Shown: positions 1-64,000 of the stretch, piece after piece
Layout of the letters: every line of letters begins with the position of its first letter
Position numbering within the stretch: the first letter of the stretch is position 1
Origin: Legionella busanensis
GTDB lineage: Bacteria; Pseudomonadota; Gammaproteobacteria; Legionellales; Legionellaceae
NCBI RefSeq assembly: GCF_900461525.1
Contig: NZ_UGOD01000001.1
Coordinates: forward strand, 2,697,001 to 2,761,000
DNA length: 64,000 bases
Direction of reading: 5' to 3'
The notes under the pieces: model-generated
Told to the model about the DNA's origin: nothing
Seen by the model: the letters and a program-made list of their open reading frames with translations, nothing else
Database searches by the model: none
Made by a program: the position numbers and the translations under genes

Positions 1-2
1 CC

Positions 3-557
3 CTAGTTAAGCAAGTTACATTAGAATGGCTTAACAATGAAAATAAACACGCAAAGGCTCCTATTCAATTAGTAAATATTTTAAGGGGTATAGAACAAGA
101 GTTCAGTGATACGCAAAATTTAATAACTCAACTAGAAAAAATAAAAAAAGCCACTATAGAAAATCAGACTTTACTTAATAATATTTATAAAAAAACTCAG
201 ATACTGGTAGGTATTTTAAATAATTATCTAATAGATAGAAAAAATCTTGTTCAAAATAATAAGGTCAAAGAGTATAAAAATACATACCTTCCTTTTTTTC
301 AAAAGAGCTATCAACAAAAAGAAGAGGCGATTGAAGCTCTAAAAGAGGCACTTGCAGGAAATCCTATTGAACTTAAAAAGTATTTATCAACCTTAAGCGA
401 CAGTAATTTAGGTAAAGAATTAAAAAAATTTGTTAAAAGCGGTCAGGCAGATGTATTAGTTAATAAAGAGGTATATACGTTAACGGATTTTATAAATACG
501 CTAGATGCTCAAGTGAATTCTGAGTCAGCTATAACCTTCGTTGCTAATTTTAATTAA
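3..557 (+). CDS. C-terminal part of an unrecognised repeat protein (5' end outside window)
   Basis: The frame is open from the first complete codon (base 3) to TAA at 555-557, giving 184 residues; the start lies off the left edge. The product is hydrophilic, helical and Lys/Glu/Gln-rich. Its last 100 residues match the C-terminus of the next gene: both have an FFQ(K/R)SY block, then EAIEALKEAL / AAIEALKEAL, then a segment with LSTL / LPTL, and end in an LN or LD-AQV / LNEQV block. The two genes are therefore tandem paralogues in the same orientation, about 450 bp apart. A run with a Trp-Leu core near the start resembles the repeated WLE module of its neighbour. I do not recognise the family; a secreted effector is possible but unproven. 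Confidence 0.7.
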   Translation, partial: LVKQVTLEWLNNENKHAKAPIQLVNILRGIEQEFSDTQNLITQLEKIKKATIENQTLLNNIYKKTQILVGILNNYLIDRKNLVQNNKVKEYKNTYLPFFQKSYQQKEEAIEALKEALAGNPIELKKYLSTLSDSNLGKELKKFVKSGQADVLVNKEVYTLTDFINTLDAQVNSESAITFVANFN

Positions 558-690
558 CTAAAATTATGTTCAATAGTAGGCTCTTCTTCTCCTAGGGCTT
601 CTTCTAATATTTGTCTTACTTCCCCAACTCTGTCATCAAGCCATGCTTCTAGTAATTTTTTAGTAAAATCTTTCGGTTATCTAAGATGTT
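554..690 (-). pseudogene. Remnant of a minus-strand gene, 3' end only
   Basis: Read on the minus strand, the bases ending at 554 give an open C-terminus of about 38 codons containing KKLLEAWLDDRVGEV and ALGEEEP, ending in TAA. Further upstream the frame is lost: a short coding-like stretch with DIHEISLGTS stops just before it in another frame. This looks like a frameshifted gene tail that meets the preceding plus-strand gene tail to tail. The rest of 690-1005 is AT-rich, with no other gene seen, and must carry the promoter of the next plus-strand gene. The family is unknown. Confidence 0.3.
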
Positions 691-1005
691 CCCAGTGATA
701 TTTCATGTATATCTTCAAAAATGGATTTATTTGCAACCTTAGCTAAAATTGCAATTTTAATGTCTAATAATCCTTAAAATTGAAGGATATTTTATAATTT
801 TAACCATAAATGGCCTGTCCTATAATTACCTTAATATATCCAGAGCACTCTAACTTTTAAATGTCAATTGACATTAGGACTAATTAAAATAGAAATTCTC
901 AATTTATTACATGCTTCATTTTGATTAATTTAAATTCTTTTTGTTATAATTTAAAGCAATAGTTAATATTTAAGTGTTATAATAAAATTAATTTAATTAT
1001 TTATA

Positions 1006-2586
1006 ATGATTTTTATGGCACAGTCAAAACATGAGTTATATCACAGATTTTTACGTAATATTTTGGTTGCAATTCCATTAGATGTTGGAAATCCATTAGG
1101 AGATCTATATTTAGATTTAATTAGTTCATCTAAGAGAGACGATGTTAATATCAATATCGAGTTTCTTAAGCTCCATATGAACACATTCATTGATGATGAA
1201 TTCAAAGATTCTACAGATAAAACAAAAATAGTTGCAATAAAAGAAGACGTTAAGGAGTGGCTTGAAGATAGTGAAAAAGATGTACCGACTAATCTAGTTA
1301 ATTTTTTGGCTAATAAATTAGAAATATCACCGCTTACTGACCCAGTTATAGTAAAGGATATAGTAAAGCAGAAGATAATGAAGCCACTAAAATATATAAA
1401 GCAAGTTACACTACTGTATAATGAGAATCCAGTTTTTATAAGGGAAGTTTTGGAATCATCTACATCTATTTTAGAGATGAAGCCTGGTGATAGAGGCAGA
1501 TTCGTGGTTAGTAAGCTGGATGAAAGAAGAAAGCCAGACAATATAATATATCAGGACAATATAATATATCAGGACACTTTAAAATGTTTAGAACAAGCTC
1601 GACGTCAGGCACTCAGTATTACCCATGAATCGTATTGTCAAGCTCTAAGATCTCAAGTAATCCTTTCTCGCCCTCTACTTAAGAAAAACGATCCCTTACT
1701 TGAATTCTTTCATTTTTTAATGAATCAATCTAAAACAAATGTGGTCAATAAAGACCAGCTTAAAATAAATATTATTAATTTTCTTCTTGCTACTAAGAAA
1801 ATCAACGAAATCAGTGACTCAGAAATAGAACTTCTAGAAGAGAAGATCGAAAACTGGCTTGAAATAGATGATAACACTGTCCCTGATGAGTTAGTTAATT
1901 TACTTACCTCAAAAGAAAACCCTACACCTAGCAGCGTGATTAGTGAGAAGCTAAATTCTATTAAGAAAATTGTAAAAAATAAATCAGATTCGCGGCAACT
2001 AGCTGAGGCATATGCCCATTCCTTGGAGATCTTAAAGCAACTAAATGCCCAGGTCATCACAGATCAACCATCGGATGAAAACAGAAGAAAATTAAAATTG
2101 TTAGGTGGCTTTTATCAGAAGAAATTGATTTTATTAGATCCTAAGTTCGAGATAAAAATGAATTTATGGTTAGAAAAAGCGCAAACACTTGAAAATATTC
2201 TCTCTACATATAAAAAAGGCCGAGAAGCATTTACGGATGATACTAAGAAACAGGTTCAAGAATATAAGAAGTGTTCATTTTTTCAAAGAAGTTATAAAAG
2301 CTATACTAGTAAAATGGCAGCTATTGAAGCGCTTAAAGAAGCTTTAGAAGGAAAATCTGTTGATCTCTTAAGCCATTTACCCACTTTACGTGATCGCACT
2401 TTAGGTATAGCTATTAGGGACTTTGTTAGGCAGGGTGAAGCAGAGGCAATTGTTGGTAAAAAAGTTAATACTGTTACTGAGTTTATTAAGGCCTTAAACG
2501 AACAAGTTAATCCTAGAAATGTTTCACTATCTAGGAAACAACCTAAAATTATAACATCAATAGAAGCCAGTGGGCCGCCTAATTAA
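1006..2586 (+). CDS. Unrecognised 526-aa repeat protein, paralogue of the upstream gene
   Basis: This is a 526-residue hydrophilic, mostly helical protein without signal peptide or membrane segment. It contains two copies of a module of about 100 residues: one near residues 25-125 (WLEDSEKDVPTNLVNFL) and one near 225-325 (WLEIDDNTVPDELVNLL). Each is followed by a basic helical stretch. Between them a perfect 18-bp direct repeat encodes a doubled NIIYQD at about 179-190. The last 110 residues are homologous to the end of the preceding gene. No clear ribosome site precedes the ATG at 1006, and a second in-frame ATG at 1015 is possible. The architecture and AT-rich composition resemble Legionella accessory or effector-type proteins, but no catalytic motif is visible and I assign no function. 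Confidence 0.75.
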   Translation: MIFMAQSKHELYHRFLRNILVAIPLDVGNPLGDLYLDLISSSKRDDVNINIEFLKLHMNTFIDDEFKDSTDKTKIVAIKEDVKEWLEDSEKDVPTNLVNFLANKLEISPLTDPVIVKDIVKQKIMKPLKYIKQVTLLYNENPVFIREVLESSTSILEMKPGDRGRFVVSKLDERRKPDNIIYQDNIIYQDTLKCLEQARRQALSITHESYCQALRSQVILSRPLLKKNDPLLEFFHFLMNQSKTNVVNKDQLKINIINFLLATKKINEISDSEIELLEEKIENWLEIDDNTVPDELVNLLTSKENPTPSSVISEKLNSIKKIVKNKSDSRQLAEAYAHSLEILKQLNAQVITDQPSDENRRKLKLLGGFYQKKLILLDPKFEIKMNLWLEKAQTLENILSTYKKGREAFTDDTKKQVQEYKKCSFFQRSYKSYTSKMAAIEALKEALEGKSVDLLSHLPTLRDRTLGIAIRDFVRQGEAEAIVGKKVNTVTEFIKALNEQVNPRNVSLSRKQPKIITSIEASGPPN

Positions 2587-3617
2587 AAAGCCCCCTTATT
2601 AATAGCCACCTCTTGTGCTGTACTTTTAGCAATTATTTTATTTTCTACAAGCTGCGTTAAATGCTGATCTAGAGTTTGCATACCTTGCGATTGACCTGTT
2701 TGAATGGTTGAATACATTTGAGCAATTTTATCTTCGCGTATTAAATTACGGATGGCTGAATTACAAATCATAATTTCTAGTGCTGCCACGCGGCCGCCGC
2801 CGTATCGTTTAAGTAGCCCTTGAGCCACTACGGCTTGCAAAGATTCAGAAAGCATTGAACGCACCATCGCTTTTTCTTCGCCTGGAAATACGTCAATAAT
2901 TCGATTTATCGTTTTTGTCGCAGAATTAGTATGCAGAGTACCAAATACTAGGTGTCCTGTTTCTGCTGCTGTTAAAGCAAGTCGAATTGTTTCTAAATCT
3001 CGTAATTCCCCTACTAAAATAATGTCTGGGTCTTCCCGAAGTGCTGAACGAAGAGCAGCACTGAAGCTTTCTGTATTACGATGAACCTCTCGTTGATTGA
3101 CTAAGCATTTCTTACTTTCATGTAAAAACTCAACTGGATCTTCAATTGTTAAAATATGCTCATAGCGATTTGAATTGATATAATCAATTAAAGCAGCCAA
3201 CGTAGTACTTTTTCCAGAACCTGTTGGACCTGTAATTAAAACGAGTCCTTGTGGATAGGAAGCAATGGCTTTAAAAATTTCAGGCAAACCTAATTCTTCG
3301 ATGCCCAAAACAGTGCTAGGAATGGTTCTAAATACAGCACCCGCACCACGCACTTGATTAAATGCATTAACCCTAAAACGAGCAAGATTGGGGATTTCAA
3401 AAGAAAAGTCAGTTTCCCAATGTTCTTCATAATCTTTGCGCTGTTTATCATTCATAATATCGTAAATTATTCTAATCACCTCTTTATGTTCTAAAGGGGG
3501 TATATTAATACGGCGCAAATCCCCATCTACCCGAATTAAAGGAGGAAGTCCTGCAGATAGATGTAAATCTGATGATTTATTTTTTACTGAAAAGGCTAAT
3601 AACTCAGTAATATTCAT
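2583..3617 (-). CDS. pilT: Type IV pilus retraction ATPase PilT
   Basis: A hexameric cytoplasmic ATPase that depolymerises type IV pili for twitching and DNA uptake. The N-terminal PAS-like domain carries the DLHLSAG / RVDGDLRRI signature. The RecA-like core has Walker A GPTGSGKST, an Asp box with TIEDPVEF, Walker B IILVGELRD and a His box with TGHLVFGTLHT. The PilT-specific AIRNLIRE motif is also present. I chose the ATG at 3617 (MNITELL), which gives the usual length of about 345 residues; an upstream ATG at 3632 would add only five residues. The stop overlaps the end of the preceding convergent gene by four bases. The partner gene pilU is not in the window. Confidence 0.95.
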   Translation of the reverse strand: MNITELLAFSVKNKSSDLHLSAGLPPLIRVDGDLRRINIPPLEHKEVIRIIYDIMNDKQRKDYEEHWETDFSFEIPNLARFRVNAFNQVRGAGAVFRTIPSTVLGIEELGLPEIFKAIASYPQGLVLITGPTGSGKSTTLAALIDYINSNRYEHILTIEDPVEFLHESKKCLVNQREVHRNTESFSAALRSALREDPDIILVGELRDLETIRLALTAAETGHLVFGTLHTNSATKTINRIIDVFPGEEKAMVRSMLSESLQAVVAQGLLKRYGGGRVAALEIMICNSAIRNLIREDKIAQMYSTIQTGQSQGMQTLDQHLTQLVENKIIAKSTAQEVAINKGAF

Positions 3618-3807
3618 AGAAATCCATATCAAATTTAGCTAAGTTATAAATAAGTATATGATACAATTCCTTAACTTTAGAAGTTGTTTATCTGTTTTAA
3701 AGTTTATTAAAAATATAGAAACATCACCTACTAAGATAGAAGAAAACTTTTTAAACAGTACATTTCCTTAGGTTTTAAGCTTATAGGTAAGACAGTAAAA
3801 TTAAGTC

Positions 3808-4491
3808 ATGAGCATTGCAGAAAATATACAATCGATTAAACAAAGCATTAAGAACACGCTAAACGACGCTCATAGGCCCCAAAATAGCGTTAATATTCTT
3901 GCAGTGAGTAAAGGCCAACCGGTTAAAGCAATAAAAGAAGCGTATGCAGCAGGTTTAAGTGATTTTGGTGAAAATTATTGGCAAGAGGCTCATAATAAAA
4001 TTATACACTTAAAACAATTACCTATTAATTGGCATTTTATTGGTGCTATTCAAAGTAATAAAGCTAAAGAAATTGCAGAAAACTTTAGTTGGGTACATAG
4101 TATTGATCGGGAAAAAATTGCTAAACTTCTTGCCCAACATCGGCCTGATTATTTACCAGCATTAAATATTTGTATTCAAATTAATTTAGATCATGAACCG
4201 ACTAAAGCAGGCCTCCTTCCTTATGAATTACCCCTCTTGATTAAGTGTATTAATCAATTACCTAAATTACATTTACGCGGGCTTATGGCAATTCCAAAGC
4301 CGCGCTTAACGGCAGAAGAGCAATATGTTAGTTTGCAACGCCTAACAAGGTTATTAGATCAAGCAAATCAACAGTTAAATTTAAAGATGGATACCTTATC
4401 TATGGGAATGAGTGATGATTTAAAAGCAGCGATACGCGCAGGTAGTACCTTTGTTCGTATTGGTAGGGCTATTTTTGGTGAGCGCAATTAA
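3808..4491 (+). CDS. yggS: YggS/PLPBP-family pyridoxal-phosphate-binding protein
   Basis: A single-domain TIM-barrel protein of 227 residues that binds PLP and buffers vitamin B6 and amino/keto acid homeostasis; it has no known catalytic activity. The PLP lysine lies in LAVSKGQP near residue 35. Other family blocks are FGENYWQEA, WHFIGAIQSNKAK, HSIDR, NLDHEPTKAG, LRGLMAIP and LSMGMSDDLKAAI. The Gly-Ser-Thr phosphate site is at the C-terminus (RAGSTFVRIGRAIFG). It is followed two bases later by proC, the classic yggS-proC-yggT arrangement. Confidence 0.95.
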   Translation: MSIAENIQSIKQSIKNTLNDAHRPQNSVNILAVSKGQPVKAIKEAYAAGLSDFGENYWQEAHNKIIHLKQLPINWHFIGAIQSNKAKEIAENFSWVHSIDREKIAKLLAQHRPDYLPALNICIQINLDHEPTKAGLLPYELPLLIKCINQLPKLHLRGLMAIPKPRLTAEEQYVSLQRLTRLLDQANQQLNLKMDTLSMGMSDDLKAAIRAGSTFVRIGRAIFGERN

Positions 4492-4493
4492 TT

Positions 4494-5285
4494 ATGAAAA
4501 TCTGTTTTATAGGCTATGGTAATTTGGCAAAAGCATTAATTAGCGGCTTAAGCCAAAATAAAAATTTAGAATTATTTGCAACGTCTCCTTCCCTGCCCAT
4601 TGCAGTTAATGAAGTTGGTGTTAAAACTCATTTTTCTAATACTGCTTTTATCAGTATTGCTGATGTCATTATACTTGCTGTTAAACCAGCACAAATCACT
4701 GCTGTTTTAACAGAAATCGGTAAACTCCTTCCCCAAGACAGTCTTCTTATTTCGCTTGCTGCAGGAATAAACCTAAATAAGCTCGCCTCTTTTTGCAAGT
4801 CTAAGCAAGCTATTGTTCGTTGTATGCCCAATACACCCATTGCCGTTGGCAAAGGCGCTAGCGCTTTTATTGCTAATAATGACGTTCAGCCTAAACAAAA
4901 AATACTTGTTGAAAATTTATTTAAGCCATTAAGTGTCACGGCTTGGCTTAATAAAGAAGAAGAAATAAACGCAATTACAGCTCTATCAGGCAGTGGGCCT
5001 GCTTACATATTCTTATTTCTAGAAGCACTCATTAATGCTGGTGAGAAATTAGGCTTATCTAGCTCCATTGCCCATTCATTTGCTAAACAAACTGCTATAG
5101 GAGCGTTAAGTTTAATAGAAAATAGCACCTTGCCTTTGCAACAACTACGCCAAGATGTAACTTCTAAAGGAGGTACCACAGCAGCAGCACTTGCAATTTT
5201 AGAGAAGCGTGATTTTTCAGAAGTCATTTTTCAAGCCTTAAAAGCAGCTTATGATAGAGCGAAAGAAATAGAGGAAGCGCAATAG
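4494..5285 (+). CDS. proC: Pyrroline-5-carboxylate reductase
   Basis: Catalyses the last step of proline synthesis, NAD(P)H-dependent reduction of 1-pyrroline-5-carboxylate. At 263 residues it is of normal length. The N-terminal Rossmann motif is IGYGNLAKALISGL, followed by VIILAVKPAQ. The central segment has VRCMPNTPIAVGKGASA. The C-terminal dimerisation/active-site helices carry TALSGSGPAYIF and the signature DVTSKGGTTAAAL. It begins two bases after yggS, so translation is probably coupled. The downstream partner yggT is about 590 bp away because a repeat tract fills the gap. Confidence 0.97.
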   Translation: MKICFIGYGNLAKALISGLSQNKNLELFATSPSLPIAVNEVGVKTHFSNTAFISIADVIILAVKPAQITAVLTEIGKLLPQDSLLISLAAGINLNKLASFCKSKQAIVRCMPNTPIAVGKGASAFIANNDVQPKQKILVENLFKPLSVTAWLNKEEEINAITALSGSGPAYIFLFLEALINAGEKLGLSSSIAHSFAKQTAIGALSLIENSTLPLQQLRQDVTSKGGTTAAALAILEKRDFSEVIFQALKAAYDRAKEIEEAQ

Positions 5286-5344
5286 AGGTCTTTATCTAGA
5301 TGCCACGGACAATCCGCGGAACATAGGCAAGATAAGTGTAGGTT

Positions 5345-5510
5345 GATTGAATGGATCCCCGCCTGCGCGGGGATGACATGAGAAGCACGGGGATGACATG
5401 AGAAGCACGGGGATGACATGAGAAGCACGGGGATGACATGAGAAGCACGGGGATGACATGAGAAGCACGGGGATGACAAGCGAGGCGCGAGGATGATAGG
5501 AAAGGCGCAA
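5345..5510. repeat. Palindromic repeat followed by a 20-bp tandem array
   Basis: A short palindrome with arms CCCCGC / GCGGGG at about 5356-5372 opens the tract. It runs into five identical 20-bp units starting at 5371, 5391, 5411, 5431 and 5451; each reads GGATGACATG then AGAAGCACGG. Units from 5471 and 5491 are clearly diverged. The unit looks like an extension of the right end of the palindrome, so the array probably grew by replication slippage. It lies between proC and yggT. Any open frame here (Ser-Cys-His-Pro-Arg-Ala strings) is a by-product of the repeat. Confidence 0.9.
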
Positions 5511-5593
5511 GGCTAATAGAGATTGGTTAAGATGATAGAGATTTACAGGATGACATAGAAGTTGTAGAGACGACAGAATTCGCGAAAGCTTTT

Positions 5594-5730
5594 GTCATTC
5601 CCGCGCAGGCGGGAATCAATGGGGAATTTATCTCTATGCTAATGAATTGAATGGATCCCCGCCTGCGCGGGGATGACAGAGAGGCGCGAGGAAGACAAGA
5701 GAGGCGCGAGGAAGACAAGCGAGGCGCGGG
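5594..5730. repeat. Second pair of palindromic repeats with a short degenerate array
   Basis: Two more copies of the palindromic repeat face each other here: one inverted at about 5594-5620 (TCATTCCCGCGCAGGCGGGA) and one direct at about 5646-5678 (GGATCCCCGCCTGCGCGGGG). The direct copy is followed by three imperfect units of about 19 bp built on GAGGCGCGAGGAAGACAA. From 5730 to 5875 only degenerate purine-rich sequence remains, followed by the upstream region of yggT. The same palindrome recurs near 15.35 and 15.4 kb. Confidence 0.85.
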
Positions 5731-5875
5731 GCTAACAGGGATTATCAAGATAATAGGGATTGACAAGGATGGTAGGGAATTTGCGGAGATGAAAGTATTT
5801 GTCGGAGAAGAGAAATTCCTTTAGCCTAACGACCAGGAATTCTTTATTAACTCATCATATTAAAGTGAGAATGTT

Positions 5876-6451
5876 ATGGCTGGACTAATTGCGGTAAGTT
5901 ATTTTTTAATTAGTATATTTTTTAATTTAATTATTTTTCTTTTTTGGTTACGTATTTTATTGCGCTACTATCGTGTTAGTTCTCTAAATCCCATGGGTCA
6001 GGCAATTTATCGCTTAACAGATCGGATTGTGCTTCCTTTGGAATCAACTATTTTTCGTAGTAAACGACACCCGCAACGGTTTGATGCCATTAGCTTTGCT
6101 TGCATTGTTGTGCTTGAGCTAATCAAATTCATATTACTCGGTTTAATTGCTTATCAGAGATTACTACCTATTACTTACTTATTCTTGTTTGTAATTGCCG
6201 ATCTCATTATTCAATTAGGTGATTTGCTATTTTACGCGCTGTTATTAAGGGTTATTATGAGTTGGGTTAATCCCCAATGGCAAATGCATCCTGCTGCTAT
6301 GATTCTTAATTTAATTACTGATCCATTAATTAAAATTGGCCACAAAATTATACCTAATATTTCAGGTTTTGATTTTGCACCTTTTATCATGATGGTAATT
6401 ATTAAAGTGATTACTCTTTTTATTAGCGCATCTTTACCGCTTCATCTTTAA
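5876..6451 (+). CDS. yggT: YggT-family integral membrane protein
   Basis: A 191-residue membrane protein with the usual two-half YggT layout. Each half has hydrophobic helices around a conserved loop: N-terminal FLFWLRILLRYYRVSSLNP and C-terminal LLLRVIMSWVNPQ, each followed by a Pro-rich TDRIVLP or TDPLIKIGHKIIP segment. About four to five transmembrane helices are visible. The family is linked to osmotic or K+ uptake phenotypes, but its molecular role is unsettled. Context supports the call: it follows yggS and proC in order and orientation, though separated from proC by repeats and so perhaps transcribed independently here. Confidence 0.9.
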   Translation: MAGLIAVSYFLISIFFNLIIFLFWLRILLRYYRVSSLNPMGQAIYRLTDRIVLPLESTIFRSKRHPQRFDAISFACIVVLELIKFILLGLIAYQRLLPITYLFLFVIADLIIQLGDLLFYALLLRVIMSWVNPQWQMHPAAMILNLITDPLIKIGHKIIPNISGFDFAPFIMMVIIKVITLFISASLPLHL

Positions 6452-6600
6452 TTTCAGGTTAAAAGGCTATAAACGCACTATAATTGAAAGAAAATGATAA
6501 TAAACCTCTTCCTAAACTTTACTCCCAAGGCCAAATACAGAGCTGGGTAATACTCAAATTCTAACGAGTTTGGAAAGAGGTCTAATGTGAGGGCCGTGCT

Positions 6601-7200
6601 ATGTATAGACGATATGGGGTTTTAATCGGTTTCCTTTTTCCACTATTAGCATTTAGTCAGCAACAATCGGTATATTGCCCACAAAATCATGGGTTTATTA
6701 ATATTGGCATGTCGCAGACTCAAGTGATGTCTGCCTGTGGTCAACCTTTGAGTAAACAGCAATCCAATCAACCTTTTACGCAGAAAGTTCCTGTACAGCA
6801 ACTTATTTATAATAATCAAGGTGACAGAACTGCTTTTTATGGGGTTTGGGCCCTACCTATTGGGAATACTAATTATGGTGGTGCACCAACCTTTGGCGGC
6901 AATAGTGGTGGCGGCGCTCAATTACAAGTTAATATTATGAATAATAAAGTTAGCTCTATAACCATGAATGGCTCTAGTACAAATGCATTTAGTATTTGTG
7001 GTGGTAGAAGTGTCGAAGTGGGTGATCCAGTCAGTATAGTTTACAACGCTTGCGGTACGCCCTCTTTAGTGAATCATACGTATATAAACCAAGTGGTGCC
7101 AAGCTCAACTAAACCTGAAATTTGGGTCTATCAGGCTGATCAGTATCAAAAACCTATGAGCTTGACATTTGTCGATGGCAAACTACAATCCATCGATTAA
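6601..7200 (+). CDS. Secreted DUF2845-type protein
   Basis: A 199-residue protein with an N-terminal signal peptide (hydrophobic GVLIGFLFPLLAFSQ, cleavage expected near residue 19-20). The mature part has two related halves, each with a Cys near GMSQTQVMSACGQP and GDPVSIVYNACGTP, followed by a strand-rich segment; this is the DUF2845 pattern common in Legionella. The four cysteines suggest periplasmic disulfides. The start has a GAGG upstream. It is followed 18 bases later by a small cytoplasmic gene, probably in the same operon. Function unknown. Confidence 0.8.
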   Translation: MYRRYGVLIGFLFPLLAFSQQQSVYCPQNHGFINIGMSQTQVMSACGQPLSKQQSNQPFTQKVPVQQLIYNNQGDRTAFYGVWALPIGNTNYGGAPTFGGNSGGGAQLQVNIMNNKVSSITMNGSSTNAFSICGGRSVEVGDPVSIVYNACGTPSLVNHTYINQVVPSSTKPEIWVYQADQYQKPMSLTFVDGKLQSID

Positions 7201-7218
7201 TTTTAACTAAGGATATTC

Positions 7219-7515
7219 ATGAGCGAAACAATAGATGATTTAACTATTTCTTTTTCAGAAGACGGCATTGAAACAGTTCGTGAATTAGATAAATATGTTT
7301 TATCCAAAGGTGCTTGGACCACTATTTTATTTCGCTATCAAGAATGGGAAAAAGTAAATCAAGGTTATGGCCCGGTAAAATATTCAATTAGACGTTACCA
7401 GAAACGTAATAACCAATATTGGATGAAATCTAAATTTAATATTTCTAGCGATGAGCAAGCGCGTAAGATGATTGAGGTTTTAAGTAATTGGCTTAAACAA
7501 GAAGAAAATACTTAA
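7219..7515 (+). CDS. Conserved small protein, function unknown
   Basis: A 98-residue hydrophilic protein with no signal peptide or membrane span. A good AAGGA precedes the ATG by five bases. The core LSKGAWTTILFRYQEWEK ... YSIRRYQKRNNQYW ... FNISSDEQARKMIEVLSNWL reads like a compact alpha/beta protein. It follows the DUF2845 gene by 18 bases in the same direction and ends at a strong hairpin, so the pair is likely one transcription unit. I know the type as a conserved gammaproteobacterial hypothetical, without a function. Confidence 0.75.
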   Translation: MSETIDDLTISFSEDGIETVRELDKYVLSKGAWTTILFRYQEWEKVNQGYGPVKYSIRRYQKRNNQYWMKSKFNISSDEQARKMIEVLSNWLKQEENT

Positions 7516-7592
7516 AAGAATTAATATCGTCAGCTAATAACTCGTGTTAGTTTGTTTTTATTCATATAAAACTATATTAGTAACTTAAAGAT

Positions 7593-7629
7593 AAAAGATG
7601 AATACTAGCTTATCCAGTATTCATCTTTT
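7593..7629. terminator. Bidirectional hairpin terminator between convergent genes
   Basis: A perfect 14-bp stem (AAAAGATGAATACT / AGTATTCATCTTTT) with a 9-base loop. The ends supply T-runs in both directions, so it can terminate both the small plus-strand gene ending at 7515 and the minus-strand phospholipase gene ending at 7664. Confidence 0.85.
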
Positions 7630-7663
7630 AAATAACCGTAATTTGGTTTTATTTAATCTTTTC

Positions 7664-8551
7664 TTAATTGATCCAATCATTAACTGCAATACCAATCCCA
7701 AACCCGGTATTTTTATGATTATATTCAATCAAACTTTGCCCATACCCATTGAAAAACTGCCCATAGAGGGAAATGGATTTTAAAATAGGATAAGAAACAC
7801 TGGCCATAACATAACCTCGCTTAAAGCCGCTTTCAATATTTTGTGCCTCAATACTGGCTTTTAAGTTATTCCATGAATAAGAAAACAAAATATTTTCATA
7901 ACCTAAATAATGAGCAATATCAGGATTATGTAAATCGCTTGATTCACTTTCAGCAAGCAAGCCCCAACCGCGTAGTTGAACTAACCAATTCTGACCGGTA
8001 AACTTAACTTGTGCATAAGCTCGGTTCCAACTACGTTCTAAATGACCTCCTCGGCCATTGGATTGATGATTTACCCCCAGCTGCCCTGACATATAACGCG
8101 AAAAATAATTCTCAATAAACAATTCAGGCTCATAATTTGTTTCTCTAAAGTAAGGAGACTTTGCATATACTTGCCAATACATAAGCTGACTATACGCAAA
8201 ATTCAAGGCAATTGGCTTATCTCGATAGAGATGACGAACCACAGGAATTAAAACACTAAAATAAGCTTTTAACTCTTCGCTTTTTACTCTTTGACTATCG
8301 GGTGTTTCATTTAAATAAATGTCTTGATAAGGATGATTTGTTTGATAAAAAGGTAATATGTAGGTAGGCCTATATAAATTGATAAGATTAGGATATTTCT
8401 CAGCCCTATTTTGAGCTTGAATTTCTTGCTCTAAAATTGTCTTATCTTTAACATTCTTGTCTTTAGTGTCCGTATCTTTACTAGGCTCTGCCGCAGAAGT
8501 AAAAGTAGATAACGCGCAAAACATGGAAAAAACATAGGCTTTAATATTCAT
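7664..8551 (-). CDS. pldA: Outer membrane phospholipase A1 (OmpLA/PldA family)
   Basis: An outer-membrane beta-barrel phospholipase that hydrolyses phospholipids appearing in the outer leaflet. The 295-residue precursor starts with a signal peptide (hydrophobic to about TSAA, residue 21) and a charged linker. The catalytic region is present: NHQSNGRGG carries the His and Ser, and SWNRAY carries the Asn of the OmpLA Ser-His-Asn triad. Alternating amphipathic strands follow, ending in the Asn-Asp-Trp-Ile-Asn C-terminus. The AYSQLMYWQVY and SPYFRETNYEPELF blocks are typical of the family. In Legionella such enzymes contribute to host membrane damage. Confidence 0.92.
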   Translation of the reverse strand: MNIKAYVFSMFCALSTFTSAAEPSKDTDTKDKNVKDKTILEQEIQAQNRAEKYPNLINLYRPTYILPFYQTNHPYQDIYLNETPDSQRVKSEELKAYFSVLIPVVRHLYRDKPIALNFAYSQLMYWQVYAKSPYFRETNYEPELFIENYFSRYMSGQLGVNHQSNGRGGHLERSWNRAYAQVKFTGQNWLVQLRGWGLLAESESSDLHNPDIAHYLGYENILFSYSWNNLKASIEAQNIESGFKRGYVMASVSYPILKSISLYGQFFNGYGQSLIEYNHKNTGFGIGIAVNDWIN

Positions 8552-8781
8552 TTTATTGCTTTTTAAAAAAAGTTACTGATTATGCAGTAAGGTCATTATG
8601 TAAACAACCCTATTTTGTTGCATTATTGATCTTTTTATTTTTGATAGGTTATGTAAGTATAATCATTTAACACTTTTTAATTTATAAAGCTTAATTTTTT
8701 AGCGGAAATATATTAATTTTCCCCTTATTTTGCCTATCACTTTAAAGTTATAATCTTTTCTTCACCAAAGGAGGCGCTTAA

Positions 8782-9840
8782 TTGAAAGGTCGCGTGATTA
8801 GCTTAATATTATTTTTAAGTGTATTAATAGCATTTGCTTATTATTTATTTCCTAATCATAAAATCAAACAAGTAAGTTATAAGTTGCAACCCATCTTTGT
8901 TGAAACCTCTCCGCTAAAAGAAGCTGTATTTGCTAATCAATTTGAAACTATCGGCAGCTTAAGTAGTCTAGATAATATACAGATTAGTTCAGAGTTAGCG
9001 GGACAAATCGCTTCTATTCATTTTAAACCAGGCACGGTAGTACATAAGGGAACTTTATTAATTCAATTAGATGATACTGTTTTAAAAAGTGAATTAGCGA
9101 GTGCTAAAGCTAACCTATTATTAAGCGAATCAATTTACAAACGCAATCAAGAACTTGCTAAGCGAAAGCTTGCTTCCGAACAAGCCTTAGATACAGCCTT
9201 TGCAGATTTAAAAGAAAAACAAAACATTGTTAAAGTTAAAGAAGCACAATTACTTAAGCTAAGTCTACGAGCCCCCTTCACAGGAACGTTAGGTTCCCGA
9301 AAAGTTAGCGTTGGACAATATGTTAAAGTGGGTCAACCTTTAGTGAGTTTAATTGCTAATCAAAAACTTAAAGTTGAATATACTTTACCTGAGCACTTAA
9401 TTGCTCATATTAAAAAAGATCAAAAAGTGCAAGTTATCTCTGATGCTTTCCCAAAACACATTTATCAAGGTGTGGTTGATTATATTGCCCCTAACGTTGA
9501 TAACGAAACACGAACGATTGCTGTTGAAGCTTTAATTAATAATAAGGAAAATTTATTATCAGCTGGCCTCTTTGTACGTGTTAAACATCAAATTGGTGAG
9601 CCTAAAAAACGTTTTTTAATTCCTGAGGAAAGCGTTATCCCAACCATTAGTGGCCAAAAAGTTTTTATTTTAGATAATGGCAAAGCTATTACCAAACAAA
9701 TTAAAGTTGGTTCTCACTACGGTGCTATGATTGAAGTTCGTCATGGTCTAAAACCAACTGATATTGTCATTATCAGAGGACAACATAAGTTAAAAGAAGG
9801 TGTAGCTGTCCTTGCTAAAAACGAAGGGAAAATCGAGTGA
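8782..9840 (+). CDS. RND efflux periplasmic adaptor (membrane fusion protein)
   Basis: A 352-residue HlyD/AcrA-like adaptor linking an inner-membrane RND pump to an outer-membrane channel. The start is TTG, fixed by a strong AAAGGAGG eight bases upstream. An N-terminal hydrophobic anchor (ISLILFLSVLIAFAYYLF) is followed by the barrel-sandwich motif GQIASIHFKPGTVVHKG, an alpha-hairpin (about 105-145), LRAPFTGTLGSRKVSVGQYV, and the beta-barrel and membrane-proximal domains. Its stop overlaps the GTG start of the permease by four bases (GTGA), so the two are translationally coupled. No TolC-like gene is adjacent. Confidence 0.93.
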   Translation: MKGRVISLILFLSVLIAFAYYLFPNHKIKQVSYKLQPIFVETSPLKEAVFANQFETIGSLSSLDNIQISSELAGQIASIHFKPGTVVHKGTLLIQLDDTVLKSELASAKANLLLSESIYKRNQELAKRKLASEQALDTAFADLKEKQNIVKVKEAQLLKLSLRAPFTGTLGSRKVSVGQYVKVGQPLVSLIANQKLKVEYTLPEHLIAHIKKDQKVQVISDAFPKHIYQGVVDYIAPNVDNETRTIAVEALINNKENLLSAGLFVRVKHQIGEPKKRFLIPEESVIPTISGQKVFILDNGKAITKQIKVGSHYGAMIEVRHGLKPTDIVIIRGQHKLKEGVAVLAKNEGKIE

Positions 9841-12800
9841 ATTTGTCAGAATTTTGTATAAAGCGGCCTGTTTTTACGATTGTTTTATTAACTATGTTAA
9901 TTATTACAGGGCTCATTTATTTTCATAAGTTACCCATACGTCACCTGCCTAATATTGATAAACTCACTATAGCCATTACAACTAATTTTGACGGCGCAAG
10001 TCCTGACTTAATAGAAAAAGAAATTACCATTCCTATTGAGAATACCTTAGCGAGTATTCCGGGTGTTGATAGTATCCGCTCTGTGAGTTTATTAAGTCGC
10101 AGTCGTATTAATATTGAGTTCCAGTTAGGGGTAGATATCAACGAAGCAATCAATGATATTCGTAACAAAATGTCTGCTTTGCAAAACAAGTTGCCACTAG
10201 GTAGTCAAGCACCGACTGTCACCAAAAATGATGCAGATGCAACACCGCTCATGATTATTGGTTTTCATGACAAAGAAAAAAATGCATTAGAGATTACTGA
10301 TTATTTAGAGCGTCATATAAAACCTGCTCTACAAGAAATTCAAGGCGTTGGTGAAGTTATTTTTCATGGTGGTAGAAATTACGCAGTAAAAATAGAACTT
10401 GATCCAATAAAAATGGCAGCCCGCTATATCACTGTTGCCCAAATAAAGAAGGCACTAAATCAACAAAATATCGATATACCCAGTGGACAAATTAAAAGTA
10501 AAAATCGCTATTATACAGTTGTTACTCATGCCAAATTAAAAACTGCTCAACATTTTGGCGAATTAGTTATTGCTGAACGTGAGCATAATTTTATTCGCCT
10601 TTCAGATATTGCTAAAATCTCTGTTGGTAGTCAAAACGATGATAACTTACTACGTATTAATGGTAGGCCAGCTGTGGGGCTAGCTATTTTATCCCAATCA
10701 ACGGCAAATCCCTTAGAAGTTGCTCAGGCATTAAAAAGATCATTAAAGGAACTTGAAATTTCTTTTCCGCCTACCTTGAAGGCTAATATTGTATTTGATA
10801 CCACCCAATTCATTCAGCAATCCATTCACAAAGTGTATCGTACATTTTTTGAAGCAGCCTTGTTTGTTGGTTTAGTAGTTTTCTTATTTCTTGGTAATGT
10901 CAGGGCTGCTTTGATTCCAATCATCACCATACCAATTTGCTTAATAAGCGCCTTTTGGCCTATGGCGTGGTTAGGCTTTGAATTAAATACCCTAACCTTA
11001 TTAGCGATGGTATTAGCCATTGGACTTGTCGTTGATGATGCTATTGTTGTTGTAGAAAATTGTCATCGTCACTTAAAGTCAGGTTTATCCCCTTATAGCG
11101 CGGCTATCAGAGGCAGTAGAGAAATTGTCTTTGCCATTATTGCCATGACTATCACGTTAGCAGCTGTTTATGCACCTAGTGGCTTTGTTACGGGATTTAC
11201 CGGAAAACTATTTTTTCAATTCGGCGCAACATTAGCTATATGTGTGATTTTATCAGGTCTCATTGCCTTAACTTTGTCGCCTATGATGTGTTCCCAGTTA
11301 ATGCGGCATCAGGAAAATGCTTATAGCCAGTGGCTAAATACCTTTTTTACCACAGTAAGTAAACGCTATATTTTAAGCCTTGAAAAAATAATTAATAAAC
11401 CGCGCCTCTTACTTATCAGCGTTTTTTTAAGTAGTCTACTTGGGTTAGTTTGCTATCATTACCTACCAACTGAATTGGCACCTGCGGAAGATCAATCTTA
11501 TATTATTGCCCCACTGGCTTCTCCAACCAATGCAAGCACAGCTTATACGGATCACTACACGCATGAATTAGAGCAAATTTATGAAACAATACCTGAAAGA
11601 ACAGTTTACTTGTCATCTATAAAACCTGCTTCTGCTTTTAATTTATTACAATTAACGCCCTGGGATAAACGTAATCGTTCGCAAAAAGACATCACAGAAG
11701 AACTTCAGGAAAAAATGCAACAGATTACCGGTGTAAATGTTTTCCCTAGTAGTCCTAATCCTTTTGGAAATCATAGTGGTAATAATAGTCAATTCAGCGT
11801 TACTCTCCTTAGTAATACTATTTACTTACGCTTAAATGAAATCAGTAATGATATTGTTAAATTATTAACTGAACTACCCGAGTTAAGACAAATTAAAAAT
11901 AGCTTAGCTCTTGATAGTGAACAAATTAATATTGAGATTAATCGTCAATTAGCTGCTGATTTAGATGTCAACCTTGCTGATATTGCTGAATTACTATCGA
12001 CCATGTTAGGCGGTAATAATGCTGCTAACTTTAATTATGATGGGCAAACACATCAGGTTATCTTACAGTTAAAGCAAGCAGCGTTAAGCGATATATCTAT
12101 TATTAATAAACTTTATGTTCAAAGTGGGCGCGGTAAGATGATCCCACTTTCTAGTTTAGTAAAAATAAAAAATACAATTGGTCCTGATAGCCTTCCCCAT
12201 TTAAATCGATTCCGAGCATCAACTATTAGCGCAGAATTATCACCCAATGCTCATTTAGAAAAGGTTATTAAAGCAACTCAAAAAATACTCCAAGAAAAAT
12301 TACCTGAAGATGTTCAGTTTCGCTTTACAGGAAAAGTCAGAGATTATCTTGAATCGACTAATGATAGTTTATATGCTTTCTTATTAGCCTTATTATTTAT
12401 TTACCTTGTTTTAGCCGCGCAATTTGAAAGTTTCACTGATCCTTTAATTGTTTTACTTAGTGTACCCTTGTGTTTGGTTGGGGCCCTTTTTGCTCTTTAC
12501 TTAACCAAACAAAGTCTTTCTCTTTATAGTCACATTGGGATTATTACCTTAATTGGTTTAGTAACTAAGCATGGCATTATGATTACCGAGTTTGCCAATC
12601 AGCAGATAACACAAGGCATCGATAAAACAACAGCTCTGCTAAACAGTGCACGTATTCGTCTTCGTCCAATTTTAATGACAACTTTAGCGATGCTTTTAGG
12701 CGCCCTTCCTCTAGCTTTAGCAACTGGTGCAGGGGCAGAAAGTAGAAAACAATTAGGTATTGTTATTTTAGGCGGTATGTTAATTGGCACCTTATTTTCA

Positions 12801-12920
12801 CTTTATGTTGTTCCCTACGCTTATTTAAAATTATCTAAACGCACTTCTAAAAAAGAACAACCTTTTAAAGCCACGGTGGTTAAAAAAATGGCGCAAGAAA
12901 AATCGATATATTTGCAATGA
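9837..12920 (+). CDS. RND efflux transporter permease (HAE1-like)
   Basis: A 1027-residue proton-driven inner-membrane pump with the RND layout: TM1, a large periplasmic loop, TM2-6, TM7, a second loop and TM8-12. The start is GTG overlapping the adaptor stop. The family N-terminus (FCIKRPVFTIVLLTMLIITG) and the TM4 proton relay pair in GLVVDDAIVVVENCHRH are intact, as is the LTLSPMMCSQLM block. The second half repeats the fold (LVLAAQFESFTDPLIVLLSV, LIGLVTKHGIMITEFAN). Substrate cannot be told from sequence; drugs, lipids or small metabolites are possible. Confidence 0.94.
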   Translation: MNLSEFCIKRPVFTIVLLTMLIITGLIYFHKLPIRHLPNIDKLTIAITTNFDGASPDLIEKEITIPIENTLASIPGVDSIRSVSLLSRSRINIEFQLGVDINEAINDIRNKMSALQNKLPLGSQAPTVTKNDADATPLMIIGFHDKEKNALEITDYLERHIKPALQEIQGVGEVIFHGGRNYAVKIELDPIKMAARYITVAQIKKALNQQNIDIPSGQIKSKNRYYTVVTHAKLKTAQHFGELVIAEREHNFIRLSDIAKISVGSQNDDNLLRINGRPAVGLAILSQSTANPLEVAQALKRSLKELEISFPPTLKANIVFDTTQFIQQSIHKVYRTFFEAALFVGLVVFLFLGNVRAALIPIITIPICLISAFWPMAWLGFELNTLTLLAMVLAIGLVVDDAIVVVENCHRHLKSGLSPYSAAIRGSREIVFAIIAMTITLAAVYAPSGFVTGFTGKLFFQFGATLAICVILSGLIALTLSPMMCSQLMRHQENAYSQWLNTFFTTVSKRYILSLEKIINKPRLLLISVFLSSLLGLVCYHYLPTELAPAEDQSYIIAPLASPTNASTAYTDHYTHELEQIYETIPERTVYLSSIKPASAFNLLQLTPWDKRNRSQKDITEELQEKMQQITGVNVFPSSPNPFGNHSGNNSQFSVTLLSNTIYLRLNEISNDIVKLLTELPELRQIKNSLALDSEQINIEINRQLAADLDVNLADIAELLSTMLGGNNAANFNYDGQTHQVILQLKQAALSDISIINKLYVQSGRGKMIPLSSLVKIKNTIGPDSLPHLNRFRASTISAELSPNAHLEKVIKATQKILQEKLPEDVQFRFTGKVRDYLESTNDSLYAFLLALLFIYLVLAAQFESFTDPLIVLLSVPLCLVGALFALYLTKQSLSLYSHIGIITLIGLVTKHGIMITEFANQQITQGIDKTTALLNSARIRLRPILMTTLAMLLGALPLALATGAGAESRKQLGIVILGGMLIGTLFSLYVVPYAYLKLSKRTSKKEQPFKATVVKKMAQEKSIYLQ

Positions 12921-13066
12921 ATCAAGTGGGATATTTTTATGAGCCGTGAATTTACTGGGTGAAAATGCCGCCCATATTGATACAATAGATTCTGTCAACA
13001 TCATCACCGCCTGTGTTTTAGTCGACAACAGGATCATGAGTTTACAGTCTTTAACAACCCTATAAA
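12921..13066 (+). other. Gene-poor stretch with a short possible ORF after the RND operon
   Basis: A GTG-initiated frame beginning near 12947 runs about 39 codons to TAA at 13064 and contains LLGENAAHIDTIDSV and ITACVLVDNRIMS. There is no good ribosome site and the peptide matches nothing I know. It may be the tail of a lost gene rather than an expressed one. Confidence 0.15.
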
Positions 13067-13110
13067 TGAACCCTGACTCGCAAGATTTATACTATAACAT
13101 AATTCAATAA

Positions 13111-13142
13111 ATGGACCCCGCGGTCTTCGCCGCGGGGATTCA
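13111..13142. repeat. GC-rich palindromic repeat (variant of the 5.35-kb family)
   Basis: A perfect 8-bp stem CCCCGCGG / CCGCGGGG (13116-13123 and 13130-13137) with loop TCTTCG, flanked by AATGGA on the left and GAT on the right as in the copies at 5.35, 5.65 and 15.4 kb. It could also act as a hairpin in transcripts running off the RND operon. Confidence 0.7.
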
Positions 13143-13179
13143 CCAGTGATGATTTTCATAGAGTTAAGGGTAAATATTC

Positions 13180-13438
13180 GAAATTTGTTGGACTGCATTT
13201 TATTTAGCCCAACTTATGATAACTATTAAGTGGCCTGGGTGCAGTCCCATAAAGCCAGGACCCGGGTTTCACTTCGTTGCACCCAGGCTACTTGTTTCAT
13301 TTTTAATTAACTTATTAAAAGTTAAGCTTTCCATAAAAAATGAAGGTAGGTTGGGCTAAGCGTAGCGCAGCCCAACAAGAATTATAAGGCGTATTACATT
13401 TACATCATTTGTTGGGCCGCACTTTGTTTGGCCCAACC
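13180..13438. repeat. Cluster of three GTTGGGC-type hairpin repeats and one GCCTGGGTG-type repeat
   Basis: Hairpin repeats with arms GTTGG(G/A)C / G(C/T)CCAAC occur at about 13185-13212, 13350-13376 and 13408-13437. Between them, at 13232-13291, is a repeat with inverted ends GCCTGGGTGCA / TGCACCCAGGC and an internal ACCCGGGTTTCAC block. The same two families recur elsewhere in the window. They fill the space between the convergent RND operon and the subtilase gene; no coding sequence is seen here. Confidence 0.8.
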
Positions 13439-13458
13439 TCCTTTACTTTGTATCTAAA

Positions 13459-15132
13459 TTATTGATAGCAACCAATACCAGTCGTGCCAATAATATCGCA
13501 CTGTCTGAAACTTGAAGTATCTAAACTTAATTCAGCATGACCATAACGAGCAATAATTTCAGTGCCTTTCTTTTCTAAATTAACTTGCTGATAATTATCT
13601 TTAGCTTGACAAGCTGCTTTAGTTAACTGCCAATGAGCCAAGGATGATTGCACTGTTGCATTAGCAAATTGATACCCATTTTGACAAATTTTTAATGATA
13701 ACTCTTTATTAGAAGGAGCAGTAAAAATAACATCATAATTAGCTATTGCTGCTTTTACTGCATTATATGCATCTAATATTCCGTGACCACATGGCTTGGT
13801 ATCGACACAAGACTTATTAGCATCGCTTGATTGGCCAAAACCATGCGTTGTGGCGTAGAGGATGGTTTCTAATTTTTCAGGCGAAATATTATTATTCACA
13901 GCATAAATTAATCCTGCCACACCTGCTGCATGTGGAGCTGCCATACTTGTTCCTTGATAAAAGTCAAAACCAGAACCGTAATAACCACCACCCGGATTTA
14001 CAGTAGATAAAATCCCGCCATTCATTTTTCCATAACGCACATCACCACCAGGCGCTGCGAAACTAATACCTGGACCATAATTTGAATAATAAGCTCTTAA
14101 GCCTTCAGGGCCAACCGAAGCTACTTTAATAGCGCTATTACATACCGCAGGCGCATTATAGTGCTCCCATTGATTGTCATTGCCCGCCGCTACTGTAAGC
14201 ACCGCTCCTTTTTTTCGGGCAAAGGTTAATGCTTCTTGTAACGCTTCATCACAATGATCAATTTCTTTACCCGGTCTTTCATCAACGCCAAAACTCATAT
14301 TTAAAACTTTAGCTGGGTAAGGGTTATTTGGCGCACCAGGTACCTCACCACCAACTGCCCAATAAATTGCATTAATTACCTGACTTTCATAAAACATACC
14401 TGAGCCATCAGGAATTTTTACGGGTAATATTTTAAGATGTTCGCCAACCCCTAACATAATATTTCCTGACCCAGCAATTGTCCCTGCGACATGAGTGCCA
14501 TGATAAGATTTAGTTTCATCTAGTAAATTTTGATTATTGCCTGCGAAATTCCAACCCCACACTTTCCCTTTTTTATCTTTAATTAAACTATTACTTAAGT
14601 GTGGATTAAGTGCTATTCCTGTATCTAAAACAGCAACAACGATAGGTGAAGAGGCCTTACCAGTAGTCAGCGACCACGCACCGTCTCGAAGCCCTGCCGC
14701 TGATTCCAGCATGATACCACCTGGTGCTTTGAATTCGTCCCATTGCAATTCATGTGATAAACTATCACTGCCTTCAGGTGCGTCCATAACTGGCAGAGGT
14801 TTAAAATAACCAACGCGATCTTTAACTGCATATAACACAGCAGGATTACGTCGCAATGTCATAATAAAATCATCAACAGAGTCACCTGTTGCTAGCGACG
14901 CTATAGCTTTACGTTTTACTGTGAGTGTGTAGGCGCCTCCAGCAATAGGCGTTAGCGAATTGATAGGCATATTAAGAAGTTTACTAGCTGATTCTTTGGT
15001 CGCAAGACGCACTGAATCTGAATTTTTATATTTAATAATTATTCTCACAACCTCTTCTGGATCTGCTGCAATAGCTGATTGCCCAATCGACAGCAAGGCT
15101 AATCCTATTAGTGTTTTTTTATAACTTATCAT
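13459..15132 (-). CDS. Secreted subtilisin-like serine protease (S8)
   Basis: A 557-residue precursor with a signal peptide (LIGLALLSIGQSAIAA, cleavage near residue 22), an inhibitor-I9-like propeptide to about residue 115 and an S8 catalytic domain. The triad is complete: Asp in VVAVLDTGIA, His in YHGTHVAGTIAG and Ser in GTSMAAPHAAGVAGL; the oxyanion Asn region is in LTVAAGNDNQ. A CDTKPCGHG pair and a C-terminal domain of about 90 residues with several Cys follow (KICQNGYQF, FRQCDIIGTTGIGCYQ). The ATG has AAGGAG upstream. It is likely exported by type II secretion, which is inference. Confidence 0.95.
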   Translation of the reverse strand: MISYKKTLIGLALLSIGQSAIAADPEEVVRIIIKYKNSDSVRLATKESASKLLNMPINSLTPIAGGAYTLTVKRKAIASLATGDSVDDFIMTLRRNPAVLYAVKDRVGYFKPLPVMDAPEGSDSLSHELQWDEFKAPGGIMLESAAGLRDGAWSLTTGKASSPIVVAVLDTGIALNPHLSNSLIKDKKGKVWGWNFAGNNQNLLDETKSYHGTHVAGTIAGSGNIMLGVGEHLKILPVKIPDGSGMFYESQVINAIYWAVGGEVPGAPNNPYPAKVLNMSFGVDERPGKEIDHCDEALQEALTFARKKGAVLTVAAGNDNQWEHYNAPAVCNSAIKVASVGPEGLRAYYSNYGPGISFAAPGGDVRYGKMNGGILSTVNPGGGYYGSGFDFYQGTSMAAPHAAGVAGLIYAVNNNISPEKLETILYATTHGFGQSSDANKSCVDTKPCGHGILDAYNAVKAAIANYDVIFTAPSNKELSLKICQNGYQFANATVQSSLAHWQLTKAACQAKDNYQQVNLEKKGTEIIARYGHAELSLDTSSFRQCDIIGTTGIGCYQ

Positions 15133-15319
15133 TTATTCAACTCCTTAGTTGTTATCTTTGCTATCAATAGCTAACTACCGGACTTCCAGTATGAAATAGA
15201 AAATCAAAATCAACAAGTAAGTAAGTTCGACATACAAGTGAGGAAAGGTTTTTTGTGCAATTAAACGAACATTAAGCATTATTGCATGAAGGTAATGTCC
15301 TTAGTAGATAATTGATGTC

Positions 15320-15535
15320 ATTTATAGGTAGTTGATGTCATTCCCGCGTAGGCGGGAATCCATATGCAATGTACTTCTGTGCTAATTGATTGAATGGATC
15401 CCCGCCTGCGCGGGGATGACAGGTGAGAAGTAGCCTGGGTGCAACGAAGTGAAACCCAGGTTTCAGCCCTTTTGGACCTACACCCAGACTACCAGTGCCG
15501 TAAGTTAAGCTAAGCATAGCGCAACCCAACGGTTT
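15320..15535. repeat. Cluster of palindromic repeats upstream of the protease gene
   Basis: Two facing copies of the CCCGC / GCGGG palindrome lie at about 15331-15360 and 15392-15420. Then comes a GTAGCCTGGGTGCA element at 15430-15492 whose right arm is CACCCAGACTAC, then a decayed GTTGGGC-type hairpin near 15505-15532. The facing-palindrome spacing and flanking bases match the pair at 5.6 kb, which suggests the pair moves or is copied as a unit. No gene is seen here. Confidence 0.8.
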
Positions 15536-15638
15536 CAGTCATAAAACCTCTAGCATCTTCATCAACCGATAAATTAAGGACAACAGTAATTTATATACTA
15601 CACTTAGCGATAGGAAAACATCATTATAAGGATAAGCT

Positions 15639-15872
15639 ATGGTAAAATATAATGGTTCCCACCATGTCGTACCTAGTAAAGATGGCGGCTGGCTTGTTAA
15701 AAGGTCAGGTTCAAAACGGGCATTTCGTCGCTTTACTACCAAAAATGAAGCAGTCAAAGCAGCCAGAGAAATCAGCCGCAATCAAAATACAGAACTTTTT
15801 ATCCATAATAAAGAGGGGAAAATTGAATTAAAAGATAGCCATGGTCATGATACATTTCCTCCTGCTGGCTGA
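15639..15872 (+). CDS. DUF2188-family small protein
   Basis: A 77-residue protein with the DUF2188 signature: HHVVPSKDGGWLVKRSGSKRA, then FTTKNEAVKAAREISRNQ, then a strand with ELFIHNKEGKI and the His-rich DSHGHD near the end. AAGGA lies six bases upstream of the ATG. It stands alone between repeats and a kinase gene. The family is widespread and small; its function is unknown. Confidence 0.88.
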   Translation: MVKYNGSHHVVPSKDGGWLVKRSGSKRAFRRFTTKNEAVKAAREISRNQNTELFIHNKEGKIELKDSHGHDTFPPAG

Positions 15873-16205
15873 GGATAGATTTCTCCAAATACGGGTATTA
15901 AAGGACAATTTATCCTAAAAAGGTCTGCAAAAATGCTCACCTACTTTATGTACACCGAGCCCCTTCAGCTTTTTTCGACGAACGTTATCTCTTTATTAGC
16001 CGTTTCTGACGTCTAATCTTTTCTTTAGACTTGGCTTAGCAACTAACTTATCAACCAAACAGCAAGTAATTTCTTTTTTTTCTTTAATTTAATACAACAT
16101 TTAAATTTTCCTATTAATTTCTAAAATTTTTGCTTCTCTATTTAAGACTTTTATTGGTATGGTTAATCCTTGATAAGATTATAAAAGGACTAGCGAGGTG
16201 AAAAA
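15873..16205. other. Gene-free region upstream of the kinase gene
   Basis: About 330 bp with no coding frame supported on either strand. It becomes strongly AT-rich from 16070 and ends with a ribosome site (GAGGTGA) just before the kinase ATG, so it should hold the kinase promoter. I cannot define the promoter elements with confidence. Confidence 0.4.
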
Positions 16206-17786
16206 ATGAAAAATTTATCAAAATTACAAACAAAAAATTTAATTAACTTTTTTGCTAGTCAAACACGAACCAATGTCTGGAAAAAAAATCAGATTTATAC
16301 ACTTGCTGATAATACATCTATTCTATTTAACTATGATGTCGTTCGGCGCAAATGCAAAGATGGGCAAGATGTACGCTACGAATTTATTAGCCCACATCTC
16401 CTTAATTCTGGCAGTGTGGGTAAGATATTTGATGTTTTAGCTACCTTAGCTATTAAAAAGGATAAAATACATTTTAAACAATACGGTTACAATGGCAAAA
16501 GTCGAGTCGTTAAAATACAGCAGCACGATGAGGATCATCCACCTCTCTCAGCCATGAAAGAATACCGTTTAACCAAACAAGCTAATCATCTAGCAATGAA
16601 AGAACCGGTTTTTGATAATACAAATACAAGTTATACAATTATGGAGAAACTCAAAGGTTGTGAACTTTTCGATGTTATTTTCGACGATTTAAAAAGAAAA
16701 CGGATCTTAACGTTAAATGAGCGAGTTGAATTAACTTATGCGCTTTTAAAAGCGCTCAAATTACAGGTTACCGATAAAAATATCATTCATCGAGATATTA
16801 AACCTGAAAATATTTTTGTTGATCTTAATCGACCAATTAAAGTCACTATCTTTGATTATGGTTTAAGCACATTCGTTAATTACAATGATCATAAACTTGT
16901 AGGTACACCAGGTTATATACCGCCAGAAATCTTTGAGCGTGGAGAACAAACGCCAGCACTTGATATTTTTTCTATGGGTCAAGTAATTGCTTTACTTTGG
17001 CATGCAAACACAGGTCTTTTTACTGAATCACCCCTAGACAATATGTATGAAGTATATGAACAATCAAAGCATGCTGACCTTAGTGGTTTGTATCAGGGTA
17101 TTAATGGCTTAGATAGAAGTACTCAAATGATAATTCGTGATATGTTAAAATACATGCTAGAAGCAGAAAGTCATAACCGTATATCAATTACAGCCGCTCT
17201 TAATCTATTTACGCCTATCTATCATAAATATCTTCTGCCCCCTGAGCCAGTACGACTTAAATTAGACGCCAAAGTTAATTCAGCTAAAGCACAATTTGCT
17301 AAAATCACAGCCAAACTTGCTGAATTAGATTCATATAGTCAAAACTTGAATTTACAAAGTAAACCTAAGGAGGCTATTAAATTAAATAATTTAAGCCAAC
17401 AAATTAAATTAAAACTAACTAAGTTACAAAAAAGTGATTACGATACTTTTGCTGATAAATTAGATAATTATTTAAAAGAAATTTTACATAAAATAACCCA
17501 CTTGCAGATTCACTACGCTAATTATAAAGATATTGTTCAATCATTATCTAATCTTTTTACCATGCTAAACGAGGTACATGCTTATTTTGGCAAGCCTGTT
17601 CATACCAACCCTATGGCAAATAATAAAGCTTTGTTTTTTAATAGGCCACATGTAACTTCTAGCCGACTTAATGAAAAATATTCGCTTCCTGCGCAAATAA
17701 AAGTTACTAACTGTAAAGTACTTCATCAAATTGAACAGGTAGCTAATCCTAGTACTGAAGCATCAATACAGTTACCTGTTTGTTAA
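16206..17786 (+). CDS. Eukaryotic-type Ser/Thr protein kinase, candidate translocated effector
   Basis: A 526-residue protein with an N-terminal kinase domain and a helical C-terminal half. Visible features are a glycine-rich loop (NSGSVGKIFD, about 67-76), the ATP lysine in VVKI (Lys103), a helix-C Glu in MKEYRL (Glu119), the catalytic loop HRDIKPENIF (Asp197), the metal motif as DYG instead of DFG (217-219), GTPGYIPPE (233-241) and a downstream DIFSMGQVI. All key residues are present, so activity is plausible. Residues after about 345 are coiled-coil-like. There is no signal peptide or membrane segment. This resembles the LegK group of Dot/Icm effectors, but translocation is inferred only. 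A good ribosome site precedes the start. Confidence 0.88.
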   Translation: MKNLSKLQTKNLINFFASQTRTNVWKKNQIYTLADNTSILFNYDVVRRKCKDGQDVRYEFISPHLLNSGSVGKIFDVLATLAIKKDKIHFKQYGYNGKSRVVKIQQHDEDHPPLSAMKEYRLTKQANHLAMKEPVFDNTNTSYTIMEKLKGCELFDVIFDDLKRKRILTLNERVELTYALLKALKLQVTDKNIIHRDIKPENIFVDLNRPIKVTIFDYGLSTFVNYNDHKLVGTPGYIPPEIFERGEQTPALDIFSMGQVIALLWHANTGLFTESPLDNMYEVYEQSKHADLSGLYQGINGLDRSTQMIIRDMLKYMLEAESHNRISITAALNLFTPIYHKYLLPPEPVRLKLDAKVNSAKAQFAKITAKLAELDSYSQNLNLQSKPKEAIKLNNLSQQIKLKLTKLQKSDYDTFADKLDNYLKEILHKITHLQIHYANYKDIVQSLSNLFTMLNEVHAYFGKPVHTNPMANNKALFFNRPHVTSSRLNEKYSLPAQIKVTNCKVLHQIEQVANPSTEASIQLPVC

Positions 17787-17802
17787 GAACCTGGTTTTAG
17801 AG

Positions 17803-18777
17803 TTAGCTAGTTTTTTTACTATCTGGCGCAAAATGAAATAAAGGATCGCCCTCATTAACTAAAGGCGCGGTTGATTTAGCAACAATAGTACCTGCACAAG
17901 GTGCTTTTACTTGCTGAGCTGAATCGAGATCGAAAGGATCTAATATCTCAGCAAGTACTTGATTTTTCTTAATATGACCATTAATTGGTTTATAATTTAA
18001 TAATAAGCCGCCAGCAGGTGCTCTAATCCAAATTAACTCACGGTAATAAGTAGGCTTACTTCGCTTTTTAGACCACTTGCCGTTAATCATGTCAAGGCCA
18101 GCCAATACATTTAGAACACTTTGTAAACCTATTTCAATGCATTCATCATTTATTTTTTCTGCTTCACCTGCCTCAAACACTAATAAGGGAATACTAAGTT
18201 TCATAGTAAATCCCCGTAACGATTTCTTTCTAACAGGACTATCAATAATGCTAACACCAAACGCTTCTGCTAAATCGCATAACTTTTCCATAGAAGTATC
18301 AATACGGACTTGCGGCATGTTAAATAAATTTTTTCCTCCTGAATGTAGATCAAGCCCATAATCACATTTTTTAATAATGTCCTCACTAAGGAAATAAGCA
18401 AGTCGTGATGCTAATTGACCTTTTTTACTTCCGGGGAAAGCTCGGTTAATATCTTGGCCTGCGGCTTGGCGTGTTTTTAAAATTAAGCCAAAAGGATTTG
18501 CAACAGGCACCGTAATTAATGTTCCTTTTAATTTTTTTAATGCCTGATGCTTATGAAGACGGTTAATAATTTCTATACCATTAAGTTCATTGCCATGTAA
18601 GGTACTTAATATAAAAAACCTAGGCCCTGCCTCTTTACCATGGAAAATATGAATAGGCACTTTCATACGCCGGCTGGTATAAAAATTGGAAAAATCACAA
18701 AGAATTGTATGCATTTTCCCAGGAGCAATGATTTCACTGCAAAGAGTAAAAGGCTTATTTATCTTCCTGTTTGCCAT
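17803..18777 (-). CDS. Succinylglutamate desuccinylase/aspartoacylase-family zinc hydrolase
   Basis: A 324-residue M14-like metallohydrolase. The zinc ligands are visible: His and Glu in LHGNELNGIE and a second His in DYGLDLHSGG. The arginine-bearing TRQAAGQDINRAFPG follows the family pattern, and a catalytic Glu lies in LVFEAGEAEK. The C-terminal domain is beta-rich (LIWIRAPAGGLLLNYKPING, CAGTIVAKSTAPLVNEGDPL), a lipoyl-like barrel seen in the AstE/AspA group. Likely reaction: release of an acyl or amino-acid group from an N-acyl or peptide substrate; the true substrate is not deducible. It converges on the kinase gene with a 16-bp gap. Confidence 0.85.
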   Translation of the reverse strand: MANRKINKPFTLCSEIIAPGKMHTILCDFSNFYTSRRMKVPIHIFHGKEAGPRFFILSTLHGNELNGIEIINRLHKHQALKKLKGTLITVPVANPFGLILKTRQAAGQDINRAFPGSKKGQLASRLAYFLSEDIIKKCDYGLDLHSGGKNLFNMPQVRIDTSMEKLCDLAEAFGVSIIDSPVRKKSLRGFTMKLSIPLLVFEAGEAEKINDECIEIGLQSVLNVLAGLDMINGKWSKKRSKPTYYRELIWIRAPAGGLLLNYKPINGHIKKNQVLAEILDPFDLDSAQQVKAPCAGTIVAKSTAPLVNEGDPLFHFAPDSKKTS

Positions 18778-18841
18778 GGGTTATCCCTAGAAATGCTCTT
18801 TATTAGGCTTCTTTAAGTATAGTGAAAAATTTGCATCAATA

Positions 18842-21403
18842 TTACTTACATTGTTTATGTAACAGCCCATAAACTTCATCAAAGGGCAGAGGTTTACTAA
18901 ACAGATAACCCTGATAATAATTACAGCCAAATTTTTTCAAAATTTTTAATTGCTCTTTGGTTTCAACACCTTCTGCTATAACTTTTACATTTAATGAATT
19001 AGCCATGGCAATAATTGCTTTCACAATTGCCTGACAATTCTCATCATTAGCTAATTGAGAAATAAAAAACTGATCAATTTTAATGACATCTATCATAAGA
19101 TCTTTTAAATGAACAAAAGAGGAATAACCTATACCAAAATCATCAATTGATAGCTTAACCCCTAATTCCTTAAGTTTTTTAATAGTGGCAATATTTGAAT
19201 CTTTAAGCCCCATTAGCGCTGTTTCAGTAATTTCAATTTCTAAATACGTAGGTTTGATATGTGTTGATTTTAAGATAGTTTTTAAACGTTCAATAAATTG
19301 GAAATCCAGTTGTTGAACTGAAATATTTACTGCAATATTAATATCTTTACACAATCCTTCATTTTTCCAACTTTTAATTTGATAGCATGCAGTGTGTAAA
19401 ACCCATTCACCTATTGGAATCATCAAACTACTCTCTTCAGCTAACGAAATAAATTGCTTAGGATAAATCAATTGATTACTGCCATTATTCCAACGAATCA
19501 AGGCTTCTAAGCCACTTATTCTGCCGGTTTTAACTTCAACCTGTGGTTGATAATAAAGAATAAATTCTTGTTTTTTTAATGCCTTATGTAAGTTACTTTC
19601 TAAGGTTAACTTTTGCTGAGTAAAGGCTTCAATTGCATGTGCATAAAATTGATAGCGATTACGGCCATGTATTTTTGCATAATACATGGCCATATCTGCA
19701 TTTTTAATAAGGGTAGTAAAATTTTCCCCGTCAGTTGGGCAAATTGCTATGCCAATACTAGCTGTTACATGAAATTTTTTCTTGCGTAAATTAAAAGGTT
19801 TTTCTAACACATTTAATAGATTTTGGGCAATAAGACCAATATCATTCTTCTGTTTTACTTCAGGTAAAATAATGACAAACTCATCACCACCGACGCGCGA
19901 AATAATATCTAAACTACGAACATTATGACGAATTCTATTTGCTACTTCTTTTAATAGCAAATCACCATAATCATGCCCCATCATGTCGTTTATTTTCTTA
20001 AAGTTATCTAAATCTATGTAGCATACTCCTAGCATATTCTGTTGAACTTTAGTATTTAAAATAGCTCGATTTAAGTCATTTTCTAATGAAGCACGATTTC
20101 TAAAACCTGTTAATACATCATGCTCTGCTAAATAAAGAAGCTCACTTTCAGCCCGTTTTCTTTTAATAAACATGCCTATATGACTACCAATATTAGTAAA
20201 AACGGATATTAAATTAATATTAGGAATATCTAAAAATTTACTAAAAAAAACAATGACTCCGATAACTTCACGGTTATAAATAATTGGTAGACCAAAAAAA
20301 CTCCTTAACCCCTTTTTAATAAAGGGTTTAGCTTCTTCTGCAATAGCATGATTTTTTAAGTTAATAATCCAGTGTGGCTTCTTTAATTGCCAAATAAGAC
20401 CAGGTAATCTTTTGCCTATAGTACATTTTTTACCATGATTTATTTTACTTAACTCATGGTAATTCTCATTGGCATACCAAAATGAAACGGAATAAAGCTC
20501 ATCTTTTTGTTGATCAAGCGCCCATAGCTCCCCTACTTGCCAGTCAAATATCTCACAAATTGTTTTTAAAATATTATGAGCTGCATAATCTAAGTTAGGT
20601 GCTTCAGATAAGGCAGAAGTTACGCGATATTGGATCGCCAACTGCTGTTCATGCAGCTTTGCTTTAGTGATATTATGAATAATAATGGCTGCACTTGTTA
20701 CTTTATTAAATTTTGCTTCTAACGGTGAAATAGTCAGAGTAACATTTAACAAATTACCCTTTTTACTTTTTAAAATAGTTTCATAATTGATAATCTTGGC
20801 TCCTGCCTCAATTTGCTGAACTATTTTTTTAAACTCGCTATAGCGCTCTTCTGGGAAAAGGAGTTGAAATGATTGGCCAATTATTTCTTCAGCAGAATAG
20901 TGGTATATTTGTTCTGCAGCGCTATTCCAATTAAGAATAATTCCTTGCGTGGTAACGCTTAAAATCGCATCAAATGTGTTCTCAACGATTGCTGCCAATT
21001 CGCAGGTAGATTGTTTAACCTTCTCACGCTCAATAGCATAATGAATAGCACGCGCTAATGAATTAGGCGTGACCTCAGTTTTAAGTAAGTAATCTTGTAT
21101 ACCTTCTTTAAAAGCACTTAAAGCAAGTTGCTCATTTTCTAAATCGCTGATGATAATAATAGGAATATCTGCTACTAACGGCGTTAACTTTTTAGAAGCT
21201 GCAATAATAGTCTTCTTATTAACACCTAAATCCATAATAATGATATCAAATTCATCCAAATTTTTTATTATTTGCTTAAGCTTAGAAAGAGTAATCACCC
21301 TAAATTCAAACTTTTTAATTGACGATAAAAATCCTTGAATTAAAGTTGAGTTCCCTTTTTTATCTTCAATAATTAATAATTTGATCTTCTTAATTATGGT
21401 CAT
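18842..21403 (-). CDS. Hybrid c-di-GMP protein: REC-PAS-GAF-GGDEF-EAL
   Basis: An 853-residue cytoplasmic signalling protein. The order is a receiver-like domain (1-125; acidic patch near IIEDKK and Asp in IIIMDLG), a PAS domain (about 135-250; IVENTFDAILSVT), a GAF domain (about 265-415), GGDEF (about 425-580) and EAL (about 595-850). The GGDEF motif is intact (RVGGDEFVI) with an RxxD inhibitory site (RSLD) five residues ahead. The EAL domain keeps LEALIRW, NISVQQL, EITETALM, DDFGIGYSSF and VIAEGVET. Both diguanylate cyclase and phosphodiesterase activity are therefore possible. It lies 19 bp downstream of a stand-alone response regulator, probably in one operon. Confidence 0.93.
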   Translation of the reverse strand: MTIIKKIKLLIIEDKKGNSTLIQGFLSSIKKFEFRVITLSKLKQIIKNLDEFDIIIMDLGVNKKTIIAASKKLTPLVADIPIIIISDLENEQLALSAFKEGIQDYLLKTEVTPNSLARAIHYAIEREKVKQSTCELAAIVENTFDAILSVTTQGIILNWNSAAEQIYHYSAEEIIGQSFQLLFPEERYSEFKKIVQQIEAGAKIINYETILKSKKGNLLNVTLTISPLEAKFNKVTSAAIIIHNITKAKLHEQQLAIQYRVTSALSEAPNLDYAAHNILKTICEIFDWQVGELWALDQQKDELYSVSFWYANENYHELSKINHGKKCTIGKRLPGLIWQLKKPHWIINLKNHAIAEEAKPFIKKGLRSFFGLPIIYNREVIGVIVFFSKFLDIPNINLISVFTNIGSHIGMFIKRKRAESELLYLAEHDVLTGFRNRASLENDLNRAILNTKVQQNMLGVCYIDLDNFKKINDMMGHDYGDLLLKEVANRIRHNVRSLDIISRVGGDEFVIILPEVKQKNDIGLIAQNLLNVLEKPFNLRKKKFHVTASIGIAICPTDGENFTTLIKNADMAMYYAKIHGRNRYQFYAHAIEAFTQQKLTLESNLHKALKKQEFILYYQPQVEVKTGRISGLEALIRWNNGSNQLIYPKQFISLAEESSLMIPIGEWVLHTACYQIKSWKNEGLCKDINIAVNISVQQLDFQFIERLKTILKSTHIKPTYLEIEITETALMGLKDSNIATIKKLKELGVKLSIDDFGIGYSSFVHLKDLMIDVIKIDQFFISQLANDENCQAIVKAIIAMANSLNVKVIAEGVETKEQLKILKKFGCNYYQGYLFSKPLPFDEVYGLLHKQCK

Positions 21404-21422
21404 TTATTTACTCATAAATTCA

Positions 21423-21869
21423 TTACTCAATACGTGGTGGCAACGTTACAGTTTTAAACCAAAAATTTTCTATTGTTTTGATAGCCTCAATATATTGCTC
21501 GATGTCTAATGGCTTGGTAATGTAACAATTTGCATACATCTTATAGGCTTGCAAAATATCTTCTTCAGCGCTCAAGAGAGATAAAACAGCTATGGGAATT
21601 GCAGCAAGGGTAGGATCTTCTTTAATTTCTTTTAATACCTGTCTTCCGTCTTTTTTAGGTAAATTTAGGTCAAGAAGAATAAAATCGGGTCGCAGTGCAT
21701 TAGTATATTCCCCTTCTTGCCTTAAAAAAGCCATTGCTTCTACACCATCCATGACGATACTTAAATTAATTTTTAAGTTACTTTCTTTAAATACTTCCTC
21801 AGTTAACCGAATATCGCCAATACTGTCTTCAATTAACAAAATCTGTATGGGTTGTAGTCTTTCTCTCAT
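21423..21869 (-). CDS. Single-domain response regulator (CheY/Rcp1-like)
   Basis: A 148-residue receiver domain with no output domain. The acidic pocket is LLIEDS, the phospho-acceptor Asp is in FILLDLNLPKKDG, the switch Ser/Thr is in IAVLSLLSA and the conserved Lys is in CYITKPLD. The insertion between strands is typical of the Rcp1-type phytochrome-partner subgroup. I prefer the ATG at 21869 (GAGG five bases upstream) over the TTG six codons earlier. It precedes the GGDEF/EAL hybrid by 19 bp and may pass or sink phosphate for the same histidine kinase, which is not in the window. Confidence 0.92.
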   Translation of the reverse strand: MRERLQPIQILLIEDSIGDIRLTEEVFKESNLKINLSIVMDGVEAMAFLRQEGEYTNALRPDFILLDLNLPKKDGRQVLKEIKEDPTLAAIPIAVLSLLSAEEDILQAYKMYANCYITKPLDIEQYIEAIKTIENFWFKTVTLPPRIE

Positions 21870-22188
21870 AAGCGCCTCGTTTAACAAGAAAAAAGAGGTA
21901 AACTTCTTATTAACCTTAAATTTATGTAAATTTTACATTTAACCTTCTAAGTAATTCCCAATATCCTTAATTGACTAAATTAATAATTTTATGCATAGTT
22001 CCATTTACTTAGTTTCATTCACCTTTAATTTAGTATAGACAGTTACTCAGGTGAATTTGTTATAAAAGAGGCTAAGTTTTTTGGTAATGCTAAACAAATC
22101 TTATGTTATAAACGGGAAATAACTTGAGCGGGACTCGCTCAACATGAGTTAAACCTATAGACAAATAACTAACAATTTTGGATTAAAA

Positions 22189-22629
22189 ATGTCTTTTATT
22201 CTCAATGATCAAATTCGTTTGACTTGCTTTGAATTAGGTGATGGTCCTGTTTCTAAGATTTTACTTAAAAATAACGCAGATTATCCATGGTTGATTCTGG
22301 TTCCTAAAGTTGAAAATATTCAGGAAATTGATCAATTACCTACTAAATTAAGATATTTATTAACTGACGAAATTTGTCATCTTTCTCAGTTGGTACGTAC
22401 TTATTTTAACATAGATAAAGTCAATATTGGCGCTTTAGGCAATATTGTTTCACAATTACATATTCATATCATTGGTCGCAAAAAAGGTGATAAATTGTGG
22501 CCCCATTCAGTTTGGCAGGAAACTGAAAGCACTTTCTATGAAGCCTCTACTTTACAAGTATTAAAAGATGATTTATGTAAAAAAATTAAGGTTATTTTTC
22601 AAGAAGATAAAGCATTTGAGTTAATTTAA
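22189..22629 (+). CDS. HIT-family nucleotide hydrolase-like protein
   Basis: A 146-residue histidine-triad protein. The triad is SQLHIHIIGR; the upstream PWLILVPKVENIQEI and DEICHLSQLVR helix-strand blocks match the HIT domain. HIT enzymes hydrolyse or transfer nucleotidyl groups (for example AMP-lysine or Ap4A), but the substrate cannot be read here. GGAT precedes the ATG. It ends 7 bp from a convergent methyltransferase gene. The roughly 300 bp upstream, back to 21870, is a non-coding divergent promoter region. Confidence 0.88.
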   Translation: MSFILNDQIRLTCFELGDGPVSKILLKNNADYPWLILVPKVENIQEIDQLPTKLRYLLTDEICHLSQLVRTYFNIDKVNIGALGNIVSQLHIHIIGRKKGDKLWPHSVWQETESTFYEASTLQVLKDDLCKKIKVIFQEDKAFELI

Positions 22630-22636
22630 AGTTACT

Positions 22637-23485
22637 TTATTTTAAAAATTTAACATGAATAATACCACCGCGTTTAAATAAATCAAAAAATAACATCCTT
22701 AAACGAATATAAAATGGAAAGGAGGATTTAAATTTTATTGGTTGAAAATAAGTCTTTTGTGAAATCAATCTTATATTGCTTGACCAATACTCAAGCTCAT
22801 GACCATAATCAAGCCCCCATTGTAATTTCGCATCTCGCATATCGGCTTCGTTCAAAATTCCATTAACATGATTAAGACTTATGTTGGGAATAGCATCAAA
22901 AATCAATTCACTCTCAGGAAATTGCAAAGCCATATTGTTTAGGAGTGTTTGTACTTGCTCTTTTTGAAAATACATAAACAGCCCACCAGCAAGGAAAAAG
23001 ACACGCTTACTTATTTCCTTAACTCTATTTATCCAATCCAAATCAAGAACTGATGCAGCAAGGTAATGAACGCGTTGATTTGGCGGGGGTAATAATTGTT
23101 CGCGAAGTTTAGTAACAGCTGGTAAATCGATATCAATCCATGTCAATTGATTATTATCAACTCGATACAATGTTGTATCTAAACCTGCCCCTAAATTTAC
23201 GATAGTAGCCTTAGGCGTTTTTTCTAAATAAGCGTTAATTGCCTCATCAAATTGGTAAGCGCGAGCCAGCATCCAAATTGCAGTTGAATAACCAATATGT
23301 GCAAATAGTTTATCAAAATCATAATTAATTTCTTGAATAAATTTAATGGCTTGCGCATCATATATAGGTGGATTAGGTAATTGGCTAAATTTAGCCCGAG
23401 CAATTAAGGGTAGTAAAAGTGTTTGAGGTACGCCTGTTAAATCAAAATCCACCTTTTTATTTTGCATGTTAATTCCATGTTTCAT
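22637..23485 (-). CDS. Class I SAM methyltransferase of the LCMT/PPM1 type
   Basis: A 282-residue O-methyltransferase-like protein. The SAM-binding motif is ATIVNLGAGLDTTLYRV; WIDIDLPAVTKLR follows and the later block FFLAGGLFMYFQKEQVQTLL matches the leucine carboxyl methyltransferase superfamily seen in bacterial small-molecule and polyketide methylation. The ATG at 23467 (MQNKK) has GGA six bases upstream and may be the real start; the ATG at 23485 adds six residues. The target is unknown. Confidence 0.85.
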   Translation of the reverse strand: MKHGINMQNKKVDFDLTGVPQTLLLPLIARAKFSQLPNPPIYDAQAIKFIQEINYDFDKLFAHIGYSTAIWMLARAYQFDEAINAYLEKTPKATIVNLGAGLDTTLYRVDNNQLTWIDIDLPAVTKLREQLLPPPNQRVHYLAASVLDLDWINRVKEISKRVFFLAGGLFMYFQKEQVQTLLNNMALQFPESELIFDAIPNISLNHVNGILNEADMRDAKLQWGLDYGHELEYWSSNIRLISQKTYFQPIKFKSSFPFYIRLRMLFFDLFKRGGIIHVKFLK

Positions 23486-23690
23486 CTAGCAGCATTTATA
23501 ATCTTCTTAACTTAAGCTACAGTCCTTTTATTATAATAATTTTAGTTAAATTTTTACTATTTAGCTTAACATGCATTAATGATTTTAATGGTCAAGTTTA
23601 TAGTAATTTATAAAATTGACTTTAATTGCTCTACTAAATACTATTTGGTGCTTTAAAATTGTTAAGTTAACTTAAGTAAATCTTTCTAAA

Positions 23691-24632
23691 GTGAATGACC
23701 CTATCATGTTATTGCCACAAACAAAGGTAGCTTATTTAGAACCTGGAGACACAATTGATATAATAGCGCCCTCTTCTAAGTGTCATCCAAGTGTCTTAGA
23801 TAAATTTAGAGACATCATTCATTCTTGGGGCCTTCATTGTCATATTCCGAATGATTTATTTGGTGATAATCTGCTTTATGCAAATAGTGATGAGAAACGC
23901 TTTACTCACCTACAAAATGCACTTTTAAATCCTAATTCAAAAGCTGTTTGGTGCTTACTAGGTGGATATGGTTCGACTAAATTAATGCCAAGGTTAAACC
24001 AAATTAAACTACCACCTCATTCTAAACTACTCATGGGATTTAGTGATATTACGGCATTACATATTTTCTTGCAGAATCAGTGGGGCTGGCCTACTTTAGG
24101 TGCTCCCTCCGGCTATCAAGTATCGCTAAATCGAGTTGCTAAAACATCTGTTGAACTCTTACAAACCATCCTCTTTAGGAAAGAAGAGTCGCTTATCTAT
24201 GATAATATTACGCCGCTAAACCAGTTAGCTAACAAACAACACACGATAACGGCGCCAATTATTGGAGGCAATTTACATTTAATTCAAGCAAGCCTTGGTA
24301 CATTTTGGCAAATTAATGCAACTGAAAAAATATTATTTATTGAAGAGTTTAATGAGCGAGCTTATCGTATCGATAGAATATTAGCCCAATTGGAGCAAGC
24401 CGGTATATTTAAAGGCGCAATGGCAATCTTGTTTGGCGATATGATTGATAAAGGCGAACCTGATGGTCGTTTTCTTGTTAAAGACGTCATCCAAGAGTTT
24501 GCAACACAATGTGCTTTGCCCGTACTGCAGATAAGTAACATTGGACATGGCGCAATTAATAATCCTCTTTTACTGGGCCACCCTGCAACATTAGTTATGA
24601 AAGAATCTTGTTATTTAGAATTTCTACTTTAG
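23691..24632 (+). CDS. ldcA: LD-carboxypeptidase (S66), muropeptide recycling
   Basis: A 313-residue cytoplasmic serine peptidase that removes the terminal D-Ala from murein tetrapeptides. The nucleophile is in LLMGFSDITAL (Ser118), the catalytic Glu in FIEEFNERAYRIDR and the His in ISNIGHGAINN (His286). The N-terminal GDTIDIIAPSS and GGYGSTKLMPRL blocks are typical. The first in-frame start is GTG at 23691; ATG at 23706 is possible. The last 140 bp are repeated as a decayed copy 300 bp downstream. Confidence 0.9.
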   Translation: MNDPIMLLPQTKVAYLEPGDTIDIIAPSSKCHPSVLDKFRDIIHSWGLHCHIPNDLFGDNLLYANSDEKRFTHLQNALLNPNSKAVWCLLGGYGSTKLMPRLNQIKLPPHSKLLMGFSDITALHIFLQNQWGWPTLGAPSGYQVSLNRVAKTSVELLQTILFRKEESLIYDNITPLNQLANKQHTITAPIIGGNLHLIQASLGTFWQINATEKILFIEEFNERAYRIDRILAQLEQAGIFKGAMAILFGDMIDKGEPDGRFLVKDVIQEFATQCALPVLQISNIGHGAINNPLLLGHPATLVMKESCYLEFLL

Positions 24633-24649
24633 ATTAATTTAAAACAGAA

Positions 24650-24850
24650 GAATAAACAGTATCAATACCTCGTTAGTGTCTTCAATAATATTATCTCAGG
24701 CATTATCCACAGTATATTTATCATTACCAGCGCCACCATCAAGAACGTCATTGCCGGCCAAGCCACTTAGACTATCATTAGCTCCATATCCTTTTATTAT
24801 ATCGTCATAATCTGTCCCTACTAAATTATCCTCGCTCTACCCATCTTTAA
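24650..24850 (-). pseudogene. RTX (Ca2+-binding nonapeptide repeat) gene fragment
   Basis: The minus strand encodes [20 protein letters not shown] and then [11 protein letters not shown], a clear run of GG-x-G-x-D type nonapeptide repeats. It is followed by an in-frame TGA (GGA to TGA is the simplest origin) and DNIIEDTNE, the standard RTX follow-on segment. There is no start, no large ORF and another stop upstream. This is the scrap of a secreted type I exported RTX protein, which no longer functions here. Confidence 0.75.
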
Positions 24851-24921
24851 TAATCATTACAACCTCGGCACATAAGTATATATTTTGAACAATTGCTTAT
24901 AAATATAGTAAGAAATATTAA

Positions 24922-25068
24922 ATTTTGACGATATGATTGATAAAGGCAAACCTGATAGTCGTTTTCTTGTTAAAGAAGTCATTTAAGAATTTGCAACACA
25001 GTGCGCTCTACTGATCTTACAGAAAAGTAATATTAAGCATGGCACAATTAATAACTCTCTGTTGCTGG
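24922..25068 (+). pseudogene. Decayed partial duplicate of the LD-carboxypeptidase gene
   Basis: These bases match 24436-24582 inside the intact gene over nearly their whole length (for example the shared GATATGATTGATAAAGGC). Differences include an early TAA within the Val-Ile-Gln region and loss of the GHG active-site context. The copy starts and ends abruptly, and its right end runs into a GTTGGGC hairpin repeat. The RTX scrap lies between the two copies, so a duplication or insertion event probably created both. Confidence 0.85.
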
Positions 25069-25158
25069 TTGGGCTAAACGAAGTGCAGCCCAACAAATTA
25101 TAAAATGATACATGCCTCAGAGTTATAACTGTTGGGCTACGTATGCTTAGCCCAATTT
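25067..25158. repeat. Two GTTGGGC-type hairpin repeats
   Basis: One copy spans about 25067-25097 (GGTTGGGCT ... AGCCCAACAA) and a second about 25127-25158 (TGTTGGGCTACG ... TAGCCCAATTT). They sit directly downstream of the ABC exporter gene on its strand and could stop its transcript, though no T-run of note follows. The same family is present at 13.2-13.4, 15.5 and 63.4 kb. Confidence 0.75.
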
Positions 25159-25165
25159 ACATATG

Positions 25166-27259
25166 CTATTCTTTATTTAATTTACTCAAATCAACTACCC
25201 TATCTGCCATAGCAATCGTTTCTTGGCGATGAGCAATAATAATTTGGGTTATTTCTAATGCTTTAAGAGATTGATTAATTGCTAATTCATTTCGCGCATC
25301 TAAATGACTAGTTGCTTCATCTAAAAATAATATTCTTGGCCTTTTATAAAGCGCTCGTGCTAATAAAATTCGCTGCTTTTGTCCCCCTGAAAATATAGAG
25401 CCCATCTCCCCTACTTGAGTTTCATATTGCATAGGAAGTTTTAAAATAGCTTCATGAATACAAGCAAGCTTTGCGACTTCATAAACATAATTGATATCAA
25501 TTTCATCATTAAAGAAGGTAATGTTTTCTAGTATGGAGCCGGTTAGTAAGCAGTCTTCTTGCATGACTGAGGCAGTTAGCTGTCGATAGTTTTTCAAACC
25601 AAAATGCTTAAGGTTAATATCATCAAGATATATCTCTCCTCCTTCAGGTACTAATAAGCCCATCATGACTTTCAACAAAGTTGATTTACCACAGCCAGAA
25701 GGTCCTATAATTGCTATTTTTTCTCCGACATTAACTGTGAGGCTAATATTTTTTAAAATGTAAGGATCACTTATATGGTAGCGAAAATTAATATTTCGAA
25801 TTTCTAATCTTCCTTGCATTAACTCATATCTTCCAGCCCCTTCTGCAACTACTTCAGGTTGTTGAAAAATTAAATCACCTAATCGATTTAATTGAATAGT
25901 AATAAGTTTATAATCGAAAGCATAACGAATAAAAGAAGACGCTTTGTTAATTAAAAGAAGACGATAAGCAAGAAAAGCGACTAACATACCAGTGGAAAAT
26001 CGATTTTCTAAAGTCAGCATTATACCAGCACATATAATAACGATATGATCAATCTGAAATAGTAATTGATTAATTATGTTATAAAACGTATTTAACCTAG
26101 ATATAATGATATCAGCGTTTAAAGCTTGAATATAATTATTATACCAAATATTAAAACGTACATGTTCTTTAGCAAACGTTTTAATTGGCATAATTCCTTG
26201 CAAGGTTTCTAAAAATATGGATGCTGCTTTTGCATGCTGCACAACTGAGTTTTCTGTTTGATTTTTTAGACTTTGATAAGATAAATAACGAATTATTAAA
26301 TATAATAAAAGACTACAGCAGGTGATTAACGTTAACTTTAAACTATATATAACCATCACTACCAAATTAATAATAACCATTAAACCATCAAGTATAGTAT
26401 TAATAAACTCAGTACTAATTTTTCTTTGTACTTGATCAATAGTTTGAAATTTTGCTTGAATGTCTCCTTTATAACGATGAAAGAAAAAATCCAATGGTAG
26501 TTTTAAAAGATGCTTAATTAAATTGGCTGAAAATTGTTCGGTAAGATAAGTTGTTAAATAATTAACAGAATAACTTCGACTATATTCTATAATACTTTGT
26601 AGCAATACAAAAATTAAAAAAGCGCAAACAATTATATAAAGATTATTTAAATTATTAGTATTAATAACATTGTCCATTACGTATTGAAGAAGTAATGGAT
26701 TTATTAAGGCTAATACTTCAATTGTGAGTGATAGTAAAATTAAAAATATGATAAATTTATTAATCCCGGCAATCATTTTCATAAAATGAAGAAGGGTTAA
26801 TTTGTTATTTGCAATAACCTTTTGAAAATTCACTCCCTTTTCAGCTTCTAAAACGATACCAGTAAAAAACTTAGATACTTCTGAAAACGTACAGTGTCTA
26901 ATACCAATAGCTGGATCGTGAATAATAACATGATTTTTTTTCACCTCTTTTAAAACAACAAAGTGATTCATATTCCAATGTAAAATAGCAGGACAGCGAA
27001 TAAATTTAAGATCTTCTAAATCAATACGTATTGCTCTGGTCTTAAAATTTAAACTTTGCAATACATGAGTGAGATCAAACATATTAATCCCTTTTATTGA
27101 TGGCCTGCTTATGTTTCTGATTGATGATAAATTAAGATCATGTCCCCAATAATTACTAATCATAACAACACAAGCATGGCCACATTCTGCAATTTCATTT
27201 TGAAATATAATGGGCAGTTTATTGCTTTTCTTTAGGCTAAAATTTAATATATTTTTCAC
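25166..27259 (-). CDS. C39 peptidase-containing ABC exporter (PCAT) of the graspetide cluster
   Basis: A 697-residue bifunctional exporter that cuts the leader after Gly-Gly and exports the core. The N-terminal C39 peptidase is intact: oxyanion Gln20, catalytic Cys26 in AECGHACVVMI, His99 in NMNHFVVL and Asp115 in IIHDPAIG. A six-helix membrane domain follows (about 160-430). The ATPase has Walker A GPSGCGKST from residue 519, signature FSGGQKQRILLARAL, Walker B ILFLDEATSHLD and the switch His in IIIAHR. The start is GTG overlapping the adaptor stop by four bases. Both 58-aa precursors in the cluster have matching Gly-Gly leaders. Confidence 0.93.
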   Translation of the reverse strand: MKNILNFSLKKSNKLPIIFQNEIAECGHACVVMISNYWGHDLNLSSIRNISRPSIKGINMFDLTHVLQSLNFKTRAIRIDLEDLKFIRCPAILHWNMNHFVVLKEVKKNHVIIHDPAIGIRHCTFSEVSKFFTGIVLEAEKGVNFQKVIANNKLTLLHFMKMIAGINKFIIFLILLSLTIEVLALINPLLLQYVMDNVINTNNLNNLYIIVCAFLIFVLLQSIIEYSRSYSVNYLTTYLTEQFSANLIKHLLKLPLDFFFHRYKGDIQAKFQTIDQVQRKISTEFINTILDGLMVIINLVVMVIYSLKLTLITCCSLLLYLIIRYLSYQSLKNQTENSVVQHAKAASIFLETLQGIMPIKTFAKEHVRFNIWYNNYIQALNADIIISRLNTFYNIINQLLFQIDHIVIICAGIMLTLENRFSTGMLVAFLAYRLLLINKASSFIRYAFDYKLITIQLNRLGDLIFQQPEVVAEGAGRYELMQGRLEIRNINFRYHISDPYILKNISLTVNVGEKIAIIGPSGCGKSTLLKVMMGLLVPEGGEIYLDDINLKHFGLKNYRQLTASVMQEDCLLTGSILENITFFNDEIDINYVYEVAKLACIHEAILKLPMQYETQVGEMGSIFSGGQKQRILLARALYKRPRILFLDEATSHLDARNELAINQSLKALEITQIIIAHRQETIAMADRVVDLSKLNKE

Positions 27260-28269
27260 AATTTAAGCTCTCCATACATACTAAAGATAGGATCTAATAT
27301 CCATTGCCATATTTTTCGCTTTGGTCCACTAATAATTGCAGTTATAGTCAAACCTTGTTGTAATTTTTTTGGTTGACCATATACCATGACATATTGGCTT
27401 TTTAACTTAGCGTTAACTTTATAATATGGATAGCCTACTTGAATGGGTTTTTCGTCTTCATTATCAGTTAAAATTGTTTCATCTATTGAATCAATAACTG
27501 CCTTGTAACTACCAAAACGCTTATAAGGAAACGCATCATAACGGACAATAATTTTACTCGCTTTATTAATAAAACCAATTTGATTAACAGGAATAAATAA
27601 ATTAGCAATTAATTTAGATTTTATAGGTAAAATTTTTACTAAAGGCTTAGCTAAATTTACATATTGTCCTTCTTTAAATATATTAGATGCAATAACACCA
27701 TCTATAGGAGAGTAAATTTTGTAAAATTGTTCTTGTTTATACTTAATAATATCTAACTCTACAGCATTAAGGTTACGATTAAGCTCAAATATTTCCTGTT
27801 TTTTAGTATTATAAAAATCTAAAGAAATGTATTTTTTAGTAAGTAATATTTTAATTTTTTTTAGCTGAATTGATTTATTAATAATGTCATTCTTAATTGA
27901 TTGTTTTCTTTTTATTAAATTTTCTAAAATATTATTTTTATCTAGAAGCTGATTATCTACTAAAGAATTAATTAATAAAATAGCTTCGCCTTGCTTAACA
28001 AATTCCCCCTGTTTTTTATAGCTTTTAATAATTACACCACTTTTACTTGGATATAGGCTAAAAACCCCTTTTGAATCATTTAAATAACCGATTACTACAA
28101 ATTTATCCGAAAATTCACCAAATACTATAAATAAAATAATTATTAATAAAATAACTAGGCTACTATAAGTAAAAAATTTAAATGACAAAGGAGTATTAAT
28201 TGAGATTACACCTAAATGACTTATTTTTTTTTGATTAAATACTTCTTGTCTAAAGAATTCTTTTTTCAT
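27256..28269 (-). CDS. HlyD-family secretion adaptor of the graspetide cluster
   Basis: A 337-residue membrane fusion protein with one N-terminal transmembrane anchor (residues about 32-52, LVILLIIILFIVFG). Next come a lipoyl-like half-motif (YPSKSGVIIKSYKKQGEFVK), a helical hairpin (about 120-180), the second half-motif (IYSPIDGVIASNIFKEGQYV) and a C-terminal beta-barrel. It would link the ABC exporter to an outer-membrane channel supplied from elsewhere. Its stop overlaps the exporter start (GTGA), and it lies 62 bp after the upstream ligase gene. Confidence 0.9.
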   Translation of the reverse strand: MKKEFFRQEVFNQKKISHLGVISINTPLSFKFFTYSSLVILLIIILFIVFGEFSDKFVVIGYLNDSKGVFSLYPSKSGVIIKSYKKQGEFVKQGEAILLINSLVDNQLLDKNNILENLIKRKQSIKNDIINKSIQLKKIKILLTKKYISLDFYNTKKQEIFELNRNLNAVELDIIKYKQEQFYKIYSPIDGVIASNIFKEGQYVNLAKPLVKILPIKSKLIANLFIPVNQIGFINKASKIIVRYDAFPYKRFGSYKAVIDSIDETILTDNEDEKPIQVGYPYYKVNAKLKSQYVMVYGQPKKLQQGLTITAIISGPKRKIWQWILDPIFSMYGELKL

Positions 28270-28331
28270 AATAATTAAATATCAGCTCTGTAGGTTAATA
28301 GATATAAACTACAGAGTTAGATTAAAAAATA

Positions 28332-29441
28332 TTATGCTGCTTCATTTGATTTTAAAGCATTGCGCATAATGTGTTTTTGTAGGTTTTCTTTTAACAGGAG
28401 AGAGGCTTGTTTTTCAAAGTCTGCTAAGTTAATACTATTTTTATCACTCCATTTGTAATGGATATTTTTATTTAGAATAAATTTAACAAATTTATCTAAC
28501 ATTTTTATTGTTGGGCAGCGATCTTCAATCCAAAGAAATTGACCTTGTTGATTAACCTCTAGAAAAAAATATTCATTATCAGGTGTCACGATAAAATCAA
28601 AGCAACCAAATACAATACCTAAAGCTTCCATAAAATTGCGTATTTTCTTTTCTATAGTATAAGGCAGGCAATAGGGCTCAATTCTTAATTCCATTGGTGG
28701 AATTGAGCGCCAATCTGTGAGCCCCTTAGAATGTTCTTGGGAAAAAATTTTTGCAGCCACAATGTGGTCGCCAAAGCAAGTTACACGAAGCTCATACTTT
28801 TTCTTAATATGTTTTTGAAAAATGCCAGGTGTTAATTGCAGTACATGATCTGGAGGTAAGTGTTCATTATAGATTGTTTTTGTATAAAATAATTTTAAAA
28901 CTCCTTTTTCATACCAGTAATGCGATGATAAGGGTTTGTAAATAACTTTATCATTTTTATAAACTTGCAAAAATTCTTTTATTTTTACTGGAGAATTTGT
29001 TATTAAAGTTGGTGGAATTTTAAATCCACATTGTAATGCGAGCTTTAATTGTAATAATTTAGAATTAGCCTGGTTAATAGACTCATATGGATTAATCCAG
29101 AAGGCGTCTTTAGCGAGTATAAAAGGAATACCATTATGAAATAACGTGTTTTCTTTTTTAATAAAGTCAATATCAGATTTAACAACGTTTTCATCAATAA
29201 AAGGACGTCTAGCTCGACGCCACCAAACTGCATCAATTTCTGTATGGTTTGTAACAGGACACTGCGATTCATTTTCTAAAAGCCACCATTGCTGTTCATT
29301 AGAAAAATAGATGCTATTAGTTTGCTTGGTGGGCATATCTGCAGTAAACCATAACAAACATTGATGTGATTTACTCTCTAAAGCTAATTTTACTATAATA
29401 GCATGTACATCATCTGGCTCTGTTGAGATTAGAATATTCAC
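28332..29441 (-). CDS. ATP-grasp peptide ligase 1 (graspetide/microviridin-type macrocyclase)
   Basis: A 369-residue ATP-grasp enzyme of the type that activates Asp/Glu side chains of a precursor and closes ester or amide bonds to Ser/Thr/Lys side chains (microviridin MvdC/MvdD-like). Visible blocks are an N-terminal STEPDDVHA, DAVWWRRARRPF, the ATP lysine region VIYKPLSS, QLTPGIFQKHIKKKYELR, VTCFGDHIVAAK and the metal/ATP site FDFIVTPDNEY ... FLEVNQQGQFLWIE. Start is GTG with AAGGA eight bases upstream. It follows precursor 1, with a 118-bp inverted-repeat element between them. It is clearly homologous to ligase 2. Confidence 0.88.
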   Translation of the reverse strand: MNILISTEPDDVHAIIVKLALESKSHQCLLWFTADMPTKQTNSIYFSNEQQWWLLENESQCPVTNHTEIDAVWWRRARRPFIDENVVKSDIDFIKKENTLFHNGIPFILAKDAFWINPYESINQANSKLLQLKLALQCGFKIPPTLITNSPVKIKEFLQVYKNDKVIYKPLSSHYWYEKGVLKLFYTKTIYNEHLPPDHVLQLTPGIFQKHIKKKYELRVTCFGDHIVAAKIFSQEHSKGLTDWRSIPPMELRIEPYCLPYTIEKKIRNFMEALGIVFGCFDFIVTPDNEYFFLEVNQQGQFLWIEDRCPTIKMLDKFVKFILNKNIHYKWSDKNSINLADFEKQASLLLKENLQKHIMRNALKSNEAA

Positions 29442-29525
29442 TACATTTTCCTTAATTTTCTACTTTTAAATCATAGGGTTTTAGTGTGCAATATTATTGT
29501 TTACCAAAACCCTTTGCAGATTAGT

Positions 29526-29643
29526 TATAGCGTTTCCTAGGAAGTTTCAGACAAAACAAGAGAGTAAGGCGAAGGAATGTACAAACAAGTACATAACTGA
29601 GCTAAACGAGCGTGTAGTATGAAACTTAGTGGAAGACGCTATA
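29526..29643. mobile_element. 118-bp inverted-repeat element (MITE-like)
   Basis: The ends are imperfect inverted repeats: left TATAGCGTTTCC-TAGGAAG-TTTCA, right TGAAACTTAGTGGAAG-ACGCTATA. The middle carries a nested hairpin ATGTAC-AAACAA-GTACAT. The right end is four bases from the stop codon of precursor 1, and the left end is 84 bp from the ligase 1 start. In the transcript it should fold into a long stem and could lower ligase expression relative to the precursor. No protein is encoded. Confidence 0.75.
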
Positions 29644-29647
29644 TTTA

Positions 29648-29824
29648 TTAATCCCAATCCATATCTAAATCTGTATCGGACACACCATGTCTGTTGGTAT
29701 AATAATCTGTAGTCTGATAAGTAACTTTTGCTGAGCCCCCTGCTACTTTTTCTAGCTCATCCTTACTTATTTCTGTAGCCAGGCTATATGCTAAAACACG
29801 ATTATTTTTTGAATTAATTTCCAT
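29648..29824 (-). CDS. Graspetide precursor peptide 1 (58 aa)
   Basis: A short gene with a good AGGA eight bases before the ATG. The 30-residue leader contains RVLAYSLATEISKDELEKV and ends in Ala-Gly-Gly, the site expected for the C39 exporter. The 28-residue core is rich in Thr and Asp: Thr35, Thr38, Thr39, Thr43, Ser49 and Thr51 as possible nucleophiles, and Asp40, 50, 52, 54, 56 and 58 as possible acceptors. It ends in SDTDLDMDWD. The leader and the GxxDTx(L/I)D(M/V) plus Asp-Trp end are shared with precursor 2. The call rests on this pairing and on the adjacent ATP-grasp gene; the bonds formed are not predictable by eye. Confidence 0.88.
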   Translation of the reverse strand: MEINSKNNRVLAYSLATEISKDELEKVAGGSAKVTYQTTDYYTNRHGVSDTDLDMDWD

Positions 29825-29936
29825 TTTTTTATTCCTATAAATACTTATTTAATACTTTCCATTTTATTAAATAAGTGGGTTGGACTTCTGTAATCTTCCT
29901 GAAGCAGAAAAAAGTTTGTTATAAAGCAATTTTATT

Positions 29937-30986
29937 TTAAACTTTCACAGTATTTAACCAATTTTGCCATGATTGTATATCTTTATCACTGTAATTTTTT
30001 CCACTAATTTCCTTAAGAATTAAATAAGCAAACTCATGATTATTGGGTTGTTTCAATTGTAAAATAGCAACTAATTTTTTTCGCCCTTTCTCTAAAATAA
30101 TTTTTTTATTGTTCTGAGATTTAGCAGCTGAAGAAAGTATAAATAAGGCTTTATTTCTATCTGTAGTATAAGGAGAATCTATTAAGGGAAGAACCTTGTT
30201 AGCGTCAATATCAAAAAGATGTGATTTTGCCATCGTCTGTCCCATTACTCGCATTACATTATTACGTACCGTTTCACTCCTATCATTAATACTAGAAGAC
30301 AAAGTTGTAATAATTTCATTAGGATCTTTAAAATGACCAACTAAAAACGCAGCTGCAGCACGCCTTTCAGGGTTAGGATCGTCAGTTAATGTTTTTTTAA
30401 TTAGCTTTTTTTGTTTAATTGCACCTTTATTAAATACATTTAAATAAGGTTGTAAAGAAGGATTATTAAAACCTGAAACACAATGATAGACTGGGCAAGT
30501 AGAATCACTTGGGCTAAGCTTATTTTCATTCAATAAACGCATTTCTAACTGATCAAACTTAATCCGTTTATTAATTAAATCATTTTGATTAGTTTTATTT
30601 TTACTAATATTAATTTTTGGTTGAACATAATGTAATCTATGCTTTTCATCATGACGCACTACTTCAATAGTAGTATAATAATTTTTTTCTGCTGGATAGT
30701 AGATTGTTTGAAAATCTACAAAGGCGTAATGTTCATTTTTTTTAATTCTTTCGACTAAATATTTTTTTTTCATTGCTAGATTAAGTAATTCTCTTTCTTG
30801 TTTTTTAGCATCATTCATCAAAATAATTTGATTAGTGTTATTAATTAATTTTTTTAGCTCAGATGAATATTTTTTTAATACCTGATTTGCATGATTAGAA
30901 TTATCACCATATAAATCTATAAATGTATCAGCACTTATTTGTCCTGAAAGAAATAAACAAGAAGTAAATAAAGCCCTTTTTAACAT
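29937..30986 (-). CDS. Periplasmic HEAT-repeat protein inside the graspetide cluster
   Basis: A 349-residue precursor with a signal peptide (ALFTSCLFLSGQISA, cleavage near residue 19). The N-terminal half is lysine-rich and helical with a mid-protein Cys pair (CPVYHC). The C-terminal half has HEAT-type helical repeats: DDPNPERRAAAAFLVGHF, then INDRSETVRNNVMRVMGQ, then SPYTTDRNKALFILSSAA. Its ATG overlaps the ligase 2 stop by seven bases, so it is translationally coupled to a biosynthetic gene. A role in immunity, in scaffolding maturation or in handling the exported peptide is possible; none is shown. It resembles no graspetide tailoring enzyme I know. Confidence 0.8.
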   Translation of the reverse strand: MLKRALFTSCLFLSGQISADTFIDLYGDNSNHANQVLKKYSSELKKLINNTNQIILMNDAKKQERELLNLAMKKKYLVERIKKNEHYAFVDFQTIYYPAEKNYYTTIEVVRHDEKHRLHYVQPKINISKNKTNQNDLINKRIKFDQLEMRLLNENKLSPSDSTCPVYHCVSGFNNPSLQPYLNVFNKGAIKQKKLIKKTLTDDPNPERRAAAAFLVGHFKDPNEIITTLSSSINDRSETVRNNVMRVMGQTMAKSHLFDIDANKVLPLIDSPYTTDRNKALFILSSAAKSQNNKKIILEKGRKKLVAILQLKQPNNHEFAYLILKEISGKNYSDKDIQSWQNWLNTVKV

Positions 30987-32098
30987 GCCTCTCCCCTATT
31001 GATAGTTTTAAATTTATTTAGATTTACATGATTTAATAAATTTTTTGTAATTAAGCTTTGCATTCTGTTGCGATATTTATCAATAGAATGAGTTACACTT
31101 CTTTCATTCCACTGAAAGTTTACTGTACGCTCAATAAGAAAATTAACGAAAATATCAAGCATTTTAAAGTTTGGATTATATTCCTCTATCCATAAAAATT
31201 GGCCTTGCTCATTTACTTCAAGAAAAATATATTCATCATCAGGTGTAACAATAAAATCAAATGCACCAAAAATAATTCCAAGCTTACGCATGAATTTTCT
31301 TAGGCGCTGTTCAATAGCAAATGGTAAACGGTAAGGTTCAATATTCATTTTATCAGGATAGATAGCTCGCCAATCGACGCTACCTTTATTATGAGTTTGC
31401 GAATCTAATTTTGCAGCAACAATATAATCACCAAAACATGTTATTCGTAATTCATATTTCTTCTTAATATGTTTTTGAAAAATTCCTGGTGTTAACTGTA
31501 ATACTTTATCTGGCGGGAGGTTTGATAAATTTAACTTAGCTGTATAGGAAACTTTAACATACTTTTCTTCAAACCAGAAACTAGAATATAAAGGCTTATA
31601 AATGACGCCATCTTTTTCATATTCTGCTAGAAAATTACGTATTTCTTGAGGATCGTTTGAGCACAAAGTTTTTGGGATAATAAATCCACATTGATCGGCT
31701 AATCTTAATTGCAACAGTTTCCAATTTGCTCTTATAGCAGCCTCTTTAGGATTTACCCACCAAGCATTGGGCGCAATATTTTGGGTTAGAGATTCGTAAA
31801 ATACAATATTTTCTCTTTTTATAAAAGAAAAATCATCTGGGTGAACAGCCTGTTCAGGTAAAAAAGGTTTTCGCACTCTGCGCCACCAGACTACGTCATA
31901 TTCTTGACTCATATAAGATTTAGATTTATCTGAACTTTTCCACAGATAAAAATCTTTATCAATTAAAACAGAGTTCTTTTGTTTTGTTGGATGATCTGCT
32001 GTGAATAATAATTTTACATAATGTCCTATTGATTCTAGAGCTAATTTAACTAATACAGCATGTGTATCATCGGGTTCAGTTAAAATTAAATACTTCAT
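30980..32098 (-). CDS. ATP-grasp peptide ligase 2 (graspetide macrocyclase)
   Basis: A 372-residue paralogue of ligase 1, colinear over its whole length: LTEPDDTHA, DVVWWRRVRKPF, VIYKPLYSSFWF, LQLTPGIFQKHIKKKYELR, ITCFGDYIVAAK and FDFIVTPDDEYIFLEVNEQG. The catalytic and metal-binding blocks are all intact. It is the first long gene after precursor 2 and ends inside the start of the HEAT-repeat gene. Each ligase may serve its own precursor, or one may make esters and the other amides as in microviridin pathways; the sequence does not decide. Confidence 0.88.
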   Translation of the reverse strand: MKYLILTEPDDTHAVLVKLALESIGHYVKLLFTADHPTKQKNSVLIDKDFYLWKSSDKSKSYMSQEYDVVWWRRVRKPFLPEQAVHPDDFSFIKRENIVFYESLTQNIAPNAWWVNPKEAAIRANWKLLQLRLADQCGFIIPKTLCSNDPQEIRNFLAEYEKDGVIYKPLYSSFWFEEKYVKVSYTAKLNLSNLPPDKVLQLTPGIFQKHIKKKYELRITCFGDYIVAAKLDSQTHNKGSVDWRAIYPDKMNIEPYRLPFAIEQRLRKFMRKLGIIFGAFDFIVTPDDEYIFLEVNEQGQFLWIEEYNPNFKMLDIFVNFLIERTVNFQWNERSVTHSIDKYRNRMQSLITKNLLNHVNLNKFKTINRGEAC

Positions 32099-32258
32099 TA
32101 TAAAATCCGATTTTATCCTATTAACTTCATAAAGTTGCTTCTGCCTACTTAAGCTTAGTGATTTTATTGCCCTTTATTCCTTAAATTTGCATTTCGCTAA
32201 ACTTAAAGCTATGAGACAGAAGCATACTTAACATCATTTATTTTAAATTTTTATATGA

Positions 32259-32435
32259 TTACCAATCTACTGAAACATCTATGACGGTATCCCACTGCCC
32301 AGTACTCCCTGTTGGAGTGCATGTTGCTCTTGATGTCATTTTATAACCACTACCTCCTGAAACCTGCTCTAAATCATCATGATTAATTTCCTTTGCTAAT
32401 TGATAAGCTAAGGCTCTTTCTTTATTACTTTCCAT
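32259..32435 (-). CDS. Graspetide precursor peptide 2 (58 aa)
   Basis: Begins at an ATG with AGGAG five bases upstream. The 28-residue leader has RALAYQLAKEINHDDLEQV and ends Ser-Gly-Gly. The 30-residue core contains Thr34, Ser35, Thr38, Thr40, Thr42, Ser44, Thr45 and Thr50 as possible nucleophiles, acceptors Asp49, Asp53 and Asp57, and one Cys (39). It ends in DTVIDVSVDW. It has the same length as precursor 1, with 13 of about 20 leader positions identical by eye, but a clearly different core. It is the first gene of the minus-strand cluster, 160 bp before ligase 2. Confidence 0.88.
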   Translation of the reverse strand: MESNKERALAYQLAKEINHDDLEQVSGGSGYKMTSRATCTPTGSTGQWDTVIDVSVDW

Positions 32436-32545
32436 ATTTTCTCCTAATGCAAGGTTGGTTTGTTATGTGTTCCATCAAATTAGAGAAGAACATTTAATTA
32501 TTTATTTATAAATATTCTTCTTTAATTAAACGTCTTTACCATGCT

Positions 32546-32603
32546 ATTATAATTTATTCATTTTTTTAAAAATTCATTTATTTTTATTCGTTTTTATTCA
32601 TTA
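32546..32603. promoter_or_regulatory. Divergent control region with repeated TTTATTC(A/G) boxes
   Basis: On the minus strand a perfect -10 box TATAAT (bases 32546-32551 on the plus strand) points to the precursor 2 gene. Overlapping its -35 side are TTTATTC(A/G) boxes at 32553, 32583 and 32593, with a partial box near 32571. The last two are exactly 10 bp apart, one helical turn, and end in TTAAAA. A separate 13-bp palindrome GAATAA-T-TTATTC lies at 32637-32649, just ahead of the regulator gene. These are plausible operators for the XRE-type regulator; binding is inferred. Confidence 0.55.
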
Positions 32604-32665
32604 AAACGTATTATGATTGTTTAGTCAAGAAAAAATGAATAATTTATTCTATTTTATAGGTGCTT

Positions 32666-33310
32666 ATGAATAATTACTCTATTTGTGAAAATTTACGCAA
32701 GCTAATGAAATTACATAGCGAGCTGTCTTTAAGTGAGTTAGCAAGACAAACCAAAATTCCTCAGCCGACTTTGCATCACCTATTAAATGGCATTACTAAA
32801 AAACCCAGAAAGAAAGTTTTGGAGAGCTTAGCTAGTTATTTTAATATTTCAATTGCTCAGCTTATGGGAGAAGATAATTTATACGAGCCTATTTCAGAAG
32901 ATATAAAGAGAAGCTTTAAAATTCATACTGTTCCTATTATAAATTGGGATATGTTAAAATATTGGCCTAATAATTATAAAGAAGCAGGCCAACTTGGCGA
33001 GATAGTACTCACTAGAGATATGAGTGAATATTCATTTGCTTTAATCATGAAACATGCTCTCACTGATCCCTTTTTCCCAGAAGGTTCTATTTTAATATTT
33101 GATTTTAAACAACAACCAAAGGACCGAGAATTCATAATTGTTAATTCCTTTAAATACAATAAAATCATTTTAAACCGTTTGTTTATTGAAAAATCCGACC
33201 ACTTTATTAAGCAAGAACAACCTAACGGTGATGTTAAATTAATTAAGTTAGATCTTAATAAAGACAAAATATTAGGTTCACTTATTGAAGCAAGATTAAT
33301 GCAATTTTAA
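32666..33310 (+). CDS. XRE-type regulator with an S24-like C-terminal domain
   Basis: A 214-residue protein. The N-terminal helix-turn-helix is LSELARQTKIPQPTLHHLLN (about 23-42). The C-terminal half has the LexA/phage-repressor fold pattern (PFFPEGSILIFD, REFIIVNSFKYNKIILNRLF), but the Ser and Lys needed for self-cleavage are not in place: KHALTDPFFPEG lacks the Ser and LNRL replaces the usual VKRL. It is therefore probably a dimerising or sensing domain. ATG at 32666 has TAGG five bases upstream, better than GTG at 32660. It is divergent from the graspetide operon and is its likely regulator. Confidence 0.82.
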   Translation: MNNYSICENLRKLMKLHSELSLSELARQTKIPQPTLHHLLNGITKKPRKKVLESLASYFNISIAQLMGEDNLYEPISEDIKRSFKIHTVPIINWDMLKYWPNNYKEAGQLGEIVLTRDMSEYSFALIMKHALTDPFFPEGSILIFDFKQQPKDREFIIVNSFKYNKIILNRLFIEKSDHFIKQEQPNGDVKLIKLDLNKDKILGSLIEARLMQF

Positions 33311-33402
33311 TTGCAACGTAACCCTATTAGGTGGTTAAATAAATTTAATTATACTTGTATGATGATCTTTGTTTCTAATATTAAAATGAAATTGTTTAAC
33401 AT

Positions 33403-33423
33403 TTTATTCATTTTTATTCATTA
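33403..33423. promoter_or_regulatory. Second copy of the paired TTTATTCA box downstream of the regulator
   Basis: Two TTTATTCA boxes 10 bp apart followed by TTAAA, identical in layout to 32583-32604 on the other side of the regulator gene. It may be a second operator site, allowing looping, or the end of a duplicated segment. Confidence 0.4.
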
Positions 33424-33443
33424 AATAAGGAATTTTGTCAGTA

Positions 33444-33569
33444 TTAGCAGATCGAACTAACACTTGTTCCACCTACCATTAAGTAGTTTTCTTTTTCAAA
33501 GTACCAAATATAAGTAATTTTATTAGTTTTTCTTTTATTGCTATCTCCATATTTTTGCCAGGCAATAAA
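33444..33569 (-). pseudogene. Open C-terminal fragment of an unknown gene
   Basis: A 41-codon minus-strand frame with AWQKYGDSNKRKTNK, ITYIWYFEKENYLMVGG and a Ser-Ile-Cys end, bounded upstream by TAG and lacking a start codon with a ribosome site. The amino-acid pattern looks coding, so I read it as the tail of a lost gene. It lies between the graspetide regulator and the cold-shock gene. Confidence 0.25.
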
Positions 33570-33618
33570 CTATCGCAATAGGGTCAATAACTGCTATTGA
33601 TTTCGCTTTATTGCAAAC

Positions 33619-33831
33619 TCAATCGATAACTTGAACTTGTCTAGCAAACTCACCTTTTTCACCTCGAGCTAGAAGGAAGCTAACACGCTGCCCGGGTTTT
33701 AACTCTTTATAACCTTGCGTTTGTACTTCTGAAAAATGAATAAATATTTCTCTATTATCTCGATCAGAACTAATAAAACCATAGCCTTTGATTTTATTAA
33801 AGCGTACCACTGTACCAGTTTCTGTTTGCAT
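33619..33831 (-). CDS. Cold-shock domain protein
   Basis: A 70-residue nucleic-acid-binding beta-barrel. Both RNA-binding motifs are present: RNP1 KGYGFISSD and RNP2 IFIHFSEV. The N-terminus is GTVVRFNKIKGYGF and the C-terminus LARGEKGEFARQVQVID. AGGA precedes the ATG. It binds single-stranded RNA or DNA and relieves secondary structure. The DEAD-box helicase gene lies 29 bp downstream on the same strand (its stop is at 33861, upstream in transcription), so the helicase and this gene may share a transcript; both would act on RNA structure. Confidence 0.92.
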   Translation of the reverse strand: MQTETGTVVRFNKIKGYGFISSDRDNREIFIHFSEVQTQGYKELKPGQRVSFLLARGEKGEFARQVQVID

Positions 33832-33860
33832 TAATTTTCCTTTCTACCTTACCTCAATTA

Positions 33861-35282
33861 TTATTTTAATTTTCTTACCCCTACTTTCCGACCTTTCAAT
33901 TTACCTGTTTGTAAATAATGACAAACTTTATCTGCCTGCTCTTGCACAATTGCTACGTAGGAATTAAAGGTTGCAATATTAATTTTACCAATACTGTCAT
34001 AAGCTAATCCTGCTCCTTTTGTTAAAGTACCTACGATATCGGATGGTCGGATTTTATCTTTTTTTCCAACAGTGAGACTTAAGGTTACCATCTGAGGCGG
34101 GTTAAAAGATTCACTCTTTTTGTTCAATTTATTAATATCGCCCCAAGGCAAAGGAAACCCTAATTGCTCTTCAATAAGTAAAAGTCGAGATGCATCGGCC
34201 GGCGTTGTGATACTAAATGCTTTTCCACTTTTTTCAGCTCGGCCCGTACGGCCAATACGATGAATGTGAACCTCGGGTTCAAATGCCAAGTCATAATTGA
34301 TGACTGCAGCGAGTTCTTCAATATCTAAACCTCGAGCAGCCACATCAGTTGCCACTAAAATGGGGCAGCTATAATTAGCAAAGCGAATTAATGTTAAATC
34401 TCGCTCGGATTGATCCATATCACCATGAAGAGCCATAGCATAAAAACCCTCCTTAGCCAGCAATGATGTAAGTTCGGAAGTTTGCTCTTTAGTATTGCAA
34501 AAAATGAGCGTGGAGCTTGGTTGATGATGTAACAATAAGGTTTTTAACAATGAAAATTTATCAGCTTGGCGTGCAACCTCAAAAAAACATTGTTCAATAG
34601 TTGTGTCTGTTTTTTCTTCTTCAATGACAATTATTTGTGGGTTACATAGGAATTTGCTAGCAAGCTCTTTAATTTGTGGCGGGTAGGTTGCAGAAAACAA
34701 TAAAGTTTGTCGTTTAAGAGGAGTATGTGAAATAATTTGTTGTATAGCATTAAAAAAACCCATATCTAGCATTCTGTCCGCTTCATCTAAAACCAATAAT
34801 TTTAAATTCTGTAAAGATAATGATCCTTTAGTCAAATGCTTTTGTAATCGCCCCGGCGTGCCTACGACAATATGAGCCCCATATTTTAGCGACTCTGTTT
34901 GAGATGTCATAGGTATTCCACCTGATAAATTAAGAATTTTGATATTAGGTAAGGTTCTCGCTAATTTTCTTAAAGCCTGAGTTACTTGCTCGGCTAATTC
35001 ACGAGTAGGACAGATAACTAATGATTGAATAGCATACCAGTTTATATTAAGCAAATTTAACAGCACCAAGCCAAAAGCCGCCGTTTTTCCACTACCAGTC
35101 TTTGCTTGCGTAATAACGTCAAGGCCTTGAAGCATGACAGGCAAACTTTGTTTTTGAACAGCTGTCATGTCCTTATAATTTAAAGAAACCAGATTAGTTA
35201 ATAATTCTTTTCGTAGCGGTAGCAAGGAAAAAGAAAGCTCATCTGTCTTTTCTTTCTTATCTTGAGCTTTAATAGGAAGCAT
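33861..35282 (-). CDS. dbpA: DEAD-box ATP-dependent RNA helicase DbpA
   Basis: A 473-residue helicase. The Q motif region is MTAVQKQSLPVMLQGLDV. Walker A is AKTGSGKTAAF, followed by PTRELAEQV, TPGRL, VLDEADRMLDMGF and SATYP. In domain 2, VATDVAARGLDI and HRIGRTGR are present. The C-terminal 75 residues form the DbpA RRM-like domain (KKDKIRPSDIVGTLTKGAGL, IGKINIATFNSYVAI), which in E. coli targets hairpin 92 of 23S rRNA for late large-subunit assembly. It lies directly upstream of the cold-shock gene in transcription. Confidence 0.93.
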   Translation of the reverse strand: MLPIKAQDKKEKTDELSFSLLPLRKELLTNLVSLNYKDMTAVQKQSLPVMLQGLDVITQAKTGSGKTAAFGLVLLNLLNINWYAIQSLVICPTRELAEQVTQALRKLARTLPNIKILNLSGGIPMTSQTESLKYGAHIVVGTPGRLQKHLTKGSLSLQNLKLLVLDEADRMLDMGFFNAIQQIISHTPLKRQTLLFSATYPPQIKELASKFLCNPQIIVIEEEKTDTTIEQCFFEVARQADKFSLLKTLLLHHQPSSTLIFCNTKEQTSELTSLLAKEGFYAMALHGDMDQSERDLTLIRFANYSCPILVATDVAARGLDIEELAAVINYDLAFEPEVHIHRIGRTGRAEKSGKAFSITTPADASRLLLIEEQLGFPLPWGDINKLNKKSESFNPPQMVTLSLTVGKKDKIRPSDIVGTLTKGAGLAYDSIGKINIATFNSYVAIVQEQADKVCHYLQTGKLKGRKVGVRKLK

Positions 35283-35623
35283 ATTGATTACACCAGGATA
35301 ATAGCAATAACAATTTTAACACTTATCAGTTTTAGATTGAATCAAATTAACAATTATAAATACATTTGTACTACATCTGAAATAACTAAAAATTTTCCTT
35401 TCGACATTTTTTGATATACAAGTGAATTAATAAACTTAAAAATTAGCTAGACTAATTTAAAAATTGGGAATGGCGGATTCATTACCCTAGTACAACTTTC
35501 CTATCTAATATAGAAAATTAGTATTAAACACGAGAAAATAAAATTGCTAAGCTAAAGCCATTTGAGCCTTAACTTAACAATATAAGAAAATAATTAAGAT
35601 TTAACAAACAGACTATTTAAAAT
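35283..35623. other. Gene-free AT-rich region
   Basis: No frame on either strand is supported here. It separates the dbpA start from the end of the small YqjD-like gene and should contain the dbpA promoter on its left side. Confidence 0.4.
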
Positions 35624-35830
35624 TTAATTTTTAAACATTCCTTTTAAGGCAAAATAACCAATAACCCCAAAAAACATAGATTGGATAGGGTGACTTTCAA
35701 CATAAGCCCACCAGTCTTTACCAGACTCTTTTACTTCTTGTGCGCCTTGCTCTAATAATCTGCCCCCTTCTTCATGAAGGTAGTTTTTTCCTTTTTTAAC
35801 CATTTCTGAAGTATTGTTGTAATCAGACAT
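35624..35830 (-). CDS. Small ElaB/YqjD-like (DUF883-type) tail-anchored protein
   Basis: A 68-residue protein with a hydrophilic amphipathic helix (KKGKNYLHEEGGRLLEQGAQE) and a C-terminal hydrophobic span HPIQSMFFGVIGYFALKGMF, the layout of ElaB/YqjD stationary-phase proteins that anchor ribosomes at the inner membrane. It is shorter than the E. coli members. AGGA lies seven bases before the ATG. Stand-alone gene. Confidence 0.65.
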   Translation of the reverse strand: MSDYNNTSEMVKKGKNYLHEEGGRLLEQGAQEVKESGKDWWAYVESHPIQSMFFGVIGYFALKGMFKN

Positions 35831-36009
35831 ATTTATTTCCTAGTTAGTTTTTTATAGAAGCGTGTATCTAAATTAGCACACACAAATATTTGAGTCAATT
35901 TTATTGACATAAAATGTCACAAATACAAATAAAATAATATACTAATTTATTTTGACGAAATATCTGTTACCCTCTTAGTTATCTAATCAAGATAAATAAC
36001 GGAGCACCT

Positions 36010-36489
36010 ATGTTATCGTCAGAAGAAGCAAAAACCTTATGGGATTTAGTTAAACCCTTAGAAGTTGCCATGTTAGTTACGGATGTAGAAGGGGTATTAC
36101 AAGCTCGACCCATGCATTTAGTGCAAAAAAACTATGATGGAAATTTTTATTTTTTCACAGAAAATCCTACGGAGAAGACAGACGAAATAGATAAGCATCA
36201 CGACGTCTGTTTATCCTTTAGCTGCCCAAAAGCTCAAACGTATGTCTCTATCTCAGGAAAAGCTTCCTTAGCTAGAGATAAAGAGCTAATCGAACAAATG
36301 TGGAACCCTTTTGTAGCAGCTTGGTTTCCACAGGGAAAAGATGACCCTTCTGTCACATTAATTAAAGTAGAATCCTATCAAGCTGAATATTGGCAGGGAA
36401 AAGAAAGTAGAGCAACCCAACTCTTTAAATATGCTAGCGCTTATTTAACTGGAAAGCGCCCAAATATTGGCGAACATGAGCGCTTGTAA
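36010..36489 (+). CDS. PNPOx-like flavin-binding split-barrel protein (general stress type)
   Basis: A 159-residue protein with the split-barrel pattern: VAMLVTDVEGVLQARPMHL, then GNFYFFTENPTEKTDEID, then VSISGKASLARDKELIEQMW and a C-terminal VESYQAEYW. This matches the general stress protein 26 group of the pyridoxamine 5'-phosphate oxidase superfamily, which bind FMN or related cofactors. GGAG precedes the ATG. The physiological substrate is unknown. A short inverted repeat (TAGATTGG / CCAATCTA) follows the stop at 36511-36538. Confidence 0.85.
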   Translation: MLSSEEAKTLWDLVKPLEVAMLVTDVEGVLQARPMHLVQKNYDGNFYFFTENPTEKTDEIDKHHDVCLSFSCPKAQTYVSISGKASLARDKELIEQMWNPFVAAWFPQGKDDPSVTLIKVESYQAEYWQGKESRATQLFKYASAYLTGKRPNIGEHERL

Positions 36490-36616
36490 TTGATTACAGT
36501 CTTTAATTATAGATTGGTTTGAAACATAGCCAATCTACCCTTAATACTTATGGCAAAACGAAAGAGGTTGTTTTTTACATAGTTTAATTAGCTACTTCTT
36601 GGTTCATGTAAACTTT

Positions 36617-36754
36617 TTAAGGTTTACCCTGATTTTTTATTTTTTTACAATCGATGGCAGGGTTAATAACCTTTCTATCTTGAGCAACAATGGCAAGTGT
36701 TTTTCTTTTTAACTTGTGCTTTGCGTTAAAGAGGGAATTAAATAAACTTTTCAT
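36617..36754 (-). CDS. 45-aa basic small protein downstream of the UmuD-like gene
   Basis: Starts 12 bp after the UmuD-like stop, with a near-perfect AGGAG seven bases before the ATG. It encodes a Lys-rich peptide beginning MKSLFNSLFNAKHKLKRKT and continuing AIVAQDRKVINPAIDCKK. It is not a UmuC fragment. The strong ribosome site and tight coupling argue that it is translated. Function unknown. Confidence 0.5.
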   Translation of the reverse strand: MKSLFNSLFNAKHKLKRKTLAIVAQDRKVINPAIDCKKIKNQGKP

Positions 36755-36766
36755 AACAAGGCTCCT

Positions 36767-37291
36767 TTACTTAACACGATGAATAATATGAGTCACCACG
36801 CCTAACAATTTAAATTCCATATCAGCACTCAATTTAATAGGCTGATAATGAGGATTTTCAGGCAATAATTGAATTTCATGGTCTAAAATAGCTAAGCGTT
36901 TAACCGTTGCATCACCATGAATGACTGCAATAACAATATCCCCTGAGCAAGCTTCTACTTTGCTGTCAACAACAAGCATGTCACCCTCATAGATATCTGC
37001 ATCTATCATGGAGTCACCAGAGGCTGTGACTAAAAATGTTGATTCGGGTTGAGCAGCAAGATGGGTATTTAGATCAATATATTCTTCTCTACTGTCATCA
37101 ATCGGTGTAGGACACCCTGCACGAATAGTGGTTGAGAAAAAAGGAAGACCGACCTTTAATGGGCTTGTCGACAAAGAGGCTTTCACAGCATTTAAGCGCG
37201 AACGGGGGACACGAACCGTACAAGTACTTTCGCCATATCGTCCACTACCTTTAGGACGGCCAGCACCCACTCGTTTACCACCATGCGTCAT
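36767..37291 (-). CDS. umuD: UmuD/LexA-like self-cleaving S24 protein, without UmuC
   Basis: A 174-residue protein. From about residue 45 it aligns with UmuD: cleavage site Ala-Gly in RAGCPTPIDD, catalytic Ser in ASGDSMIDADI and Lys in DATVKRLAI, all intact, with YIDLNTHL and VVDSKVEACSGDIVIAV. The N-terminus is longer than in E. coli UmuD and carries the basic GGKRVGAGRPKGSGRYG segment seen in mobile-element UmuD forms. The ATG at 37291 has GAGAG upstream and is preferred over 37324. No umuC follows; a 45-aa ORF does. It may regulate or partner a UmuC elsewhere. Confidence 0.85.
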   Translation of the reverse strand: MTHGGKRVGAGRPKGSGRYGESTCTVRVPRSRLNAVKASLSTSPLKVGLPFFSTTIRAGCPTPIDDSREEYIDLNTHLAAQPESTFLVTASGDSMIDADIYEGDMLVVDSKVEACSGDIVIAVIHGDATVKRLAILDHEIQLLPENPHYQPIKLSADMEFKLLGVVTHIIHRVK

Positions 37292-37516
37292 AAAGACTCT
37301 CTTGATTTTTGTTTCAGTTTTCAAGATACTACCTTTACTTCGTTTTAAAGTAAATACCGAGCTGATTTTAAATCATCTAAAAAGTGTAACTTGTTAACGA
37401 AGAGTATTTTTAGTTTCTTATGATAAAAGCGTAATAGGATATTAATGTGAGTGGCTATTGTTACCATTATCTATTTAACTATCATAAATTTACTTTCATT
37501 CACCAGGAGTAAAATA

Positions 37517-37942
37517 TTGCTTTCCCAATTAATCTATTCGAGTAGCGCCATAGCAAGCTTTAATATGGATGATTTAATTTATTTAACAGAGCAGGCACGA
37601 AAAAATAACACGCAATCTGATATCACTGGCCTACTGCTTTTTTATCAAACCTATTTTTTTCAAGTATTGGAGGGAGAAAGAGAAACTATTTCAAACTTGT
37701 ATATAAATATTAAGCAGGATAAACGTCATACCAATATCATATTACTAGAGGAAAAGAATATTCAAACCCGGGCCTTCACAAAGTGGAGCGTAGGTTTGGC
37801 TAACTTTCCAAACCAACTACCATTACTTAAACTTAAGGATTTTTTTGTTAAAAATTGCCAGCTTTCTTTAACCAATAAAGTCGACCTAGAACCTTTAATC
37901 TATTCCTTCTCTAAAGGCATCAATCATTCTTATTTAAATTAA
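37517..37942 (+). CDS. BLUF-domain blue-light (FAD) sensor
   Basis: A 141-residue single BLUF domain. The flavin-contacting residues can be placed: Tyr in LIYSSSA, Asn in ARKNNTQSDITGLLLF and Gln in FFQVLEGE; a later Trp lies in KWSVGLANF. The start is TTG at 37517, fixed by AGGAG seven bases upstream and by the position of the first BLUF strand. A longer frame from 37451 would add a hydrophobic N-terminus with no ribosome site. No output domain is attached, so it must signal through a partner. Confidence 0.85.
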   Translation: MLSQLIYSSSAIASFNMDDLIYLTEQARKNNTQSDITGLLLFYQTYFFQVLEGERETISNLYINIKQDKRHTNIILLEEKNIQTRAFTKWSVGLANFPNQLPLLKLKDFFVKNCQLSLTNKVDLEPLIYSFSKGINHSYLN

Positions 37943-38074
37943 TAAACCCTACAAATAACATGTTCAATTAAATATAGTAGGTCATCTGCTTATAAGAAAA
38001 TTCAATACAATGAAATGTATTAAATTTACTTGTATGTAGACATCTATTCTTATTGATTTAAAATGACAGCAAAT

Positions 38075-38225
38075 GTAGCCTGGGTGTAGATCCGCAGGAG
38101 CGAAACCCGGGTTTCACTTTGTTTCACCCAGGCTACACTTCTAATATATTTCCAATTAACTTAGTTATTGCATAAGAAGACTATAAGAGTGAATGATATA
38201 AAAGTGTCCCAAAAACACATGTTAT
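38075..38225. mobile_element. Repeat element A, copy 1 (GTAGCCTGGGTG type with long right flank)
   Basis: Inverted ends GTAGCCTGGGTG and CACCCAGGCTAC frame an ACCCGGGTTTCAC core (38075-38136). The flank to about 38225 (AACTTAGTTATTGCA, then GAGTGAATGATATAAAAG) also matches the copies at 52.7 and 56.2 kb. The shared part is therefore about 150 bp, longer than the hairpin alone. It is non-coding. Confidence 0.8.
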
Positions 38226-38286
38226 TTACCTAAAAATAGAGTATTAATTTAGGTTAATTAAAAGATTAAGTTTAATTTAGAGATGA

Positions 38287-38977
38287 TTACCACTCTAGCC
38301 ATTTTTCAATAGTGGATGCAAGGGATGTAGGGGCTTGTAATGGCACATAATGAGCTGAATCCGAAATAATTGAGAGGTTAGTGCTTGGTATTTCCATTAG
38401 CATTTGCTCTTGCCTTATAATATTTATACTACTATCTTGATCACCACGAATTAATAAAGTAGGGCATCTTATTTCTTTTAAGTGGTCAAATTTAATTCCA
38501 CAATGGATTAAAGCATTTAATTGTTTAATTGCAACTTGAGCTCCTTCCTTTCGCATCATCTTCTGGAATTGGCTTTAAATTATTATTTTTTTTGTTTTCA
38601 AAAGATACATCTTCTTCATAATCTTTCTGAATAAAACTTTCAAATTTCCCCTGTTTAATTTGTTGTATATAAGATGAAAACAACTCTTTTGTTGATTGTT
38701 TTAAATATCCAGGAGCTGAAGAGATTAAGATTAATCTATTACAATACTTTGTCATATAGTTATACATAGTTAGAGCAATCCCCGCGCCTAATGAAAAACC
38801 AATTAATATAAAGCCTTCATGGATATTTAAAGATTGTTTATAAGCAAATTCTTCGATATTTTCACAAGTACTCACATTTACTATCTGTACGTTATAATCA
38901 TTTTTTAAACTCTGTAACATTGGTTGCCATAAAATTTCATTTCCAAGTAGTCCAGGTATAAGAACTAAGTTTTTCAT
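38287..38977 (-). pseudogene. Frameshifted alpha/beta hydrolase
   Basis: Two overlapping frames together make one hydrolase of about 230 residues. The first (from ATG 38977) has the oxyanion strand LVLIPGLLGNEILWQPML and nucleophile elbow IGFSLGAGIAL. The second (ending 38287) has the acid in LLIRGDQDSSI and the His in SDSAHYVPLQAP. The shift lies near 38540-38560, where the first frame runs into a random Ser-rich tail and the second picks up at KMMRKEGAQVAIKQL. A one-base indel restores the full triad. Likely a recent pseudogene. Confidence 0.82.
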
Positions 38978-39001
38978 GATAGGTATTAATTTAGTTGTAG
39001 A

Positions 39002-39160
39002 TTATATATAATTTCCTTTAACCTCAGAAGGGAGATAGGTAACCTCTCTGTTAAGTCTGATTACTCCGCCAATCATACTTAAAGAGATAGCGAAGAAGGC
39101 GGATACCACCAGTAATGCAACCGCACTTTCTTCATTATTTATTTGCGTTAAAAATAACAT
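39002..39160 (-). CDS. Possible 52-aa membrane peptide
   Basis: An ATG-initiated frame of 52 codons with one strong hydrophobic span (VALLVVSAFFAISLSMIGGV) and a polar tail with RLNREVTYLP. It begins 15 bp after the stop of the preceding gene. There is no clear ribosome site, so it could instead be the tail of a lost transporter gene. Confidence 0.35.
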   Translation of the reverse strand: MLFLTQINNEESAVALLVVSAFFAISLSMIGGVIRLNREVTYLPSEVKGNYI

Positions 39161-39174
39161 AGTTGATGATGCTA

Positions 39175-40726
39175 TTAACCAAATTCAAATCCCTTATTCG
39201 GCGAAGGATCTAAATCTGAATTATTTTGAGAATTTTTTCCTAAAAAACCAAATTTATTGATCGCTTTGATAAAACCAAAACGAGATTCTTTATCTTTTTC
39301 TAATTTTCTAAGTTGCTCTAATTCTATTTCATCAAAAATTACCTGATCTTCTTTCCTTAAGTCTGATTTAGTTAAGCGAAATTGTTCTTGCCATGCTTCT
39401 TTATTGAGAACCATATCTTCAATAAAGGCATGCTTTAAATCTTCATGCAAAGAAAATTTTAAAGCAGTATTATAAAATAAATCACCAAATGATTCCGCGC
39501 GGGCTGGTCGGTATTCAGGATCAAATATGGTATCAGTCTCTGGAGAATACGAATAAATTAATTCTCCATCCACTAAAATTTCACTTACCGGACGGCTTTG
39601 AGAATTCATCTTATTTTTTGGATGATTCTTAGCTATAAATGCTAAACGCATTCTAGCTTTAGCAACATTTTCTGACATAGCCATTTCGCGCATTCCATGA
39701 TATACGTCGTGAATAGCGCCAGCAAAGGCAGTTTCCTGAGGATGACCATCGATATCGGTTCTAAATTTTCCTTGACTATTGTTATATCGTTTATAAATAC
39801 TTTCTTCGGGTAAATACAAAGACATAGCAATTTTTCCAAAAGCTTTTAAATTAGTATAATGTTCTTCTTCAATATAACCATAGGTAGGGATTAGTTCTAC
39901 AGGTTCCCGACCTAAGTTCTTTGCTTTAGCATTAATTGCTGCTTGAAACATGCTAAAACTTGGCACAAGCATGATCTTTTCTTCTATAAGTCCATTATCT
40001 TTGGATTCAACAAGCCAATCTAAGACACGCATACACTTTAGCAATTTTTGTATATTGGCAACAATACTGGACCAACATCCCTCTTCAGGAGCAATTAATA
40101 TATAAAAAAAATTGTTCTGTTAATGAGATTTTAGTCATCTCTTCACAAAATTGGTCCCACTCAAGTTCATTAAAATTAAAAAAACGTTGCATTAATGGCT
40201 TTTGCATTCGCCAGGGCATATCAGATGCCGATATACCTTCTTTAGGTAGAACAAGCGCGTTATAAGGATATCTTTTAACAGAAGTTGGCATACCTTTTAA
40301 CGTCGTTAAAGTAAACGCGTTAATTGTCCTTGCAAGATGACCATCACCATTTACATACTGGTAAATAAAATAGATCATTGGCGATACATTCAAAGTACGA
40401 ATTGCTGAATCAAGAATATGTAGAGTCGCTAATTGATTTACAGATATTTTTTTGTCTCTTAAATTTCTTAAAGCTGCTAGAAATAAAGTTCGTGATTCCT
40501 CTAAATTTAGACCTACCATTGCATTTTCTGATAATTCTTTGCAGAGTAATTCAGCGCGTTGGACAATAAGTCTGGTATCTAATTCATTAATAATATCTTT
40601 TCGCAATTTTGCTGGAAGTGATTGTATTAATTCACTATAAGAGTCAATTTCTAACTTCATTATAGTTGCAATGTTTTGCAAGGGAGCTTTCTGTAAATTG
40701 GTCTCCTTTTCTTTTTTTTCTCTCAT
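39175..40726 (-). pseudogene. Unrecognised 503-codon gene split by a one-base shift in an A8/T8 tract
   Basis: The first part (ATG 40726, AGGA upstream, 213 codons) ends at 40085. The second (289 codons) ends at 39175. They join if one base is removed from the run of eight A (plus strand) at about 40103-40110: the reading then passes without a stop from SLTEQFF through YILIAPEEGCWSS into VANIQKLLKCMRVLDWL. Part 1 is helical; part 2 contains AFAGAIHDVYHGMREMAMSE, a His-rich HDxYH segment. There is no signal peptide or known domain. Effector-like by composition and neighbourhood only. The split may be a mutation, a slippage site or a sequencing error. Confidence 0.7.
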
Positions 40727-41204
40727 TAAGCATTCCTCAGTTCAATCACTACCTAAAGTAAGTTTCTTTTTTTTTCATTATGAATATTTAAAACTCGGCA
40801 TAATTTATCATAAGCTATATGTAAGAACTATTAGAAATATTAATTCCTAATTAAATTAAGGCTTTAGCAACTATTTAAAATGGAGCTTTTAAAATAATGG
40901 CGAGGTTAAAAAATAACAAACTAGGAAGGTAAACTTGAACGAGCAACTCGATTATAAATAATATAACCCATAAGTTTGGTTTGTTTGTTAATTAAACTTA
41001 TCATAGCTTTATAATAGGCAGATTCAAGGGTTGCCATAAATAATCTGATAAGTGTTATGTAGGTTATTCATAATTTCATTCCAAACGTGATGATCATCAA
41101 AATTGCTTGCTATTAATACAAGCAGCGTGTAACAACTTATAACTTTAAAAAATAGTGCTTTTTTACATTACATTTAATTTAGAGTTAACTATAACAACTG
41201 CTTT
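40727..41204. other. Gene-poor region with one doubtful short ORF
   Basis: Mostly AT-rich non-coding sequence carrying the promoter of the split gene. On the minus strand 40921-41037 encodes a 38-codon peptide (MATLESAYYKAMISLINKQ ...) whose frame extends a little further upstream before a stop. It could be the tail of a lost gene. Nothing else is supported. Confidence 0.25.
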
Positions 41205-41228
41205 AGAAAAAAGGCCCTTAGGTGGGCC
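41205..41228 (-). terminator. Rho-independent terminator of the ankyrin gene
   Basis: On the minus strand a GGCCC / GGGCC stem with a 6-base loop is followed by six T (plus strand: AAAAAA at 41207-41212, then GGCCC at 41213-41217 and GGGCC at 41224-41228). It lies 40 bp past the ankyrin gene stop. Confidence 0.85.
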
Positions 41229-41267
41229 ATATTAATGGGATTATTAAAATTATATACACTTAAGTGA

Positions 41268-44200
41268 TTAATTATTTAGTAAAAATGAGTCATTTCTATT
41301 TATTGTTTGCTTAAACTCTTTCTTTTCTTGCTCAGGCGTAAAGAAAAGATTTTTATTATTTTGAATATTCATTTTTTCTTCTGGCTTGCTGACTGTTAGC
41401 AACTTTTCATTTATTAACGTTTTGATTGTCTCATCTGTTGTTAAATCTAAAGCATCTCGACCCTGTTTATTTTTTTGCATTAAAACAGAATAATCACATT
41501 TGGGATTAGCTAGAATAGCTTTTACAATACCAAGCTCACCTAGACGTGCTGCTTCTATTAAAGCCGTATTACCGTTCTTATCCTGTTGTATTAATAATTC
41601 TTGGCTACAATAAGGGCTTTTCAGAAGTACTTCGGCAATATCAGACCGTTGTATACTTACGGCTTCTATAAGGGCGTTATAGCCATAGCAAGTTTGTTGT
41701 GTTAAAACTTGGGCAGTACAATATGGGCTATTAAGTATGATTTTGACCATATCAAGCGAGTGGTTTTTAACTGCCTGAATTAATGCACTATACCCTGCTT
41801 CATTGCATTGTATTAAGACTTCTAACGTACATAAAGGATGATTAAGAATCGTTTGCATCACTTTAGGGTTTTTAATACAATTTGCTGCTATAATTAATGC
41901 GCTTTCGCCATACCTATTTTGATGCATTAACACTTGCTTGTTAAAGTTTATACTTGTCATAATTGCATTTACTATGATTTCATCGGCATCAACAGCTGCC
42001 ATAATTAAAGCATTACTACCTTCTCTAGTAGATTGATTTAAGACCTCCGAACTACAATAAGGACTAGTAGTAATAAGACTAACTGCATTAATGCGACCAT
42101 TTCGAATGGCTAAGTGTAGTGGCGTATAATTAGATTTATTTTTTTGCATTAAAATAAGATGGTCACAATGAGGACTTACTAAAATTGCTTGTATTATGTC
42201 ATCAATACCTCTTTCCGCAGCAATCATTAAAGCACTACTACCCTCATTATTACATTGGTTTAATGCTATAGAATTAAAATGAGAACTTGAAAGAATTGTT
42301 GTAACAATACCTAGTCTATGTTTTTCTGTAGCCAACATAAGAGGTGTATACCCTGCTTGGTTTTTTTGGTTTAAAATTTGATAGTTAAAATAAGGGCTAG
42401 CCAAAATCGTTTTAGTAATATTTTCATTACCCTCGCCTGCTGCAAGAATTAACGCGCTAGCACTATCGTCATTTTGTTGGTTTAAAACTTCAAAAGTACA
42501 ATGAGGGCTGTTAATAATAGTAGCAGCTAGATGGTGATTTCCTTTTTTCACAACTAAGCTTAATGGCGTATGACCCTCTCTACTCTTCTGTAGCAATAAT
42601 TGAGAATTACATAAAGAGCTAGTTAGGATAGCTTGAACTATCTCTACACAACCTTTATTTATTGCACTTGTTAAGATATTTTCACCTTTATCATTTTGTT
42701 GGTTTAAAATCTCTAAAGTACAATAAGGGCTCGTAATAATTGCTGTAATTAAATTTAATTTACGCCCTTTCACTGCTAACGTTAATGGCGTATGGCCCTC
42801 TTTATTTTTTTGCATAAATAGTTGAGATGCACAATAAGGGCTTGCGAGAATTGCTTGCACTACCTCTAAGCCTGCTTTTTCTATCGCATAAAATAAAGCA
42901 GTATCACCATCTTTATTTTGTTGACTTAATACCTCAAAGGTACAATGAGGGCTAGCAATTATCTCTTTGATTATATCTGCGTTTAGAATACATCCTGTTA
43001 AGGCCGTTTTTCCAACATGATCAAACGCTTTTAGAGACTCAGGTGAACAATAAATTGTTTTTAGGTACATTTTAACTATATCTGCTAAATCTTGATGAGT
43101 ATATTTTTTATTTTTTAATTTTGAATTTAGAGATACAAGCAATTTAATAATATTTTCTTCTTTAAATAAAAAAGTATTTTCAAATAGATTAGGCGTTAAA
43201 AGCTTAAGCTTATCACTACCAGATAGTTTTGCGCCGAGTATATTTTTATAGTGATGAAATTCAGTTTCCAGTGCTAAAATATAATTTTTAGAATTAGAGC
43301 TTATAGTATTATATAATTCAGGATGAGCATTTAAAATATCTTCTAACTTGCCTGCGTTTATTTCGACACACGTAATTGATGAACTTACACTTTGACCTGT
43401 GCCCTCTTGCAATATTTTTATTATTTGACCTAAAGTTTCTTTATTGGTGCATAAGCTACTAACGTTATCGCACTCTTCTTGACTAAGACTATTCCAGTAA
43501 AACATAAAATCAGCAATGCCTATATTCGCATCGGGACCTGCATTATATTCAGAGCCACCATGTCCACCCTTTTTACCACCTTGTTTTAGGGCTTGAATTA
43601 ATTGAAATAGCTTCCCGCCTAAAGAGGGGCTTTGTAATTTAGCGTTAAGTATGGTGGTAAAAAGCTTAAAGAAATATTGCGTATCTTCATTGTGGCTTAT
43701 AAGACGTTTTTGCTCATCTTCTGATAACAGCAATACCGTATCTTCCTCGCTTTTTACAAAAGGGTTATGTAATTCGGATAAGGTTGTTGAGCCAGGTATA
43801 ATAAAACTTAATAATTGAACAGGAATAAGTGCATTCTGTGTTTCGGATAAGATGACCTCATCTAAACAATAATCATCAATTTGTTTATCAGGAAATAAAT
43901 CCAATTGATCAATCAAATGTGTTAAAGTTGGCATTAGATATTGCATTTTTTTCTTTTCAGGCTTTATTTTATGCAAGATGGTGGCAAACGTAAGACAACA
44001 TCGGTTAACATAGCCTTCAGGCATCCCTGTGTAACTTAGAAAACTACCCCTGATTCTCTCCCACCTGTTCATTAAAAAATCTTCAATCAATGCAATTGAT
44101 ATAGAAGCATTTTGTTCTAAAGCAATGGTTATTTGCTTTAATTCTTCAATAGTTTGTTTGGCTTCACTTAAAATTAAATCTTCTTTAAAATTTGTTATTT

Positions 44201-44303
44201 CTGTAGTTAAAAATATTGCATGCTCAGCAGTAGTTTCTTTTATGGCATTGAGTAAAACAGTTAAATCAGCTTGATTAAGAGTATATGCTTCTTCTGACAT
44301 CAT
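41268..44303 (-). CDS. Large ankyrin-repeat protein (15 repeats), candidate effector
   Basis: A 1011-residue protein. The N-terminal 420 residues are helical with no recognised domain and include a glycine-rich KQGGKKGGHGG. From about residue 430 to 975 there are 15 ankyrin repeats of 37 residues, each with the SPYC-type turn and a (T/S)AL or TPL helix start (HTPLTLAVK, SALIMAAV-like). Repeats alternate between TPL and AL types over much of the array, implying duplication of two-repeat blocks. The C-terminal tail is polar (EKKEFKQTINRNDSF). ATG 44303 has AAGGA upstream and is chosen over a longer frame from 44414. There is no signal peptide. Ankyrin proteins are typical Legionella effectors, but translocation is not shown. 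Confidence 0.88.
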   Translation of the reverse strand: MMSEEAYTLNQADLTVLLNAIKETTAEHAIFLTTEITNFKEDLILSEAKQTIEELKQITIALEQNASISIALIEDFLMNRWERIRGSFLSYTGMPEGYVNRCCLTFATILHKIKPEKKKMQYLMPTLTHLIDQLDLFPDKQIDDYCLDEVILSETQNALIPVQLLSFIIPGSTTLSELHNPFVKSEEDTVLLLSEDEQKRLISHNEDTQYFFKLFTTILNAKLQSPSLGGKLFQLIQALKQGGKKGGHGGSEYNAGPDANIGIADFMFYWNSLSQEECDNVSSLCTNKETLGQIIKILQEGTGQSVSSSITCVEINAGKLEDILNAHPELYNTISSNSKNYILALETEFHHYKNILGAKLSGSDKLKLLTPNLFENTFLFKEENIIKLLVSLNSKLKNKKYTHQDLADIVKMYLKTIYCSPESLKAFDHVGKTALTGCILNADIIKEIIASPHCTFEVLSQQNKDGDTALFYAIEKAGLEVVQAILASPYCASQLFMQKNKEGHTPLTLAVKGRKLNLITAIITSPYCTLEILNQQNDKGENILTSAINKGCVEIVQAILTSSLCNSQLLLQKSREGHTPLSLVVKKGNHHLAATIINSPHCTFEVLNQQNDDSASALILAAGEGNENITKTILASPYFNYQILNQKNQAGYTPLMLATEKHRLGIVTTILSSSHFNSIALNQCNNEGSSALMIAAERGIDDIIQAILVSPHCDHLILMQKNKSNYTPLHLAIRNGRINAVSLITTSPYCSSEVLNQSTREGSNALIMAAVDADEIIVNAIMTSINFNKQVLMHQNRYGESALIIAANCIKNPKVMQTILNHPLCTLEVLIQCNEAGYSALIQAVKNHSLDMVKIILNSPYCTAQVLTQQTCYGYNALIEAVSIQRSDIAEVLLKSPYCSQELLIQQDKNGNTALIEAARLGELGIVKAILANPKCDYSVLMQKNKQGRDALDLTTDETIKTLINEKLLTVSKPEEKMNIQNNKNLFFTPEQEKKEFKQTINRNDSFLLNN

Positions 44304-44678
44304 TTTTACATCCTTATCTTTAATTAGAAGCTCTAGTAGAGTGGTAGGTGTTTGTGAAAAAATAATTGGATTTAATCTGGCCAATAAAGGCGCGGTAAGT
44401 ATAATGTATAACACGAATTACAATAAATAAATTGATTAAAGTCAATAGCTTAATTAAAAATAGATTCGTTTAATCAAATTTTATTTGGAATGAATTGGGT
44501 AAATCTTGGTAGTTAAACTGATGTGGATAATAATTGAAGTAGAAAGCCTTGAGGCAATAAATTTTAACTGTTAAATTAATTTAACGATAGAATAAAATAT
44601 AACTCACTTTAAGAATTCTAAATTTTTCTAACTTAATCTTCTTGAGAATATAGCACTCTGCTAAATAGTTTATTGTGC
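44304..44678. other. Non-coding spacer
   Basis: AT-rich, no supported gene. It holds the upstream region of the ankyrin gene and lies just downstream of the interrupted EEP-repeat gene, both on the minus strand. Confidence 0.4.
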
Positions 44679-46490
44679 TTAAAATTTCGGATATGTAAAT
44701 TCACCAGCATTTAATTCTTTTTGCTCACTTTCTACAATACCTTGAAGATTGGTTTTCATTAATTTGTTAGCATCCATAATCTTTTGTTGAAGAACCTGGA
44801 CGAAATTTGTATAAGCTTGTGCAATTCCTGGATTTTCGAAGGTAATTTCAGCTTGTGTACTTCCTTTAGGTGTTGTCAATGAAATGCCTTGTATTTTACC
44901 AGTCGCTGAACTAATTAAATTGCCTTGGCCATATTGTTGAAGATAAGTGGCAAAATCCTTTAAATGTGCAACAGCCTCTTTAGCATTAATTTTTAGCACT
45001 AATGATTGTTTAGAATTTGCATATGTCTGATAAGCTTGAAATACGGCTGGATCTTGAAACATTATTTGAGTTTGGGTGCTTCCCGGAGGTATCTTAAGTA
45101 AGACATCCTTTATTTTCCCACTAACTGAATCAATGAATTGCACTTGACCTGTTTGTTTAAGGTAAACAGCGAAATCTCTCAAATGCGCTATTGCTTTCTT
45201 ATCTTCAATGTGAATAACTTGTGTTTTTACAGTATTTGCAAAAAGTGTATAAGCTTTAGCAACTTCCGGATCAGTTACTTTTATCTGTGCCTGACTCCCG
45301 CCAGAGAGTGTTTCAAGAGAAACGCCTTTTATTATCCCGCCTTGTAGCAAATGCTGTTGTCCATTTTGTTGTAGAAATTTTGAAAATTCTCGTAAATGTT
45401 CCATGGCCTGTTGTGAAGTCACTGGTATGATTTGCAGCGCTGGAGGCGATAAAAATTTTCTATAAGCTTGAGCAACGTCTGGATCGGTTATTATTATGTC
45501 GGATTTTGAGCTTTTGGGCGGTGTTCTTAAAGAAAGATCTTTTACTCTATTGTCTTGAACCAGGTTACCCTGTCCGTTTTGTTGAAGGTAATTCATAAAT
45601 TCTGCTATATGTTTTGTAGCTTGTTTAGAATCATGTTGAAAAAGTTGAGCTGATGTATCTATTTTTGATTTGCTTGGGATAAAGTTAGGATTAAATGCTT
45701 TACTAATCGTATCTTGAAAAACATCGATAGTATTAGCCTGCCTTGTCTGTTTTTGATTTGTCTTATCCATCGCTATAAAAATTGGCTGATCAAGAGATTG
45801 AAGAGTTAAGGGATTAGACTGATTGATTTTTACATTATTAGCACTTACATTTGCATCACCTAAACAAATACCGTTAAAGTTATCTATAAACTGTATCGTT
45901 GCATCTTGTTGCTTAAAATGGCTATGAAGATTCGCTACAGGTATTTTATCCCCTGTTACCTTATGCGTTAATTCATAAGTTGCACCCCGGTTTCCTAAAA
46001 CAGACTTAGCATTTTGCTATAGCGTAAAGATGTTAGGATTGTATAAAACTGACGTACCGAAAGCATGCGTACCTGTTTTAAGCCATTGCGATTTTAATGC
46101 ATCAACGTCAATTAGGTTAGAATCACCTACTAAATATTTTAATTTATCCACCAAATATTTAAAATTCTGCGAATTAGGATCAGGAACTTCCTGTAATGCT
46201 AGGACACCTACGCAACTATTGAACATATCGTAAATACATTACGCTATTTGCTCCATCTGCTCTCTACCATCAGCAGGTAGCTTGTCAACGCCATCAACGT
46301 GTGCCGGTGGCGCAATTGCAGAACCAGGATGTAACATATTCATTGTAGCCATGGCTCCCCAAGCTGTATTTTGAATCATAGGAGGATGGTCGGTTATAGG
46401 CCTTGTCACTAAGCCAGCAGTGGCATGGTGAAAACTTATCTCTGGGACATCTAAATTAACCTGAGTAGGTGAAATATGGTGATTTGGCAT
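44679..46490 (-). pseudogene. EEP-domain (exonuclease/endonuclease/phosphatase) protein with four C-terminal repeats, two in-frame stops
   Basis: One continuous 604-codon frame is interrupted only by TAA at codon 84 (46239-46241) and TAG at codon 158 (46017-46019). Read through, the first half is an EEP metal-dependent domain: the catalytic Glu in VLALQEVPDP, then GTHAFGTSVLYNP, the His strand in VANLHSHFKQQ and the Asp-Asn site in GICLGDANV. The second half has four tandem repeats of about 75 residues, each with a HL(R/K)(D/E)F...YLQQ.GQ helix, a GS(T/Q)QA(Q/E)I strand and a DP.VAQAY helix. EEP enzymes include nucleases and inositol phosphatases. Neither stop is accompanied by a frameshift. 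A shorter product from an internal ATG at 45770 would contain only the repeats. Confidence 0.8.
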
Positions 46491-47492
46491 AATATACTAA
46501 AAATAATTCAATTAGGATAATTATAGCATGACATGTATTTTAAATTGACATTATAAATTAATTTAGATTTTAGCCTTACACAACTGCTTTATCATATTGA
46601 GTTTTGAATATAATTGTGTATAGCACTTTTAGGCAGTTTCTATCTCTGGGGATGCCTTCCTAAAGCAATTTTTATATTGCCGTATATTGCAAAATTAATA
46701 TAAAACCACCCTTAACCAATTTTCACCTTTAACAAGGTGCACAAAAAGTGCTTTGTAGAGTGCTTTTAACCAAGCTCTATGAAAATCATGGTAAAGCTTA
46801 GTTATTTAGCCTCAGGCCTAAATCAAATTACTATATCGTTTATGCAGCTTATAGCCATATTAAGATAAGGATTCAAAATGCATTTTTAAGGAGTGCGAAG
46901 CGAGTTTAATATGATAATGCTTTCTCAAAGATCCTATTGCAAAAGTTAAGGTAACATTGTAAGAATTGTATTTAGAGCAGCTATAACGAGCTTAAACAGT
47001 TTAGTTGATTTCAAATGGCGTCATTTTCATGGCTAGGTGATCCTACAGGGTGAATTAACATTGCAAATATTAATCAGCATTATCTTTAATATATTTGAAT
47101 TATCTCGATGAGGAGCATCAGCATATTTTTGAGCATAGTTAACTAGCTTCAATAGCCTAAGCGAATGCAGGCAAAGGTTAGTTTCCGATTCAATTATCTA
47201 CAAATCGTCCATTCATGTACGTTTTTTTCATCTACTATTGGTCGCTGTGTTTAACCCACATACACCAAAGCTTGTATCTTACATCTCTTTAGATCGTCCC
47301 AAGACTTAGAGAACAACAATTACCATAGTCAATCGGCAGAAGTTTTACTCGCTCCTACAGATACTTTTAAGTATAAAGGTTGTACTAATGTAGTAAATCT
47401 AAGAATAGTAAAAATACACTTTTATTCTATAATAAGGCAAAACGATTTTGCTCAATTTCCCAGCTTTCTAGCTGGATTAAGTTATACATGGC
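46491..47492. other. One-kilobase region without recognisable genes
   Basis: Every frame on both strands is broken by stops. A short open stretch on the plus strand near 47310-47400 (QSAEVLLAPTDTFKYKGCT) looks coding-like but has no start and no known match. The region is probably eroded gene sequence beside the decaying EEP gene. Confidence 0.35.
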
Positions 47493-48344
47493 TTATAAGT
47501 TATTTAAGATGTCTTGTATGTCTCTAACCCGTATTGCCCCTAATTCTTCAAATTTTTGAGGCCAGGTTAACTGTTGGTTTTCAAAATTATTATTCAAAAT
47601 AAATAATTTTCGCCCCTGTTTAAGCGTGGCTTTTGCTTGTGTTAAAGATCCTGACGTATTACTTGCTTCCACAATAACAGTCGCTTCACTAATTGCTGAC
47701 ATGGTTTTATTTCGCTCAGGAAAATTAAAGCGATTTGAGTTTGGGTTTCCCTTTTCATAGCGAATAATCGGTACTTGAGAAATAAGTAAATGATGTTTAG
47801 CAATCTCTTCTTGTAAAGCACGATTTTGTGGCGGGTAAAAATGGGTGATGGGAGTACCAATCACCGCAATTGTTCTTCCATCTAATTGAATAGCGGCTGT
47901 ATGAGCCGCTGTATCAATGCCTGCAGCAAGACCAGAAATAATTGTAAAATCATGTTCAACAAGCGTTTTAACTAATTTTTTAGTTCTTATCTTTCCTTCT
48001 TCAGTGGCAGCTCTTGCACCAACAATAGCCAGTCCCCGTGTATGCAAGAGATCAAGATTGCCGCGATAATATAAAAGTGGCAAGGGATATTCCGCATCAT
48101 TAAGCTTAGTTAAATAATCTGCAGTTCCTCGCATAAAAACATTAAAATCAGCGACCTTGCTTCTTTTAATTTCTGTATATACGCGATTAAAATAACCTTC
48201 TGCAGTGGTTTTATCTACTAAATCAATTAAATGTTCTGCATTACTTACTTTCATTAAATCAACAAGCTGCTTATAAGAGGATACTTTTTCATCAAGTAAG
48301 TATTCGTAAGAGCCGATTTCTAATGAAGGAGAGATAGCAAACAT
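47493..48344 (-). CDS. DprA/Smf-like Rossmann-fold protein (short, possibly accessory)
   Basis: A 283-residue protein. It carries the DprA core: YPLPLLYYRGNLDLL, then LAIVGARAATEEGK, IISGLAAGIDTAAHTAA, GTPITHFYPPQNRALQEEIA and a later SEATVIVEASNTSGSLTQA. Core DprA protects incoming single-stranded DNA and loads RecA. This one is shorter than chromosomal DprA, lacks the usual C-terminal winged-helix part, and replaces the typical VLGxG turn with VIGTPI. It sits among decayed conjugation genes, so it may belong to a mobile element or act in defence. The housekeeping dprA is probably elsewhere. Confidence 0.82.
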   Translation of the reverse strand: MFAISPSLEIGSYEYLLDEKVSSYKQLVDLMKVSNAEHLIDLVDKTTAEGYFNRVYTEIKRSKVADFNVFMRGTADYLTKLNDAEYPLPLLYYRGNLDLLHTRGLAIVGARAATEEGKIRTKKLVKTLVEHDFTIISGLAAGIDTAAHTAAIQLDGRTIAVIGTPITHFYPPQNRALQEEIAKHHLLISQVPIIRYEKGNPNSNRFNFPERNKTMSAISEATVIVEASNTSGSLTQAKATLKQGRKLFILNNNFENQQLTWPQKFEELGAIRVRDIQDILNNL

Positions 48345-48527
48345 TTTTATTCTCTAAAATTATGGAAATAATTACTATAATTCTGATTCTATTTTAATCA
48401 CCAGCGAATGTCATTAATCAATACTGTTAATTAAGCTCATTCTAAAGAATAAATGATAATATAGGTAGAAACCTAATTTACTTAATGTAAAATTTAATTA
48501 AAAAGATAATATTAAGTCTATTAAATA

Positions 48528-48830
48528 ATCTCATTAGCTTTTTTATAAGCCATAATCATCTTATTAAATAAACTTACGTTAAATGCTGTGGTGATACCGC
48601 TTTAATCTAAACTGGCATTCACAATTTCATATATGAGATTGAGCTTGCGAGCAGATTCACCCTCAATCAATATGGGAGTTCCTAATTTATCCCTAACATA
48701 TTCTTTTAATCTAATTCGCCATAACTTATAACAACGTATTGTTTAAATGTTGATATAGCCTGCTGATAAGCTTTACTTACTCTCATTAATTCGTCAAGCT
48801 GCCTTTTTAAAAGCACAGAAATTCAAAATA
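48528..48830 (-). pseudogene. Decayed gene remnant, family unknown
   Basis: The minus strand shows coding-like pieces in two frames: ELMRVSKAYQQAISTFKQ, then after a frameshift RLKEYVRDKLGTPILIEGE and ARKLNLIYEIVNASLD, then TAA, then in the same frame TTAFNVSLFNKMIMAYKKA to a final TAA. At least one indel and one nonsense change separate them. No start was found. The flanks (48345-48527 and 48831-49037) show no gene. Confidence 0.45.
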
Positions 48831-49037
48831 CTTTTGAGTTAATTGCATAAGTCTATCATTTTAATGAATATCAAATTTAAGAGTTTATATTTTTTAATGA
48901 AAAAAACATTTTCAAATTGACTTAACAAGGCCTTGTTACAATTAATTATCATTATGATTTATTTATGATATAATTGATTATTATTCTATCTATATTTATT
49001 ATTTATTAATTATATTTGCTTAAAAAGTGAATTTAAT

Positions 49038-50057
49038 ATGAAGATGAAATTTGTTATGAAAGGTGAGCAAGGAAGTGGTAAAACAACTTTCATTGACCTT
49101 TTATTGGGACGTAAATTTGAAAAAAAATATCAGGCAACTCTAGGTCTTAGTTTGGAAACAGTTAAGGTTAATAATGAAGGAAAAGTAGAGTTTTGGGATA
49201 TGTCTGGTGATCCATCCGACTCACAACTTACAACATGGTATGATAAACACCATGAGAAAACCGATGTGTTTTTTTATTGTGTCGATCTTTCTCAACATTT
49301 AAACACGACCGATATTAATAAAAAATTAAGCCAATTAAAAGAAAGCTACCCTGACGCTATCATTATATTAGTTGGTACAAAAGTGGATAAACTTAAAGAA
49401 ACTACAACTATTAAAGCAGAATTTAAAGCTGCTGTGCAAAAAAAGTTAGAACCGTTTAAGGAAAATGTGCATGAAACGCTAATTACCTCTGCTAAGGATG
49501 GATACATTTCATGTAAAACTCTTCCAAATTTATTAACGATTATCGAAAATTCTAAACCAAAATTAGATGAGCAAAAAGCAGAAAGACAAAGGCAAGAAGA
49601 AGAAAAACAAAGGCGAGATGAAATACACAATGATTCAAAGTATCCTAATAGTTACAAAAGCATCTGGAAGAAGACAGAAAATCAACATTCAGAATTAACT
49701 CAATCAAAGCAAGATTACCATTGTACTGTACAACTTTTAAGAGATTACTGTAAAACAAATCCATCTGATTCAATTCTCTTTTCTAAAGTTAAGTTAATGT
49801 TTTCTTTTAAACTGCGAAACCATACAACAACGATACGCCAATTTTTGCAAGAGTATGAAAGGAGTTCAGGTAGAGAGGAAAACGTAGATGCTCTGCTTAA
49901 AGCCTTAAGTAAAAAACTTAAAGGTCAGCCGATCGATGTAGAAGGTAGCTTATACAGACGGCTAGATTATATCCAAAAATTAACTCAGAGTACTTCAGTA
50001 GCTTTTGGTGAAAAGTTTGCAGAAAATGTAGGTAGAACTATTAACCCACCTTATTAA
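49038..50057 (+). CDS. Ras/Rab-like small GTPase with C-terminal helical extension, candidate effector
   Basis: A 339-residue protein. Residues 1-170 are a G domain: P-loop GEQGSGKT (9-16), Thr34 as switch I candidate, WDMSGD (53-58), specificity motif GTKVDK (113-118) and SAK (151-153). The switch II Gln is replaced by Asp-Pro after the Gly (SGDPSD), so GTP hydrolysis may be altered. A charged linker of about 30 residues (QRQEEEKQRRDE) leads to a helical tail with HTTTIRQFLQEY and VDALLKALSKKLKG. The tail is loosely like the C-termini of the paralogues at the left end of the window. Eukaryotic-like GTPases of this build are unusual in bacteria; an effector role is inferred. Confidence 0.82.
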   Translation: MKMKFVMKGEQGSGKTTFIDLLLGRKFEKKYQATLGLSLETVKVNNEGKVEFWDMSGDPSDSQLTTWYDKHHEKTDVFFYCVDLSQHLNTTDINKKLSQLKESYPDAIIILVGTKVDKLKETTTIKAEFKAAVQKKLEPFKENVHETLITSAKDGYISCKTLPNLLTIIENSKPKLDEQKAERQRQEEEKQRRDEIHNDSKYPNSYKSIWKKTENQHSELTQSKQDYHCTVQLLRDYCKTNPSDSILFSKVKLMFSFKLRNHTTTIRQFLQEYERSSGREENVDALLKALSKKLKGQPIDVEGSLYRRLDYIQKLTQSTSVAFGEKFAENVGRTINPPY

Positions 50058-50112
50058 TGATTTCATGACAAAGTAAATTATATAATCGATGTGGATCAAT
50101 TACATCACTAAC

Positions 50113-50272
50113 CTAAGAATATAAATGAACTTTATCAACAACAATACTATAAACACCCCCGTTTTGATGAGGAAATTTTTCTAGTTGGCAATAAAAATAT
50201 TGTTTAATAGTAGAGGTGGTTTTAGATCCTTTTAATTCTGAAATTTTTTTTAAGTTTAGTTTTTCACCTAGT
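50113..50272 (-). pseudogene. C-terminal gene scrap
   Basis: An open minus-strand frame of about 52 codons, with LNLKKISELKGSKTTSTIK, YFYCQLEKFPHQNGGVYSI and VVDKVHLYS, ends in TAG. Upstream the frame closes. The VYSIVVDK strand recalls DUF3800-type nuclease-like proteins, but this is weak. There is no start codon with a ribosome site. From 50273 to 50598 nothing else is seen. Confidence 0.3.
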
Positions 50273-50598
50273 GCTCTTTATTCGCTGTTTAAATACAAAG
50301 AAAGTATTTTAATCTCAATAAGTAATTTTAACAAATTACCTATCACCTTACACTAAAAAATGATGGCTATAGACATTAATTTATATCGTTAATATAAATC
50401 AATCACAAACGCGCAATTGATTTGCGCTATAAATTTTAAATTAATTTAGCCTAAAAAAACGAGCAAAAAACCGAGAGGATTATTAAGTTAGCTATTGCAT
50501 AGCCAGCACACCTTTCGCATTATTCACATATGCCCTTCTCTTCCTTTATCCATCAATAGTTTAAGGGTTTGCTGCTAATTTATTTGCATAAAATGACG

Positions 50599-50723
50599 GT
50601 GAATACGTGATGAAGGTTGTGGTGAAGAGAAAATAATGAAGAGCCCTTATTCTTCTTAGGTTAAAGTAATGACGTCTTATTCTATTCATCACGCACTTCA
50701 TCACCCCTTCACCACTCTTGTTA
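50599..50723. repeat. Imperfect inverted repeat beside the conjugation genes
   Basis: The left arm GTGATGAAGGTTGTGGTGAAG (about 50608-50628, imperfectly paired) faces a right arm near 50689-50720 (CATCACGCACTTCATCACCCC with TTCACCACTCTT after it), with a small GAAGA / TCTTC hairpin in between. It is adjacent to the ribbon-helix-helix and traI remains. It could be a transfer-origin or partition-type site, or only a terminator-like structure. Confidence 0.35.
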
Positions 50724-50754
50724 AGATTTAGGATTCTTTATTAAGCGAAGTCGT

Positions 50755-51054
50755 TTAAAGTTCGCTATATTTACTAGCCGCTGCAAGCTGTAATTTCTCA
50801 AAATCTTCTCGATTTAACTTTAACAATTCAGTAGATAATTTTTTGATAAGCGCGCTCATCTGAATCGTGAGTTGATGACAATATTTTTCAACCGCTTGAT
50901 TTTCTCTAATTTCATTAATTTCATTAGACCTATGATAGAGCCCAATTTGAATTAATTGATTAATAAGATTAGACAGGGAAACATTATTTTTGCTTGCAAG
51001 CGTTGCGAGGCACTGATGTAAATTGTCAGGTAGCGAAATCGTTAAGCGTGGCAT
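50755..51054 (-). CDS. Ribbon-helix-helix DNA-binding protein next to traI
   Basis: A 99-residue protein. The N-terminal strand-helix-helix PRLTISLPDNLHQCLATLA then VSLSNLINQLIQIGL is a typical RHH (CopG/MobC-like) domain; the rest is a long helix (ALIKKLSTELLKLNREDFEK). It lies 14 bp after the last codon of the TraI remnant. Such proteins are relaxosome accessory factors or repressors of transfer genes. It appears intact even though traI is not. Confidence 0.75.
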   Translation of the reverse strand: MPRLTISLPDNLHQCLATLASKNNVSLSNLINQLIQIGLYHRSNEINEIRENQAVEKYCHQLTIQMSALIKKLSTELLKLNREDFEKLQLAAASKYSEL

Positions 51055-51068
51055 GAAAAACTCCTAAT

Positions 51069-52657
51069 TTATAGTTCTAATTCTTTGAATAGTTCTTTAT
51101 TAATTTCTACTCTTTCTCTTTTAATTTCTTGCTCTTCTGTCTTCATTTTTGAATTCATTATTTTTGATAAATTATGCGATTCCATTTGAAGCTTTTTATC
51201 AATGGTTGATTGAAGTGATAGTTGATTTTGGTGATTAAATCGGTTTTCGTGTTGCACTAATTGGCTACTAGACGTTATATCAAGCGAGGCGGGCTAAAGA
51301 GATGCGTTTTTTTCAATCGCTTCAATCAATTTTTCTTTATTATCTGTAACCAAAATCATGCCATGAATGGCTCTTGAAATTTGGACATAGAAATTATTAA
51401 GTGTGGTCCCAAACCGATGAAAGGACTCCATTAAGCCAACACCAAACGGTGCATCTTTTCCTTGAACTTTGTAGTTAGTCAAAACATAGCTGTAATCGAG
51501 ATGGTTTAAAGCAGGATGTGTTTTTTCAAGAGTTAAAGAGCGCCCTTCTTTCGTGACAAAATGAAGCGCGTCTTTATTGATTGCTACCAGTGTTGCGCAC
51601 TGCCCGTTACGGATTTCATGTGCTTTAAAATTACGGGTCCACATGACTTTATCGCCCTCGAAAAGCTCTAACAATTTTGCTTCATACACTTCAATCAGCC
51701 TCTCAAAAGGTGCGGTATGCGTTTTATAGCTCGGTAGATTTTTCAAATTAAATTTAATTAACTTACCCTGTTTGTCTATTAGGGGTAATACATTCTCTTC
51801 TCGATGGCTTTTAGTGATTTCTCCCACCGTATAATAATGACCTGATGTAATTTTATGTCGTTTAAAATCTTGGTTAAAGCGGACCTTATCACCCTTTTGA
51901 TGGTAGGCCACAAATCGCTGCTGTATGGGTTCAATTGTTTTTGCTTTAAGAGTTAAATGACAGAAAGGCTTGCTACTCAAGGTGCCCTCTTCTTTTAAGC
52001 CCTCCCGAAGCAACTTTATAATGGATTCACGATTGGCGTGCGTGGGTGCAAAAAGCAAGGTCTTCTCTCGAGTATCCGGTGTTAAAGAAAGCCAATGATT
52101 GGCAATCCAAGCCACGCGCTCTTCATGGGTTGATAGTGTCTTAACATCAAGCTTATCTAATGCGCTCTTCACCTCTCCCCTTGTTGCTGCCATACCGCCT
52201 CTTTAAGTACCTCATTTTTTTGTCGCACTATTTCATCCATGATAGTCGTCTCAATACCGTATTCTTGAGTTAGCCCAAAAAGGCGTCCTGCATTCACACT
52301 GGGTAGTTGTGCCTTATCCCCGACTAATACAAGTCTTGCACCGGTGCGTTCAATGTGTTTAATAAGTTCATGACCTTGCTGCGAGGACAACATGGAAGCT
52401 TCATCGACAATAAAAATTGTCTTTGCTAAAGAAGCGGCTCGTGCATTCTTTAATTCTTAATGCACCAAGGGAAAGACATCTGTTTGAATGCCTGCTTTCT
52501 CTTGCAACTCAAAAGCTGCTGAGCTTGCAACAGTAATACCCCGAAGCGCATAACCTCGTGCTTTAATCAATAAGCTCACTTCCGCAAGCATGGACGTCTT
52601 CGCAACTCCTGCATATCCTTGTATTGCTAGATAACGGTCTTTGCTGGTTAGCAAGCG
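51069..52657 (-). pseudogene. traI: Conjugative relaxase/helicase TraI, C-terminal helicase remnant
   Basis: The helicase part of a MobF-type TraI. Walker A is GYAGVAKTSML, followed by GITVASSAAFELQ, Walker B IFIVDEASMLSS, VLVGDKAQLPSVNAG and the late motif DYSYVLTNYKVQGKDA with YVQISRA. There are three lesions: TAA at 52457-52459 (in-frame, consistent with CAA to TAA), a frameshift near 52170, and TAG at 51294-51296 followed in frame by a 74-codon coiled tail (HENRFNHQNQLSLQS). The N-terminal relaxase half is missing: coding similarity ends where a copy of repeat element A begins. The gene is dead, and this marks a former conjugative element or plasmid. Confidence 0.85.
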
Positions 52658-52820
52658 TAGCCTGGGTGCAGGCCTGCAGGGCCGAAACCCGGGTTTCACT
52701 TTGTTTCACCCAGGCTACATTGCTAATATTAATTTGTATATTGCAAATTAAACTTAGTTATTGCACAAGACGACTACAAGAGTGAATGATATAAAAGCGT
52801 CCTAAAAACCTATAATTATA
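52657..52820. mobile_element. Repeat element A, copy 2, at the broken end of traI
   Basis: The hairpin part is 52657-52718 (GTAGCCTGGGTGCA ... CACCCAGGCTAC). The shared right flank runs to about 52820 (AATTTGTATATTGCAAATTA, then AACTTAGTTATTGCA, then GAGTGAATGATATAAAAG). It matches the 56.2-kb copy nearly base for base for about 150 bp. The left end abuts the last TraI codons, so insertion or recombination at this element explains the truncation. Confidence 0.85.
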
Positions 52821-53630
52821 TACATTAAGACTGGTTAAAAAGGATTAAACAGGTCTGACACAAATAAAAAAATATGGATATCATTTAATAAAGGGAAACT
52901 TAGCTATGCATTGCTTCACCAAGTCTATTCTGACTAAAAATGTGTTAAATAAAAACTATATATTGTTCAAGATTATTTACTCTTAATGCTAAATATTTTA
53001 ATTCAGACTATTTTGATAACCTAAAGTAGAATTCTAATGTATTAATATATTAGGGATACAGCAGTGACAGTAGAAAAAATTAGAATGAAATTTAATAAGT
53101 CTGATTGCTAGCATAATCAGACATAAAAAAGAGCAATAAAATGGGATTTCACCTGATAAATTAAAATCCTTTAAATTATGATTATAGGACTATTAATAAT
53201 CAAATGGTTTATAAATATATCTATTTTTCTAAAGAAATTAATAATATTATTAGTAGTACAATATTTAAAATTTAAGTTTTTAATTGCATTCATTAACTTA
53301 AAAGACATTAATCCATGAATTTGATTTTAATTTGATCGTTTTTTCATTTCTATATAATACCGAATTTTTTTACTGTTCTATTTATATACTTTGATTTTAT
53401 TGCTAAGGAAAATTTAAATTCCATGCATAGCCATTTTCTTATCAAATATTAATAAGAAATGGATAAATTTAAGTATTTTAATGGATAAATAGATAATCAC
53501 TTCAGGCAAAAAAATCATAAGGTGAATTTTACTGTGAAAAACCACTCAATATTTAGTTAATCCACAAATTTGTTACCATCCTATCCATCTAGAACGAAAT
53601 TAACCACTTTAATTTATACGCGAGGAAGAA
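52821..53630. other. AT-rich region without a supported gene
   Basis: About 800 bp, with all frames short. A hairpin GTCTGATT / AATCAGAC with an 8-base loop at 53099-53122 is followed by ATAAAAAA and could be a terminator for a lost upstream transcript. Closer to 53630 the sequence should carry the promoter of the following two-gene operon, whose ribosome site GAGGAAG is clear. Confidence 0.4.
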
Positions 53631-54029
53631 ATGACTAATTTTTATTCTGAAATCAAAGAACTGTTAAACCAGCAGGTAAATCTTCTAAAGAAAGAGGATT
53701 TAATTAAGGAAGTAGCACAAATTGAAGAAGCACAAGGTAAAGATACGCTGACAATTGGTAAGTTACAAAGTTTCATTTTAAAACTTTATGAAATAGCCGA
53801 GCAGCAAGATTATCTTAATCGTAAAAATGCTATTACTCCTATTCAAAGAATCAATGAAATCCCCCAAATTTACCAAGCAATTAAATTATTAATAGATACG
53901 GCTGTTGATTTAAAAATTTCAGAATTAGAAAATATCACTAATCAAGAAGAGCTTAGTAAATGGATGGCGTTTCTGCCAAAAAGTTCATATGCCAATATAA
54001 CCTCATTAGATGAACTAAAAAAACAATGA
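53631..54029 (+). CDS. Unrecognised helical 132-aa protein, first gene of a two-gene operon
   Basis: A 132-residue, all-helical, acidic/polar protein (LLNQQVNLLKKEDLIKEV, IGKLQSFILKLYEIAE, EIPQIYQAIKLLIDTAV). No signal peptide or known motif. GAGGAAG lies just upstream of the ATG. Its TGA overlaps the ATG of the next gene (ATGA), so the products are made together. A chaperone or partner protein for the second product would fit size and order, but that is inference only. Confidence 0.7.
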   Translation: MTNFYSEIKELLNQQVNLLKKEDLIKEVAQIEEAQGKDTLTIGKLQSFILKLYEIAEQQDYLNRKNAITPIQRINEIPQIYQAIKLLIDTAVDLKISELENITNQEELSKWMAFLPKSSYANITSLDELKKQ

Positions 54030-54898
54030 GAAATTATTTTCGTTTTTCATTGATTAGTGGCGAAGAACAGAATTTAGAACAGTTTGATTGGTGGTTAGAC
54101 AAAACGCACTTTCACGCATATCCTAAAACTTTATTTAACCAAAAAAAAGAGACTTGTGATCGTTTTGATATTGACGCCATTCTATCTGGTAAACATTTTA
54201 GTGTACGCTCACTTAAACAAGCTATTATCCGTCAAAACTCTCAATTTCAACTCCAGCCTGGATTTATTTCTATTCGTACAGATGAAGCTGTACAATATGA
54301 CCCACAAACAAATATAACAACTAAATTGCTTGACCCTCATTTCAAAAAATATGAAAAAAGAATAGGACATGTAGTTGAAATTGATGAGGAAGAAAAAAAT
54401 AATTACCCCATCCGATTACTGTCAACAGGAATTACAAATTGCCATACAGTAGTCATTCATGATGATCGCAATCAGTTTTTGATGCTTCATGTTTCGCCTG
54501 CTGCTGTTAAGAAAATGAACGATAACCCCTTTTTTTCTAGCATACCTAAAAAAGCTTATCTTGATATACAGTCTCAATACAATGATCCAAATTTAGGAGT
54601 CCAAAAAAATTCAACTATCGATGTTGTGGTAGTAGATAATGGCGGGTACTTCAATAAAGCTAAATTTGTTCGGATGCTACCTGAAAATGTAATAATTAAC
54701 TCTTTACAAATTATCAAGCCAGAGTTAGCACAACGACAATCATATAGCGTTTGTTTTTTACCAAATGAGAATAAACTAATTACTTCAGCTTATAATCATT
54801 TTATTGAATATGAAAATATTTTTAAGCCAATAGATAAAGCTATAACAATGGATCTAAGTGCCCAGGACCAAGACATGCAAATTGGCAATTATCTATAG
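54026..54898 (+). CDS. Unrecognised 290-aa protein with a CheD/CNF-like Cys-His arrangement
   Basis: A 290-residue soluble protein. The middle segment LLSTGITNCHTVVIHDD ... FLMLHVSP has a Cys (139) after a glycine turn and a His (155) sixteen residues later in a strand ending in Ser-Pro. This is the layout of the CheD and CNF1/BLF1-type glutamine deamidases (Cys after a Gly-containing loop, His on the following strand near M-x-H). The rest (FFSSIPKKAYLDIQSQYND, STIDVVVVDNGGYFN) is strand-rich and unfamiliar. Start overlaps the upstream gene. It could be a toxin or effector acting by deamidation; this rests on one local pattern. Confidence 0.6.
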   Translation: MRNYFRFSLISGEEQNLEQFDWWLDKTHFHAYPKTLFNQKKETCDRFDIDAILSGKHFSVRSLKQAIIRQNSQFQLQPGFISIRTDEAVQYDPQTNITTKLLDPHFKKYEKRIGHVVEIDEEEKNNYPIRLLSTGITNCHTVVIHDDRNQFLMLHVSPAAVKKMNDNPFFSSIPKKAYLDIQSQYNDPNLGVQKNSTIDVVVVDNGGYFNKAKFVRMLPENVIINSLQIIKPELAQRQSYSVCFLPNENKLITSAYNHFIEYENIFKPIDKAITMDLSAQDQDMQIGNYL

Positions 54899-55005
54899 AT
54901 GGTAAAGTCGCTGTTCCTGCCGAACTGCATCTGTATGCGTAAGAATGACCGCTGATTAAAGTATAATGCTCTGGTGAAAATTGTCTGATATAAATTTTTG
55001 CATCA

Positions 55006-55080
55006 GAGCCGGATACGGTAGTTCGGCAAGTCTAGTTCTGAAGAGGGGTAGAGTGATTTATCCAATCTACTCCCCCAAAC
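55006..55080 (+). mobile_element. 3' end of a group II intron (domains V and VI)
   Basis: 55006-55038 resembles domain V: it starts GAGCCGGATACGGTAG, then TTCGGCAAG, and ends TCTAGTTC, so the outer stem GAGCCGGA / TCTAGTTC pairs with one mismatch. Next, 55045-55075 forms a domain-VI-like hairpin GGGGTAGA / TCTACTCCCC. Functional bacterial introns of this type keep CCGG in place of CTAG, so this copy is decayed. No reverse-transcriptase gene is left; the preceding 100 bases may be more of the same intron. Confidence 0.55.
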
Positions 55081-55106
55081 ATCAGCTATTTTTGTTACTT
55101 AAAAAA

Positions 55107-56171
55107 TCAAAAATAGAAGTTTACTACCGATTCAGTGTTTTCTAATTGAATGGGTGCATCTTCAATGTCTCTCTTATCCATCAGTTCTTTTAGTTGTTTG
55201 GATAGTTGACTATTTGCTAAAATTTTCTCCTCAGTTATTTCAAAATCCCAATCAGAATTCCTATAGATTTTAACTGCCATAAAGGAACCGTCATATAACT
55301 CAAAGACATTTCCCAGATATTTATCATTTCCATAGCATACACCTTGAGTCATGCGCTTTACTTTAGGTAATGACAATGGCTCATCTAATAGACCTTTGTT
55401 CAAACCAGCAAAAAACACTTTTCCAGAATTATCAAGTAGAACTTGAACATAAGGAGCGTGACCATGATAGGAATCAATATAATGAATACCAATATCACGA
55501 ATGTCTGTATGAGGTAATGTTAAAAAATCAGCCGAAGTATGAGAGGAGCTAGTAAATTGATTGTCAAACTGGACATGAACTTTCCCTGTAGAATCTAAAA
55601 ACATAGTAAAATCAGTTGTTGTATCCATTTTAGTTATTGCAGATAATTTATTATGCACCCTTGGTTTTTTTGGATAAAACATAGCATTACTATCGAAGGT
55701 ACCACTGTAGTAAACCGTACCATCTTTACTTAGAAAAAAAGCCGCTGATGCCCAGTAGCAGATTTTGGTAATATTACACCCTTTTAAAGCTGTTATTTCC
55801 TGAGGTACTAAAACGTTGTTTTCATGGCCCAATCCTAATTGGCCATGTTTATTATCGCCAAAACTATATACGTTATTGTTTTCATCAATTAGAAATGCAG
55901 AGCGATGTCCAATGGTGAAATCTTTAATTGGAGGTAACCCTTCAATTTTTTGGGGTTTATTTAGATTTTCTTGATTACTCAGCCCAAACTGGCCTTCATT
56001 GTATCCAATAACGTAAACCGAACCATCTTCAGTCAAGGCGATTGAATGAAGATCCCAGCGAGCATTCGCCTGTTTCTTTACATTTGGTATATTTGAAAAA
56101 TCATCTCTGATTTTAAGTGACACTGAATCAGCATTCTGAAAGTCTTTTTGTTTATAAATTATTTTGGCCAT
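55107..56171 (-). CDS. RCC1-repeat protein, candidate effector
   Basis: A 354-residue protein with RCC1-type beta-propeller repeats. Clear units are SIALTEDGSVYVIGYNEGQF, AFLIDENNNVYSFGDNKHG followed by QLGLGHENNVLVPQEI, AFFLSKDGTVYYSG, and weaker MFLDSTGKVHVQF and LLDNSGKVFFAGLNKG. The C-terminal 40 residues are helical and acidic. No signal peptide. RCC1 folds act as Ran or other GTPase exchange factors in eukaryotes, and Legionella has effectors of this type (LegG1, PpgA). Activity and translocation here are unproven. The start is free of a strong ribosome site. Confidence 0.82.
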   Translation of the reverse strand: MAKIIYKQKDFQNADSVSLKIRDDFSNIPNVKKQANARWDLHSIALTEDGSVYVIGYNEGQFGLSNQENLNKPQKIEGLPPIKDFTIGHRSAFLIDENNNVYSFGDNKHGQLGLGHENNVLVPQEITALKGCNITKICYWASAAFFLSKDGTVYYSGTFDSNAMFYPKKPRVHNKLSAITKMDTTTDFTMFLDSTGKVHVQFDNQFTSSSHTSADFLTLPHTDIRDIGIHYIDSYHGHAPYVQVLLDNSGKVFFAGLNKGLLDEPLSLPKVKRMTQGVCYGNDKYLGNVFELYDGSFMAVKIYRNSDWDFEITEEKILANSQLSKQLKELMDKRDIEDAPIQLENTESVVNFYF

Positions 56172-56233
56172 TGTAATTGCTCTGAAATTAACTTAGGCAA
56201 TTATCTTAATCTGTTAATTAAAGTCAATAGCAA

Positions 56234-56395
56234 GTATAGCCTGGTGCAGGCCTGCAGGGTCGAAACCCGGGTTTCAATATGTTTCACCCAGGCTACATTT
56301 TCAACAGTAATTTGTATATTGCAAATTAAACTTAGTTATTGCAGAAGACAACTATAAGGGTGAATGATATAAAAATGTTCCAAAAACACATATTT
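56234..56395. mobile_element. Repeat element A, copy 3
   Basis: The hairpin part is 56234-56296 and the shared flank runs to about 56395, nearly identical to the 52.7-kb copy (AATTTGTATATTGCAAATTA; AACTTAGTTATTGCA). The left arm has lost one G (CCTGGTG for CCTGGGTG). It lies upstream of the RCC1 gene. Confidence 0.8.
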
Positions 56396-56504
56396 ATGTC
56401 CTCGTTAAAAGAAATAACGTCTTAATAGATAATTTAAAAAATTTTTCTGCTCAAGGCCCCATCATAATTAGTAAGGGAAGATAAGTCTTTGGATACTTTT
56501 TTTA

Positions 56505-56697
56505 AGCATGAACGAGAAATTTAGGCTTAAAGAAAAAAACTAAGTCTGAAAAAAGAGCTGAGAGAAAGCAAAAAGATAAAGCAGTGATTGAAATGCTTAA
56601 GAAAGAGTTGGCACAAAACAGATCAAGCCAAGATGAACAAAACAATTCAAACCTAAATGAGCAAACCAGTACAATTTTGCCTGATAAAACACCATAA
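56505..56697 (+). pseudogene. Frameshifted small Lys/Glu-rich ORF
   Basis: ATG at about 56505 gives MNEKFRLKEKN and stops. With one base less in the A-run at 56528-56534 the frame continues through TKSEKRAERKQKDKAVIEML and KKELAQNRSSQDEQ to TAA at 56695. This looks like a highly charged helical small protein broken by a homopolymer indel. Family unknown. Confidence 0.3.
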
Positions 56698-56760
56698 GCG
56701 TAATTTAAATTTTTAAGCGAAATTAACTTATCGCAAGGCGGATTCAAATCGCTAACGCAA

Positions 56761-57369
56761 CTAGCTTTTTTGGGCAACCCAAACGGTTGCTTCTCCACAT
56801 TCTGGATCTCTTATTTTATGTATTAATATTTTAAAATTATTATTAATAAGGGTCTGTTTATATTCTTCGGTAGAAAGTGACGCATGATATAGCTCGTGTC
56901 CTCCATTATCACTCCAAACCTCACCAAATTCTGGTCCTGATGTAAAAATGAATAAACCATGTTGATTTACATAAGACGCTAGTAATTTTAATGTGCTGCG
57001 TTGATCTTCGTGGGATAGGTGAAAAAAACTATGCCAAGCAATTACTGCATGAAATTTTTCTTTCAAATTCAAGGTACGCATATCGGCTATAAGCCATTTT
57101 TCCTTTGGAAATCGTTGTCTACACCGATCAATCATTTTTTTACTGGCATCTATCCCAGTCACAATATAACCTGCATTAATTAAAAACTTTGCTATAGGCT
57201 CTCCCGTACCACAACCAACATCTAATATTTTACTTTTAAGCGGTAGATATTTTTGAATAAAATTTAAATAAAATTTCTCCATTTTCAGATCTTTAGTGCG
57301 AGCATCATCAAACCAATCAATAATTTCATCATAGACCTGATAAACATTATCTTTATTTTTCTCTGTCAT
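56761..57369 (-). CDS. Class I SAM-dependent methyltransferase
   Basis: A 202-residue methyltransferase. Motif I is KILDVGCGTGEPIAKFL, with the acidic residue of strand 2 in VTGIDASKKMIDRCRQRFP, motif II in WLIADMRTLNL and AWHSFFHLSHEDQRSTLKLL after it. This pattern fits the general methyltransf_11/25 group; the substrate is unknown. Its ATG lies directly next to the stop of an IS30 transposase scrap, so its native upstream region may have been replaced. Confidence 0.88.
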   Translation of the reverse strand: MTEKNKDNVYQVYDEIIDWFDDARTKDLKMEKFYLNFIQKYLPLKSKILDVGCGTGEPIAKFLINAGYIVTGIDASKKMIDRCRQRFPKEKWLIADMRTLNLKEKFHAVIAWHSFFHLSHEDQRSTLKLLASYVNQHGLFIFTSGPEFGEVWSDNGGHELYHASLSTEEYKQTLINNNFKILIHKIRDPECGEATVWVAQKS

Positions 57370-57515
57370 TTAAATTCCAGCTGCAAACCGTTCATTAGGT
57401 GTGGTATACCCTAAAGTTTTTCGTGGTCTGTTATTAAATTTATCCATTATCTTAGCAAATTGGTCTCTATTATTAATAACAGCTGGGCGCTCGTCAATAA
57501 ATCGAGGATTTTTAA
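57370..57515 (-). mobile_element. IS30-family transposase, C-terminal scrap
   Basis: The minus strand encodes RFIDERPAVINNRDQFAKIM then DKFNNRPRKTLGYTTPNERF and TAA. The (N)NRPRKTLGY(x)TP block is the diagnostic end of IS30-type DDE transposases. Nothing of the catalytic part remains, and no terminal repeat was identified. Confidence 0.8.
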
Positions 57516-57608
57516 TCAAGACCCCTACTTAAAAACGCTACATACCAGCCTAAATCATTTAACACATCAGGTAGAAGTAAACTCAATACAATTTAATTTA
57601 AGAAATTA

Positions 57609-58580
57609 TTAACTATAACTTTTTGTATACCGTTTGTGACCGGCTCCAGATTGACTCCAGTCTTTTTCATCAGCATAATTTGGATCAAGAGTGTATTTTT
57701 GTTGCCAATTGGATTTAACTACTGATTTTTGTGAGAGTAACTTTTGAAAGAAATAATTAGAGGACTGATTTGCTGTTTTTTCAAGCTTAGATTCTTCAGA
57801 TATATATTTTTTAAACTTATTCTTAAACGCGTTTATTCTATTCTCTAAGTAATCTAAAATTTCTTTTTTCCTATCCTGAGCCATCCAATCCTCTGGTATT
57901 TTTCCTAGTAACAATTCTAGGTCATTTCGACTAATGTTTTGTAGTTTGTTTAAAGCTTGAATTCTTTGATCTTTGGTAATGCTATCAAATAAATGCTTAT
58001 AGTGCTGGTTATATTTTGTTATATTTTCTACTAAGAATATTTTTAAATACGTATGATTTAAATTATCATCATCTGATAATGTTGAAATTCCTTCTGGGAA
58101 TTGATCTATTTGGTCACTTATTCTAAAAAACTCTTTATAGAAGTTAACCTTATTTTGGTTTAATACATGAGTGCCACCATCAAGTTTTGTGAGAAGGAAT
58201 TTTTTATCTTTGTCCTTTTTGCCGATATTGTCAAAAATCCAACCACTCGCGTCGATATCAGATAATACAGCTGAGGCAAGTTCAAATTCCGCAAGACCTG
58301 TTAAGGAACTTGGCAAACACGGCGTTTCCTCAAAGTTTTCTTTTAGGCGTAAACTAGTCCAATTTTTCATTAACTTACTTATTAGCACGTAACCTTGTTC
58401 ATTCTCACCTAGATAGGTTTTGGGGGTAGGTATTCCCATTAATCGATAAAATCCAAGGATAATAAACTCACCAATAACTTTATCTTTTGACAAACAAATT
58501 TGTTCATTGGCCTCTGCTTTTCCAAGCCAATATAATTCTTCTACTCTTTTGTAAGTAGATTTGATGAAAAAAAATTTCAT
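57609..58580 (-). CDS. Unrecognised 323-aa protein with a kinase-like (HipA/PI-kinase type) pattern
   Basis: From ATG 58580 the product is MKFFFIKSTYKRVEELYWLG onward. The order resembles atypical kinases: a KAEANEQICLSKDKVIGEF strand-loop, a helix with GFYRLMGIPTPKTYL, a hinge-like YVLISKLMKNW, then LASAVLSDIDASGWIFDNIG (catalytic-loop-like Asp and Asn) and LLTKLDGGTHVL (metal-binding-like Asp). This arrangement is seen in HipA-type and PI3/4-kinase-like Legionella effectors, such as the N-terminal domain of LepB. Residues beyond 200 are helical. AAAGG lies ten bases upstream; a frame from 58718 would only add a hydrophobic leader without a ribosome site. Confidence 0.6.
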   Translation of the reverse strand: MKFFFIKSTYKRVEELYWLGKAEANEQICLSKDKVIGEFIILGFYRLMGIPTPKTYLGENEQGYVLISKLMKNWTSLRLKENFEETPCLPSSLTGLAEFELASAVLSDIDASGWIFDNIGKKDKDKKFLLTKLDGGTHVLNQNKVNFYKEFFRISDQIDQFPEGISTLSDDDNLNHTYLKIFLVENITKYNQHYKHLFDSITKDQRIQALNKLQNISRNDLELLLGKIPEDWMAQDRKKEILDYLENRINAFKNKFKKYISEESKLEKTANQSSNYFFQKLLSQKSVVKSNWQQKYTLDPNYADEKDWSQSGAGHKRYTKSYS

Positions 58581-58815
58581 GGCTATGTAACCTTTTAGGA
58601 AATTGATTAAGATTAATGGTGGGAGACATTTATATTTAATGCCCAGTGTCATGGGTGTACAATATATCAACACAAATTGGTATAGTAAACTCAAAGTTAT
58701 TAGCCTTCTGGATAACATTAATAGAAAGTAAGCACCTTTTCCGAAATCCCTTTTACTTGTTTATTAAAAAGAATTAATGACACTATATAAGTATTAATAA
58801 TGCTAAGTATTGGCC

Positions 58816-59199
58816 ATGAATAAAATTGAAAAAATTTTAAAAGAATTAAAGCAACGTGAACCAATCTTTCACCATCCAGATAAATTTGGGAAAACTAGAG
58901 AAGACCTCGAATTAATGACAGTTGATGACTTTTGGGAAGTTGGTGCTTCAGGCGCAATATACGATAGAGAATTTGTAATAAAAACGCTACTTGAAAGATA
59001 TGCTGATCCCAACTACAAAGACAATTGGCAAACATGTAACTTTAAATGCCGAGAAATTTCGCAAGATAATTATTTATTGACTTATACTTTAGTTCAGGAT
59101 CAAACAAGAATAACCCGTCGCTCTACACTATGGCGAAAAGAAAATAATAGATGGCTCATTGTTTATCACCAAGGGACGATAGTTTCTTCTGATGCATAG
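58816..59199 (+). CDS. NTF2-like (DUF4440-type) protein
   Basis: A 127-residue protein with the cone-shaped NTF2/SnoaL pattern: an N-terminal helix (IEKILKELKQREPIFH), then FWEVGASGAIYDREFVIKTL, strands with NFKCREISQDNYLLTYTLVQ, RRSTLWRKEN and WLIVYHQGTIV. DUF4440 members include isomerase- and regulator-like proteins; substrate unknown. I chose ATG 58816 over TTG 58810. Confidence 0.8.
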   Translation: MNKIEKILKELKQREPIFHHPDKFGKTREDLELMTVDDFWEVGASGAIYDREFVIKTLLERYADPNYKDNWQTCNFKCREISQDNYLLTYTLVQDQTRITRRSTLWRKENNRWLIVYHQGTIVSSDA

Positions 59200-59200
59200 T

Positions 59201-59288
59201 TTTATTCAGCTTTCTCCCAAAACACATGTTCTTTTCCAAAACGAGAAATATCAAACAGTTTCTTCATCACTTCTGTAAAAATCTGTAA
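59201..59288 (-). pseudogene. Short C-terminal gene scrap
   Basis: The minus strand reads FTEVMKKLFDISRFGKEHVF then WEKAE and TAA, about 26 codons, with no start. It lies between the two NTF2-like genes and looks like the tail of a small enzyme. Confidence 0.25.
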
Positions 59289-59315
59289 ACTATAAATTAT
59301 TGTAAGAAAGAAGTT

Positions 59316-59732
59316 ATGAAAAAATCCAAAGTTCAAAATTTTATAAATGGATATGCAGATGCTGTACTGAAAACAGATATAGAAAATATTGCATCACATT
59401 TCCATAATCAATTTGTATTGTCTACGCAAAAAGATTCTTGGTATATTGAAAATGATTATAAATTCCAAATTAATTTGGCAAAGTCCTTTGAAGGCTATAA
59501 AAAATTAGGGGCGGATGTCTGTAAATTAATAAGATTTGAATTAGTTACTTTTAATTCAAATCATTGCTTAGCAAATCTTAAATGGAGTCTTATAGATTGT
59601 TATACAAATCCTTTAGTGGACTTTGATATTTCCTATTTTATAAAAGAAATGGATGGCCATTTAAAGTTTGTCTTTGTTATTGATCATAATGAAATAGAAC
59701 GCATAACAACATTTCAGAGAAATCAAAGATAG
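59316..59732 (+). CDS. Second NTF2/SnoaL-like protein
   Basis: A 138-residue protein with an NTF2-like layout: helix FINGYADAVLKTDIENIASH, then FHNQFVLSTQKDSWY, helix INLAKSFEGYKKLGADV, and strands LIRFELVTFNSNHCLANLKW, DFDISYFIKEMD and KFVFVIDHNEIERI. It resembles small SnoaL-like polyketide-cyclase-fold proteins of unknown role. A weak ribosome site (AAGAAAG) precedes the ATG. Confidence 0.75.
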   Translation: MKKSKVQNFINGYADAVLKTDIENIASHFHNQFVLSTQKDSWYIENDYKFQINLAKSFEGYKKLGADVCKLIRFELVTFNSNHCLANLKWSLIDCYTNPLVDFDISYFIKEMDGHLKFVFVIDHNEIERITTFQRNQR

Positions 59733-59784
59733 CAAAAATTTTATTTTAGTAAAAAATCTTTATCCTATTACTAAACTTAATCAA

Positions 59785-59935
59785 GCTTGGTTGTAGCACG
59801 CCGGAGCAAGACCTAAATTCTACTTAGCTTCAATAAGGCTAAATTTCTAATGTATATTTCAAATTAAACTTAATTAAGATAAAGAATAAGTATTAAAAAT
59901 TGTCCTAAAAACCAATAATTATAAAATATTAGACC
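59785..59935. mobile_element. Repeat element A, copy 4 (degenerate)
   Basis: The left hairpin part is badly eroded, but the right flank is recognisable: TTCTAATGTATATTTCAAAT-TAAACTTA, then GTCCTAAAAACCAATAATTATA. The last block matches the 52.7-kb copy beyond the part shared with the others. The rest of 59733-60079 is non-coding. Confidence 0.5.
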
Positions 59936-60079
59936 TTATAAACCGCGAGAATTAATTATACAAGTACAGATATCGGAGCAAAATTTAAATAACTAAAATG
60001 ACAAAAAGATCTTAATATGGCTACTTAGAACAGCCACTTAGAATATGGCTGCTCTAAGTAATAGAAATTAATTTAGTAT

Positions 60080-60844
60080 TTAGTTTCTACCAGCCATAAC
60101 TCCACCGTCAACGTTAAGGATCTCTCCCGTTATCCAACTTGATTTGTCTGATAAAAGAAACTCAATAGCATTGGCAACATCAGACACTTTGCCTATTCGG
60201 CCAAGGGGATGAAAGCTATTAAAATTTTGTAATGACGCTTCTATTTGCTCTTCTTCAATAAAGCTCTTATAGATAGATGTTAATACTATTGCTGGGGCTA
60301 CAGCATTTACTCTTATATTGTAATCTGCCAGTTCCATAGCTAAATGTTGAGTTAATGAATGAAGGCCTGATTTCTGCATTGAATAAGCTGAGGAAGGTGT
60401 ATCCTTTATAGCTTGATTTGCCCACATAGAACCAACGTTAACTATTGCACCTCCTCCATTTTTTTTCATATTTTTTGCTACAGCCTGAGTAATAAAGAAA
60501 AAAGCTCTATTGAAACTTAACTGAAGATCATAATCTTCCTCATTATGTTCCATAAAGCTTATAGGCCTAAAATAACCCGCAGCATTGATAAGATATTTTA
60601 TCCTGCGTAGTTCCTTGTTAATCTTATCTATAAGCAGCGTAATTTGCTGTTTGTCATAGAGATCAATAAGCAAGAATTCTACTTTTGAACCTTTATTTTC
60701 AAGTTCATTAATAATGCTCTTAAGTTTTTTTTCATCTCTGCCAATTAGTAACAAATCCATACCTTCTTTTACAATTATTCTGGCTGTTTCAAGCCCTATT
60801 CCACTTGTACCACCGACAATAATTGCTAAATCACTAGCTAACAT
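60080..60844 (-). CDS. Short-chain dehydrogenase/reductase (classical SDR)
   Basis: A 254-residue NAD(P)-dependent oxidoreductase. The cofactor motif is [14 protein letters not shown], with the NAG-type motif in LINAAGYF, the catalytic Ser in VNVGSMWAN, Tyr-x-x-x-Lys as YSMQK, and a C-terminal block [17 protein letters not shown]. All catalytic residues are present. It is divergently transcribed from an HxlR-type regulator with a palindromic operator-like site between them, a common pairing for stress- or electrophile-induced SDR genes. Substrate unknown. Confidence 0.92.
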
Positions 60845-60908
60845 ATATTTACCTTAAATTAAAATTTAATCTCAGATAGTATGCGTGCGATATAATTTAA
60901 AAAAAGTA

Positions 60909-60924
60909 AGTACCTTTTGGTACT
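60909..60924. promoter_or_regulatory. Palindromic operator-like site between SDR and HxlR genes
   Basis: A perfect 6-bp inverted repeat AGTACC-TTTT-GGTACT in the 114-bp divergent promoter region. HxlR proteins bind as dimers to TAC/GTA-type inverted repeats in such spacers, so this is the likely operator. Binding is inferred. Confidence 0.65.
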
Positions 60925-60958
60925 ATAAGAACTTTATGGTGCTATTTATTGAAATATT

Positions 60959-61291
60959 ATGAAAAAAAAGATGATTCAAAAAATTCCTCCTCTTAAAGCT
61001 GCTACTATGGTTGAAACTATTTTCGGTTGTAAATGGTCACTTACGGTATATTCTCTATTAAGAGAGGGAATTAAAAGACCCGGTGAAATGGTACGAAGTG
61101 TCGATGGTCTCTCAACCAAAGTCTTAAACCAATGCTTAAGAAAAAATGTGGAGTTTGGTCTTTTAAAAAAGATAGTTTTTAATGAAACACCGCCCAGGGT
61201 TGAGTATATAGTTACCCCCTTAGGAGAAAATTTTTTGAAAATTTTAGATAACATTGAAGAATTAAATAAACAACTCACGCTTGATATTTAG
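60959..61291 (+). CDS. HxlR-family winged-helix regulator
   Basis: A 110-residue winged-helix protein: IFGCKWSLTVYSLLREGIKR at the start of the domain, then PGEMVRSVDGLSTKVLNQCL for the recognition region, and a wing PPRVEYIVTPLGENFLKIL. One Cys lies at the usual sensing position (Phe-Gly-Cys-Lys-Trp). It probably represses or activates the divergent SDR gene. Confidence 0.9.
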   Translation: MKKKMIQKIPPLKAATMVETIFGCKWSLTVYSLLREGIKRPGEMVRSVDGLSTKVLNQCLRKNVEFGLLKKIVFNETPPRVEYIVTPLGENFLKILDNIEELNKQLTLDI

Positions 61292-61429
61292 TAGAATTTT
61301 TACTAGTGACTCAAAACCTATGATATTTACTACACGCAAAATTTTAGTTTGATGAATTTTATTATCAAACTATCCTGGCTTGAAAGTACACTTATTTAGG
61401 TGCGTTATTTAAAATAAAACGAGTTAGTT

Positions 61430-61645
61430 GTGATTACCGAAGTTCTAATAACAAAGCAGGCGCTTAAAGATTTAAAACATACACCTAAACATTTACAAGA
61501 AAAATTTCGAGCATGGCTAGTAGCGATTTACGGAAATAAAAAGAGCCCTGCCAATATGTTCAACATGCATCAACTCAATATTGCTTTTAATGCGATTGAC
61601 CTCAGACCTATAAATTTGCCACCAGCTGGGATTAAAAGGAACTAA
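61430..61645 (+). pseudogene. Truncated RelE/HigB-type toxin
   Basis: A 71-residue GTG-initiated ORF. The first 35 residues, VLITKQALKDLKHTPKHLQE then FRAWLVAIYGN, match the N-terminal helical hairpin of RelE/ParE/HigB toxins. The rest (FNMHQLNIAFNAIDLRPINL) does not continue the fold, and the catalytic C-terminal strand is missing. No antitoxin gene follows. Probably inactive. Confidence 0.5.
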
Positions 61646-61707
61646 GTGACTTTTTCATCTATGTTACCTAAATTGTTCATTTTTGTTTTGTTCACCTATT
61701 AAGTAAT

Positions 61708-61850
61708 TTATTTAAGCATTGCCTTAGAAATAAAAACACTGATTATATAGAAGCTATTATCTACTTCCATTAACTTTGCTTTCGCTGCTTGAAAGGTAGT
61801 TTTTGTTGTTAAAACATCATCAAAAATAACAATTCTGGCTAACATACATA
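61708..61850 (-). pseudogene. Phosphoribosyltransferase (ComF-like) scrap
   Basis: The minus strand reads LARIVIFDDVLTTKTTFQAA then KAKLMEVDNSFYIISVFIS and TAA. The V-(I/L)-F-DDV-x-TT block is the PRPP-binding loop of type I phosphoribosyltransferases such as ComF. No upstream part remains. The rest of 61646-62132 is AT-rich and non-coding. Confidence 0.6.
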
Positions 61851-62132
61851 ATTTTTAATAACAACTGTTTTTTAATTATATATTTGATAAGTTTACTACT
61901 CAGATTTATTAGCTAGCTTGGGGACACCGCTTCAATTTGTAAATGTAATTGCTAGCTTTCAATAAATCGCGCTGATATCAATTAAAATTTTATAATTAAT
62001 ATCTCTTTGATACCTTAATCAATTAATGTGGTTTAAATAAATATCAGGATATTTATCGCTAACTATACCTTCTCTATTTATGCAAACAAAGTTTGACAGC
62101 GTCTTGTGATTATCTAAAGTTTAATTCTTTCC

Positions 62133-63146
62133 TTATGGCGCAATTTTTTTAAATTGTGCAAGCGTACAATAATCGTTTTCACAGCCTGGAACGCTAACTA
62201 ATTTATCATTGTAACTAACTCTTACATAATACTTATCTTTATTCTGAAAAAGAGAAAAATTAAGATTAGCAGCATAAGGTGGAATATCATTTAAGGGAAC
62301 ACCTAAGGTAGTCATAACACTCATAATTGAGCTATCGTGAGCAGAATACAAAACGTATTTTAGGGGCGATTTAGTTTGAATAGTTTGATAAAAATAATTG
62401 TTAGCTGTTTTAATAAATTCATGCCCAGTCGGATAAGTGACTTCTTTTAATTTAAAATAATTAATGAGTGCCCATTTTGATAATGAGATAATTTCTTTAG
62501 CATCTGTATTATTTATTCCTGGAGGTAGAGGAATATGGTGTAGCTGTCGAATATAAAGATTATCCCCTAACGACGCTAGTTGTTTAAAATTATTAAGTTT
62601 AATCCCCGTTTGTTTACTCCAATTGGTCAGCTTATCTTTAATCTTATAAGTTTTTAATATCCAACTTTTTTGTGTTATATAAAAAAGCTTTCCTAAAGAA
62701 AAAATATTTTTGCTTGGTTTTACCATAAGCAAGTTATCTTGACTTGCCGGAATAATTTCAGGTGTTATCTTTTGGTTTAATAAAGTTCTTTTATTAGACG
62801 GATATAATCCAAAAAGGCATGAGTCAGCACTCATTATTGCCCGTTTAATATGGGTAGAGCGAATATAAATACTAGCTGGATTATACTGATCTGGTAGCAG
62901 ATGTAATTGGTCTACATATTTTTGGCGTAATTTTTTACCTAATTGAATTTCTTGATTTATTCCTGTTTTAGTTAATTCTCCTAACCCTTCTTGCCATTGG
63001 TGAGGATAATTTGGGATTTCAGTAATAGGCGTTCGATCACCATGACGAATTAAATCTATTGAAAATAGGATCTTTTCCTCTGAAAAAGCATAGGTGCAAG
63101 GTAAGGTTAAATAAATTAGTAAGATAGATAAAATTTTATTTTTCAT
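62133..63146 (-). CDS. Secreted histidine acid phosphatase (Legionella Map-like)
   Basis: A 337-residue precursor with signal peptide (ILSILLIYLTLPCTYAFS, cleavage near residue 22). The histidine-acid-phosphatase signature LIRHGDRTPI gives the nucleophilic His, and YSAHDSSIMSVM gives the catalytic His-Asp. RSTHIKRAIMSADSCLFGLY is also typical. Four Cys in the mature part may form disulfides. It resembles the major acid phosphatase Map of L. pneumophila, a type II secreted enzyme; export by that route is inferred. Confidence 0.92.
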   Translation of the reverse strand: MKNKILSILLIYLTLPCTYAFSEEKILFSIDLIRHGDRTPITEIPNYPHQWQEGLGELTKTGINQEIQLGKKLRQKYVDQLHLLPDQYNPASIYIRSTHIKRAIMSADSCLFGLYPSNKRTLLNQKITPEIIPASQDNLLMVKPSKNIFSLGKLFYITQKSWILKTYKIKDKLTNWSKQTGIKLNNFKQLASLGDNLYIRQLHHIPLPPGINNTDAKEIISLSKWALINYFKLKEVTYPTGHEFIKTANNYFYQTIQTKSPLKYVLYSAHDSSIMSVMTTLGVPLNDIPPYAANLNFSLFQNKDKYYVRVSYNDKLVSVPGCENDYCTLAQFKKIAP

Positions 63147-63339
63147 TAAGAGTCTACTTTAAAAAACAATCTAAATTATAAATGAAAGTTTTGACCAAAT
63201 TTAAAACTTTATGTCTTTATAACATATAATAAAGCACTATATTTTATCATATATGAAAATAAAAATACGCAATTAAATTAAAACTATTCTCGAATGAACT
63301 AGAAAAATTCGGTATCATCTTTAAACTAGCATAGGTCGT

Positions 63340-63392
63340 GCCCCTGGCCTGACGATAGAAAGTTGGGCCAAAGCCCAATCTACACTTGCTGC
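63340..63392. repeat. Short GTTGGGC-type hairpin repeat
   Basis: AGTTGGGCC-AAA-GCCCAATCT forms a compact hairpin at about 63360-63382 in the spacer between the acid phosphatase start and the next gene. It is a short member of the family at 13.2-13.4 and 25.1 kb. The remainder of 63147-63457 has no gene. Confidence 0.6.
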
Positions 63393-63457
63393 GTTTGCTA
63401 ATTTAAACAGTAACTTATTTACCTCCTTTACCTATTTTATTTAATAAGACATAAGAC

Positions 63458-63721
63458 ATGTATAAATTCCTTGATTTTTTTAAAGACAAACATAACCGAA
63501 TTGTATTATTTCAGTTCCCTAATTGGCCGCTGATCTTTTGGTTTATATTCGCGCTATTGGATTTCCTTTGGAGTAGTAATCAACCAAGAATTCATTATTT
63601 TTTACATATGCTAAGTTTTGGTTTTATCTTTACATGGGCATGGCTAGAGATAACAAGTGGTGTGAATTATTTTCGCCGCACACTTGGTTTGTTAGTGTTG
63701 ATTATCGCAGTTTGCTTTTAA
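63458..63721 (+). CDS. Small integral membrane protein, function unknown
   Basis: An 87-residue protein with three hydrophobic spans: PLIFWFIFALLDFLW, FLHMLSFGFIFTWAWLEI and TLGLLVLIIAVCF. A short cytoplasmic N-terminus carries KDKHNRI and the loops are SSNQPRIHY and SGVNYFRR. It reads like a conserved Legionella membrane protein. No operon partner. Confidence 0.7.
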   Translation: MYKFLDFFKDKHNRIVLFQFPNWPLIFWFIFALLDFLWSSNQPRIHYFLHMLSFGFIFTWAWLEITSGVNYFRRTLGLLVLIIAVCF

Positions 63722-63752
63722 TTTTATGCTAAGAGAAATTTCCTTATATAAC

Positions 63753-63778
63753 TTAAGCCCAGCTACGCTGGCTTTAAG
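63753..63778. terminator. Hairpin between convergent genes
   Basis: AAGCCCAGC-TAC-GCTGGCTTT can pair over about eight bases with a small bulge. It lies between the membrane-protein gene ending at 63721 and the convergent partial gene ending at 63836 and may end transcripts from either side. Confidence 0.45.
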
Positions 63779-63835
63779 AAAAGGAAAATAAGGAAAGCAA
63801 AACTAACAACGATCACTGCAATCTTCGGATTGAAT

Positions 63836-64000
63836 TTAACCGCTATGATAACCTTGCATTTTTATTTCTGTTTGCTCAGGTTTATATCTTTCGCTTAAAG
63901 CCTTTTTATATGAATCAGTGAAATTTTGTTTTACATCCTTATTCAATTGAACAAGTTCTTGGCGTAACTCTGGTGAAATATTTTTTAAAAGAAGCGTGGA
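63836..64000 (-). CDS. 3' end of a minus-strand gene (start outside window)
   Basis: An open frame of 54 codons from the right edge to TAA at 63836-63838: NISPELRQELVQLNKDVKQN, then FTDSYKKALSERYKPEQTE and a Tyr-His-Ser-Gly end. Hydrophilic and helical. Too short to assign a family. Confidence 0.6.
   Translation of the reverse strand, partial: STLLLKNISPELRQELVQLNKDVKQNFTDSYKKALSERYKPEQTEIKMQGYHSG

What the first reader, a model, noticed from the sequence alone, without database searches (positions are those of the whole stretch)
25166..33310. Apparently complete two-precursor graspetide (omega-ester/amide RiPP) cluster in a Legionella-like genome
The sequence shows, on one strand and in tight order, precursor 2, ATP-grasp ligase 2, HEAT-repeat protein, precursor 1, ATP-grasp ligase 1, HlyD adaptor and C39-ABC exporter, with a divergent regulator. 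The two ATP-grasp proteins carry the microviridin-ligase type FLEVN.QGQ and QKHIKKKYELR blocks. Both 58-aa genes end their leaders in Gly-Gly, matching an intact C39 protease (Gln20, Cys26, His99, Asp115). All parts needed to make and export cross-linked peptides are present and intact. Product, activity and target are unknown; it could be an antimicrobial, a protease inhibitor or a factor in host or amoeba interaction.
Basis: partly seen in the sequence, partly recalled or inferred. Interest (0 to 1): 0.92.

Follow-up and report, generated by a model that had tools for sequence, protein, structure and literature searches.

The report
Legionella cross-linked peptide (graspetide) operon
A Legionella-family bacterium carries an intact operon that very probably makes, trims and exports two small side-chain-cross-linked peptides; the class is already known from Legionella, but the operon also keeps a conserved, probably secreted repeat protein whose role has not been worked out.

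Summary
At 25166-32435 (- strand) lie precursor 2, ligase 2, a HEAT-repeat protein, precursor 1, ligase 1, HlyD adaptor and C39-ABC exporter, with a divergent HTH regulator at 32660-33310. All frames are open; the six genes tested are under purifying selection. The ligases are microviridin-type peptide ligases, so this is a graspetide cluster. It is not new in kind: a two-precursor Legionella pneumophila graspetide (Gra-7, group 8, three dehydrations per peptide) was published in 2022, and 68 of 143 genomes of the family match ligase 1. What I add: (1) 52 of 81 distinct precursor cores fit one symmetric ladder, T-x3-T-x3-T, loop, D-x3-D-x3-D, as do both window cores; outer Thr and outer Asp tend to be lost together (Fisher p 1e-5), which favours three nested bonds. 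(2) The cluster holds two precursor-ligase pairs from separate ligase clades, with matching leader signatures. (3) The HEAT protein is a conserved, probably periplasmic partner (51 of 61 loci; C-x3-H-C in 51 of 51) that co-occurs with the ligase across 143 genomes; I found it in no paper searched. Bond formation, HEAT function and bioactivity are untested.

The parts
32259..32435 (-). precursor 2, 58 aa; leader 32352-32435 (28 aa, ends GG), core 32262-32351 (30 aa); ladder T34, T38, T42 / D49, D53, D57
30980..32098 (-). ATP-grasp peptide ligase 2 (52-row lig2 clade)
   Evidence: TIGR04187 1.1e-55
29937..30986 (-). HEAT-repeat protein with signal-peptide-like N-terminus, DLYG and CPVYHC motifs; probable periplasmic partner
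29648..29824 (-). precursor 1, 58 aa; leader 29735-29824 (30 aa, ATEI signature, ends GG), core 29651-29734 (28 aa); ladder T35, T39, T43 / D50, D54, D58
29520..29645 (.). dispersed hairpin element between precursor 1 and ligase 1 (ends approximate, by eye); could set the precursor/ligase transcript ratio (inference)
28332..29441 (-). ATP-grasp peptide ligase 1 (9-row lig1 clade)
   Evidence: TIGR04187 4.4e-60
27256..28269 (-). HlyD-type periplasmic adaptor
   Evidence: HlyD_3 5.7e-16
25166..27259 (-). C39-peptidase ABC exporter (PCAT); Gln20, Cys26, His99, Asp115 present
32660..33310 (+). divergent Cro/C1-type HTH regulator
   Evidence: a homologue lies in 16 of 61 loci, in several at only 25-33% identity
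32440..32659 (.). divergent promoter region with TGAATAA/TTATTCA repeats, candidate operator
   Evidence: motif read by eye

Best explanation
An intact graspetide operon that makes two peptides by two precursor-ligase pairs. Each ligase binds its precursor's leader (ATEI type for pair 1, AKEI type for pair 2) and uses ATP to join three core Thr hydroxyls to three Asp carboxylates. The bonds form a nested, hairpin-like ladder (T3-D1, T2-D2, T1-D3). The C39 domain of the exporter cuts after Gly-Gly, and ABC plus HlyD send the 28- and 30-residue cores out (calculated [M+H]+ 3243.40 and 3195.45 with three bonds). The HEAT protein is exported to the periplasm and binds the shared scaffold of both peptides, for self-protection, maturation or trafficking. 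Shown by sequence: gene content, intactness, ligase family, core motif, co-occurrence, selection on six genes. Inferred: bond formation, connectivity, leader-ligase pairing, cleavage site, HEAT location and role. My confidence by step: graspetide cluster 0.95; three bonds per peptide 0.75; nested order 0.6; HEAT acting outside the cytosol on the product 0.5, as immunity 0.3.
For: Ligase family. A 3+3 motif at spacing 4 in 52 of 81 distinct cores, against a mean of 0.0 and maximum of 1 in 200 shuffles; other spacings at most 2 of 81. Of the 72 cores whose inner 2+2 fits the chosen register, T1 and D3 are both present in 52, both absent in 10 and discordant in 10, p 1.0e-5. Two ligase clades, with [AS]TEI leaders on 9 of 9 precursors beside lig1-clade ligases and on 4 of 75 others. 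HEAT and ligase together in 60 genomes, ligase alone in 9, HEAT alone in 2, neither in 72, of 143. dN/dS 0.07-0.19 against L. gresilensis for six genes. Published precedent Gra-7, three dehydrations each.
Against: No chemistry was tested. Ligase scores lie under NCBIfam's curated cut-offs. Of 81 cores, 29 do not fit the full 3+3 motif and some lack one partner of a nested pair (e.g. L064 9416, L066 9529, L099). The cores are related, so the p-values overstate independence; my register rule rewards filled outer slots too, and losing T1 and D3 together could also reflect shortened cores. In Gra-7 one ligase served both precursors, which argues against strict pairing. Three loci have ligase and exporter genes but no HEAT gene beside them (each of these genomes has a HEAT gene elsewhere). 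Two genomes of the class sample have weak HEAT hits (E 5e-4 and 9e-4) and no ligase hit. The HEAT structure model is poor over residues 1-175.
Confidence: 0.85

Rival explanations
1. Same graspetide operon, but the three bonds are interlocked or parallel (T1-D1, T2-D2, T3-D3), as in microviridin-like cages.
For: Equal spacing of donors and acceptors also gives three equal rings of this kind. Cage-like connectivity is known (PMC13097080 introduction passage).
Against: When T1 is missing from cores with the inner 2+2 register, D1 is present by construction and D3 is missing in 10 of 14. The variable loop (3-8) changes only the hairpin turn in the nested model.
Confidence: 0.3
2. The HEAT protein is an immunity or sequestration protein that protects the producer from its own peptides.
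For: Signal-peptide-like (hydrophobic) start in 47 of 51. One HEAT gene also in the clusters with two ligases. In two genomes (G074, G135) the HEAT frame is open beside a ligase remnant. The C-terminal model resembles designed peptide-binding armadillo proteins, weakly (TM by query about 0.3) and as a general property of the fold.
Against: Sequence is well conserved although cores vary; immunity proteins often diverge with their toxin (general knowledge). 9 of 69 ligase-bearing genomes lack HEAT, though at least G002, G005, G006, G026 and G031 have degenerate ligases or no exporter beside them. No antibacterial activity is known to me.
Confidence: 0.3
3. The HEAT protein is a maturation or export partner (second tailoring step, folding, hand-over to HlyD), with the invariant C-x3-H-C as a functional site.
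For: C-x3-H-C in 51 of 51; further invariant residues Y97, T106, R117, D235, N242, P272, D276-K279, Q313. Partner-dependent graspetides exist, although the partner of rosaritide acts with the ligase (PMC13097080, abstract).
Against: Seven of 61 loci have HEAT and ligase without exporter genes found beside them, some cut by contig ends, and three have the exporter without HEAT beside it.
Confidence: 0.35
4. The ligases are not peptide ligases but RimK/glutathione-synthase-like enzymes that happen to lie beside small ORFs.
For: ATP-grasp fold is shared; all NCBIfam scores are under curated cut-offs.
Against: The three peptide-maturase models TIGR04187, MvdC and MvdD score 178-204 bits for ligase 1 against 32 for RimK. 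A leader-bearing small ORF lies within 1.5 kb of the ligase in 54 of 61 loci.
Confidence: 0.03
5. A decaying or silent cluster.
For: Clusters decay elsewhere in the family (e.g. G138, G135, G074).
Against: All frames open; dN/dS 0.07-0.19 for six genes. Expression was not tested.
Confidence: 0.04

Closest known systems
Gra-7 of Legionella pneumophila (graspetide group 8; PMC9576775)
   Same: Legionella graspetide with two precursors, each dehydrated three times after expression in E. coli; LahT150 digestion placed the changes in the predicted core of precursor A, and failed for B (section 11 read; group from passage). That LahT150 is a C39-type protease is recalled.
   Different: One ligase was used for both precursors there; here there are two ligases from separate clades. 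I could not compare sequences (the accession lies in supplements, not open to me).
Microviridins (MdnB/MdnC, MvdC/MvdD)
   Same: Ligase family; ligase 1 matches the solved AMdnB and CdnC chains.
   Different: Interlocked cage (passage), different core and leader motif (PFFARFL leader passage; TxKxPSDxE(D/E) core recalled); here a T-x3-T-x3-T / D-x3-D-x3-D ladder with a double-Gly leader.
Nested (stem-loop) graspetides: OEP6-1, fuscimiditide, amycolimiditide (PMC12291112, passages)
   Same: Nested cross-links closing a hairpin; fuscimiditide's ligase tolerates many loop lengths.
   Different: Fuscimiditide and amycolimiditide carry an aspartimide made with a methyltransferase; none is encoded here.
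Partner-dependent graspetides rosaritide and corallotide (PMC13097080; abstract, passages, section 7)
   Same: Co-occurring extra proteins needed for or helping biosynthesis.
   Different: Rosaritide's partner MirC is a PpiC-type protein that copurifies with the ligase; here a HEAT protein with a signal-peptide-like start.

Membership tests
graspetide (omega-ester/amide RiPP) | ATP-grasp ligase of the peptide-maturase (MvdC/MvdD/TIGR04187) lineage | tested here: met
   best families are peptide maturases by 158 bits or more over RimK, though below curated cut-offs; solved relatives are graspetide-type ligases
graspetide (omega-ester/amide RiPP) | adjacent small precursor with leader and a core holding donor (S/T/K) and acceptor (D/E) residues in conserved spacing | tested here: met
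graspetide (omega-ester/amide RiPP) | side-chain macrolactone or macrolactam bonds (loss of 18 Da each) | not testable with these tools
   precedent Gra-7 only
graspetide group 8 | ligase falls in the published group 8 network | not testable with these tools
   network data and Gra-7 accession lie in supplements; Ramesh 2021 not held; Lee 2020 did not come up in the searches and was not looked up
graspetide group 8 | NHLM-type peptidase exporter in the cluster | tested here: inconclusive
   TIGR03796 is the best NCBIfam match, 7.7e-143, but at 477 bits under its 853 cut-off; group 8 stated to have high co-occurrence with this type
microviridin (group 1) | microviridin-type core and PFFARFL-like leader | tested here: not met
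   window precursors; leader motif named in PMC8939145, core motif recalled
double-glycine (C39) RiPP export | GG leader plus C39-ABC with Gln/Cys/His/Asp | tested here: met
   cleavage itself not testable
graspimiditide (group 13) | isoaspartyl methyltransferase in the cluster | tested here: not met
   none among the eight genes

The most novel reading that the evidence does not exclude
Legionellaceae, and one other gammaproteobacterial family sampled, share a graspetide system in which a secreted HEAT-repeat protein with an invariant C-x3-H-C site and a conserved Asn/Arg/Asp surface recognises the cross-linked hairpin itself, acting as a receptor or immunity protein for a whole peptide scaffold. 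In three sister species the system has been recast into an export-free pair: a leader peptide with a new tail plus an ATP-grasp pseudoenzyme, both under strong purifying selection.
Probability: 0.3. Interest if true: 0.65.

Novelty: new member of a known kind. Interest (0 to 1): 0.4.

Why it matters
It gives a clear, testable prediction for ring connectivity in a Legionella graspetide type with at least one partly characterised member, and marks a probably secreted HEAT protein as the part to study. A peptide system whose ligase is found in about half of the sampled genomes of a family that lives inside other cells (68 of 143, some of them remnants) probably matters to their ecology. Annotation of one relative calls the ligase, HEAT and precursor genes 'hypothetical protein', so the group is easy to overlook.

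Tried and rejected
Rejected: a non-peptide ATP-grasp role; a plasmid-borne cluster as evidence of mobility, because the only Legionella record among the 20 listed of 84 plasmid matches (L. adelaidensis 'plasmid 26') carries dnaA, dnaN, rpmH and rnpA and looks like a chromosome piece; an Rfam RNA at 24000-34000 (none at gathering score); a C-terminal peptidase domain for the regulator (only HTH models passed Pfam cut-offs, and the PDB matches are HTH regulators with a weak E 0.08 ribosomal-protein match).

Led nowhere: the HEAT structure job had only three sequences and gave mean pLDDT 56.8; only the C-terminal repeats were confident and the PDB search returned generic ARM/HEAT solenoids. Gra-7 sequences and Ramesh 2021 could not be compared. 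The plasmid-map paper names Legionellales but not graspetides or microviridins (passage).

Selection to keep in mind: 60 regions were fetched from the matches, not all of them; some genomes give two or three. 103 candidate precursors were found and 19 dropped for lacking the leader motif, so leader conservation is not independent evidence; the donor/acceptor pattern was not used for selection. Seven of 61 loci gave no precursor by this filter; three of them (L056-L058) hold a leader-like ORF without GG and L089 one with a GE site. Searches behind 'not in print': (listings and abstract starts) and word counts in two papers; one library of open papers only.
Full report
What is there. The finding's gene order and coordinates are right, and the C39 residues Gln20, Cys26, His99 and Asp115 are present. 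The window lies on the 3.41-Mb main contig of a 3.93-Mb genome. The closest named relative found is L. gresilensis, with 94% identical ligase 1; the family is taken to be Legionellaceae from its named members (L. gresilensis, L. brunensis, L. adelaidensis).

What the parts are. Both ligases match peptide maturases best (TIGR04187, MvdC, MvdD; 168-204 bits against 30-32 for RimK), though below the curated cut-offs. Ligase 1 matches solved graspetide-type ligases. The exporter carries C39, ABC membrane and ABC ATPase domains above Pfam cut-offs; its best NCBIfam match is the NHLP bacteriocin exporter, again below cut-off. The regulator has a Cro/C1-type HTH domain.

It is a family-wide system. 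A ligase 1 homologue is found in 11 of 11 genomes of the genus (three of these are the degenerate ligases described below) and in 68 of 143 of the family. A profile search of the order, also 143 genomes, gives 69. Both counts include some remnants. I fetched 60 regions. Of 61 loci with the window, 42 hold ligase, HEAT, HlyD and ABC; 7 HEAT and ligase only; 6 ligase only; 3 ligase, HlyD and ABC without HEAT; 2 HEAT, HlyD and ligase; 1 HlyD and ligase. Several are cut by contig ends. The common order is precursor(s)-ligase-HEAT-HlyD-ABC. The window's order inserts a second precursor-ligase pair before HlyD.

The cores share a ladder. I collected 103 candidate precursors, kept 84 by a leader motif and got 81 distinct cores. 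Three Ser/Thr at spacing 4, a loop of 3-12, and three Asp/Glu at spacing 4 occur in 52 of 81; 200 shuffles give a mean of 0.0 and a maximum of 1, and no other spacing from 1 to 6 exceeds 2. The 2+2 version at spacing 4 occurs in 74 of 81 (shuffle mean 4.9, maximum 11); the next highest is spacing 6 with 13 (shuffle maximum 10). With the loop held to 3-9, again 52 cores have all six; in these the last Asp is Asp in 52 of 52 and the first two acceptors in 51 of 52, and apart from the G after T3 (39 of 52) other positions vary more. Core 1 uses T35, T39, T43 / D50, D54, D58; core 2 T34, T38, T42 / D49, D53, D57; both have a 6-residue loop.

Connectivity. Each core got a register by a scoring rule that first asks for a filled inner 2+2 and then rewards filled slots, T-G and a loop of 6 or 7. 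In the 72 cores where the inner 2+2 fits, T1 and D3 are both present in 52, both absent in 10, T1 only in 6, D3 only in 4 (Fisher p 1.0e-5). Outer donor and outer acceptor being lost together is what nested bonds predict. The cores are related, the rule also rewards filled outer slots, and some cores are short at both ends, so this is support, not proof. Exceptions are listed in the Against line.

Two pairs. A tree of 73 ligases puts ligase 1 in a 9-row clade (97/85) and ligase 2 in a 52-row clade (100/99) (three long-branched outgroup rows are flagged there). Precursors beside the 9-row clade all carry an [AS]TEI leader (9 of 9), against 4 of 75 others (p 2e-9, not corrected for descent). One of the four (L071) lies beside a ligase remnant. 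This suggests, but does not show, separate recognition; in Gra-7 one ligase modified both precursors.

The HEAT protein. It occurs in 51 of 61 loci. Its N-terminus is hydrophobic by my cut-off in 47 of 51, a D-x-x-G motif follows in 50 of 51, and C-x3-H-C is in 51 of 51. Further residues are invariant in all 51. Across 143 genomes HEAT and ligase occur together in 60, ligase alone in 9, HEAT alone in 2 (one weak, one a remnant), neither in 72. The three loci with exporter but no HEAT beside it lie in genomes with a HEAT gene elsewhere (G023, G054, G089). In 369 genomes sampled from the class, HEAT hits occur in 7 and ligase hits in 22. Of the 7, three are of the own family, two (G246 at 2.7e-94, G460 at 4e-17) are of one other family and also have ligases, and two (G207, G410) are weak hits without a ligase hit. 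In G246 and at one G460 locus HEAT lies beside a precursor-like ORF and a ligase (L124, L125). Ligases of other families in that sample (e.g. G174, G201, G319) come without HEAT hits. In G074 and G135 the HEAT frame is open next to a ligase remnant. A location outside the cytosol and contact with the product are inferences from the N-terminus and synteny. The structure model supports only an ARM/HEAT-like C-terminal domain.

Selection. Against L. gresilensis dN/dS is 0.068 (ligase 1), 0.148 (ligase 2), 0.191 (HEAT), 0.072 and 0.109 (precursors 1 and 2), 0.09 (ABC). The regulator and HlyD were not tested.

What is known. PMC9576775 (section 11 read; other passages) reports Gra-7 from L. pneumophila: two precursors, one ligase, three dehydrations each, group 8. 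PMC13097080 (abstract, passages, section 7) says group 8 has high co-occurrence with an NHLM-type transporter and does not use the word HEAT in its main text. PMC8939145 (abstract and passages, part 2 of section 6, section 7) lists associated families, also without that word. PMC12291112 was seen in passages only. So the class and its presence in Legionella are known; the HEAT partner, the ladder across 81 cores and the two-clade pairing I found in none of the papers seen. Supplements and two key papers (Lee 2020, Ramesh 2021) were not seen, so this is not proof of absence.

Verdict. A real, intact graspetide operon, ordinary in kind, with a well-conserved unexplained partner protein.

Noticed in passing
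L056 8555-8746 (-), L058 7487-7678 (+) and the same ORF in L057; ligase-like ORFs L056 7369-8517, L057 7336-8490, L058 7714-8868: In three of 11 genomes of the window's genus a 63-aa ORF keeps the leader but has no Gly-Gly site and an Arg-rich tail, beside a ligase-like ORF that has lost conserved residues (D282 to S, N297 to H, R219 to V); no HEAT, HlyD or ABC found beside it. dN/dS 0.056-0.076 (ligase, three pairs) and 0.036 (63 aa, one pair), with dS near 2 in three of these four comparisons: a conserved, probably repurposed pair with a pseudoenzyme.
   Followed up: partly
window about 29520-29645: Dispersed hairpin element (folding z -5.6) with nine partial matches elsewhere in the genome at E up to 0.01; also between precursor 1 and ligase 1 in the L. 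gresilensis locus (L049).
   Followed up: partly
window 24924-25068: Partial copy (81% over 145 bases) of the 3' part of the neighbouring gene at 23691-24632, which looks like an LD-carboxypeptidase by reading; no family search was run on it.
   Followed up: no
NZ_LR134435.1 (L136): L. adelaidensis 'plasmid 26' carries dnaA, dnaN, rpmH, rnpA and a graspetide cluster; looks like a chromosome piece labelled as plasmid. Ligase, HEAT and the three precursors are annotated 'hypothetical protein'.
   Followed up: partly
L129, L130 (G074, G135): Open HEAT frame beside a ligase remnant, followed by a short frame: in L130 a HlyD match of 180 aa near the contig end, in L129 a 52-aa frame that looks HlyD-like by eye only.
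   Followed up: partly
L126 7031-8017, L127 13539-14540 and 4712-5482 (G460): Divergent HEAT-like proteins with no ligase match in the fetched stretches, in a genome of another family of the class.
   Followed up: no
L090 6989-7171: Precursor core with Cys in the middle donor position; could be an unusual donor or a lost bond.
   Followed up: no
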